In this document: one piece after another, positions 1 to 34,220 of the stretch
Numbering within the stretch: the stretch's first letter is position 1
Layout of the letters: each line of letters opens with the position of its first letter
Assembly: GCA_014380815.1 (NCBI GenBank)
Contig: JACMJB010000313.1
Location: forward strand, 1 to 34,220
DNA from: Armatimonadota bacterium
Lineage (GTDB): Bacteria > Armatimonadota > Armatimonadia > Armatimonadales > Armatimonadaceae
Reading direction: 5' to 3'
Length of the DNA: 34,220 nucleotides
Program-made: the position numbers and the translations under genes
Notes under the pieces: generated by a model
What the model was told of the DNA's origin: nothing
Seen by the model: the letters and a program-made list of their open reading frames with translations, nothing else
Database searches by the model: none

Positions 1-22
1 TCTGAACACTGGAAATCACGGT

Positions 23-376
23 ATGGCAGAAGCAGAAGACCTTCGCATTGTGGAAGACATGTGGACCATTGCGCGCAATGAACCGCTGACGCTGGCTGCC
101 CTGCAGCCCTTCGGGATGGTGGACCGGGAGCGCTATAAGCGGCGGGTTGGAGAGGTCGTGCTCGAACTGACGCTCGACGCCGATCCCCGGACGGGAACCT
201 GGTCCTACGAGTTTGCGATTCTGGACGCCAGCGGTGGCGTCCTGGATGACTCCGTCGTGCAATACTGGCTCCATGCGTTTTTCGGACGGGAGGCTTATTT
301 CGCCGCTCGTCGTAACTTCCTCATGACTGGCGAGGCTCGGTTCACCTTCCCCTACTCCCAGGGCCGGTCCATCTAA
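23..376 (+). CDS. Hypothetical protein, 117 aa
   Basis: The reading frame is complete, from ATG at 23 to TAA at 374-376. I do not recognise the family. The protein is soluble-looking, with no signal peptide or membrane segment. It has an acidic N-terminus and many aromatic residues in its C-terminal half (QYWLHAFFG, then EAYFAARRNF). Third codon positions are GC-rich, as in the recognised genes here, so it is likely real. Only 22 bases upstream are visible, so its promoter and upstream partner are unknown. Downstream a short inverted repeat (392-409) could end the transcript, but it has no T-tract. Confidence 0.7.
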   Translation: MAEAEDLRIVEDMWTIARNEPLTLAALQPFGMVDRERYKRRVGEVVLELTLDADPRTGTWSYEFAILDASGGVLDDSVVQYWLHAFFGREAYFAARRNFLMTGEARFTFPYSQGRSI

Positions 377-995
377 GGGCAAAAATAGGGCAAGAAATCG
401 CGGTTTCTTACTTAAGCGTAAAAAAATAGGTAATTTTTGAAACTATACGCGAAAAGGGCTTGTCTGACTTCCCGGAACCACTTAAAAGCGACGCGACATG
501 AAATTCGTTGTTTGTTTCATGTTTACGACTTTAGGGTGTTTGGGTAACACCGGCGGGACAGTACGTCGCAGCGGTAGCGAGATGGTTTGAATTCGCTGCG
601 CTGCCCTCGACCGCTCCGATTGTAGGAACTGAAAATACGTTCGGTGTTTTCAGCTTCGTGCATCAGCAATTTCACAACAACGGCAGGTGCCTTTTCTCGA
701 ACAGCGTTTCATCCGTCTTGCGCGGTCCGAAGCGGGCGAGTTTCAACGCAGGCGCGGCGCTCCCTCTGATTTGGCGGCAGATGTAAAGGCAACTGGGATA
801 CTTTGCAGCTGTTCCGATCTGAGTGGGTTTAACCCGCAAGCAGTGATCCTTACCCATTTCGTCCCCGAAAGCAGATCAATCCTGTTTGGGATCGGTTCCG
901 GTGGTTTCGTGGAAGTGCGTCGTCAATGACATTCGTGATGAGCGGCAGGCTCTGCGCCTTCGTTTATCACACTGCTTCCCGGAGGAACTGTTTCC
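377..995 (+). other. Long non-coding leader upstream of the porin gene
   Basis: These 619 bases contain no convincing gene. They hold a series of short inverted repeats: aagaaa/tttctt (392-409), GCGTA/TACGC enclosing AAAAAT/ATTTTT (about 415-449), acatgaaa/tttcatgt (496-522), GGTGTT/AACACC (about 536-552), CTGAAAATAC pairing with GTGTTTTCAG (629-653, one mismatch) and GGGTT/AACCC (825-835). The left 150 bases are much AT-richer than the rest of the window, which fits a promoter region. The remainder could be a long structured 5' leader of the SLH porin. No known riboswitch core was recognised. Confidence 0.5.
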
Positions 996-3131
996 ATGAA
1001 TAAAGCCAAGCTGCTCGCAGGCAGCGCCGCTACGGCATTCGTAGCGGTGGCATCCGTCTCTCCTGCATTCGCGCAGGCCAGCGGACCGTTTGCCGATGTG
1101 CCGACGGACCACTGGGCCTACCAGTCGGTGGATAAGCTACAGAAGGGCGGAATCGTCATCGGCTATCCCGATGGCACTTATGGCGGCAAGCGCGCCATGA
1201 CCCGCTATGAGTTCGCGGTCGCCATCGCCCGCCTGCTGGAGAAGATCCCCCAGCCCGACCTCACCAACTACTACACGAAGGCAGAGACCGACGCGGCAAT
1301 CCAGGCCGCGACCGCTGGCTTCGCGACAAAGGAAGAAGTCCAGGCGCTTCGCAACCTGGTGAACGAGTTCCAGACCGAACTTACCACCCTTGGCGTAGAC
1401 CTGGAAGCGGTCAAGAAGCGGCTTACCGCACTTGAAGGCCGTGTGACCGCACTCGAAGACGAAGTAAAGCGCGTCAAGGTGTACGGTACGGTCAGCCTGA
1501 ACGGCCGCGCCACCAACACCCGCACCAATAGCGTGAACTTCCGCGACCAGGATGGTTTCATCATCCAGCGCGGCAGCACGACCCCCGGCAACCAGCTTGT
1601 CGGCAACGGCAACCTGCTGGGTGCGACCCGTATCCTGCATGACATTGACCTTGGGGTGAAGGCTCGTCTTTCCGATACCGCCACTGCGGATGTCCTTCTG
1701 AACTTCGGCAACTACCTTAGCTTCCTGGGCGGGGTCGGTTCGTACGCGAACTTCCCGAACGGGCGCACGGCTTCGACCGGCGGCGGCTTCGGCAACCAGG
1801 ATCAGACCCAGACGGTGTATAAGGCGGTCATTGAGGCTCCGTTCCGTCTGCCCGGCATTGGCGGCGTCACCGCGACCGTCGGTCGTGTTCCGCTTCAGTT
1901 CACCCCCTACACCCTCAAGCTGATTGACGTTGACCAGTACTTCTACAACGACAAGACCGACCTGGGTAACATCCCGATTGACGGTGGCAAGCTTGCGTTC
2001 AACATCGGACCGCTGGGAATCACGGGTATCGCTGGTAAGACCGACCCGATCCGCTTCCTCAGCAACATCGCCAGCAACCTGACCGGGGACAACTCGGCGG
2101 GCCTGTTTGCGGGAGCCAGCCGCGGCGCCTACTCCGGCATCAACGGCACGGGTGGCTTTTCCACCTCGGGTCGTCCGTCGGGCAACCGGCTGCAGAACAA
2201 CGGCGGTATCCTCGTCGAGCAGCTTGCGGGTGCTCGCGTCGTGTTCGGAACCTCCAAGTTCGGCACCATCGGTGGCACCTATCTGGCCCTTGCGGGTCAG
2301 CGGCCCGGCTCGATTCCCGGAACCTCGACCCTGAATCCGCTGGCGTTCGGCGTTAACCCCGCCAACCCCAGCACCTTTGGGGAAGGTAGCTCCTTCGACC
2401 GCGCGAACATCAACCGGGTCTACGTATATGGCGCGGACGTCAATGCAAGCATCGGCAGCATTGGGATCAACGCTTCGTACACCAAGTCGGATACGGCGGG
2501 TTCCCGGATCACCGGTATCAGCGCGCTGAACGACGGCACGTTCGTCACCTCCTTTGACCAGGAGACCACAAGCAAGATCAACGACGACAACGAGGCGTAT
2601 GAGGCGGGCGCGAGCTACTCCATCGGCGCGCTCAGTCTTGGCGCTGGCTACCGATACGTCGGTCCCTACTTCGCGGCCCCCGGTTCCTGGTCGCGGGTCG
2701 GTACCCTGACAAACCCGGTGGACATCGAGGGTGGTTATGGCCGCATCGGTTATGCCATTGCTCGCGGACTGTCCCTGAACGCGGAAGCCCAGTTCTACAA
2801 CGGTACGGGTGAAGCGGTCAACGACGGTGGCCTTTCCGAGGACGACCGGATCAACAACTACCGCGGCGGGCTGAAGTTTGGTCTTACTTCCGCCTCCAAC
2901 GTTGATCTGGGCGTAGACTACACCGAGTACAAGATCGGCGTGGGCGCGTTCGCTGGCAGCAAGCCCCGTGAGATCTTCTACAACATCGGTTACGGCTACT
3001 CGTTCAGCCCGAACTCCTCGTTCAAGCTGCTGTATCAGATCGTTGACTTCGACGATAAGAACACCGGCTTCGATCCGTCGGGTGCGGGCAAGGGTGGCGT
3101 CGCCGCCGCGCAGTTCCAGGTTAAGTTCTAA
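996..3131 (+). CDS. SLH-domain outer-membrane porin
   Basis: This is a 711-residue envelope protein. An N-terminal signal peptide ends near SPAFAQA (about residue 27). One S-layer homology domain follows (about 31-90, with FADVPTDHWAY and GYPDGTYGG), then a coiled-coil stretch (about 115-165, heptads around LTALEGRVTALEDEV). The rest is a Gly/Asn/Tyr-rich beta-barrel ending in VKF, with the C-terminal Phe typical of outer-membrane proteins. This matches the OmpM/SlpA/SomA class, in which the SLH domain binds peptidoglycan-linked polymer and the barrel forms an outer-membrane pore. GGAGG at 981-985 sits 10 nt before ATG 996 and fixes the start. It is monocistronic, with a long leader and its own terminator, as expected for an abundant protein. 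The substrate is unknown. Confidence 0.93.
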   Translation: MNKAKLLAGSAATAFVAVASVSPAFAQASGPFADVPTDHWAYQSVDKLQKGGIVIGYPDGTYGGKRAMTRYEFAVAIARLLEKIPQPDLTNYYTKAETDAAIQAATAGFATKEEVQALRNLVNEFQTELTTLGVDLEAVKKRLTALEGRVTALEDEVKRVKVYGTVSLNGRATNTRTNSVNFRDQDGFIIQRGSTTPGNQLVGNGNLLGATRILHDIDLGVKARLSDTATADVLLNFGNYLSFLGGVGSYANFPNGRTASTGGGFGNQDQTQTVYKAVIEAPFRLPGIGGVTATVGRVPLQFTPYTLKLIDVDQYFYNDKTDLGNIPIDGGKLAFNIGPLGITGIAGKTDPIRFLSNIASNLTGDNSAGLFAGASRGAYSGINGTGGFSTSGRPSGNRLQNNGGILVEQLAGARVVFGTSKFGTIGGTYLALAGQRPGSIPGTSTLNPLAFGVNPANPSTFGEGSSFDRANINRVYVYGADVNASIGSIGINASYTKSDTAGSRITGISALNDGTFVTSFDQETTSKINDDNEAYEAGASYSIGALSLGAGYRYVGPYFAAPGSWSRVGTLTNPVDIEGGYGRIGYAIARGLSLNAEAQFYNGTGEAVNDGGLSEDDRINNYRGGLKFGLTSASNVDLGVDYTEYKIGVGAFAGSKPREIFYNIGYGYSFSPNSSFKLLYQIVDFDDKNTGFDPSGAGKGGVAAAQFQVKF

Positions 3132-3148
3132 CTCCGGTTCGGCGTAAA

Positions 3149-3200
3149 GCAAAAGAAACCCCCGGTGCGCGCCATGGCGCGCACCGGGGGTTTCTTTTGC
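3149..3200. terminator. Perfect 52-nt palindrome, bidirectional terminator
   Basis: Two 26-nt arms (3149-3174 and 3175-3200) are exact reverse complements with no spacer. The stem core is CCCCCGGTGCGCGCC and the outer parts are A-rich on the left and T-rich on the right (GGGGGTTTCTTTT). It lies 17 nt after the porin stop and 34 nt from the pilT stop. It therefore gives a GC stem plus T-tract in both directions and should end both convergent transcripts. Confidence 0.93.
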
Positions 3201-3234
3201 GGCGGCATCTGTCCGCGGCGATACGACTGCAGGG

Positions 3235-4410
3235 TCAGCTTCGCCGCGCGCCTCCCGTTGTCCCGCCGACGCTATTCGATGAGCGCAGAAGCTGGCGCAG
3301 TTCGGTAGCGTTGCTGGTGGCATTCAGGGCATCGTCCTGGGTAATCATGCCCGACGCAACCTGCTGCTGGAGCGCCTGATTCAGGGAGATCATCCCGTAG
3401 TGGGCGCCTTCCCGGATCGTGTTGTAAAGCTCCCCTCCCGACTCGTTGTCGGCGATCTGCTTTTTGATAGACGGGGAACCGGTCATCACCTCGACCGCCG
3501 GAACGCGGCCAACCCCGTTGGCGCGCTGCACCAGGCGCTGTGAAACGACACAGGAGAGCGTGTCCGCAAGCTGGTCGCGCACCTGATCCCGCTCATGCGG
3601 CGGGAAAGCGTTCAGGATGCGATCTATCGTGCCGACCGCGGAAACGGTGTGCAGTGTCGAGATGACCAGGTGTCCGATCTCCGCCGCCGACAGGGCGGCC
3701 CGCATGGTCTCGACGTCCCGCATCTCCCCGATCATGATGACATCGGGGCTTTGACGGAGCGCACTTCGAAGCGCGCTGCCGAACGATTTGGTGTCCTGTC
3801 CAATCTCGCGCTGGTTGACGACCGAGTCACGGTCTTCAAAAACGTATTCGATTGGGTCTTCGATCGTGACGATGTTGGCGCGCCGATTGGTCGCGATATG
3901 ATCCACCAGAGCGGCCAGCGTGGTGGATTTCCCCGAACCAGTCGGCCCAGTGGCGAGCACCAGTCCCTGAGGCTGCATCGCGATCTCTTTGAGCACTTTT
4001 GGAAGCATGAGCTGGTCAATGGAGTAGGGCCGCAAGGGGATGATGCGAAGCGCGGCCCCGACGGCTCCGCGCTGCAGGAATAGGTTCGCCCGGACGCGCA
4101 CCAGTCCCGATACCGTGAAGACGGCATCAATCTCATTCTGCTCCTGGAGGCGCTTCATCTGGTCTTCCGCGCTGGGATACAGGGAGTCTTCCAGCACCCC
4201 TTCTCCGTAGCGGATCAGATTGTCCCGCGAAGCGGAGTAGAGAATGGACATTCCGATCTCGTGGGTGTCCGAGGGGGAAAGAATACCAAGTTCCGGGCGA
4301 GAGATGATGCGCCCGTCCACGCGAAGCGCCGGTGAAGCCTCCGCTTTCAGGATCAGGTCGGATGCCCGGTTTTTCAGGGCGACTTCAAGTAGTTCGTGGA
4401 TGCTCGTCAT
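3235..4410 (-). CDS. pilT: PilT-type twitching/retraction ATPase
   Basis: This 391-residue cytoplasmic hexameric ATPase of the PilT/GspE superfamily should power type IV pilus disassembly. The N-terminal PAS-like domain begins MTSIHELLEVALK with ASDLILKAE. Walker A is GPTGSGKS (about 155-162), the Asp box surrounds VTIEDPIEYVF, Walker B is RQSPDVIMIGEMRD, and the His box includes HLVISTLHT. The start is ATG at 4408-4410; the frame stays open further upstream, but that region has no homology. An insertion of roughly 25 residues (about 65-93, containing LEDSLYPSAEDQMKRL) precedes the conserved EIDAVF segment and is not typical of PilT. No other pilus-motor genes are adjacent, although a prepilin-like gene lies 2.7 kb away beyond efp. 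Confidence 0.93.
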   Translation of the reverse strand: MTSIHELLEVALKNRASDLILKAEASPALRVDGRIISRPELGILSPSDTHEIGMSILYSASRDNLIRYGEGVLEDSLYPSAEDQMKRLQEQNEIDAVFTVSGLVRVRANLFLQRGAVGAALRIIPLRPYSIDQLMLPKVLKEIAMQPQGLVLATGPTGSGKSTTLAALVDHIATNRRANIVTIEDPIEYVFEDRDSVVNQREIGQDTKSFGSALRSALRQSPDVIMIGEMRDVETMRAALSAAEIGHLVISTLHTVSAVGTIDRILNAFPPHERDQVRDQLADTLSCVVSQRLVQRANGVGRVPAVEVMTGSPSIKKQIADNESGGELYNTIREGAHYGMISLNQALQQQVASGMITQDDALNATSNATELRQLLRSSNSVGGTTGGARRS

Positions 4411-4470
4411 AATGGGTTCTTTAGGTATTCTTTGCTGGTAGTACGTGCCCTTGGCATTGCGTGGTTCCGG

Positions 4471-4500
4471 TTGTGAGTGGCCCCGCTGCCATGTTATAAT
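4471..4500 (+). promoter_or_regulatory. Sigma-70-type promoter of the efp-acc run
   Basis: A perfect TATAAT at 4495-4500 is preceded by TGT, giving an extended -10 element. A 4/6 -35 match, TTGTGA, lies at 4471-4476 with an 18-nt spacer. It is in the divergent pilT/efp gap and would leave a leader of about 100 nt before efp. Confidence 0.65.
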
Positions 4501-4605
4501 ACGCGCGAATGAAGCGGCTTCCCCCTGTTTCCACAGAGCATCCGGCGCAGCGACGTCCGTGCCTGACCCCACAAGCGAGCCGCCACTACGGAGTCTCAGA
4601 ACTGC

Positions 4606-5163
4606 ATGGATACAAGCGATTTCCGCAACGGTCTTTCCATTATATACGACAACGACATCTGGACGATCGTTGATTTTCAGCACGTCAAGCCCGGGAAGGG
4701 TGGAGCATTTGTTCGTTCTAAGCTGAAAAATCTGCGGACCGGTTCCACTGTGGACAAGACCTGGCGAGCGGGCGAAAAGATGGATCAGGCTATCCTGGAG
4801 CGCAAGCCCATGCGGTACCTCTATAATCAGGACGATGAGTACTACCTGATGGATATGGATACGTTCGAGCAGACCACGGTCCCGCAGTCAAAGATCGGAT
4901 CTCAGTCGAAATATTTGAAGGAAGACACCGATGTTCAGGTCGTATCCCACAGGGAAGAGATCATCGGGGTCAGTGTTGGGGACTTCGCCGAACTCGAGAT
5001 CGTCGAAACCGACCCGGGCGTTCGTGGCGACACCGCGTCTGGAGGATCGAAGCCGGCGACACTTGCCGGTGGGGCCGTGATTCAAGTCCCCTTCTTTGTC
5101 AACGTCGGCGATAAGGTCAAAGTCGACACTCGCACCGACACCTATCTGGAACGCGTGAAGTAG
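4606..5163 (+). CDS. efp: Translation elongation factor P
   Basis: EF-P (185 aa, the usual length) binds between the ribosomal P and E sites and relieves stalling at polyproline. The N-terminal KOW-like domain carries the tip loop HVKPGKGGAF with Lys31 at the position modified in other bacteria. The OB domains follow, ending FFVNVGDKVKVDTRTDTYLERV. No epmA, epmB or ymfI-type modification gene is in the window, so the state of Lys31 cannot be inferred. GGAG at 4590-4593 is 12 nt before the ATG. It is the first gene of the forward run. An efp-accB-accC linkage is classical. Confidence 0.97.
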   Translation: MDTSDFRNGLSIIYDNDIWTIVDFQHVKPGKGGAFVRSKLKNLRTGSTVDKTWRAGEKMDQAILERKPMRYLYNQDDEYYLMDMDTFEQTTVPQSKIGSQSKYLKEDTDVQVVSHREEIIGVSVGDFAELEIVETDPGVRGDTASGGSKPATLAGGAVIQVPFFVNVGDKVKVDTRTDTYLERVK

Positions 5164-5269
5164 AGGGGCCAATCGGCGCCGGGTCTTATCTCGTATCGGA
5201 TCTCTGGATTGCCGCTCCGAGGCGGCGTTGTCAGCGCGGTTTGGTTCGGTGGGAGGAGATCAGTCTGCG

Positions 5270-6547
5270 ATGGAAATGGAACCTGAGGAAGAGACGCTTT
5301 TAAGCCGTGCGGAACGCTCGTTTCTCGGCCCCCTGGTTTACAATATCATTGTGCTGGCAATGAACATCGGTTTCGCGGTCGCGTTCCTTTCCGCCGTTTA
5401 TCTGATCTATGGCCTGTTTTCAGGCAACCTGTCCGACTATTCCACGCTGGCCCAAGGCGACCGAGCGCGCATCTTGTCCAATCTTCGCTTGGCTACGCAG
5501 GCGATGACCGCCGGTCTTGGTGTCGGTTCGCTTGCCGCAGCCTACGTTTTCTGGGGCGAGGAATTCGTCGGGTACGGAATGTTGGTTGGGGGAATGCTGA
5601 TCGGTCTTGGCATTCCCCAGATCTACACGATGGTGGGAGGGGGGCAGGCCAGTACCAAGGCCACCGCGCTGGCGCTGGGAGCGTTTCCCGGGGCAATGAT
5701 GGCGCCGCTGGTCATCGGCGGCGTGCTCGTGGCGCGGGATGTGGTCTATCGCCTGATCCGTGGCTTTCAGGAAAAGCCTGTCCGCGTCGAAAAAATGACC
5801 TATGGCACGGGGGCTGCCGCGGAGTCACGCCCCATCCGGACCTCGCTGCTCGCCAAATGCTGGGAAGGGCCATATTGCCGGGAGTTTATTCGGGTTCACT
5901 GCCCGATCTTCCAGAAGCGACAGGCCTGCTGGCGAGAAAAGCGTGGGTGCTACTGCGAAGAGGATATCGTCAGTACGGCGGCCTCCAAGGTGTCCGGTAT
6001 CGCCCTGGAGATGGCTCCCGACCCGAAGCTGAACTTCGCCAACCCCTCTTCCCCGGCGGCGGCGGCGAACGACCCATTGAACCGCGCCCCCGGCCTTCAG
6101 CTGGGGACACTGGGCGGTTCACCGGGGGGGCGCGTCGAAGGGGGTATTGGTGCGGGGCTTGGTGGTGGGCTGAACTTTGGGGCACCCCCACCGCGCAAAG
6201 TCACACTCTCGATGTCCCAGAAGAAAGAGCGCTGCCGGAACTGCGTGATCTATAACGAGCATCAGCGAGAAAAATACAAGCTGCTGATGCCGGTCACTTT
6301 GTTAGGGACGCTCGCGTTTTGCGCGGTCTTCGCGACCCCGCTGCGGCAGGGTATCAACGCGGCGACGACAGCGATTGACCGGTTACTGGGGCAGATCTCG
6401 TTTAACCCGGCGGGAGCGGCTCCCGCCGTGAACCTTGGACAGCCCTCGGAGACGGTGGCCTGGTTCCTGGTCGTTGCACTGAGCATTATGATCGTCTCAA
6501 AAGCACTGCAGATGTTGGAATGGGCAATATTCAAAATCAAGATTTGA
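5270..6547 (+). CDS. Cys-rich multi-pass membrane protein, unknown function
   Basis: This protein of about 425 aa is not assigned to any family I know. The acidic N-terminus is followed by hydrophobic segments at about 22-48, 79-95, 101-125 and 142-156. A soluble region then carries six Cys (197, 203, 211, 220, 227, 229: CWEGPYC, then CYCEE). A Gly/Pro/Ala-rich linker, a second CRNC pair and two further hydrophobic segments near the C-terminus complete it. The eight Cys suggest a metal or Fe-S site or a disulphide-stabilised domain. GGAGGA at 5252-5257 supports ATG 5270; an in-frame TTG at 5228 is possible but lies upstream of that site. The 3' end overlaps accB by 28 nt, so the two are probably translationally coupled. 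It occupies the efp-accB gap, where Firmicutes carry spoIIIAA-AH. Confidence 0.85.
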   Translation: MEMEPEEETLLSRAERSFLGPLVYNIIVLAMNIGFAVAFLSAVYLIYGLFSGNLSDYSTLAQGDRARILSNLRLATQAMTAGLGVGSLAAAYVFWGEEFVGYGMLVGGMLIGLGIPQIYTMVGGGQASTKATALALGAFPGAMMAPLVIGGVLVARDVVYRLIRGFQEKPVRVEKMTYGTGAAAESRPIRTSLLAKCWEGPYCREFIRVHCPIFQKRQACWREKRGCYCEEDIVSTAASKVSGIALEMAPDPKLNFANPSSPAAAANDPLNRAPGLQLGTLGGSPGGRVEGGIGAGLGGGLNFGAPPPRKVTLSMSQKKERCRNCVIYNEHQREKYKLLMPVTLLGTLAFCAVFATPLRQGINAATTAIDRLLGQISFNPAGAAPAVNLGQPSETVAWFLVVALSIMIVSKALQMLEWAIFKIKI

Positions 6548-7062
6548 ACCAGGATCTGAACTTGGTCGAAGCGTCTCGGAGCGTCCCTGCGCCGGAGTTT
6601 CCATTGAACTATGAAAAAATCGAGGCGTTCGCGGCTCTGCTGCGCGACTCTCCCACGCTTACCGAAATCGAAGTGAAGAACGGGGAGGGTGTTTCTCTGC
6701 GTCTGCGCCGCGCCGCGCCCAAGCCCCCCAGTCGGTCCGCCGCTCCCCTTGTTGCCGGTGAACCAGAGGCGTTGAGGGCGGCGCCCGTCCCTGTTGCGGG
6801 AAGCGGCGAGCTGTCAAAGGCAGGTACCACTGCACTGACGGCCACCGTAGTCGGTATCTTTCGGGTCATGGGCGGGGCAGCGACACTGACGGTCGGTGAC
6901 CCGGTGAAAGCCGGGCAAGTGATGGGCCAGATCGAGGCGATGCGGCTTCTGAATGACTGCATTTCCCCTCTCTCCGGCGTGGTGACTGCTGCCGCCGTGG
7001 AAGAGGGTCAGCCGGTTGAGTATGGACAACTGCTTTTTGAGATCAAGGCATCAGGCGAGTAA
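6520..7062 (+). CDS. accB: AccB-like biotinyl-domain protein lacking the biotinyl lysine
   Basis: By order and sequence this is the biotin carboxyl carrier protein of acetyl-CoA carboxylase (180 aa). The N-terminal helical/LxR segment is LTEIEVKNGEGVSLRLRR (about 47-64), then comes a Pro/Ala linker, then the lipoyl/biotinyl fold (about 104-178, VGDPVKAGQVMGQIEAM and SGVVTAAAVEEGQPVEYGQ). The canonical biotinylation motif is EAMKM or EAMKL. Here it reads EAMRLLND, and codon 142 is CGG (6943-6945), so Arg replaces the acceptor Lys. The flanking fold residues are conserved, so the gene does not look decayed. It probably cannot carry biotin at the normal site. It may be a regulatory or structural subunit, or a true BCCP may be encoded elsewhere. 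Confidence 0.85.
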   Translation: MGNIQNQDLNQDLNLVEASRSVPAPEFPLNYEKIEAFAALLRDSPTLTEIEVKNGEGVSLRLRRAAPKPPSRSAAPLVAGEPEALRAAPVPVAGSGELSKAGTTALTATVVGIFRVMGGAATLTVGDPVKAGQVMGQIEAMRLLNDCISPLSGVVTAAAVEEGQPVEYGQLLFEIKASGE

Positions 7063-7064
7063 AA

Positions 7065-7514
7065 ATGGCATCTACACGATCAAACGAACGTCAACTTCGC
7101 CCCGCGGGCTTTGGACTGATCGAACTTCTGGTGGTGATCGTCATCATCGGGATTCTCGCGGCGGTTCTGATTCCGAGCCTGACCGGGGGCGGTAAAGACG
7201 CCAATGGGAAGCGGACGCTCTCTCCCAAGGAGCGTGCCAAGGCGGTCGGCACGACGGAATACATCGGGCAGATCAACCAGGCGATTCAGATGTACCGAAT
7301 GGACAATGAGGACCGAAATCCCGGGTCGCTCGCGGAGCTGAAGGCATACGGGGTGTTGGAGGAGATGCTGGTGGATCAGGTTACCAAGCAGCCGCTTCCT
7401 TACGACCCCGCTACGGGGCGGGTCGGTAACACCAACGGCCCCGACAGCCTAGGCGGCGTTCGGGGGGGGAAACTGCCCGTATTCGAAAGCGGCAGCGAGA
7501 GCGGAGTCCGCTGA
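7065..7514 (+). CDS. Type IV pilin / GspG-like prepilin
   Basis: A 149-residue protein with a class III prepilin leader: a 15-residue basic leader, then the processing site G|FGLIELLVVIVIIG with Glu5 of the mature protein. A single hydrophobic N-terminal helix follows (IELLVVIVIIGILAAVLIP). The C-terminal part has a GspG-like layout (YIGQINQAIQMYRMDNED, then PGSLAEL and YDPATG). A PilD-type peptidase would cleave and N-methylate it, and it would assemble into a pilus or pseudopilus. It starts 2 nt after accB and precedes accC, an unusual position. PilT in this window is a plausible partner. Confidence 0.9.
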   Translation: MASTRSNERQLRPAGFGLIELLVVIVIIGILAAVLIPSLTGGGKDANGKRTLSPKERAKAVGTTEYIGQINQAIQMYRMDNEDRNPGSLAELKAYGVLEEMLVDQVTKQPLPYDPATGRVGNTNGPDSLGGVRGGKLPVFESGSESGVR

Positions 7515-7563
7515 TTCCCACGAACGGTTTCCTCCTGCCGCTTTGGGTTTGTCGGTTTGCCGG

Positions 7564-7569
7564 TACAAT
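7564..7569 (+). promoter_or_regulatory. Possible -10 box upstream of accC
   Basis: TACAAT (5/6 match) lies 30 nt before the proposed accC TTG start. The only -35-like hexamer, TTGGGT at 7543-7548, has a short 15-nt spacer. The call is therefore weak. It would allow accC to be expressed separately from the upstream genes. Confidence 0.3.
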
Positions 7570-7599
7570 GTCAGAAATCCTTCGGACGCGCTAATCCTC

Positions 7600-8961
7600 T
7601 TGTTCAAAAAAATACTCATTGCCAACCGCGGCGAGATCGCGGTTCGGATCATTCGTGCCTGCCGGGAGATGGGTATCGCGACGGTCGCGGTCTATTCGCA
7701 GGCCGATGCAAACTCGCTCTCGGTTCAGCTTGCGGACGAATCGGTTTGTGTTGGCCCTGGCCCCGGCAAAGACTCCTACCTCAACGTCGCGAACATCGTC
7801 TCCGCCGCTCTAATCACCGGTGCGGAAGCGATCCACCCCGGCTATGGTTTTCTCTCCGAAGTCGCCTCGTTTGCGGAGATCTGCGCCGCGGTCGGGATCA
7901 AGTTCATCGGTCCCTCTGTGGATGCCATCGAGCGCATGGGCGATAAAGCTACCGCGCGCGCCACTGCGAAAAAGGCCGGTGTCCCCACGGTCCCCGGTTC
8001 AGAAGGCATCCTGGCAACCGAGGCAGATGCGATCCGGACCGCGCACAAGATCGGTTATCCCGTCGTGGTGAAGGCAACCGCGGGCGGCGGCGGTCGCGGG
8101 ATCCGCGTCGTTGAGGACGAGGATGAGTTGGCCCGCGTGTTCAAAATGGCACAGGCGGAGGCAGCGGCCTCATTCGGGAATGCCGACGTGTATCTGGAAA
8201 AATACATCCGGCGGATGCGCCACATCGAGGTTCAGATCCTGGGCGACGAGCACGGAAACTGTCTTCATTTGGGGGAGCGAGAGTGCTCGGTGCAGACCGT
8301 GCGCCACCAGAAAGTCGTCGAGGAAGCACCGTCCGCGAGCCTTTCCCCTGGTATGCGAAAGCGTATCGGGGAATCCGCGGTTAAGGCGGCGAAGGCGGTC
8401 GGATACGCGAATGCGGGAACGGTCGAGTTTATCTACACCCCCGAAGAAGAGTTCTACTTCATGGAGATGAACACCCGAATCCAGGTAGAGCATCCGGTGA
8501 CGGAAGCGGTGACCGGCATTGATCTGGTTCAGTGGCAGATCCGCATTGCGGCGGGGGAACGGCTTTCGTTTCAGCAGCGCAGCATCGAGTGGACCGGACA
8601 CTCGATCGAGTGCCGGGTCACTGCCCAGGACCCGAACCGTGGGTTTGCCCCGGCAGCGGGCACACTGACCACGGTCCGGCTTCCCGGTGGCCTGGGCGTG
8701 CGCGTGGATACCCAGATCTATAGCGGCTACACGGTGCCACCCTTTTACGACTCGAATCTGGCCAAGGTGATTGTCTGGGCACCGGACCGGCTGCAGGCGA
8801 TTCAGCGAATGCGCTGCGCGCTGGGCGAACTGGTGATTGAGGGGAGTCCGACGAATGTATCCTTTCTGCAGCGGATTCTGTCCGACGATCGCTACCTCGC
8901 CAATGAGATTTCGACCGCCTTTTTGCCTAAACTGATGGAAGAAGCGGGGCTGACGATTTGA
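7600..8961 (+). CDS. accC: Acetyl-CoA carboxylase biotin carboxylase subunit
   Basis: This ATP-grasp enzyme carboxylates biotin on BCCP, the first half-reaction of malonyl-CoA synthesis. The N-terminus FKKILIANRGEIAVRI is canonical, so I place the start at TTG 7600 (453 aa, the normal length). An in-frame upstream TTG at 7543 would add 19 residues without homology. The glycine-rich ATP loop is GGGGRGIRVV. Catalytic segments HQKVVEEAPS and MNTRIQVEHPVTE are intact. No clear Shine-Dalgarno sequence is visible. The enzyme looks fully active, in contrast to the adjacent AccB, which lacks its acceptor Lys, so its carrier partner is probably encoded elsewhere. accA and accD are not in the window. 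Confidence 0.97.
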   Translation: MFKKILIANRGEIAVRIIRACREMGIATVAVYSQADANSLSVQLADESVCVGPGPGKDSYLNVANIVSAALITGAEAIHPGYGFLSEVASFAEICAAVGIKFIGPSVDAIERMGDKATARATAKKAGVPTVPGSEGILATEADAIRTAHKIGYPVVVKATAGGGGRGIRVVEDEDELARVFKMAQAEAAASFGNADVYLEKYIRRMRHIEVQILGDEHGNCLHLGERECSVQTVRHQKVVEEAPSASLSPGMRKRIGESAVKAAKAVGYANAGTVEFIYTPEEEFYFMEMNTRIQVEHPVTEAVTGIDLVQWQIRIAAGERLSFQQRSIEWTGHSIECRVTAQDPNRGFAPAAGTLTTVRLPGGLGVRVDTQIYSGYTVPPFYDSNLAKVIVWAPDRLQAIQRMRCALGELVIEGSPTNVSFLQRILSDDRYLANEISTAFLPKLMEEAGLTI

Positions 8962-9049
8962 CCGAACCGATGTGGGCGGCGCGGGTCCTGGGACAATGGG
9001 ACAGGCGGTCGGTGCGCCCTCTGACAGGACGGGGTAAGATGATTTTGCA

Positions 9050-9544
9050 ATGATGAAGGCTACACCCTCGACGCGGCGCGCTGCCCGTGAAACCGCTTTG
9101 CGTGTTCTTTATACGGTGGATGTCGGTAAACAGCCGGTCGAGGAGGTGCTGGAAGAGACCCTCGAGGCCAACGAACTGGATGAAAAAGGGATCGCATTCA
9201 CCCGCTCCCTGGTCGCTGGCACACTGCGCAGTCAGAAAGAGATTGACAGCCAGATTGACCGGATCGCAGTAGGATTTCCCACGGTCCGGCAGACAGCGGT
9301 GGATCGTAACATCCTGCGCCTAGCCGCGGCGGAGATCCTGTTTCGCGTCTCGGATGCGCCGCCGGGCGCCGTCGTCAACGAAGCCGTGGAACTGGCGAAA
9401 AAGTACTCCACTGCGGAATCGGGCCGTTTTGTGAACGGCGTTCTTGGAACGCTGGTTCGCGAGGTTGAGGCCCAGAGCGGTCCTGTGGAAGGCGGCGCCG
9501 CAGAGAATAGCGGGGAGAGTAGCGAGGACACGACGCTTGACTGA
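9050..9544 (+). CDS. nusB: Transcription antitermination factor NusB
   Basis: NusB (164 aa) pairs with NusE (ribosomal protein S10) on boxA RNA during rRNA transcription. The all-helical fold is clear: RRAARETALRVLYTVD at the start, then DRNILRLAAAEILF and VVNEAVELAKKYSTAESGRF, then VNGVLGTLVRE. A Ser/Glu/Gly-rich tail of about 25 residues follows the conserved domain. ATG 9050 is chosen; ATG 9053 immediately after is an alternative. The last 8 nt overlap the folD start. The accC-nusB-folD order is the common bacterial one. Confidence 0.96.
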   Translation: MMKATPSTRRAARETALRVLYTVDVGKQPVEEVLEETLEANELDEKGIAFTRSLVAGTLRSQKEIDSQIDRIAVGFPTVRQTAVDRNILRLAAAEILFRVSDAPPGAVVNEAVELAKKYSTAESGRFVNGVLGTLVREVEAQSGPVEGGAAENSGESSEDTTLD

Positions 9545-10421
9545 AACTCCCCTGCTGCTGGATGGCACCGCGACCGCCAGGGTTATTCGTGCTGAGGTCG
9601 AGGCTCGTGTCCGTCATCTCAAAGAGGTTTATGGCGTCACGCCTGGCCTGGCCGCCGTGCTTGCGGGAGACAATCCTGCCTCGGTCACCTATGTGCGGAT
9701 GAAACGCCGTGCCTGTGAGAAGGCCGGCATTACCTCCACAGCCCGCGAGTTCGGTTCGGACGCAACCCAGGAGCAGATACTGGAAGCCGTCCACGAACTG
9801 AATGCGGACCGAGGGGTCCATGGGGTCCTGGTCCAGCATCCGTTGCCGAAGGGCCTGGACGAGTCCGAGGTGCTGGCGGCGGTGGACCCAAACAAGGACG
9901 TAGACGGGATCGGTCGCGGCAGCCTGGGCGACCTCGTCAAGGGAGAAGCGGTGTTTGTGGCCTGCACCCCCGCAGGAATGGTGGAACTACTTGACCGGTA
10001 CCGCTTGCCGATCGAGGGCAAGCACGCGGTTGTGATCGGGCGCTCCGTGATCCTGGGGAAACCGATGGCGCTGCTGCTTCTGAACCGAAATGCCACGGTC
10101 ACCATCTGCCATTCGAAGACCCACAACCTGGCGGAGATCACCCGTCAGGCGGACATTCTGGTGGCGGCGGTCGGACGAGCCGAGATGGTGACCGGAGACA
10201 TGCTGAAGCCCGGCGCGGTCGTGCTGGATGCCGGGTACAATCGAGTTCCCGGGCGGGACCAGGATGTGGGCGACTGTGACTACGAAAGCTGCTCCCGGGT
10301 TGCCTCCGCGATCACGCCCGTCCCCGGCGGCGTCGGCCCGATGACAATCGCGGTCCTTCTAGCCAATACGGTCACCGCTGCCGAGCGCCGGGTTGGGTTC
10401 GGAAAGCCAGGCGCCGGGTAA
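9537..10421 (+). CDS. folD: Bifunctional methylene-THF dehydrogenase / methenyl-THF cyclohydrolase
   Basis: FolD (294 aa) interconverts 5,10-methylene-THF and 10-formyl-THF with NADP. Conserved blocks are VTYVRMKRRACEKAGI (Tyr and Lys of the cyclohydrolase site), VLVQHPLPKG, PNKDVDGI, CTPAGMVELL, the Rossmann stretch VVIGRSVILGKPMALLLL, and TPVPGGVGPMTIAVLLANT. The start is TTG 9537: GAGGA at 9524-9528 lies 8 nt upstream, and the N-terminus MTETPLLLDG fits the family. The frame extends further upstream inside nusB, but that part has no homology. It overlaps nusB by 8 nt and ispA by 1 nt (TAATG), so the three are coupled. Confidence 0.96.
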   Translation: MTETPLLLDGTATARVIRAEVEARVRHLKEVYGVTPGLAAVLAGDNPASVTYVRMKRRACEKAGITSTAREFGSDATQEQILEAVHELNADRGVHGVLVQHPLPKGLDESEVLAAVDPNKDVDGIGRGSLGDLVKGEAVFVACTPAGMVELLDRYRLPIEGKHAVVIGRSVILGKPMALLLLNRNATVTICHSKTHNLAEITRQADILVAAVGRAEMVTGDMLKPGAVVLDAGYNRVPGRDQDVGDCDYESCSRVASAITPVPGGVGPMTIAVLLANTVTAAERRVGFGKPGAG

Positions 10422-11332
10422 TGTCCGCTTCCATTACTGCCCCTGATTTTGATTTCAGCCGCTATGTGCGAGACCGGGCGCGTCTCGTGAATGATGCCCT
10501 GGATCGTTACACCCCGACCGACAGTGTTCATCCCACGGTGCTGCATGCGGCGATGCGGTATTCGCTCTTTGCGGGCGGCAAGCGGATTCGCCCCCTGCTT
10601 TGCATCGCGAGCGCCGAGGCCCTGGGGGGAACCACGGAAGACGTGCTCCCGACCGCCTGCGCACTGGAGATGGTCCACACCTTCTCCCTCATCCACGATG
10701 ATCTGCCGGCGATTGATGACGATGATTACCGGCGCGGCCTGCTGACCTCCCACAAGAAGTTCGGCGAAGCGATTGCCATCTTGGCGGGCGATGCCCTGCA
10801 CACCCTTGCGTTCACGACGATTGCGATGCATCAGCAGGCCGCCCAGCCCACGGTCATCATCGAGGTGATCCGGCGTCTTGCGCTGGCCTCGGGGACGCTG
10901 GGAATGGTTGGCGGGCAGGTAGACGACATCGCGAGTGAAGGCAAGGCGATCTCCGCGGAGGTTCTGCGCTCGATCCATGCCCGCAAGACCGGCGCGCTCC
11001 TGAATGCGGCGATCGAGACCGGCGCCCTGCTAGCGAACGCTTCCGAGGCGGACCTGGTCTCGCTGCAGCGATTCGGGGAACAGGTGGGATTGGCGTTTCA
11101 GATCGTGGACGATATTCTGGATGTCACCAGTGACGACGCCACGCTGGGCAAACCGACCGGTTCCGACGAAAAAAACGACAAAGCGACGTACCCGAAGCTG
11201 TTTGGGCTGGAAGCCTCCATCGGCTTTGCCCGGGAGGCCTCGGATGCCGCCATCGCGGCGATCCGCTCCTTTGGACCCGCCGCGGAGCCGTTACGCTGTT
11301 TCGCCCGCTTTATCGTGGACCGGGAAAAGTAG
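10421..11332 (+). CDS. ispA: Polyprenyl (farnesyl/geranylgeranyl) diphosphate synthase
   Basis: This is a short-chain trans-prenyl diphosphate synthase of 303 aa that condenses IPP with allylic diphosphates. It shows GGKRIRPLL (about 52-60), the first Asp-rich motif in HDDLPAIDDDDYRRG (about 92-106) and the second in VDDILD (about 229-234) followed by TLGKPTGSDE. The two-residue insertion in the first Asp-rich motif is typical of bacterial IspA and GGPPS types. Product length cannot be read with certainty. Its ATG shares one base with the folD stop. The xseA/xseB and dxs genes often found here are absent; rnpB follows instead. Confidence 0.94.
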   Translation: MSASITAPDFDFSRYVRDRARLVNDALDRYTPTDSVHPTVLHAAMRYSLFAGGKRIRPLLCIASAEALGGTTEDVLPTACALEMVHTFSLIHDDLPAIDDDDYRRGLLTSHKKFGEAIAILAGDALHTLAFTTIAMHQQAAQPTVIIEVIRRLALASGTLGMVGGQVDDIASEGKAISAEVLRSIHARKTGALLNAAIETGALLANASEADLVSLQRFGEQVGLAFQIVDDILDVTSDDATLGKPTGSDEKNDKATYPKLFGLEASIGFAREASDAAIAAIRSFGPAAEPLRCFARFIVDREK

Positions 11333-11351
11333 TCGCTCCGCTCCCGCATGA

Positions 11352-11357
11352 TACAAT
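11352..11357 (+). promoter_or_regulatory. -10 box of rnpB
   Basis: TACAAT lies 6 nt before the first base of the RNase P RNA P1 helix, which is the expected distance to a transcription start at about 11364. No good -35 hexamer is visible upstream, so the call rests on position. Confidence 0.45.
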
Positions 11358-11363
11358 CTCGTG

Positions 11364-11727
11364 CGGAGTGGGACGGGTGGTCGCGGAGACCAGCGGTTCG
11401 GCAGTGCCGGAACGCGAGTCTCTGAGGAAAGTCCGGGCTTCACAGGGCGCGATGCTTGTTAACGGCAAGGCGGGGCGACCCGACGGAAAGTGCAACAGAA
11501 AGATACCGCTCCTGCTTGCGGGAGTAAGGATGAAATGGTGCGGTAAGAGCGCACCGGCGGCATGGTGACATGTCGGCCCGGCAAACCCCATCGGAAGCAA
11601 GGCCCAAACAGGAGGAGTTGACGCTGCCCGCCGATCCTCCGGGTAGGGCCGCTTGAGGCGCACGGCAACGGGCGTCCCAGAGAGATGACCACACAAATAC
11701 AGAACCCGGCTTACAGGCCCACTCCAG
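11364..11727 (+). ncRNA. rnpB: RNase P RNA, bacterial type A
   Basis: This is the catalytic RNA that matures tRNA 5' ends. The P1 strands GGAGTGGG (11365-11372) and CCCACTCC (11718-11725) close the molecule. Conserved core segments are in order: GAGGAAAGTCCGGGC (from about 11424), GCAACAGAAAGATACCGC (from about 11492), CGGTAAGAGCGCACCGG (about 11541), the CCA-binding L15 segment GGCAAACCCC (about 11580) and ACAGAACCCGGCTTACAG (about 11699). Ends are estimated from P1 pairing and may be off by a few bases. It lies between ispA and a Dabb gene on the same strand. Reading frames across it on either strand are not genes. Confidence 0.96.
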
Positions 11728-11773
11728 CCTTGTGTACCGGTTTTTACCTTTTCCAGAACAGGCGAGACGAACC

Positions 11774-12112
11774 ATGAGTGCGGCAGCAGCAGCGACAGCG
11801 GGATTCTTACATCTGGTTTACTTTTACGCAGCGGAGAACTCGACCTCCGAAGATGCAAGTGCCCTGATCGCGGGCATTCGACGTCATCTGACTGGCATCC
11901 CCGGCGTGGTGCGTCTGGAGACCGGCGTACCTGCAGGTACCCCGCGTGCGGCGGTAGACAACAGCTACCTGGTCGCTCTGCTGGTCGAATACGAAGATGC
12001 GGCGGGGCATGATGTCTATCAGGATCACCCGGATCACCTGCGCTTCATCGCTGAATGCAGTCCGCTCTGGTCGCGCGTCCAGGTTTTCGATACGCTGATC
12101 GCGCGGGGTTAA
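11774..12112 (+). CDS. Dabb (stress-responsive A/B barrel) domain protein
   Basis: A 112-residue single-domain protein. The fold is recognised from FLHLVYFYA at the start, PGVVRLETG in the middle, VEYEDAAGHDVYQDHPDHLRFI and the C-terminal VQVFDTLIA. Dabb proteins form dimeric alpha/beta barrels; most bacterial members have no known substrate. ATG 11774, with GGCGAG 8-13 nt upstream, gives the normal length; an in-frame GTG at 11732 would add 14 residues close to the end of rnpB. Its stop overlaps the ATG of the phosphoesterase (TAATG), so the two are co-translated. Confidence 0.88.
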   Translation: MSAAAAATAGFLHLVYFYAAENSTSEDASALIAGIRRHLTGIPGVVRLETGVPAGTPRAAVDNSYLVALLVEYEDAAGHDVYQDHPDHLRFIAECSPLWSRVQVFDTLIARG

Positions 12113-12792
12113 TGGCAGCGGCACGTCGCGTCTGGGCATTGGCGGACACGCACCTTGGCGCCGCGGTCGGAAAATCCATGGACCGGTTCGGCGATTACTG
12201 GCACGGCCACCGGGAGAAGATCCTCGTCAATACGAGAAATACCGTGGGACCGGAGGATGTCTTTCTGCTCCCCGGTGACCTTTCCTGGGCCATGCACCGC
12301 CGTGACGCCATCATGGACCTCTCCTTTCTCGCTGCCCTGCCCGGTATCAAAATCGCCATCAAGGGCAACCACGACTACTGGTGGGAATCCGGCAGACCCA
12401 TCGGCTATCCGGGCCTTCTGTCTCCCCCGGTCCGCCTGGGCGACGGCGGACTGGGGATTGCGGGAACGCGGGGCTGGTTCGTGCCGGAACCCGGCAGCGA
12501 AACCGAGGCCGCCGACCGCCGCGTTCTGGAGCGAGAGCGGGAGCGGCTGGTTCGAAGTTTGGAAGCCATCGCCGACTGCGAAACCCGGCTGGTGATGACC
12601 CATTATCCCCCGCAGCCGTTTCTGCCCGAGATCGCCGCCGCGGGAGCAGCGGCGGTCGCTTACGGACACGTCCACCTGGGTTCGCTTCCGAAGGACGAAA
12701 TTCTAGCGGTGGACGGCGCGCTGGTGGGCGGGGTCCCTCTTTACTGCGTCGCCTGCGACCGCATCAACTTCACCCCGCGACGAATCCTCTAG
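12112..12792 (+). CDS. Calcineurin-like metallophosphoesterase
   Basis: This 226-residue predicted phosphohydrolase carries the complete dinuclear-metal signature: ADTHLG (Asp12, His14), GDLSW (Asp56), GNHDYWW (Asn86, His87), THYPP (His164) and YGHVHLG (His186, His188). There is no signal peptide, so it is cytoplasmic. The substrate is unknown. The start ATG 12112 overlaps the preceding Dabb stop; the frame runs further upstream inside Dabb without homology. Its TAG overlaps the dsbD stop in a shared CTAG (12789-12792), with no terminator between the convergent genes. Confidence 0.92.
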   Translation: MAAARRVWALADTHLGAAVGKSMDRFGDYWHGHREKILVNTRNTVGPEDVFLLPGDLSWAMHRRDAIMDLSFLAALPGIKIAIKGNHDYWWESGRPIGYPGLLSPPVRLGDGGLGIAGTRGWFVPEPGSETEAADRRVLERERERLVRSLEAIADCETRLVMTHYPPQPFLPEIAAAGAAAVAYGHVHLGSLPKDEILAVDGALVGGVPLYCVACDRINFTPRRIL

Positions 12793-14789
12793 ACGCTTCG
12801 TTCTCTGACCTTTTCACGGTTCCTGGTAGTCTGTCGGGTGCGGCTCTTTTGCAGAAAACCCGCGAACTTTCCCGGGTCACGAGTGATCCCCGCCGAACGA
12901 GCAGCGGGCTTCCCGTCCGGCGTCAGGATGCCGTACAAAGGCAGTGCGACATCTCCGAAGACCTTTTCCTGATACTCCTGGTTTTTTGCCCCATCCTTGC
13001 CGCCATCGGTATACAGGCGGACCCGGACAAACTGCTCCAGTTCCGATTTGACGGCAGGCACGGGAAAAACGTTCTTTTCCATCCAGCGGCAGTTGGTGCA
13101 GGTGTAACCCGTGAAGTCAATAAAGACCGGCTTGTTCTCCGCTTTTGCCTGGGCGAGGGCGGCCTCCAGCGTTTCCAGGAAGACCGGTTCGTCGGCGGAT
13201 GCCTGCGAACCTTCCGACACCCCATAGCCGTAGTTCGTAGGCGGAAGAAAAGCGACCACCCAGTCGTTCAACGGGCGACCGCTCAATCCCCAAAAACAGT
13301 AGGCCGCAAGGGCGGCGAACAGTCCGGCGCCGACGCGCCGTGCCGGGGTCGGCGAGCGATCAGGCGTATTGAAGCCGATATACAGCAGACCCAGAAGCCA
13401 GGCTGCCCCGGCGAGAGCGATCACCGCCCAGAGCGAGAGCAGCATCGGCTGGGTCAGCGCCTTCCACTGCCAGACCAGGTCCGTATTGGAAAGGAATTTG
13501 AGCGCGGCGGCAAGCTCCAGAAATCCCATACTGCCTTTGACCGTCGTCAGCCAGACCCCGGATTTGGGGAGTTTTGCCAGGAGGCCGGGAAACAGGGCGA
13601 GCACGAAGAACGGCAGCGCGAGCGCGGTCGCGAAGGCCATCATGCCCAGAATAGGCCGCACCCACTGCGCGCCGGTGCTCGCCGATGCCGCAGCGACCAG
13701 AACGGTGCCGATGAAAGGGGCGGTGCAGGTGAACGCGGCAACCACGAAGGTAAGACCCATCCCGAGAACCCCCAGTGTCCCGGTGGCCCGGTCCCCTCCC
13801 CCCCGCTGCAGAAAGGCGGGAGGGCGAATCTCCACGACTTCCAGCAGGGCAAGCGCAAACACGATGAACAGAATGCCGAACACCAGATTAGTCCAGGGAC
13901 TTGCGGCAAATCGGTTCGCCCCCGCAGCCCCGACGGTGGCGGCAAGAACCGCGCCGATCGCGGTAAAGGCAAGGATGATCCCGAGGCAGTAGGTCGCGGC
14001 CAGCGGGACGATGGAGGCTTTTTCCTGGCCCGGTTTGCCTGCGGTCGCCTGTTTGGTAAAGAAGGCGAGTGTCACGGGGATCATGGGGAAGACGCAGGGA
14101 GTCACGAGCGCAAGAATGCCAGCCCCAAACGCGGCGGCAAGAAACGAGAGCAGGCTGCCCCCGGCGGTCCCGCTGTCCTCCACCAGCATCACCGGGGATG
14201 CCAGGGGGGCCGCCACCGCGGCGGCGGGAGGGTTGCGGTATTCCGGACGCGGTCCTCCTGCCTCGACGGTGAACGCCGGAGCGGGGACCGAGGCGGTCGT
14301 GGGCGGGAGGCAGAACGACTCCGTGCAGGCCATGTAGCGCACCGAAACGCTCAGAGTGACCGGCCCGGGTTTTGCCGCGTCGCTCAGGCGAAGATAGCGG
14401 GTGAAGGTCGCGGTCCCGTCGTGGATGCCGAGCGTCTTGCTGAAGTTCGGATCATTGACCTGTTTGGGGGCCGTTTCGGTCACCGCACCCTCCGCTTTGA
14501 GTCCCACCCCGGCGACTGTTAACTCAGTCGCCTGAGGTCCCGGAGGCGGCACGGGAACCACAGAGTAAAGATGGTAGGTCGGCTTGATCTTTGCGGTCAC
14601 CGATACCGTGACTACCTCGCCGGGACGCGCCGATGCCGGACTCACGCTCGCGGACCAGATAGCGGGTGAGCGCCGACTGCCCTGGGCAAACGAAGGGGAT
14701 GCCATCAGAAGGGCGATGATCCCGAGAAAGAGCAGACGTGTGGCGCGATATATCGAATCTTTTCCGCTGGCGAGAGTAGGCATGAGCAT
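12789..14789 (-). CDS. dsbD: DsbD-type thiol:disulfide interchange protein
   Basis: A 666-residue membrane protein that carries cytoplasmic reducing power to the cell envelope. The N-terminus has a signal segment (about 17-36), then a DsbD-alpha-like domain with Cys155 and Cys160 (ACTESFC). The multi-pass core holds the redox Cys in VTPCVFPMIPVT (Cys232) and AFTCTAPFIG. The C-terminal thioredoxin-like domain has YTCTNCRWME with CxxC at 564-567. All three redox pairs are therefore present. ATG 14789 has GGAAGG about 10 nt upstream; ATG 14783 is an alternative. It likely maintains reduced thiols for c-type cytochromes or other exported proteins. No partner oxidoreductase gene is adjacent. Confidence 0.93.
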   Translation of the reverse strand: MLMPTLASGKDSIYRATRLLFLGIIALLMASPSFAQGSRRSPAIWSASVSPASARPGEVVTVSVTAKIKPTYHLYSVVPVPPPGPQATELTVAGVGLKAEGAVTETAPKQVNDPNFSKTLGIHDGTATFTRYLRLSDAAKPGPVTLSVSVRYMACTESFCLPPTTASVPAPAFTVEAGGPRPEYRNPPAAAVAAPLASPVMLVEDSGTAGGSLLSFLAAAFGAGILALVTPCVFPMIPVTLAFFTKQATAGKPGQEKASIVPLAATYCLGIILAFTAIGAVLAATVGAAGANRFAASPWTNLVFGILFIVFALALLEVVEIRPPAFLQRGGGDRATGTLGVLGMGLTFVVAAFTCTAPFIGTVLVAAASASTGAQWVRPILGMMAFATALALPFFVLALFPGLLAKLPKSGVWLTTVKGSMGFLELAAALKFLSNTDLVWQWKALTQPMLLSLWAVIALAGAAWLLGLLYIGFNTPDRSPTPARRVGAGLFAALAAYCFWGLSGRPLNDWVVAFLPPTNYGYGVSEGSQASADEPVFLETLEAALAQAKAENKPVFIDFTGYTCTNCRWMEKNVFPVPAVKSELEQFVRVRLYTDGGKDGAKNQEYQEKVFGDVALPLYGILTPDGKPAARSAGITRDPGKFAGFLQKSRTRQTTRNREKVRERSV

Positions 14790-14809
14790 TTTAGAAGGAC
14801 CTTCCGCCT

Positions 14810-14840
14810 ATTATACGTCTGAGACCTCTGAAAGATTCAA
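14810..14840 (-). promoter_or_regulatory. Promoter of dsbD
   Basis: On the minus strand a perfect TATAAT (plus positions 14810-14815) lies 20 nt upstream of the dsbD start. TTGAAT at 14835-14840 is a 4/6 -35 match but with a long 19-nt spacer. Confidence 0.5.
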
Positions 14841-14861
14841 TTCCAGGCGGTCAAATCACAA

Positions 14862-14904
14862 AAACCACCACGACACCGATGCAGAATCGGTTTCGTGGTG
14901 GTTT
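14862..14904 (-). terminator. Terminator of the ferritin-like operon
   Basis: A 17-bp stem (14864-14880 with 14886-14902, one mismatch) and a 5-nt loop, core ACCACCACGA. On the minus strand it is followed by GGTTTTTGTGATTT. It lies 37 nt past the ferritin-like gene stop and just upstream of the dsbD promoter, so it separates the two units. Confidence 0.85.
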
Positions 14905-14941
14905 CGATGTCGTTCGCCTCGTACGGAGGAACCGCCTGAGC

Positions 14942-15703
14942 CTAGTTGATGATGGTAAAGCCGTTTGGTCCGGTGACGACGGCAAGCACCGCGGTGGGTT
15001 CTAGGTTGATAATGTCAATCCCGTTGTTGTTGTTCGACAGCGGTGCGGTCGAGACCGGGTTGCCGTTCGGGTCGGTTGTCACGCCCCGGGATAGAAGGAG
15101 CGCCGCGACGGTCGCCGTATGACGGGCTTCCGTTGCCTGAATGCCTCCCGCGACCGCAATGTAGGTGTAGTCGGTGAAGTATTTGATCGCGCCGAGGTAT
15201 GCCTGAGTTCCGGTATTCTCCACCAGATAGAGCAGGTTCAGGATCGCGTTCGGGTCCGTGACCGCCGCGAGGCCAAAGTCAAACGAAGCCGTGGCAAGTG
15301 GCTGACCGGGTGCGGTGATGGCACTGGCGCCCAGAGCGCCCCTGAGGAAGTCACGGTGGTCCGCTTCGATCTGCGCGAAGCTCTGCACGTAGGTCAGTGC
15401 GGCATCGTTCGCCGGGACCCCAAGCGCCTGCAGTCGGGCAATGGCCTGCACGTAAAGGTCCGCTTCCAGGGTTTCCAGTGCCAGGGCGTAGTTGAGCACC
15501 TTGATATTGCCGGTTCCCGGAATATCATTGAACGTCAGCAGGGGCTTTGTGCCCTGAGCCTGCGCACGCCGCGCGCTGCCCAGTGCCGCGATGCCGATAC
15601 CCGCTGCCGCGAGCGCTGCACCCCGAACGATGTCCGATGCGCCGCGTGATTCCTCCCGCTGCGCCGGTGCGGCGGTTTCGAGAAGGGAATTCGTTTCCTT
15701 CAT
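14942..15703 (-). CDS. Ferritin-like domain protein, paralogue 1
   Basis: A 253-residue protein of the ferritin-like group (Ferritin_2 type). Helix motifs with likely di-metal ligands are LETLEADLYVQAI, QIEADHRDFLRGAL, YLVENTGTQAYLGA and QATEARHTATVAALL. The N-terminal 50 residues resemble a Tat-type export signal (RGAALAAAGIGIAALG, then RRAQAQG), but the twin-Arg motif is missing: it reads SRGASD. Export is therefore uncertain. The C-terminal tail is Asn-rich (SNNNNGID). A good AAGGA site precedes the ATG. It follows the paralogous gene by 81 nt on the same strand and ends at a terminator. Members are linked to stress or desiccation; the role here is unknown. Confidence 0.88.
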   Translation of the reverse strand: MKETNSLLETAAPAQREESRGASDIVRGAALAAAGIGIAALGSARRAQAQGTKPLLTFNDIPGTGNIKVLNYALALETLEADLYVQAIARLQALGVPANDAALTYVQSFAQIEADHRDFLRGALGASAITAPGQPLATASFDFGLAAVTDPNAILNLLYLVENTGTQAYLGAIKYFTDYTYIAVAGGIQATEARHTATVAALLLSRGVTTDPNGNPVSTAPLSNNNNGIDIINLEPTAVLAVVTGPNGFTIIN

Positions 15704-15784
15704 TAGAGTCCTTTTCCTGTCAAAGTCTCGCGCTTCGGGCGGTCTCCCGCCGGGATGCGCAAGGGATTAATGGTTATGTGGGGC

Positions 15785-16642
15785 TTAGCCGAAGAAGGGC
15801 TGAACCGCGTTTAGCACGACCGCCGGGTCGCTGAAATACTGGAAGGTCTGCTGTCGGTACGGTGCCCCGACCGCAGCCGCAACCCCATCGGTCACACGCC
15901 GGCCCGGCGTGACTCCCGCCAGGGCGAAGACCGGACCTGCTTCGAGGCCCAGAGTGTACGCGACCGCCGCCGAATGGCGTGCCTCGGTGGAGTGGATGGC
16001 GACCGCCGTTGCGAGCAGGCCGTTGGTGATTGCGGCATTGGACATAAAGGGGGCCGCGCCAAGGTAGGCGCGAACGCCTGTCTCTTCCACCGCGTAGATC
16101 AGACCCGTGATCGAGAACAGATCGTCGCCCAGGGGGAAGTTGTAACCGCCGGGATTTCGCGTGACCGGAGTTCCGCCGCTGGACTGGATCGCGACGTTCA
16201 GGAAGTCGCGGTGAGCCGCCTCGACATAGGCATATTGCACCAGGTACAGAAACGCCACATCCGCAAGCTGCTGATTGGCGAATGCGCCCGTAGGGATTGT
16301 TCGGGTGTAGCTGCCACGGTCACTCGGGCTGGTGGGAGCCGTCGCATCAAGTGCCGCGCCCGCCGGTCGTCCCGACGCCTTGTTCAGCGCCTGGCGATAC
16401 AGGTCCGCTTCCAGAATCTCCAGGGTCAGGGCGAAGTTCAGAACGAGATCATCCTGGCTGCGGCCCTGGATACCGGGGAAATTCACCGGGTCGCCAAAGC
16501 CACTGACCGCTGTTGTCGCCGAACTGCCACCACAACCTGCCAAAAGTGAAACCGCCGCCGCCCCAAGGCCTGCCGCGCCCATCCGGGTGATAAAGGCGCG
16601 CCGATTAACTTCACTTCGCAGAATCTCATCGAGTTGATCCAC
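15785..16642 (-). CDS. Ferritin-like domain protein, paralogue 2, Tat lipoprotein
   Basis: A 285-residue paralogue of the gene downstream, with the same four helix motifs: LEILEADLYRQAL, YVEAAHRDFLNVAI, YAVEETGVRAYLGA and HSTEARHSAAVAYTL. The N-terminus has a complete twin-arginine motif NRRAFITRMG, a hydrophobic stretch and the lipobox LLAGC, so it is predicted to be exported folded and lipid-anchored. The start is GTG 16642, with AAAGG 9 nt upstream; an ATG 81 nt further upstream in frame lacks both site and homology. It is the first gene of a two-gene operon. Folded export fits a cofactor-bearing (metal-loaded) protein. Confidence 0.9.
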   Translation of the reverse strand: MDQLDEILRSEVNRRAFITRMGAAGLGAAAVSLLAGCGGSSATTAVSGFGDPVNFPGIQGRSQDDLVLNFALTLEILEADLYRQALNKASGRPAGAALDATAPTSPSDRGSYTRTIPTGAFANQQLADVAFLYLVQYAYVEAAHRDFLNVAIQSSGGTPVTRNPGGYNFPLGDDLFSITGLIYAVEETGVRAYLGAAPFMSNAAITNGLLATAVAIHSTEARHSAAVAYTLGLEAGPVFALAGVTPGRRVTDGVAAAVGAPYRQQTFQYFSDPAVVLNAVQPFFG

Positions 16643-16832
16643 GATGTAGAACCTTTCTGTCCACGTCGCCCCAGCATTGGGGCGTAATTTATATTCCGTC
16701 AGTACTATGATGGCGTACTCCATCTGGAAAAGTCTACCTTAAGCGGAAAAAAATCGTGAATTAGTCCAGAAATCGGCCGAAACGTGTTCGTTAACTACTC
16801 ACTTTCTACTCAGGGATGCTCACAATGCTGCG

Positions 16833-16861
16833 TTGCCGCTCCCAGGCGGCTGTGTTACACT
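16833..16861 (+). promoter_or_regulatory. Promoter of hisC
   Basis: TTGCCG (16833-16838, 4/6) and TACACT (16856-16861) are separated by the optimal 17 nt, and the -10 is preceded by TGTGT. It lies 41 nt before the hisC ATG, in the divergent gap between the ferritin-like operon and hisC. Confidence 0.5.
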
Positions 16862-16902
16862 TGATTGCTGCAGCGACTCCCCCTTAAGAAATTGACCGCA
16901 CT

Positions 16903-18069
16903 ATGACTGTTACCTCGAAACCCCACTACGCGACCGACACCGTGGACCGAACCCTGGTGGACCCCCGTATTCGCGCGCTGAAGCCCTATCAGCCGGGTAA
17001 ACCGATCGAGGAGGTGAAGCGCGAGCTTGGCCTGATCGGCGAGATTGTCAAGCTGGCCTCGAACGAAAACCCACTCGGTCCCTCCCCCGCCGCCCTCGCT
17101 GCCCTCGCGGAGGTGCTTCCCAAGCTTGCCCTGTATCCGGACGGCGGCTGTCATGATCTGCGGGCCGCGGTCGCGCAGAAGGTCGGGGTGACCGGGGATC
17201 AGCTTGTCTTCGGCAACGGGTCCGATGAGATCATTCACCTGCTGGGACTGACCTTCTTGCAGCCTGGGGATGAGGTCGTGATCGGGCATCCTACCTTTGT
17301 TCTCTACGAGTCCGCCGCGACGCTCGCCGGTGCGGTCACTATCAAGATACCGTTGACTCGCCCCGGCTTCGCGCACGACACTGAGGCCATGGCGAACGCC
17401 TTCACGGACCGGACGCGGCTGGTCTTTATCGCCAACCCGCACAATCCGACCGGCACTGTTGTCGGCAGAAGCGCGGTGGATGCACTCCTGGAGCGGCTGC
17501 CGTCCCGGGCCGTGCTCGTTCTGGATGAGGCGTATGGCGAATACGTTTACGACGACGTGCCAGACTTCCCCGCCGCACTCGATTATATTCGCGCGGGCGC
17601 ACCCGTGATCGGCCTGCGGACCTTTTCAAAGATGTACGGGCTTGCCGGATTACGTATCGGCTACGGGGTCGGGTCCCCTGAGCTGATTCGCCTGCTGAAT
17701 CAGCCCCGCTCTCCCTTTAATGTCAATCTGTCGGCGCAGGTCGCCGCGACTGCCGCGGTAAACGACGATACCTTCGTGGAAAAGACCCGGAAGACCAACT
17801 CAGATGGGCTGCGGGAGCTGACGGCGGCCTTTGATCGGCTCGGACTACCGTTTATCCCGTCCTTCGCGAATTTCATTATGGTGGATGTTCAGCGCCCCTG
17901 CCGCATGGTCTATGACGCCCTCCTGCGGCAAGGGGTCATCGTACGGACGGGAGATATTTTTGGACTGCCGACCCATCTGCGGGTCACCATCGGCACCGCA
18001 GCGCAGAATGCGGTCTTCCTCGCGGCTCTGGAAGCGGTTCTTCCGGCGATTGCGCCGGCAGCCGGGTAG
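16903..18069 (+). CDS. hisC: Histidinol-phosphate aminotransferase
   Basis: This 388-residue PLP enzyme (fold type I) converts imidazole-acetol phosphate to histidinol phosphate in histidine synthesis. Seen are LASNENPLGPSP, GNGSDEIIHLL, ANPHNPTGT, VLDEAYGEYV, the PLP Lys243 in RTFSKMYGLAGLRIGYG, and the C-terminal LRVTIGTAAQN. The N-terminus includes about 20 extra residues before the conserved PRIRALKPYQPGKP. Related aminotransferases such as CobD or tyrosine/phenylalanine types share this fold, but the motifs favour HisC. No other his genes are nearby. A DUF1499 gene follows 10 nt downstream and is probably co-transcribed. Confidence 0.93.
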   Translation: MTVTSKPHYATDTVDRTLVDPRIRALKPYQPGKPIEEVKRELGLIGEIVKLASNENPLGPSPAALAALAEVLPKLALYPDGGCHDLRAAVAQKVGVTGDQLVFGNGSDEIIHLLGLTFLQPGDEVVIGHPTFVLYESAATLAGAVTIKIPLTRPGFAHDTEAMANAFTDRTRLVFIANPHNPTGTVVGRSAVDALLERLPSRAVLVLDEAYGEYVYDDVPDFPAALDYIRAGAPVIGLRTFSKMYGLAGLRIGYGVGSPELIRLLNQPRSPFNVNLSAQVAATAAVNDDTFVEKTRKTNSDGLRELTAAFDRLGLPFIPSFANFIMVDVQRPCRMVYDALLRQGVIVRTGDIFGLPTHLRVTIGTAAQNAVFLAALEAVLPAIAPAAG

Positions 18070-18079
18070 TTAGGCGTCC

Positions 18080-18577
18080 GTGACACCGCCCGGAAACCTC
18101 GAACCGCTTTCTCGAAAGCGCTACCTGCGCTCGGTACTGCTGGCCTGGGCCTTTGGATTCCTGCTGGCAGGCGCCTATGCGGTCGTTCGCTATGTGCCTG
18201 CGGCAGGTTTGCGCAGCAACGATATTACGACCGGGAAGTCCGCGGATTATCCGGATCTTCAGCCGCGGATCTATGACGCCGACCCTCGAAACACCACGGT
18301 CCTGGCGGCGGCAGCGGCGGCGGTACTGCCCCGCTGGACCGTCATCCGGACCGATACCAGCGGGTTTACCGTGACCTGCGAGGTCAAAATGCCGCTCGGC
18401 CTCTTCACCGATGATGTCACGGTCCACGCGGAGCCGTTCGGCCCGCAGGGAAGATACTCCCGTGTCGTTATCCGCTCCCGTTCCCGGCTTGGCAAGGCGG
18501 ATCTCGGTGAGAACGCCCGCCACATTCGCGCACTGCAATCAGCCATGGACAGCAAGCTGCCTGTCGTCTCGCTCTAG
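18080..18577 (+). CDS. DUF1499 domain protein, membrane anchored
   Basis: A 165-residue protein with one N-terminal membrane segment (about 17-36, VLLAWAFGFLLAGAYAVV) followed by a DUF1499 domain: YDADPRNTTVLAAAAA, then WTVIRTDTSGF, and the family-typical end VIRSRSRLGKADLGENARHIRAL. Function is unknown. The start is GTG 18080, 10 nt after the hisC stop. Its TAG overlaps the stop of the convergent MerR-like gene within CTAG (18574-18577). Confidence 0.88.
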   Translation: MTPPGNLEPLSRKRYLRSVLLAWAFGFLLAGAYAVVRYVPAAGLRSNDITTGKSADYPDLQPRIYDADPRNTTVLAAAAAAVLPRWTVIRTDTSGFTVTCEVKMPLGLFTDDVTVHAEPFGPQGRYSRVVIRSRSRLGKADLGENARHIRALQSAMDSKLPVVSL

Positions 18578-19011
18578 TCCTCACGGTCTTCACTGTCCTT
18601 CCTGGCCGCCAGCACCTGCTCCATGGTCAGCGGGGTATCCCATCCGATCTCTGTGACCAGCCTTCTGATCTCCGCGCGCAAAGCGCCGATCTCGGCTCTC
18701 AGCAGCAGCGCTTCGCTTCCCTGCACTCGCAAAAGGGCGATCACGTCGTCAAGCCTCTCTTCTACGGAGCGCCGCCGAACGCGCGCCTGAGGCATCGCCT
18801 CCTTCAACAGGGCATCCCGCACCTGCGCTGAGGTCCACCCGTTCCGCTTCCACTGAACGATCTGCTTCAGCCTGCCGGTGGCTGCCTCGTCGTACCGCCG
18901 CCGCCTTCCCTCTCCGCTCGCCACCACGAACTCCTCAAATTCGTCCCGGTAGATCCGCAGCGTACTCTCCGGCACGACCAATTCGGTGGCAATTGCTTTC
19001 AAGGTGTTCAT
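18574..19011 (-). CDS. MerR-like helix-turn-helix regulator
   Basis: A 145-residue DNA-binding protein. Residues 1-70 form a MerR-type winged HTH: LKAIATELVVPESTLRIYRDE, a basic wing GEGRRRRYDEAA, then LKQIVQWKRNGWTSAQVRDAL. A C-terminal coiled coil (about 88-125, ERLDDVIALLR, then LRAEIGALRAEIRRL) should dimerise it. There is no Cys-rich or small-molecule effector domain, so it may act as a simple repressor or a chromosome-binding MerR variant. The AT-rich repeats immediately upstream are its likely operator (autoregulation). It faces away from the lipoprotein/repeat-protein pair, which it could also control. Confidence 0.88.
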   Translation of the reverse strand: MNTLKAIATELVVPESTLRIYRDEFEEFVVASGEGRRRRYDEAATGRLKQIVQWKRNGWTSAQVRDALLKEAMPQARVRRRSVEERLDDVIALLRVQGSEALLLRAEIGALRAEIRRLVTEIGWDTPLTMEQVLAARKDSEDRED

Positions 19012-19320
19012 TTGTGTTTGCTCGCCTTTTTGCGTTACTGTGTTCTAGAGATTAGTTTACTCTGTTTTATTGTGTTATTTTGCGTTTTTAGTCTGGAAGC
19101 CCCGATTTCACGACCCATTAGTTCAGTTGTCAGCTAAGTGTTCGATAATTGGTATTTGAGAACACAAAATAATTGGAGTGTCAACGCGCAAGGAATCGGG
19201 AGCGATTGCTTGGCATTAAAGGGATTATGCCGCGCCTACCGTGGGAACACTCTCTTGGGCGATGCGCGAAAGCTCGTTTGCCGCGAATCCACGGCGGAAG
19301 CCAACAAGGAGAGTAGACCC
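19012..19320. other. AT-rich divergent regulatory region
   Basis: 309 bases with no convincing gene between the MerR-like regulator and the lipoprotein. The first 75 bases hold the TGYGTT box array. One inverted copy (AACACA, 19161-19166) lies further right. TTGGCA at 19210-19215 is a good -35 hexamer, but no clear -10 follows at the right spacing. The in-frame extension upstream of the lipoprotein ATG has poor coding character. Confidence 0.55.
19013..19086 (+). repeat. TGYGTT box array, putative operator
   Basis: Six hexamers with consensus TGYGTT occur at 19013 (TGTGTT), 19031 (TGCGTT), 19039 (TGTGTT), 19063 (TGTTTT), 19071 (TGTGTT) and 19081 (TGCGTT), all in the same orientation. Two pairs are set 8 bp apart and form 14-mers TGCGTTACTGTGTT and TGTTTTATTGTGTT, 11/14 identical, with starts 32 bp (about three helical turns) apart. 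They lie just upstream of the MerR-like gene and probably bind it. Confidence 0.55.
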
Positions 19321-19773
19321 ATGCAGATGTTCGTTCAGGACGCTCGGAAAAGGTCGAAATGGTCGTCGTTTCTGGCGCTGCTCAGTGTGCTGACGGTCCT
19401 CGCCCCGACCCTCGCGGGCTGCGGACGATCTGGCTCAGATCAGACGACCGGCGGCACTGCGGACACGGTCCCCGCCCCGGCTCAGAAACCGGGAATGAGC
19501 ACTGGCAAGAAAGTCGCCATCATCGCAGGGGCAGCCGCCCTGCTTTACCTCTATAACCGTCAGAAGAACGCAAAGGGAACGGGCAAGAACGGCCAGTACT
19601 ACCGCTCAAAGAATGGCCGTGTCTATTACCGGGATGAAAAAGGAAACGCGGTCTACGTGACTCCCCCTGCCTCAGGCATTCAGGTACCCGCGGACGAGGC
19701 CGAGCGGTACAATCGAGCCGCGAAATCAGGGGGGATGGAACTGAGCGGCCCCGCGGGCGCTGGCTCGCTATAG
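19321..19773 (+). CDS. Small lipoprotein with internal hydrophobic segment
   Basis: A 150-residue protein. The basic N-terminus and hydrophobic stretch (about 15-30) end in lipobox LAGC (Cys34). A Thr/Pro/Ala linker follows, then a second hydrophobic segment (about 64-78, KVAIIAGAAALLYLYN). Next is a Tyr/Lys-rich motif GQYYRSKNGRVYYRDEKG (about 91-108) and a polar tail. AAGGAG at 19306-19311, 9 nt upstream, decides for ATG 19321 over an upstream in-frame ATG at 19138. I do not recognise a named family. It probably forms a two-gene operon with the repeat protein 33 nt downstream, ending at the 20159-20200 terminator. Confidence 0.83.
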   Translation: MQMFVQDARKRSKWSSFLALLSVLTVLAPTLAGCGRSGSDQTTGGTADTVPAPAQKPGMSTGKKVAIIAGAAALLYLYNRQKNAKGTGKNGQYYRSKNGRVYYRDEKGNAVYVTPPASGIQVPADEAERYNRAAKSGGMELSGPAGAGSL

Positions 19774-19806
19774 GCTGGGCAAAGGCACCAGAAAGGAACC
19801 GAACCG

Positions 19807-20142
19807 ATGTCACTTGGAGACATTTTCGAGCGTGTCAAAGATGCGATCCTTGGAGACGATGAGAAGCGGCCTGACGAGAACGGGGTCCTGCCCGCCTCCC
19901 AGGACCCGCTGGGAGACCCTGCCGACCAGGACCGCAACGAATTCGGCAACGTGCTGCCCGCAAGTCAGGACCCCTTGGGCGATCCCGCAGACCAGGAAGA
20001 CGGTCAATTCGGCAACATCCGGCCTGCGTCGGAGGATCCTCTCGGGGACCCCGCCGATCAGGAGCAGGGCTTCGGCAGGGTCCTTCCTGCCTCCGAGGAC
20101 CCGCTGGGCGATCCCGCCGACCAGGAGCGGCGCCGGGTGTGA
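19807..20142 (+). CDS. Tandem-repeat protein with PAS(Q/E)DPLGDPADQ units
   Basis: A 111-residue acidic cytoplasmic-looking protein. A short amphipathic start (LGDIFERVKDAILGDDEK) is followed by four repeats of 21-22 residues whose core is PAS(Q/E)DPLGDPADQ, at residues 29-41, 51-63, 73-85 and 94-106, separated by variable linkers such as EDGQFGNIR. No cysteine, signal or membrane segment is seen. The family and function are unknown to me; regular Asp spacing could suit metal binding or a scaffolding role, which is speculation. GAAAGGAACC precedes the ATG. It is the last gene before a strong terminator. Confidence 0.87.
   Translation: MSLGDIFERVKDAILGDDEKRPDENGVLPASQDPLGDPADQDRNEFGNVLPASQDPLGDPADQEDGQFGNIRPASEDPLGDPADQEQGFGRVLPASEDPLGDPADQERRRV
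19891..20124 (+). repeat. Four coding repeats of about 66 nt
   Basis: The 39-nt cores start at 19891, 19957, 20023 and 20086 (periods 66, 66, 63). Units 1 and 2 encode identical 13-residue cores but use different synonymous codons at 8 of 13 positions. Units 1 and 3 differ at 9 synonymous codons and one Q-to-E change. The repeats are therefore old and kept by protein-level selection. Confidence 0.9.
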
Positions 20143-20158
20143 CCTGCCTGCAGGGGAG

Positions 20159-20200
20159 GAAAAAGCCGGCACTGCGATGTGTTGCCGTGCCGGCTTTTTC
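20159..20200 (+). terminator. Rho-independent terminator
   Basis: Perfect 14-nt arms GAAAAAGCCGGCAC (20159-20172) and GTGCCGGCTTTTTC (20187-20200) around a 14-nt loop, ending in five T. It lies 16 nt after the repeat-protein stop. With A and T flanks it could also work in reverse. Confidence 0.92.
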
Positions 20201-20254
20201 GCTCAGGTGCCCTCCCCAAGTGGCTGCGGCTATAAGGGTGGATAGGGCAGCCCC

Positions 20255-21034
20255 GTGAACTTTTTCGCTCATACAACCGTTGCCGAAAGATACGCAAGCG
20301 CGCGTCCAGATATCAACCCCTTTGTCCTTGAGATGGTCAAGGACTTTCTCCGCCTCGAGGATAAGATGGAAGATGCGCTGGATGTAGGGTGCGGCACGGG
20401 CCTGTCCACACGCGCCCTCAAAGCGCTGGCCCATCGCGTCGTCGGCACCGATATTTCAAAGGAGATGCTTCAGCAGGCTGCCGCGCTTGATGGAGACACC
20501 CTGCATGTGGAGTCCCCGGCAGAACGGCTCCCCTTTGAGAACGGGTCCTTTGACCTTGTCACCGTATCGCTTGCATTTCACTGGTTCGAACGCGAGCTGT
20601 TTCTGGCACAGGCACACCAGCTTTTGCGTCCGCGAGGCTGGCTCATTATCTACAACAATGGGTTCTATGGCAGGATGGGCGAAAACCCCGCGTTTGAGCA
20701 TTGGAACCGCGACATCTATCTATCACGGTATCCCAGCCCGCCGCGGAAGGATCAGCCCTTGACAGATGCAGAGGCTGAGAGCAGCGGTTTTATCTTCGTC
20801 GGGCGCGAAACGTATACGAACGAGGTTCACTTCACCGCTGAGCAGCTAGCAGCCTACCTGCTGACGCAAAGCAACACGATCGCCGCGCTAGAGCAGGGCA
20901 GCGAAACGCTGGATGTCCTGAACCAGTGGCTCGAAGAGCAATTGCCACCCCTGTTTCCCGCCCCGGTCGGCACCTTCGCATTTGGCGGGAGGATCTGGTA
21001 TTTGCAGCGCGGACCGGATGCCGCGGTGCTCTAA
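20255..21034 (+). CDS. Class I SAM-dependent methyltransferase
   Basis: A 259-residue methyltransferase of the Methyltransf_11 type. Motif I is DVGCGTGLSTRAL (about 43-55), motif II VVGTDISKEML, motif III ESPAERLPFENGSFDLVTVSLAFHWF and the post-motif LLRPRGWLIIYNN. The SAM site is thus complete. The acceptor is unknown; the family includes ubiquinone/menaquinone, malonyl-ACP and small-molecule methyltransferases. The start is GTG 20255 (MNFFAHTTVAERYA); no strong Shine-Dalgarno is visible. The stop lies in the first unit of a 13-bp tandem duplication that also contains the stop of the convergent ligase. Confidence 0.9.
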   Translation: MNFFAHTTVAERYASARPDINPFVLEMVKDFLRLEDKMEDALDVGCGTGLSTRALKALAHRVVGTDISKEMLQQAAALDGDTLHVESPAERLPFENGSFDLVTVSLAFHWFERELFLAQAHQLLRPRGWLIIYNNGFYGRMGENPAFEHWNRDIYLSRYPSPPRKDQPLTDAEAESSGFIFVGRETYTNEVHFTAEQLAAYLLTQSNTIAALEQGSETLDVLNQWLEEQLPPLFPAPVGTFAFGGRIWYLQRGPDAAVL

Positions 21035-21048
21035 TGCGGTGCTCTAAT
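21023..21048. repeat. 13-bp tandem duplication at a convergent gene end
   Basis: The unit gcggtgctctaat occurs twice head to tail (21023-21035 and 21036-21048). Unit 1 provides the methyltransferase TAA (21032-21034). Unit 2 provides the minus-strand ligase TAG (21044-21046). Confidence 0.95.
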
Positions 21049-22807
21049 CAAGGGCTGCCCCGTCTGCTTCGGCGAGACGCCGAACCGATTCCAGCGTATC
21101 AATCTCGCTCGCGGGCTTATCCTGCCGGACCCGAAGGATTCTTGGAAATCGAAGGGCAAAGCCGCTTTTATGCCGGGCGGAGGGCTGCACCCGGTCGAAG
21201 GTCACCTCAAAGACGATGGACGGCTCGACAGTGCGGACTTTTCCATGGGCGAACTCCTGGACCGTGTGGGCCATGAGCCAGTCGGACAGTTCCTGGACCT
21301 CGGCGTCCGTTAGCCCACTGTACGCCTTGCCGACATTCAGCAGCGTCGGATCGGTCTCGCTGGTGCGGACGGCGAAGGTATAATCCGACAGAAACCGGCT
21401 TCGCCGACCCTCCCCGACTTGAGCGGCGGTCACGACGACATCCAGGGTCGCTGCGGTCCGCTTGATCTTCAGCCACTCTCGGCCACGCCGCCCCGGTTTG
21501 TAGCGAGAACCAGGGTCTTTGACCATCAGACCCTCGTTGCCTCGCGCCCGCGCCGCCTCGAACTCCTGGTCAAGGTCCGCAGTCCCCACAAACACCCGTG
21601 AGTCGGCGCGGCGGATCACCTGTCCGTCCACCACGAGCGCCACAAGGGCGGCTCGACGGACGTTCAGAGGTTCCTCCAGCAGGATGCGTCCGTCGCTGAA
21701 AAGCGCGTCATACAGCACGAAAGCGACCGGGGTTCGCGCCAGCAGCTCCGAGGTGAGCGTCTTCCGACCAAGTCTCGGCTGCAGAGACTGAAACGGCAAA
21801 ATGTCGGTCGGCAGCGCTTTTCCCGCTGCAGGCCGCACCGGCAGTATCTCTCCATCCAGAATGAACCCCTGATGGCTCGTTTCGGGAATAAGGGCAGCCA
21901 GCGCGGGAAGAAGGTCGGGAAACGCGCCGGTGATCTCATCCAGAGTGCGGGAAAAGAGCGCCACCCGTTTTCCGTTGATCTCCGTCCCATGCAACGGAGG
22001 GGAATCTGCGGCAACGGGAGCGAGGTGAGCCTGTGCCCGAATACCGTCGAACTTGTCTTCGACCACAAAGCCATCCGAAGGCATCTGTCGGGCCAGATCG
22101 GCAAGGTCCGTGGCCGGGGTCGCCAGCATAAACTTCAAAGGGTGAAACAGCCGCAGCGCCGCGGTGGATAAGGTTCCCTGCCGAGCCAGCAGGGCGGTCT
22201 CTCCAATATCGCCGGTCAGCATATTTGCCCGCTGAACCTCGCCCACGGAAACCTGGTAGTGCCGTGCCAGTGCGTCCTCCACCGCCCCTTCTTTCAGTCC
22301 GATCCGCAGGTCGCCCTGCAGCAGCTTGACCAGATACTTCGCTTCGGGCGCCGACAGTCCCCTCAGCACCTTCGTGACGGCCAGGATTTTCTGTTTTGTT
22401 CCGGTGGTGACCGCAAGCGCCGCGAGAAACGACTCGACTTCGGACAGGCAAAGGTGGGAGGATGGACCCGGCACGGCTTCAGTGACCCCGTGAAGTTCGC
22501 CGGCGACATCCCCGATGTCGCCAAGCGCGACCAGACGGGTACGTACCAGCGCCTCCTCCGCGCCGGAAGCGGCGGTGACCGCGGCGATCAGCGCGGCGCC
22601 GCCGATATGGATCGTCCGCTGATCGCGTGCTGAAAAGACATAGCCGGAAAAATAGCGGGCCGCCCGCACGAGGTCTTCGTCCGCAAGTGTTCGAAAGTAG
22701 TCGCCCAGGAACAAGGCTTTTTCCAGACGCTTGGCGGTCGCACGGATGCGCTCGGCCGTTTCGCAGAAGAAACGAAAGGCATCCGGTGGGGGGAAAGCAT
22801 CGGTCAT
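21044..22807 (-). CDS. ATP-dependent DNA ligase
   Basis: A 587-residue ligase with three domains: an N-terminal DNA-binding domain (about 1-200), a nucleotidyltransferase domain with adenylated Lys252 in EDKFDGIRAQAH, and a C-terminal OB domain. Further motifs are VALFSRTLDEI (III), ILDGEILPV (IIIa/IV region), EGLMVKDPGSRYKPGRRG (IV/V) and EWLKIKR (V). Its layout is like archaeal/LigB-type enzymes. It lacks the polymerase and nuclease domains of bacterial LigD, so it is a nick-sealing repair ligase rather than an NHEJ fusion. The ATG overlaps the nei-like stop by 4 nt (ATGA), so the two are co-translated. It should supplement the NAD-dependent LigA expected elsewhere. Confidence 0.94.
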   Translation of the reverse strand: MTDAFPPPDAFRFFCETAERIRATAKRLEKALFLGDYFRTLADEDLVRAARYFSGYVFSARDQRTIHIGGAALIAAVTAASGAEEALVRTRLVALGDIGDVAGELHGVTEAVPGPSSHLCLSEVESFLAALAVTTGTKQKILAVTKVLRGLSAPEAKYLVKLLQGDLRIGLKEGAVEDALARHYQVSVGEVQRANMLTGDIGETALLARQGTLSTAALRLFHPLKFMLATPATDLADLARQMPSDGFVVEDKFDGIRAQAHLAPVAADSPPLHGTEINGKRVALFSRTLDEITGAFPDLLPALAALIPETSHQGFILDGEILPVRPAAGKALPTDILPFQSLQPRLGRKTLTSELLARTPVAFVLYDALFSDGRILLEEPLNVRRAALVALVVDGQVIRRADSRVFVGTADLDQEFEAARARGNEGLMVKDPGSRYKPGRRGREWLKIKRTAATLDVVVTAAQVGEGRRSRFLSDYTFAVRTSETDPTLLNVGKAYSGLTDAEVQELSDWLMAHTVQEFAHGKVRTVEPSIVFEVTFDRVQPSARHKSGFALRFPRILRVRQDKPASEIDTLESVRRLAEADGAALD

Positions 22808-23718
22808 TTGGGGCCGACTTCAACGTGCTGACAGTTGGGACAGAAGTAGATGATGCGCTCCTTGTCCTCGCCGGTCTCCAGTTGCCGGGTTACCTGGCGT
22901 TTCTGCTGGATTTTCACCCCGCAGTTTAAACAGGGGAGATTCGTGCGGCGAAAGACAGCGTGGCGACTTCCCCATTCCGGCGTCCCGTTCGGGTAAAGGA
23001 GCGAGCGATCCCCGCGTATTCTTTGCTGCTCCGCCTCGCTCACCGTGACCCCGGCGGCTTCCAGGGCACGGCTCGCGATCTCAGGTATGACCTGGCACAG
23101 TTCCTGGAGAGCCGACTGGGGTAGGTCCACGGCACGCACGAAGGGGTTGATCCGGCAGCGAAACAGGATCTCAGCCCGCAGATAGTTGCCGATTCCCGCA
23201 GCGATGGTCTGATCCAGCAGAGCCGCACCGATCGCCCGTTCGCGGTGCTCAGCGGAGAGAAGCCGCTCCAGAAAGCAGGAGGCCGCAAAATGTCCCGCGC
23301 AAGGGTACGGCAGGATGTCAGGACCAAGGTGCCGCAACGCCGCGATCTCGTTCAGGGGGTTCCCGTGCCCCACCTCAAAGATCGGTGCGCTAACCAGGAT
23401 CGCGGTCGCCCCGCCCAGAACGACGATTCGCGCCCGTTCTCGGCGATCCACTTCAAAAGGGGACGAATGGGGCAGCACCCGCCAGCTTCCCCACATCATC
23501 AGATGCGAGTAGAAGTAGTACCCTCCCTCGATCTGACCGATCAGGTTCTTTCCGTGGGAAAAGACGCGTTCAATCCTTCTGCCGATCAGGTGTGGCTCCT
23601 CCGCGGCAAGATACGCCTTCGCCGCCTTCGTCCGTGCGGTGAGGGACGCGATGGGCTGGCCTGATAGGGCGCTATGGATCGCCTGAGCATAGCGGCGGAC
23701 TTCCGGGCCTTCCGGCAT
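22804..23718 (-). CDS. Fpg/Nei-family DNA glycosylase (endonuclease VIII-like)
   Basis: A 304-residue base-excision repair enzyme that removes oxidised bases and cuts the AP site. The N-terminus PEGPEVRRYA carries catalytic Pro2 and Glu3 and points to Nei rather than Fpg. GKNLI holds the conserved Lys. The helix-two-turn-helix is around DQTIAAGIGNYLRAEILF. A C-terminal zinc finger is CLNCG and FCPNCQ. The spacing between the two CxxC pairs is 26 residues, longer than the usual 16 or so. It sits between an M48 protease gene (16 nt upstream) and the ATP-dependent ligase (4-nt overlap), forming an excise-and-seal repair unit. Confidence 0.93.
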   Translation of the reverse strand: MPEGPEVRRYAQAIHSALSGQPIASLTARTKAAKAYLAAEEPHLIGRRIERVFSHGKNLIGQIEGGYYFYSHLMMWGSWRVLPHSSPFEVDRRERARIVVLGGATAILVSAPIFEVGHGNPLNEIAALRHLGPDILPYPCAGHFAASCFLERLLSAEHRERAIGAALLDQTIAAGIGNYLRAEILFRCRINPFVRAVDLPQSALQELCQVIPEIASRALEAAGVTVSEAEQQRIRGDRSLLYPNGTPEWGSRHAVFRRTNLPCLNCGVKIQQKRQVTRQLETGEDKERIIYFCPNCQHVEVGPK

Positions 23719-23734
23719 AAGGATGCTCTCCGTT

Positions 23735-24562
23735 CTAGGGCTTCAGACCCGCAGGCACGCCGCCTGGAAACTCTTTTTTGATCGCCTCCTGAATGCGCTG
23801 AATCCGGTTCTCCGGATTGGGGTGGCTGGAGAAAAACTCCGGCTGTCGCCCCCCGCCCCCGCTTGCCTTCAGCACTTCCATCACCTGTATCAGGGAGCGA
23901 GGGTCATATCCTGCCTGTGCCATCAAACGCACTCCCAGCCGGTCCGCCTCCAGCTCATCCTCGCGCCCATACTTCAGGTTTACCAGCTGCCCGATTGCCG
24001 CGAGGACCGCGGCGCTCCGCTGAGTGCTGGGGTTATTCGGGTCGTAGGTGGCAAGCACAGCGGCCCCGGTCAATCCCTGGGTCAACTGCTGCTTGGCAAT
24101 ATGCTCGGCCCCATGGCGAGCGATCACATGACCGGCCTCGTGCGCCAGAACCCCGGCGAACTGCCCCTCTGTTTTGAAGCGCGACGCGAGGGCATCGGTC
24201 ATAAAGATCTGACCGCCGGGAAGCGCGAAGGCATTGACGGTTTTGTCATCATCCAGCAGCGTAAAGTTGTACTGGTAAGGGGTTTTTGCGGCATCGGAAC
24301 CTCGCGCGATCTTCTCACCGACCGCCGCGACCAGCGCACGTGCCTGCGCGTTCTGCGACGGACCCCCGTGCCTCTGCTGCATCTGCGGGGCCGCCTGCAG
24401 TCCCAGCGCGATCTCCTGCTGCGCAGAGATTCCCGCGACGCGCTGCTTCTCTCCGGTGACCGTGTTCACCTGTGACGAGCCGTAGTAGCGAAAAAGCGCA
24501 AAAGCCGCCATCAGGAGCGCTACCAGCAGACCCGCCCCGCCCCGACCTCGGTTACCACCCAT
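23735..24562 (-). CDS. M48-family zinc metalloprotease
   Basis: A 275-residue membrane-anchored or exported protease. After a Gly/Arg-rich start there is one hydrophobic segment (about 11-25). The gluzincin motif is LAHEAGHVIARHGAEH (HEAGH at 141-145), and the third zinc ligand lies in GREDELEADRLGV. The C-terminus FFSSHPNPENRIQRI is typical of YcaL/BepA/LoiP-type M48 proteins, which act in the periplasm on outer-membrane protein assembly. There are no TPR repeats. It is the first gene of the protease-nei-ligase operon; a functional link to repair is not evident. Confidence 0.93.
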   Translation of the reverse strand: MGGNRGRGGAGLLVALLMAAFALFRYYGSSQVNTVTGEKQRVAGISAQQEIALGLQAAPQMQQRHGGPSQNAQARALVAAVGEKIARGSDAAKTPYQYNFTLLDDDKTVNAFALPGGQIFMTDALASRFKTEGQFAGVLAHEAGHVIARHGAEHIAKQQLTQGLTGAAVLATYDPNNPSTQRSAAVLAAIGQLVNLKYGREDELEADRLGVRLMAQAGYDPRSLIQVMEVLKASGGGGRQPEFFSSHPNPENRIQRIQEAIKKEFPGGVPAGLKP

Positions 24563-24710
24563 GGATTTAGTCTCGTTCCTGTTTCGCGCCGGTAATATCT
24601 CATTCGCGGACTGCCGCTTTCACTGGGCCGCGAGAACATCCTGTTCGTACCCGCCCAGCGGGCATGCTTAACGAGCCGCCTCCCGGCGGAAGGATTGCCC
24701 CGCTGCCCCG

Positions 24711-25748
24711 GTGAACGTAGAAGCAACAAACTCTGCTGATCTGGACGTATCTCTCGTGTTAGAAACAACCGCGACCAATCCCCAAAACGCAGCGGGCAGC
24801 CTGGTTCTGGATGCCCCATCGCTTGAAGAGTCCCTGCTGGAAGAGCGGGTATCCCCGGAAACCATGCTGCTGTCCCTGCCAGATGTTCTGGAGCACAGTG
24901 ATGCCGAACCGTTCCGCTACTGTCTGAACACCAGCACGCTGAGAGGCCATCACCTCTCCCTTTCCGAACTGGTGGATGTGGCGGCGGCGGCGGGCTACGA
25001 GGCGATTGAGCCGTGGATTGATGAGATCGAAAAGTTCGCGGCGGAGGGGGGCGACCTGCGGGACCTGGCGGCACGGATCCGTGACCTCGGCCTGACGGTC
25101 GAAAGCGGTATCGGTTTTTTTGAGTGGATCGTGGACGACCCCGCGCGCAGGCTGTCCGGAATTCAGGGCGCGCGGCACAGCATGGGTCTGCTCGCGCGGA
25201 TCGGTGGGAAGCGGATCGCGGCGCCGCCCTGGGGCATCCACGAGGCGGGGTCTCCTTCTCTGAACCTGATGGCAGCCGCGGAGCGATACCGCGACCTTCT
25301 GGAACTCGGCGACGAGATGGGCGTGATCCCCCAGGTCGAGTTCTGGGGGTTTTCCGCCAATCTTTCCCGTCTCAGCGAGGCCGCGCTTCTCACCGTGGAC
25401 AGCGGTCACTCGGATGCCTGCATCCTTGCTGATGTTTACCACCTGAGAAAAGGGGGGTCCCCTGTAAACGGGATCGGGGCGCTGGGACCGGAGGTGTTCA
25501 AAGTCTTCCACGTCAACGACTTCCCGGACCTCCCCGCAGAGTCGCTGACTGATGCTGACCGGGTCTACCCCGGTGACGGAGTTGCCCCCCTCCGCCCGCT
25601 GCTGCGGGATCTGCGGGATATCGGCTTTACCGGCTATCTTTCTCTGGAGCTTTTCAACCCGGAATACTACCAGCAGGACCCGCTGTCAGTGGCGCGAACC
25701 GGTCTGGAAAAGCTGCGGGGGGTGGTGAAGGACGCCTTCGAGCTTTAA
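24711..25748 (+). CDS. Xylose-isomerase-like TIM-barrel protein
   Basis: A sugar phosphate isomerase/epimerase-type protein (AP_endonuc_2 fold), up to 345 aa. The barrel starts at FRYCLNTSTLRGHHLSLSEL. Metal-site elements are GYEAIEPWIDE, PQVEFWGF, LTVDSGHSDAC, FHVNDFPD and YLSLELFNPEYYQ. Related proteins act on inositol-like or other sugar substrates; the substrate here is unknown. The start is uncertain: GTG 24711 gives an acidic 50-residue extension with weak codon bias, while ATG 24864 gives a family-like start (294 aa). Neither has a good Shine-Dalgarno. If ATG 24864 is correct, 24563-24863 is non-coding. The stop is 3 nt from the convergent acetyltransferase stop. Confidence 0.85.
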   Translation: MNVEATNSADLDVSLVLETTATNPQNAAGSLVLDAPSLEESLLEERVSPETMLLSLPDVLEHSDAEPFRYCLNTSTLRGHHLSLSELVDVAAAAGYEAIEPWIDEIEKFAAEGGDLRDLAARIRDLGLTVESGIGFFEWIVDDPARRLSGIQGARHSMGLLARIGGKRIAAPPWGIHEAGSPSLNLMAAAERYRDLLELGDEMGVIPQVEFWGFSANLSRLSEAALLTVDSGHSDACILADVYHLRKGGSPVNGIGALGPEVFKVFHVNDFPDLPAESLTDADRVYPGDGVAPLRPLLRDLRDIGFTGYLSLELFNPEYYQQDPLSVARTGLEKLRGVVKDAFEL

Positions 25749-25751
25749 TAC

Positions 25752-26372
25752 TCAAAAAGACTCATGGGGATGCCAGTCCTCGTTCGTCCGGCTGGTGAGG
25801 ATATGGTCCTCCCAGCGCTCGTTAATGAACAGATAGTCGCGCGCGTAGCCGTCAACCGAAAATCCGAGGCGTCTCAGAAGGCCGCCGCTCCGCTCGTTTC
25901 TGGGGATATAGTTCGCGTGAATACGGTGGAGGCGCATCTCTCGAAACACGTATGGAATCGCGGCGTCTTCTAATGCCTCCCGCATCAGCCCGCTTCCCTG
26001 TGCCGACTGGGCGACCGCATATCCCAGGGTGCAGTACTGCGCCGCGCCGCGCACCAGATTGCCGAAAGTCGCCACTCCCATGACGCGGGTCTCTGCGACC
26101 GTGCGGTCAAAAAGAAAGAACCGGACGCCCCGATCCTGTAGAAAATCCTCCGGGTCGCGGGCGATCTGCAGACGCCAGTAGGCGGGGGTGTAGTAAGAGG
26201 GCGCGCGTTTCGGCTCCCAGGGCTGGAGGAAGGCGGCGTTTTCATTCACATACCGGCTGATGGCGTCCGCGTCACCCGCCTGGGCGATCCGTACTTCAAG
26301 TCGGGCGGTGGTGAGACGCGGCAGCCCCTGAGACGGAGGGGCGAGGGGCAGTGCTGGCAGGCGGTTCGACAT
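25752..26372 (-). CDS. GNAT acetyltransferase, RimJ/RimL type
   Basis: A 206-residue N-acetyltransferase. The RimJ/L layout is clear: LTTARLEVRIAQAGDADAI at the start, FLQPWEPKRAPSYYT, acetyl-CoA-binding LGYAVAQSAQGSGLMREAL, MRLHRIHANYIPRNERSGG and LLRRLGFSVDGYARDYLFINERWEDH. Such enzymes acetylate ribosomal-protein N-termini or small molecules; the target is unknown. A weak -10 (TATACT on the minus strand, plus 26386-26391) lies upstream. The gene ends 3 nt from the convergent TIM-barrel gene. Confidence 0.92.
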   Translation of the reverse strand: MSNRLPALPLAPPSQGLPRLTTARLEVRIAQAGDADAISRYVNENAAFLQPWEPKRAPSYYTPAYWRLQIARDPEDFLQDRGVRFFLFDRTVAETRVMGVATFGNLVRGAAQYCTLGYAVAQSAQGSGLMREALEDAAIPYVFREMRLHRIHANYIPRNERSGGLLRRLGFSVDGYARDYLFINERWEDHILTSRTNEDWHPHESF

Positions 26373-26456
26373 CTTCGCTTAACGGAGTATACCGGCGCAG
26401 ACGGGACTCGACACGCGCTTTATGAGGCGCAGAAGGAAAAAGGGGCGGGCAGACCC

Positions 26457-27386
26457 GTGACTGAGCCGATCTACTTTATTTACAACCCTCATGCCGGACC
26501 TGGCGTGAAGCTGACCATGGGCGCAGACTGGCTCTGGCTGGAGGCAGCCCAGTCTTATGCTCGGGTTGCAACCGGGCGGGAGATGGTTCTGGTTGCCGCC
26601 GAATCGTTCGATTCGGCACGGAAGGCGGCCCGCGATGCCGCGGCGCGGGGGGCGGAGATTATTATCGGTGCGGGAGGGGATGGGACGCTTCGAGCGCTGG
26701 CGGAGGCGCTGGCGGGCACCGACAGCGCGCTCGGGATCGTGCCTCGGGGAACGGTGAATGTTCTGGCGCGCGAGCTGAATATCCCACTGGGAAATGTCGC
26801 GGAGGCGATGGAGATCTGTCTGGGGGGCAGGACGCGCCGCCTGGACCTGGGTCGGATTGGGGATCGGTATTTTTTGCTGATGTGCTCTGTCGGCTTCGAT
26901 GCGACCGCGGTTCAGGCGATGCAGCCAGCGGTTAAGGATCTGGTGGGCGCCTCAGCCTACGTGCTCTCTGGGGTCGCGACCCTGACCGCTTTCGTGCCAC
27001 CCGTGTTCACCCTTTATTTGGACGGAAAGCTCTGGTTTACCGGCCCCTGCTTCATGGCGGTGATCGCGAACAGTCCGAACTACGGCGGCGATTTCCGCTT
27101 CCTTCCCGACGCAGAGATGGAGGACGGACTGCTCGATGTCGCGCTGTTCACCGTGCCCCCCGGCGGCGGCCTTGCCCTGCAGCGTGGGGCTTTCCTGCGG
27201 CAGCTGGGGACCGCCGCTCTGGGCCGCGCCGCCGCGGACCCGGAGGTTCACCTGCTGCGCGCACGACAGATCGCGATCCAGACCCTGCCGGAGACGCCGG
27301 CTCAAGTAGACGGCGACGCCTTCGGTGCGACGCCCCTTGTTGTGGAGGTCGCACCGAAGGCGCTCAAAGTCCTCGTGCCGTCGTGA
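26457..27386 (+). CDS. Diacylglycerol-kinase-family lipid kinase
   Basis: A 309-residue protein of the DagK/YegS/sphingosine-kinase family. The ATP-binding motif GAGGDGTLRA is at about 71-80, followed by LGIVPRGTVNVLARELNIP, FDATAVQA and the C-terminal-domain segments VIANSPNYGGDFRFLPDAEMEDGLLDVALF and QVDGD. There is no signal or membrane segment, so it is peripheral. It may phosphorylate diacylglycerol or a related lipid. The start is GTG 26457 with AAAGGGG upstream. It diverges from the acetyltransferase and converges on the deacetylase with a 12-nt gap. Confidence 0.92.
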   Translation: MTEPIYFIYNPHAGPGVKLTMGADWLWLEAAQSYARVATGREMVLVAAESFDSARKAARDAAARGAEIIIGAGGDGTLRALAEALAGTDSALGIVPRGTVNVLARELNIPLGNVAEAMEICLGGRTRRLDLGRIGDRYFLLMCSVGFDATAVQAMQPAVKDLVGASAYVLSGVATLTAFVPPVFTLYLDGKLWFTGPCFMAVIANSPNYGGDFRFLPDAEMEDGLLDVALFTVPPGGGLALQRGAFLRQLGTAALGRAAADPEVHLLRARQIAIQTLPETPAQVDGDAFGATPLVVEVAPKALKVLVPS

Positions 27387-27398
27387 GGGCGATTCCAC

Positions 27399-28616
27399 CT
27401 AGCCGCCGGTGATCGGCTTAGTTCCAGGGCCGGTGATGACTGGCGGCGGCGCGGCGGCGTCTGACCCTGCCACGATCGGCTTCGCACCTCCCGCTCCCCC
27501 AAAGGGAGAATACGGGTTCGCGAGCTTCCCCTGCTTTTCCAGCCGCGCAAAGTTCACCAGTCTCTCATCCCCCTTGGCAAAGGAGAGGACATTGGGATCG
27601 CCATCCGAAACATAAACCGGGTACGGGTTGCTCGCCTTCAGTCGCTTCACCCAGTCCCCCAACCCGTTCAGCCCATCGGCAGGTGAGATCCGCTCGAGCT
27701 TCTCGGGGTTGAACTCCTTGGCGGCAGGTGAGGGAATCGGGCGGTAGGCGGCAGCCATGACGCACTGGAAATCATACCGCTTCCCCTGATACGAGCCGTG
27801 CATCAGATACTTGAGGTTGTTTTTGTCTTTGGGAAACTTCCCCATCGGAACCGCCATCGCCCGGATCTTCGCGTCGGGCACCGACGCTAAGATCACGTTA
27901 TTGGCATTTCCGATCTCCTCCTGGATTTGAGCGGGAGACATGTTGCGCAGGCTCTTATGAAGGGTGGTGTGGTTGCCGATCTCCATCCCCTGCTCCACGA
28001 GGTAGGCAAGTTTCTGTCCGCCCATACCTACCTGCCGAAACGACTCCATAGTCACCTTGGATTTGGGCAGCACAAAAAACGTTCCCCGCATCTCCCACTC
28101 CGGATGCGCCTTGTGGAAGGCATCCAGAATGCCTATTGCGCAGTTCGGATCGATCTGAAGCGCCTTATCCGTTTCGAGCAGCTTGAACTGGGTCTCACGG
28201 GCATCATCGAAGGTCAGCACAACGGGGGACTTGCCGGCGGGAAGGCGGATCGAGTCATTCACCACATCGGAAAGATTGACGGGCAGGAACCCTGCATTGT
28301 AAAGCGACTGCAGATCCGCTTTGAACTGGGTGGGGGTGCGCACCAGGCCGGGGTCGTTTCGGTCTGGCTTCAGACCGATCTCATGGTACATTATGACCGG
28401 GATTCGCCCCAACTCGTTAGGGCGGATCTTGGCATAATCAATGTCCGGCCGGGTCGGCCCTTTTTTGACGACGGTGGTCGGAACCGGAGCGGGGGCCTCC
28501 TTTTTTCCGAACTTCAGCTTATCGCAACCGGAAAGTGCGGCGACGGAGGCGGCAAACAGAGGCAGCGCGAGAAAAGCGGCGGGGCGAATCAGGCAGGGAT
28601 TGCGGCGGTGTGACAC
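27399..28616 (-). CDS. Polysaccharide deacetylase-family lipoprotein
   Basis: A 405-residue envelope protein with a lipoprotein signal (RPAAFLALPLFAASVAALSGC, Cys31) and a NodB-type domain: RIPVIMYHEIG, TFDDA (Asp127/Asp128), RGTFFVLP and the zinc pair GNHTTLHKSL (His206, His210). These match metal-dependent de-N-acetylases acting on peptidoglycan or exopolysaccharide. The C-terminus is Pro/Gly-rich and low-complexity. GTG 28616 is chosen because GAGGTG lies 8 nt upstream and the signal peptide starts there; an upstream in-frame start would bury the signal. A minus-strand TATAAT lies about 74 nt upstream. Confidence 0.92.
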   Translation of the reverse strand: MSHRRNPCLIRPAAFLALPLFAASVAALSGCDKLKFGKKEAPAPVPTTVVKKGPTRPDIDYAKIRPNELGRIPVIMYHEIGLKPDRNDPGLVRTPTQFKADLQSLYNAGFLPVNLSDVVNDSIRLPAGKSPVVLTFDDARETQFKLLETDKALQIDPNCAIGILDAFHKAHPEWEMRGTFFVLPKSKVTMESFRQVGMGGQKLAYLVEQGMEIGNHTTLHKSLRNMSPAQIQEEIGNANNVILASVPDAKIRAMAVPMGKFPKDKNNLKYLMHGSYQGKRYDFQCVMAAAYRPIPSPAAKEFNPEKLERISPADGLNGLGDWVKRLKASNPYPVYVSDGDPNVLSFAKGDERLVNFARLEKQGKLANPYSPFGGAGGAKPIVAGSDAAAPPPVITGPGTKPITGG

Positions 28617-28689
28617 GGTAGCAGCACCTCTTCTTGCTCGGGGGCACGGGAGTTGGGGATGGCAGCGCCGCGAGGGCATTACCGCCCCT

Positions 28690-28695
28690 ATTATA
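28690..28695 (-). promoter_or_regulatory. -10 box of the deacetylase gene
   Basis: A perfect TATAAT on the minus strand, 74 nt before the deacetylase start. The inverted repeat CCCGcattCGGG (28699-28710) lies directly upstream in the spacer and could be an operator. No good -35 hexamer is visible. The same bases read TATTAT on the plus strand, but without a -35 for the nuclease. Confidence 0.42.
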
Positions 28696-28744
28696 CAGCC
28701 CGCATTCGGGAGACGCATCGTGCGTTTTACCGCGAGAGACGATT

Positions 28745-29560
28745 TTGGCACGTAAATTCGTTATCAGCCCGACAAAATTGCGCATGTATGAGCAATGCAG
28801 CGCGAAGTACCGACTGGAATATATTGATAAGGTAGGTCGCTTCTACCATCGCGCCCGGGCCGGGCAAGCCTTTGGGCACTCTCTGCACCGCGCGCTGGAT
28901 GCGTTCCATCTTGCGGGAGGGGCCGAAGCGGTCCCCGCCGAGACACTCACCGCGTCCCTGGAAGCTCTCTGGATCACGAAGGGATATGCGGGCGAGGAAC
29001 AGGAGCACGAGTATCGTGCGGAGGGGGTTCGGATTCTCCAGGAGTACCATGCGGCCCAGCAGGCCGCGTTGACCGAGGCGACCGCACGGGAGGATGCCCC
29101 GCCCCACCTGCTCTTTACCGAGAAGACGATCCGTGTGGACCTGTCTCCTGAAGTCGCGCTTTCGGGGCGGATTGACCGGGTGGATGAGCACCATGATGGC
29201 GCATTGGAGATCGTGGATTATAAATCAGGCCGCGATGCCGTCACAGTGGAGGATGTCGAGGGATCGCTGGCGCTGGGCATCTACCAGCTACTTCTCAAGC
29301 AGAAGTATCCGGAGCGCCGCGTCTTCGCGACCCTGGTCGCGCTCCGCACCGGGGCGCGGGCATCGCATGAGCTGAGTGAGGCCGGTCATACGCACCTTTT
29401 CGCCGATTGCCTGGAAACCGGGGACGCCATCCGGAACAAAGACTGGGAGGGGGTTCTGCCGGTAGTCAATGAACATTGCCCCTACTGCGACTTTCTTCCC
29501 CACTGCACCCGGTTCTGGGAACGTGAGGGCCGCCGGTCAAACCGGAACTCTCAGCCTTAG
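28745..29560 (+). CDS. Solitary PD-(D/E)XK nuclease with Fe-S cysteines (Cas4/AddB/RecB-like)
   Basis: A 271-residue nuclease of the RecB-family exonuclease type (PDDEXK_1). Active-site elements are His45/His48 in GHSLHRALDAF, Asp144 in GRIDRVDEH, Asp158-Tyr-Lys160 in EIVDYKSG, and the Gln/Tyr motif GIYQLLLKQKYP. Four Cys fit an Fe-S cluster: Cys18 (YEQCSAKY) and Cys255, Cys258, Cys264 (CPYCDFLPHC), the arrangement in Cas4 and AddB. No helicase, cas1/cas2 or CRISPR repeats are near. The start is TTG 28745 (MARKFVISPTKLRMYEQC), the family-typical N-terminus; upstream extensions lack homology. The stop is 4 nt from the convergent zinc-ribbon gene. Confidence 0.92.
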   Translation: MARKFVISPTKLRMYEQCSAKYRLEYIDKVGRFYHRARAGQAFGHSLHRALDAFHLAGGAEAVPAETLTASLEALWITKGYAGEEQEHEYRAEGVRILQEYHAAQQAALTEATAREDAPPHLLFTEKTIRVDLSPEVALSGRIDRVDEHHDGALEIVDYKSGRDAVTVEDVEGSLALGIYQLLLKQKYPERRVFATLVALRTGARASHELSEAGHTHLFADCLETGDAIRNKDWEGVLPVVNEHCPYCDFLPHCTRFWEREGRRSNRNSQP

Positions 29561-29564
29561 CCCC

Positions 29565-29942
29565 TCACACAGCATCCTCCCACTCCCCGGTGAAATGATA
29601 AGTCCCCTGGGGACACTTCGCGCAGGGCAGAGCCTCCAGGTTCCAGATCAACTGGGTGCCGCAGCGGGGGCAGGGTCCGGTTTCAGTCCCGGTGCAGCCG
29701 ATCCGCTGGGCTTCTGCATATGCGATCACCGCGTGCGCGCCGGGGGGATTCAGCCGCACGAAAACATGCGGCTGGACCCTCCGGCAGTCGGGGCACCAGA
29801 CCCGGTTCACCAGACCGCCGACTGGCCCGGTTCCCTCGTAGGGCAGGACTTCAGCGTGGGGACCGGGCGTCCACTCCTGGGCGTGGACCAGAACGGCATC
29901 GTCACCGCAGGCGTCGCAGACCCAGAGTTCAGAGACTGCCAT
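29565..29942 (-). CDS. Zinc-ribbon protein, unknown function
   Basis: A 125-residue protein with nine Cys: CDACG (9, 12), CPDC (about 50, 53), a single Cys in IGCTG, then CPRCG and CAKC near the C-terminus. Spacing suggests two zinc ribbons, one from the first two pairs and one from the last two. It is also rich in Trp, His and Pro. There is no export signal. I do not recognise a family. It lies 8 nt from the upstream carboxypeptidase-regulatory-like lipoprotein gene, so it could be the distal gene of that operon, and converges with the Fe-S nuclease gene. Confidence 0.82.
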   Translation of the reverse strand: MAVSELWVCDACGDDAVLVHAQEWTPGPHAEVLPYEGTGPVGGLVNRVWCPDCRRVQPHVFVRLNPPGAHAVIAYAEAQRIGCTGTETGPCPRCGTQLIWNLEALPCAKCPQGTYHFTGEWEDAV

Positions 29943-29950
29943 GGCGGGCG

Positions 29951-30850
29951 TTAATTAGGGTTCATCGTCAGGTCCGCACGCAGCGGGACCGAGGGGTCCG
30001 TGATCGTCAGCGGTCCCGACAGGGCATCTTGATAGGCGTTGCGCCGGGCCAGCACACTGTAGCCGCCGCCCGGTGGGACGTAAAACCGGTACTCCCCGGC
30101 AGCGTCCGTAACGGTATCCTCGATCTGAATCCCCCCGCGCAGGAGGAGCACTGCTGTGCCCGCCGCCGCTGCCGACGGCTGATCCGAGAGGGTGATCTTT
30201 CCGATCAGTGTCGCTGGTGGGGCCGGGGGCGGGTTCGTATCCGTCTCATCCACCAGAACGAGGTCCCCGGCTTCATTGACCCCGTTGACGACCGGAATCT
30301 GCCGACTCACTGAGGCCGTTGCCGCGATGGCGAAAACGGTCGAAGCGCCGGGAGGGATACTCTCCAGCAGGAACCGACCGTCCTGGCTGGTCGGGATGCT
30401 GAATCCGGTCGTTAGTTCGGTCACCTGCGCACCGGCGACCGGCTGCCCCCCCAGAACGACCCGCCCCCGGATCTGACCGATGTTCAGCGTCAGAATAAGA
30501 TCGTCGCGGGCACCGAAGTCAACTGGTTCCGCAAACGCGAGGGTCTGCGGAGCCTGAGCAGGCGCGGTCACCACCGCAAGCGTCGTCCCAAGTGCCGCCC
30601 CTCGGATCTCAAAGCTGCCGTCGGCGGCATTGGTGGTCGCAGTGACCCCGCCGATAGTGACGGTCGCCCCGCCGACCGGTTGATCGCTCCTTGCCGAGTC
30701 GCGGACAGTGCCTCGAACCACCGTGGGTAGCTCGCCGCCACCGCCACCGCCTCCCCCGCAGCCGGAAGGCAGGAGACCAAGAAGAACGGTGAGTACGACG
30801 GAGAGTGCGCTCAGCCAGCGGACTCTTACCAGACAATTCTGTTTCAGCAC
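29951..30850 (-). CDS. Secreted lipoprotein with carboxypeptidase-regulatory-like repeats
   Basis: A 299-residue surface protein. The signal (LSALSVVLTVLLGLLPSGC) is followed by a run of eight Gly. Three beta-sandwich modules of the CarboxypepD_reg type follow, starting near VVRGTVRDSARSDQPVGGA (about 44), IRGRVVLGGQPVAGAQV (about 127) and LIGKITLSDQPSAAAAG (about 213). Each has the family's D/G-x-F/Y strand (AADGSFEIRG, SQDGRFLLES, DAAGEYRFYV). The lipobox PSGC is non-ideal at -3 but plausible. Such modules are structural or adhesive. It lies 69 nt downstream of the 1089-aa secreted protein on the same strand. Confidence 0.87.
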   Translation of the reverse strand: MLKQNCLVRVRWLSALSVVLTVLLGLLPSGCGGGGGGGGELPTVVRGTVRDSARSDQPVGGATVTIGGVTATTNAADGSFEIRGAALGTTLAVVTAPAQAPQTLAFAEPVDFGARDDLILTLNIGQIRGRVVLGGQPVAGAQVTELTTGFSIPTSQDGRFLLESIPPGASTVFAIAATASVSRQIPVVNGVNEAGDLVLVDETDTNPPPAPPATLIGKITLSDQPSAAAAGTAVLLLRGGIQIEDTVTDAAGEYRFYVPPGGGYSVLARRNAYQDALSGPLTITDPSVPLRADLTMNPN

Positions 30851-30919
30851 GAAAATTTATCTCCAGGGCCGAAAGATTGATCCGGTCCCCTGCTGCCTGT
30901 CAAATAGTAGCGTATTGAA

Positions 30920-33900
30920 CTAGCGGACCAGCAGAATCGGCTGACGGGTCCGCACCAGCGTTCCGTCGCTGCCCCGCGCGGTGATCGTCACAAACAGGGT
31001 TCCAAACGCCGCGGGCACCCCGTCCTGGCTTCTGCCATCCCAGCGCACGGTCCGCTGCTGCAGCGAGCCGTTCCCCCCCACCCCCGCCCCGCGACTCGCC
31101 TCTGACGGGGTCCCGCCGTCCAGGCGTCGCAGCGTTTTACCGAAAGCGTTCGAGATAACGATCTCAATCTGTGGGTCGGAATCGCCCAGCACGCTGTAGG
31201 AGATCGCAACCCCCTCGAAGCCGGCGCTTCGGGTTCCCCCACCGCGCGACTGCTGGACCCGGATATTGGAAATGCCCAGGGGCAGGGAGCGCTCCGGCTC
31301 AGAGATGACTCGGAACGCACGGCTTTTGCCCGCCTCTCCGGTCCAGGTGTAGGAGGACCGGCTGCGAAGCGGGGTGCGCGCCCCCGTGACTGTGTCCACG
31401 AGTGTCAGACGGGTGCGGCGTGGCGCGGTGCCGACGCCATCCCAGAAGAGTCTCGCTGTGCCGCTGACGGGTGTCAGAACGCTCAGATCCCAGGTGGCAG
31501 CGCGCCCCGCCGACTCCGGGTCGCGAAAGTCCGCGACCGAGTGTCCGCCGGTCGCCCGTCCCCCGGAAACGATGCCGCCGCCCGTAAGCGAGGTGCGAAC
31601 ACTGGTCACGATCGGCGGCGGGGCTTCGGTATCCCAGAGCGGATCATACCCGCGCGTCGCGTTTTTTGCCGCGCCGAGTGTGACCGAATCACGGTTTGCA
31701 AAGGCGAGGCTGCCAACGTTTTGCTCGGCGGTCAGGCGAACACTCCATTCCGCTCGCCCTTTTTCGCGCCCCGACGCCACGGAGCGGGTCGGCACGGCGG
31801 GTCGGCCTGCCGACCGGGTCTGGGCATCGCGTACGGACCGGTTTCGGGTCGGGGAATCTGGACCGGGCAGGATCAGCGTCACGCCGCCGGGGACCCGCGC
31901 CCGAATCCAGTAGCCTTTCCACTGGGTTCCCTGGAGGACGGTAGTCGTCTGATAACCCGCGGACGGGTCGGCCCCGTTCGGATCAAAGCCGAACACTTCG
32001 GGCTGAACCAGGTCCCCGACCGCCTCTTCCCAGGGAACCGCATCGTTCTGAAGGTACTGGACCCGAAGATCCGACAGATTGATATCGGTTCCAAACGGCG
32101 AGCCGATCAGGCTCCAGCCAAAGGGGATCGCAACCGTGTAATCGGTATCCGTGGGAGGCACGGTTCCTACGATACTGACCGTGGCGCCAGCGGACGGGGC
32201 CACCTTGAGCCAGTAGCCTGTTCCAGGCTCCAGTCGTGTTCCCGCCACCTGGCTCTCCACAAAAGGTCGGTAGACGGGGGGGGTCGCCGCAAAGTCCCAG
32301 GTATTCAGCAAAAAGTCGGTGGCAGGAAGGCCAAGGGCCACGCCTGCCGCGGCTGTGAGCGGACGGATCGGAAACGATACCAGCTGAGGCGGCGTCGTTC
32401 GCGCGAAAGATCTTGTCGCGGTGGTGACCGCGCCATCGGGCCGCAGGATCACGTAATAAAGGCCATCCCCAGTGTTGAATCGGAAGCTGGTCGTGGCACC
32501 GCCCCGATTCAGGGTCACCGTGGTGACCGACAGGTCCGTTGGAGGAGAGCCTGCGGTGGTTCCAAACGCGCCACTCGAAGCGCTGGAGGAGCCGCCTCGG
32601 GTACTGACCGGTGGGAGTGTGGTCTGCTGGACGGTCACATTTCCGCCCAGAGAGTTCGCGCCGACGACGACTCCTTGAAAATCCCCGGTGAAGCCGAACG
32701 GCAGATACGTGCGGACCGTCAGGCCGCCAGCGGTAAAGTTCAGCGAATACCGGTCCTGCCCGGAAAGATTAACGTTCGGGGTAAAGAAACCCGCCCCCTG
32801 TTCGATCTGAACGCTTCCCTGCCCAAGCTGAATGGTGGCGTTGGAACTGTCCAGATACGTCGCATAGGCGGGACCGTTCAGAAGCTCCTCGTCGCCGTCG
32901 GCGAGCGTGCGAAAGTAGACCAGGATGACGGAAGGCGATTGATCCACCGTCCCCCCCACGTCTTCCAGAGGAAAGGGGGTCACGAACGCAAAGAGCTTCT
33001 GACCAGCGGAGACGCTGGTGTCCAGAATGTACTGCCGGGTGAACCAGTCCCCGAAGGAGATCCCCTCGACACCACCCGGCAGTTTGCCGGCGGCAATCGC
33101 CCGCAGCGCCGGGACATCGCCGCCGAGGTTCGCGTTCCCATTGAACTGCGCGTAATAATCAGCATTGAAATCGCGGAAGAAGTTCTGGTTCTCGATGTAG
33201 ACTTTCAGCCAGGCCGCCCCGCTCATGCCCAGGCGGGCCAGGATCATCCGGCCTGTCCCGGTGATATCTGTCGGGGTGTTGGCCTGAGTGGGGGGAAAGA
33301 ACGTGCTGTTGCCCAGTGGCGGCTGATTCAGGAGTTCGTAAAAAGGAAGCCACGAGAAGTGCCCCAGCGAAGAGGGATCGTCCGCCAGGGTGGGAGCGCC
33401 GTTCGCCCTCAGAAAACCCTGGACCGCCGGGTCGCGCACCAGAACGGCGGCGGCGGCTCTGGCAAAACCCTGCTCCCAGGCATCGTACCGAAACACGGCG
33501 GAACCGTGGAACGCGTGGACCAGATTGAGAATCAGCGAGGGGGCGGTCCCTTCCCGCCCTGAATCGGTGAAACGAGGGATCAGTATCTGGCGCTGGGAGA
33601 CATTGTAGGAGCCATAAGCCAGGAACTGAACATCCGTCAGGCCCTCGCCTGCATCCACGATCTCGACCTCGCCGCCTTCGGCGGGAGCGCCATACAGGTT
33701 CACGATCCGCGGATAGACCAGATCTGTCAGGGCACGCACAAAGGCCTCGTCACTGGCGGTAAAGCCGGTATAGCGAAAGGTCAGCGCCCCGCCGCCGAAC
33801 TGCCGGGTAGTGGCGCGGGTCGGTGCCGCGGCGCGAACCAGGCGACCCGCGCTCTGCTCCAGAACAATGGTCGAGACCGCGACCGTGCTGCGCGGCTTCA

Positions 33901-34189
33901 GGACTCCGGCTTTGCGGAGTGCCTCAAGCTGAGCGCGCATCGCCCGCCCCTGTCCCTGCCACCGGTTTTGGACCGCGAGGCGGACGCGCCTTCGGGTCGC
34001 GGCGGCGTCCTCACCAGTCGCGACCTCCACGATCAGGGCAGATTGCGGACCGGAACTGACGGTCGCGAAACGGTCATTGCGGAGATTGCGATACCGCGTC
34101 TGGGCGGCGGCAGGAATCCCCTCGCAAAGCAAGGGAAGGAAGGAAGCTATCACAGCAAGTGGCAGAAGGCAGCGAAAAGTGAACCGCAT
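30920..34189 (-). CDS. Large secreted protein with decayed peptidase-like and FlgD-Ig-like regions
   Basis: A 1089-residue exported protein. A signal peptide ends near IPAAAQ (about 30). Residues about 130-410 look like a gluzincin (peptidase MA-type) domain: LNLVHAFHG (221-229) then WEQGFARA (238-245). In active relatives the first segment would read HExxH, but here its His and Glu are Leu and Asn. The middle holds two GYW segments flanking a GWSLIGSPF element (GTGYWLKV, IPFGWSLIGSPFG, QWKGYWIRA), a beta-domain pattern common in secreted proteins. The C-terminus (about 990-1089, VLGDSDPQIEIVISNAFG, RTVRWDGRSQDG) resembles the FlgD-type Ig module. The exact function is unknown. The start is ATG 34189, 31 nt from the window edge. 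Confidence 0.85.
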   Translation of the reverse strand: MRFTFRCLLPLAVIASFLPLLCEGIPAAAQTRYRNLRNDRFATVSSGPQSALIVEVATGEDAAATRRRVRLAVQNRWQGQGRAMRAQLEALRKAGVLKPRSTVAVSTIVLEQSAGRLVRAAAPTRATTRQFGGGALTFRYTGFTASDEAFVRALTDLVYPRIVNLYGAPAEGGEVEIVDAGEGLTDVQFLAYGSYNVSQRQILIPRFTDSGREGTAPSLILNLVHAFHGSAVFRYDAWEQGFARAAAAVLVRDPAVQGFLRANGAPTLADDPSSLGHFSWLPFYELLNQPPLGNSTFFPPTQANTPTDITGTGRMILARLGMSGAAWLKVYIENQNFFRDFNADYYAQFNGNANLGGDVPALRAIAAGKLPGGVEGISFGDWFTRQYILDTSVSAGQKLFAFVTPFPLEDVGGTVDQSPSVILVYFRTLADGDEELLNGPAYATYLDSSNATIQLGQGSVQIEQGAGFFTPNVNLSGQDRYSLNFTAGGLTVRTYLPFGFTGDFQGVVVGANSLGGNVTVQQTTLPPVSTRGGSSSASSGAFGTTAGSPPTDLSVTTVTLNRGGATTSFRFNTGDGLYYVILRPDGAVTTATRSFARTTPPQLVSFPIRPLTAAAGVALGLPATDFLLNTWDFAATPPVYRPFVESQVAGTRLEPGTGYWLKVAPSAGATVSIVGTVPPTDTDYTVAIPFGWSLIGSPFGTDINLSDLRVQYLQNDAVPWEEAVGDLVQPEVFGFDPNGADPSAGYQTTTVLQGTQWKGYWIRARVPGGVTLILPGPDSPTRNRSVRDAQTRSAGRPAVPTRSVASGREKGRAEWSVRLTAEQNVGSLAFANRDSVTLGAAKNATRGYDPLWDTEAPPPIVTSVRTSLTGGGIVSGGRATGGHSVADFRDPESAGRAATWDLSVLTPVSGTARLFWDGVGTAPRRTRLTLVDTVTGARTPLRSRSSYTWTGEAGKSRAFRVISEPERSLPLGISNIRVQQSRGGGTRSAGFEGVAISYSVLGDSDPQIEIVISNAFGKTLRRLDGGTPSEASRGAGVGGNGSLQQRTVRWDGRSQDGVPAAFGTLFVTITARGSDGTLVRTRQPILLVR

Positions 34190-34220
34190 TACGGGAAAGT
34201 TCTCCAGGGAGTCGGCAAAA

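Follow-up and report, generated by a model that had tools for sequence, protein, structure and literature searches.

In plants, the heteromeric acetyl-CoA carboxylase (ACC) has, alongside its true BCCP, a second BCCP relative (about 25-30% identity) named BADC, which lacks the AMKL motif and binds both BC and BCCP (PMC11926652). Such non-catalytic relatives of BCCP have been described as exclusive to the plant enzyme (PMC11926652), and their role is disputed: one group regards BADC as a glue for assembly, while others regard it as an inhibitor (PMC11926652, PMC7712654). In Escherichia coli (E. coli), the thumb of AccB was reported to be essential (Cronan 2001, as cited in PMC11926652), and in a published model the AccB thumb contacts BirA (PMC10863985). 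Here, we analysed a 34,220-nucleotide stretch of DNA from an Armatimonadota bacterium, hereafter referred to as the window, which encodes an AccB-like protein, accB-B, that cannot carry biotin because its biotinyl lysine is replaced. This protein is probably a non-catalytic, non-biotinylated subunit of ACC, a reading for which there are no binding or activity data. In the open-access literature, to which our search was confined, no prior report was found of bacterial BADC-like proteins, of BCCP or ACC from Armatimonadetes, or of two AccBs in Chloroflexi; this absence is no proof of novelty.

The AccB-like protein of the window and its genome

Around accB-B, the genes follow the order efp, ORF 5228-6547, accB-B, a pilin-like gene, accC, nusB, folD and a prenyl synthase gene (Table 1). 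This order is the old efp-accB-accC-nusB-folD-ispA neighbourhood, known for example from Bacillus subtilis, and because of this neighbourhood the lysine-less protein is the positional accB. An earlier, sequence-only reading of this DNA had placed accB directly beside accC, but the pilin-like gene intervenes. The same reading took accC to be intact, which agrees with its match to TIGR00514 (686.8 bits, above cut-off). ORF 5228-6547 (439 aa), located between efp and accB-B, overlaps the start of accB-B and has no match in Pfam or NCBIfam. Elsewhere in the window, a 711-aa protein (996-3131) matches the iron uptake porin model NF033921 with 65 bits, the cut-off being 100.

Table 1 Features of the accB-B locus, in window coordinates.
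Feature	Position	Strand	Remarks
efp, elongation factor P	4606-5163	+	marker of the old efp-accB-accC-nusB-folD neighbourhood
accB-B, AccB-like protein without biotinyl lysine	6520-7062	+	180 aa
N-terminal AccB module (helix and beta hairpin)	6604-6711	+	residues 29-64, kept
Biotinyl (barrel-sandwich) domain	6826-7050	+	residues 103-177; thumb segment down to 19 residues
Biotin-acceptor site	6943-6945	+	codon 142, CGG (Arg), EAMRL motif
Pilin-like membrane-anchored protein gene	7065-7514	+	between accB-B and accC
accC, biotin carboxylase	7600-8961	+	TTG start at 7600 inferred; mechanical ORF from 7543
nusB	9050-9544	+	same neighbourhood as efp
folD ORF	9444-10421	+	same neighbourhood; homology starts at ORF residue 37
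Prenyl synthase	10421-11332		after folD

The translation of accB-B contains GQIEAMRLLNDCISP. As the sequence-only reading had noted, the EAMRL motif has Arg; to become AAG its codon would need two base changes, and to become AAA three. The window comes from an assembly of 495 contigs, which speaks for a sequencing or assembly error; however, two base changes would be needed, and the relatives of the same family (f1) carry R, H or G at the site and never Lys, which already refutes such an error. A pseudogene is opposed by the intact frame and by purifying selection, and both possibilities can be set aside with near certainty.

The protein matches the BCCP model TIGR00531 with an E value of 1.8e-16 and 61 bits, below the cut-off of 115.2, and the Pfam model Biotin_lipoyl with 41.2 bits, above the cut-off of that model. 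The lysine-bearing paralogue of the same genome, on contig C230, also scores under the TIGR00531 cut-off (97.4 bits), and this cut-off does not discriminate lysine-less from lysine-bearing AccB in this genome. A family profile matched 4hr7_B with an E value of 4.7e-23. The AlphaFold model of accB-B has a mean pLDDT of 78 overall and of about 90 or more over residues 101-180, and its best match in the PDB is 1bdo, the E. coli biotinyl domain. The biotinyl fold, which had been described as well conserved, is thus mostly so by the model and the match to 1bdo, except for the thumb hairpin: this is shortened to the 19-residue segment IFRVMGGAATLTVGDPVKA, compared with 22 residues in all A-type proteins (defined below), and its Tyr/Pro residues are gone.

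The assembly of the window genome comprises 4.2 Mb in 495 contigs and is 91% complete; our genome-wide statements derive from sequence searches of this assembly. The AccB profile gave two high-scoring matches only, the EAMRL protein of the window and an EAMKV protein on contig C230, which share 28% identity. Furthermore, there is one AccA (ACCA), one match to the biotin carboxylase C-domain, which is the accC of the window, and one match to the biotin/lipoyl ligase family. The sequence-only reading had allowed for a true BCCP elsewhere in the genome, and the C230 protein fits this, together with a single biotin ligase. The only AccC found is therefore encoded with an AccB unable to carry biotin, while the gene for the one evident biotin acceptor lies on another contig. 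Like accB-B, the C230 protein is a full-length AccB with N-terminal and biotinyl domains; it differs in having Lys and a 22-residue thumb, in lacking the VEYGQ ending, and in being unlinked to accC.

Two AccB types in Armatimonadota and Chloroflexota

The window genome and 60 relatives, from 25 families of Armatimonadota, yielded 51 A-type AccBs, which are unlinked to accC, and 56 B-type AccBs, which lie upstream of accC. Many of these come from metagenome bins, and all of the data are sequences. Two accC-linked proteins with Lys (L108 and L111) were left out, since they belong to a different type of carboxylase, which has a biotin carboxylase of its own upstream. Most genomes that seemingly missed one paralogue have both by a more sensitive profile search. 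The apparent single AccB of some genomes stemmed from P0001 as the query, and the profile recovered the other paralogue in every such genome with a completeness of at least 92%; after it, G010 (90% complete) still has one AccB and G053 (87%) none.

The biotin site is Lys in all 51 A-type proteins. In the B type, 40 of 56 lack it; across all 56, the site is Gly (20), Lys (16), Arg (12), Thr (3), His (2), and Asp, Ser and Asn (1 each). Arg is fixed neither in family f1 nor in this wider set; it is not special, and the residue varies freely. The site holds 4.32 bits of information in A and only 2.09 in B. The N-terminal module, by contrast, is conserved nearly equally, with 2.15 bits per column in A and 2.04 in B. 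The thumb segment has 22 residues in every A-type protein and a median of 17 in B, including most of the B proteins with Lys. The 16 Lys-bearing B proteins could be biotinylated, and in some of them the motif around the residue (ESMKL or EAMKV) is a plausible one. In three divergent B proteins (L062, L063 and L109, with LALGI, FALGI and AALGL), the Glu of the motif is gone too, which suggests that the whole presumed recognition site for biotin ligase was freed from constraint.

Pairs of B genes have dN/dS values of 0.06-0.27, similar to those of A, and on this ground B is a working gene under purifying selection and not a decaying one. A recent defect, which relatives with Lys and decay elsewhere in the gene would have indicated, is accordingly not what we see in family f1.

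The tree of Armatimonadota AccBs was made with the motif columns excluded. It places 50 A-type rows together with a support of 97/99, and a single clade of all 51 is not rejected (p-AU 0.58). In a combined tree, the A-types of both Armatimonadota and Chloroflexota group together (SH-aLRT 96), with B unresolved among canonical AccBs. At least 10 changes between Lys and non-Lys are required, which rules out a single loss of lysine. An old pair of AccB paralogues exists in both phyla. Whether B derives from one duplication is not resolved by the trees, the B side being weakly supported, and transfer between the two phyla is not excluded. The simplest account is that an old extra AccB (A) would have taken over the carrying of biotin, after which the original accB (B) would have been free to lose its lysine repeatedly.

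Two AccBs occur in 28 of the Chloroflexota genomes, and each of these combines one protein with Lys and one with G, N, Q, R or D at the site; in every case, the VEYGQ-type ending belongs to the Lys-less protein. Genomes with a single AccB have Lys in 13 of 15 cases, ten of them in the VEYGQ-type protein. The operon of L277 (1-9044) reads accD-accA-B-fabD-accC-fabZ-fabF-A-fabH, with a lysine-less B and a lysine-bearing A, so that both types are encoded together with the whole ACC; both types are also found with accC in L262. At most loci in this phylum, the roughly 1.5-2 kb around B show no accC. Among the named loci, canonical AccBs of other phyla have Lys in 75 of 75 cases, and the exceptions without Lys are two from Armatimonadota and four from Chloroflexota; these four (Ktedonobacter robiniae, Ktedonospora formicarum, Thermogemmatispora and a MAG) carry Asn. 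Cyanobacteriota gave an AccB match in 50 of 59 genomes, exactly one in each of the 50, and 14 genomes from other phyla have one good AccB apiece, with weak second matches in three. As far as the sampled genomes go, the arrangement of a Lys-bearing and a Lys-less AccB spans Armatimonadota and Chloroflexota.

B could also be a relic, kept for operon structure or for a weak residual function, with constraint relaxed once A had taken over. The many losses of lysine and the strong divergence of several B proteins are in line with this, which we nevertheless consider improbable: the dN/dS values are comparable with those of A, the N-terminal module and the VEYGQ ending are conserved, and B is retained in both phyla.

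The pilin-like gene and the proposed role of B

A short pilin-like gene is located between B and accC in 50 of the 52 Armatimonadota loci that hold both, and it adjoins B in four further loci without a captured accC. No such gene was found at the Chloroflexota loci or next to A. The homologues (loci L009-L114) have a prepilin-like helix at the N-terminus in most lineages, and a lipoprotein-signal-like N-terminus in L040, L053, L054, L066 and L068. Their C-terminal domain, of about 65 residues, often ends with CPV..PYxYDPxTGxVxCPHPGHE; a scan of eight members gave no match to a Pfam family. Since the conserved portion of the protein is expected outside the cytoplasm, a role in tethering ACC to the membrane, by analogy with plant CTI, was not adopted. 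The presence of an extracytoplasmic membrane protein inside the accBC cluster, throughout the phylum Armatimonadota, is unexplained.

The retention of this gene between B and accC would suit a B protein that has left ACC for another function, such as a role with the adjoining pilin-like protein or autoregulation of the acc operon. E. coli AccB is reported to regulate its own operon, which provides a precedent. However, B retains the whole AccB architecture, it occurs with accA, accD and accC in some Chloroflexota, whose loci showed no pilin-like gene, and what is conserved in the pilin-like protein should be on the far side of the membrane from the cytoplasm. We regard such a departure from ACC as doubtful.

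The sequence-only reading had left two options, a non-biotinylated regulatory subunit of ACC or a protein recruited to another job. The lack of biotinylation in accB-B is supported by our results; between the two options, we favour the ACC subunit on two grounds: the gene is clustered with the single accC of the genome, and its product retains the N-terminal AccB module. This choice is an inference. The comparisons above show that A keeps its biotinyl lysine, together with a full-length thumb in the case of Armatimonadota. They also show that B occupies the ancestral accBC site in Armatimonadota or, in some Chloroflexota, an operon for fatty-acid synthesis that includes accA, accD and accC; B has lost its lysine several times over, as well as the thumb in most Armatimonadota, yet is still under purifying selection. 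On the best reading, B, which is the accB by position in the old efp-accB-accC-nusB-folD cluster, has become a BADC-like, non-catalytic ACC subunit. It would still bind AccC, A or both through its N-terminal module, occupy a share of the AccB positions within the BC-BCCP complex, and help to assemble the enzyme or set its activity, and A alone would carry CO2 on biotin; all of these steps are inferred.

A sub-case that overlaps with this non-catalytic subunit is the competing model for plant BADC, in which B would be an inhibitory decoy that replaces biotinylated AccB on AccC and throttles malonyl-CoA synthesis. B is encoded beside the only AccC, it cannot carry biotin, and some groups read the plant precedent in this manner, but constant co-encoding with AccC and retention across the phylum suit a standing subunit at least equally, and we think a decoy unlikely. 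We lean towards a permanent structural ("glue") role and away from a switchable inhibitor, since B is encoded in one cluster with the sole AccC and persists across the phylum, although sequence cannot separate the two roles.

The broader proposal is that ACC in Armatimonadota and many Chloroflexota has two AccB subunits, one biotinylated and one never, as an independent counterpart of BADC, and that Armatimonadota add a membrane-anchored protein whose gene lies between those of the two subunits; we see this as evenly poised between right and wrong. If it is true, two bacterial phyla with repeated loss of the lysine represent an independent natural experiment on this division of labour, and simple bacterial proteins become available for the question of assembly versus inhibition. 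Moreover, annotation by operon position would misname the biotin carrier in Armatimonadota and Chloroflexota.

Comparison with canonical AccB and plant BADC

Compared with canonical AccB/BCCP (TIGR00531; E. coli 4hr7 and 1bdo), the window protein has the same N-terminal module, biotinyl fold, gene neighbourhood and GQPVEYGQ-type ending. It differs in that the biotin-accepting lysine of EAMK is Arg, the shortened thumb hairpin is without its Tyr/Pro residues, and its 61 bits fall below the TIGR00531 cut-off, as does the score of the lysine-bearing paralogue.

Three features of BADC are shared, while binding to BC and BCCP and an effect on ACC assembly or activity are suggested by no more than the gene neighbourhood and the retained N-terminal module. 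The window protein is homologous to BCCP; it lacks the biotinylated lysine motif, as do the 40 lysine-less B proteins; and it coexists with a BCCP, which is the EAMKV protein here and an A-type protein in most genomes, biotinylation itself not having been demonstrated. An independent origin of B and BADC is favoured because the sampled Cyanobacteriota have no second AccB; no plant sequences were compared. Like BADC1-3 of the plant heteromeric ACC, B is a BCCP homologue without the biotinylation motif beside a true BCCP, to which it has 28% identity in the window genome. Unlike BADC1-3, B is bacterial and occupies the ancestral accBC position, its site residue varies widely, with Lys still present in some B proteins, and the thumb has been lost in most Armatimonadota.
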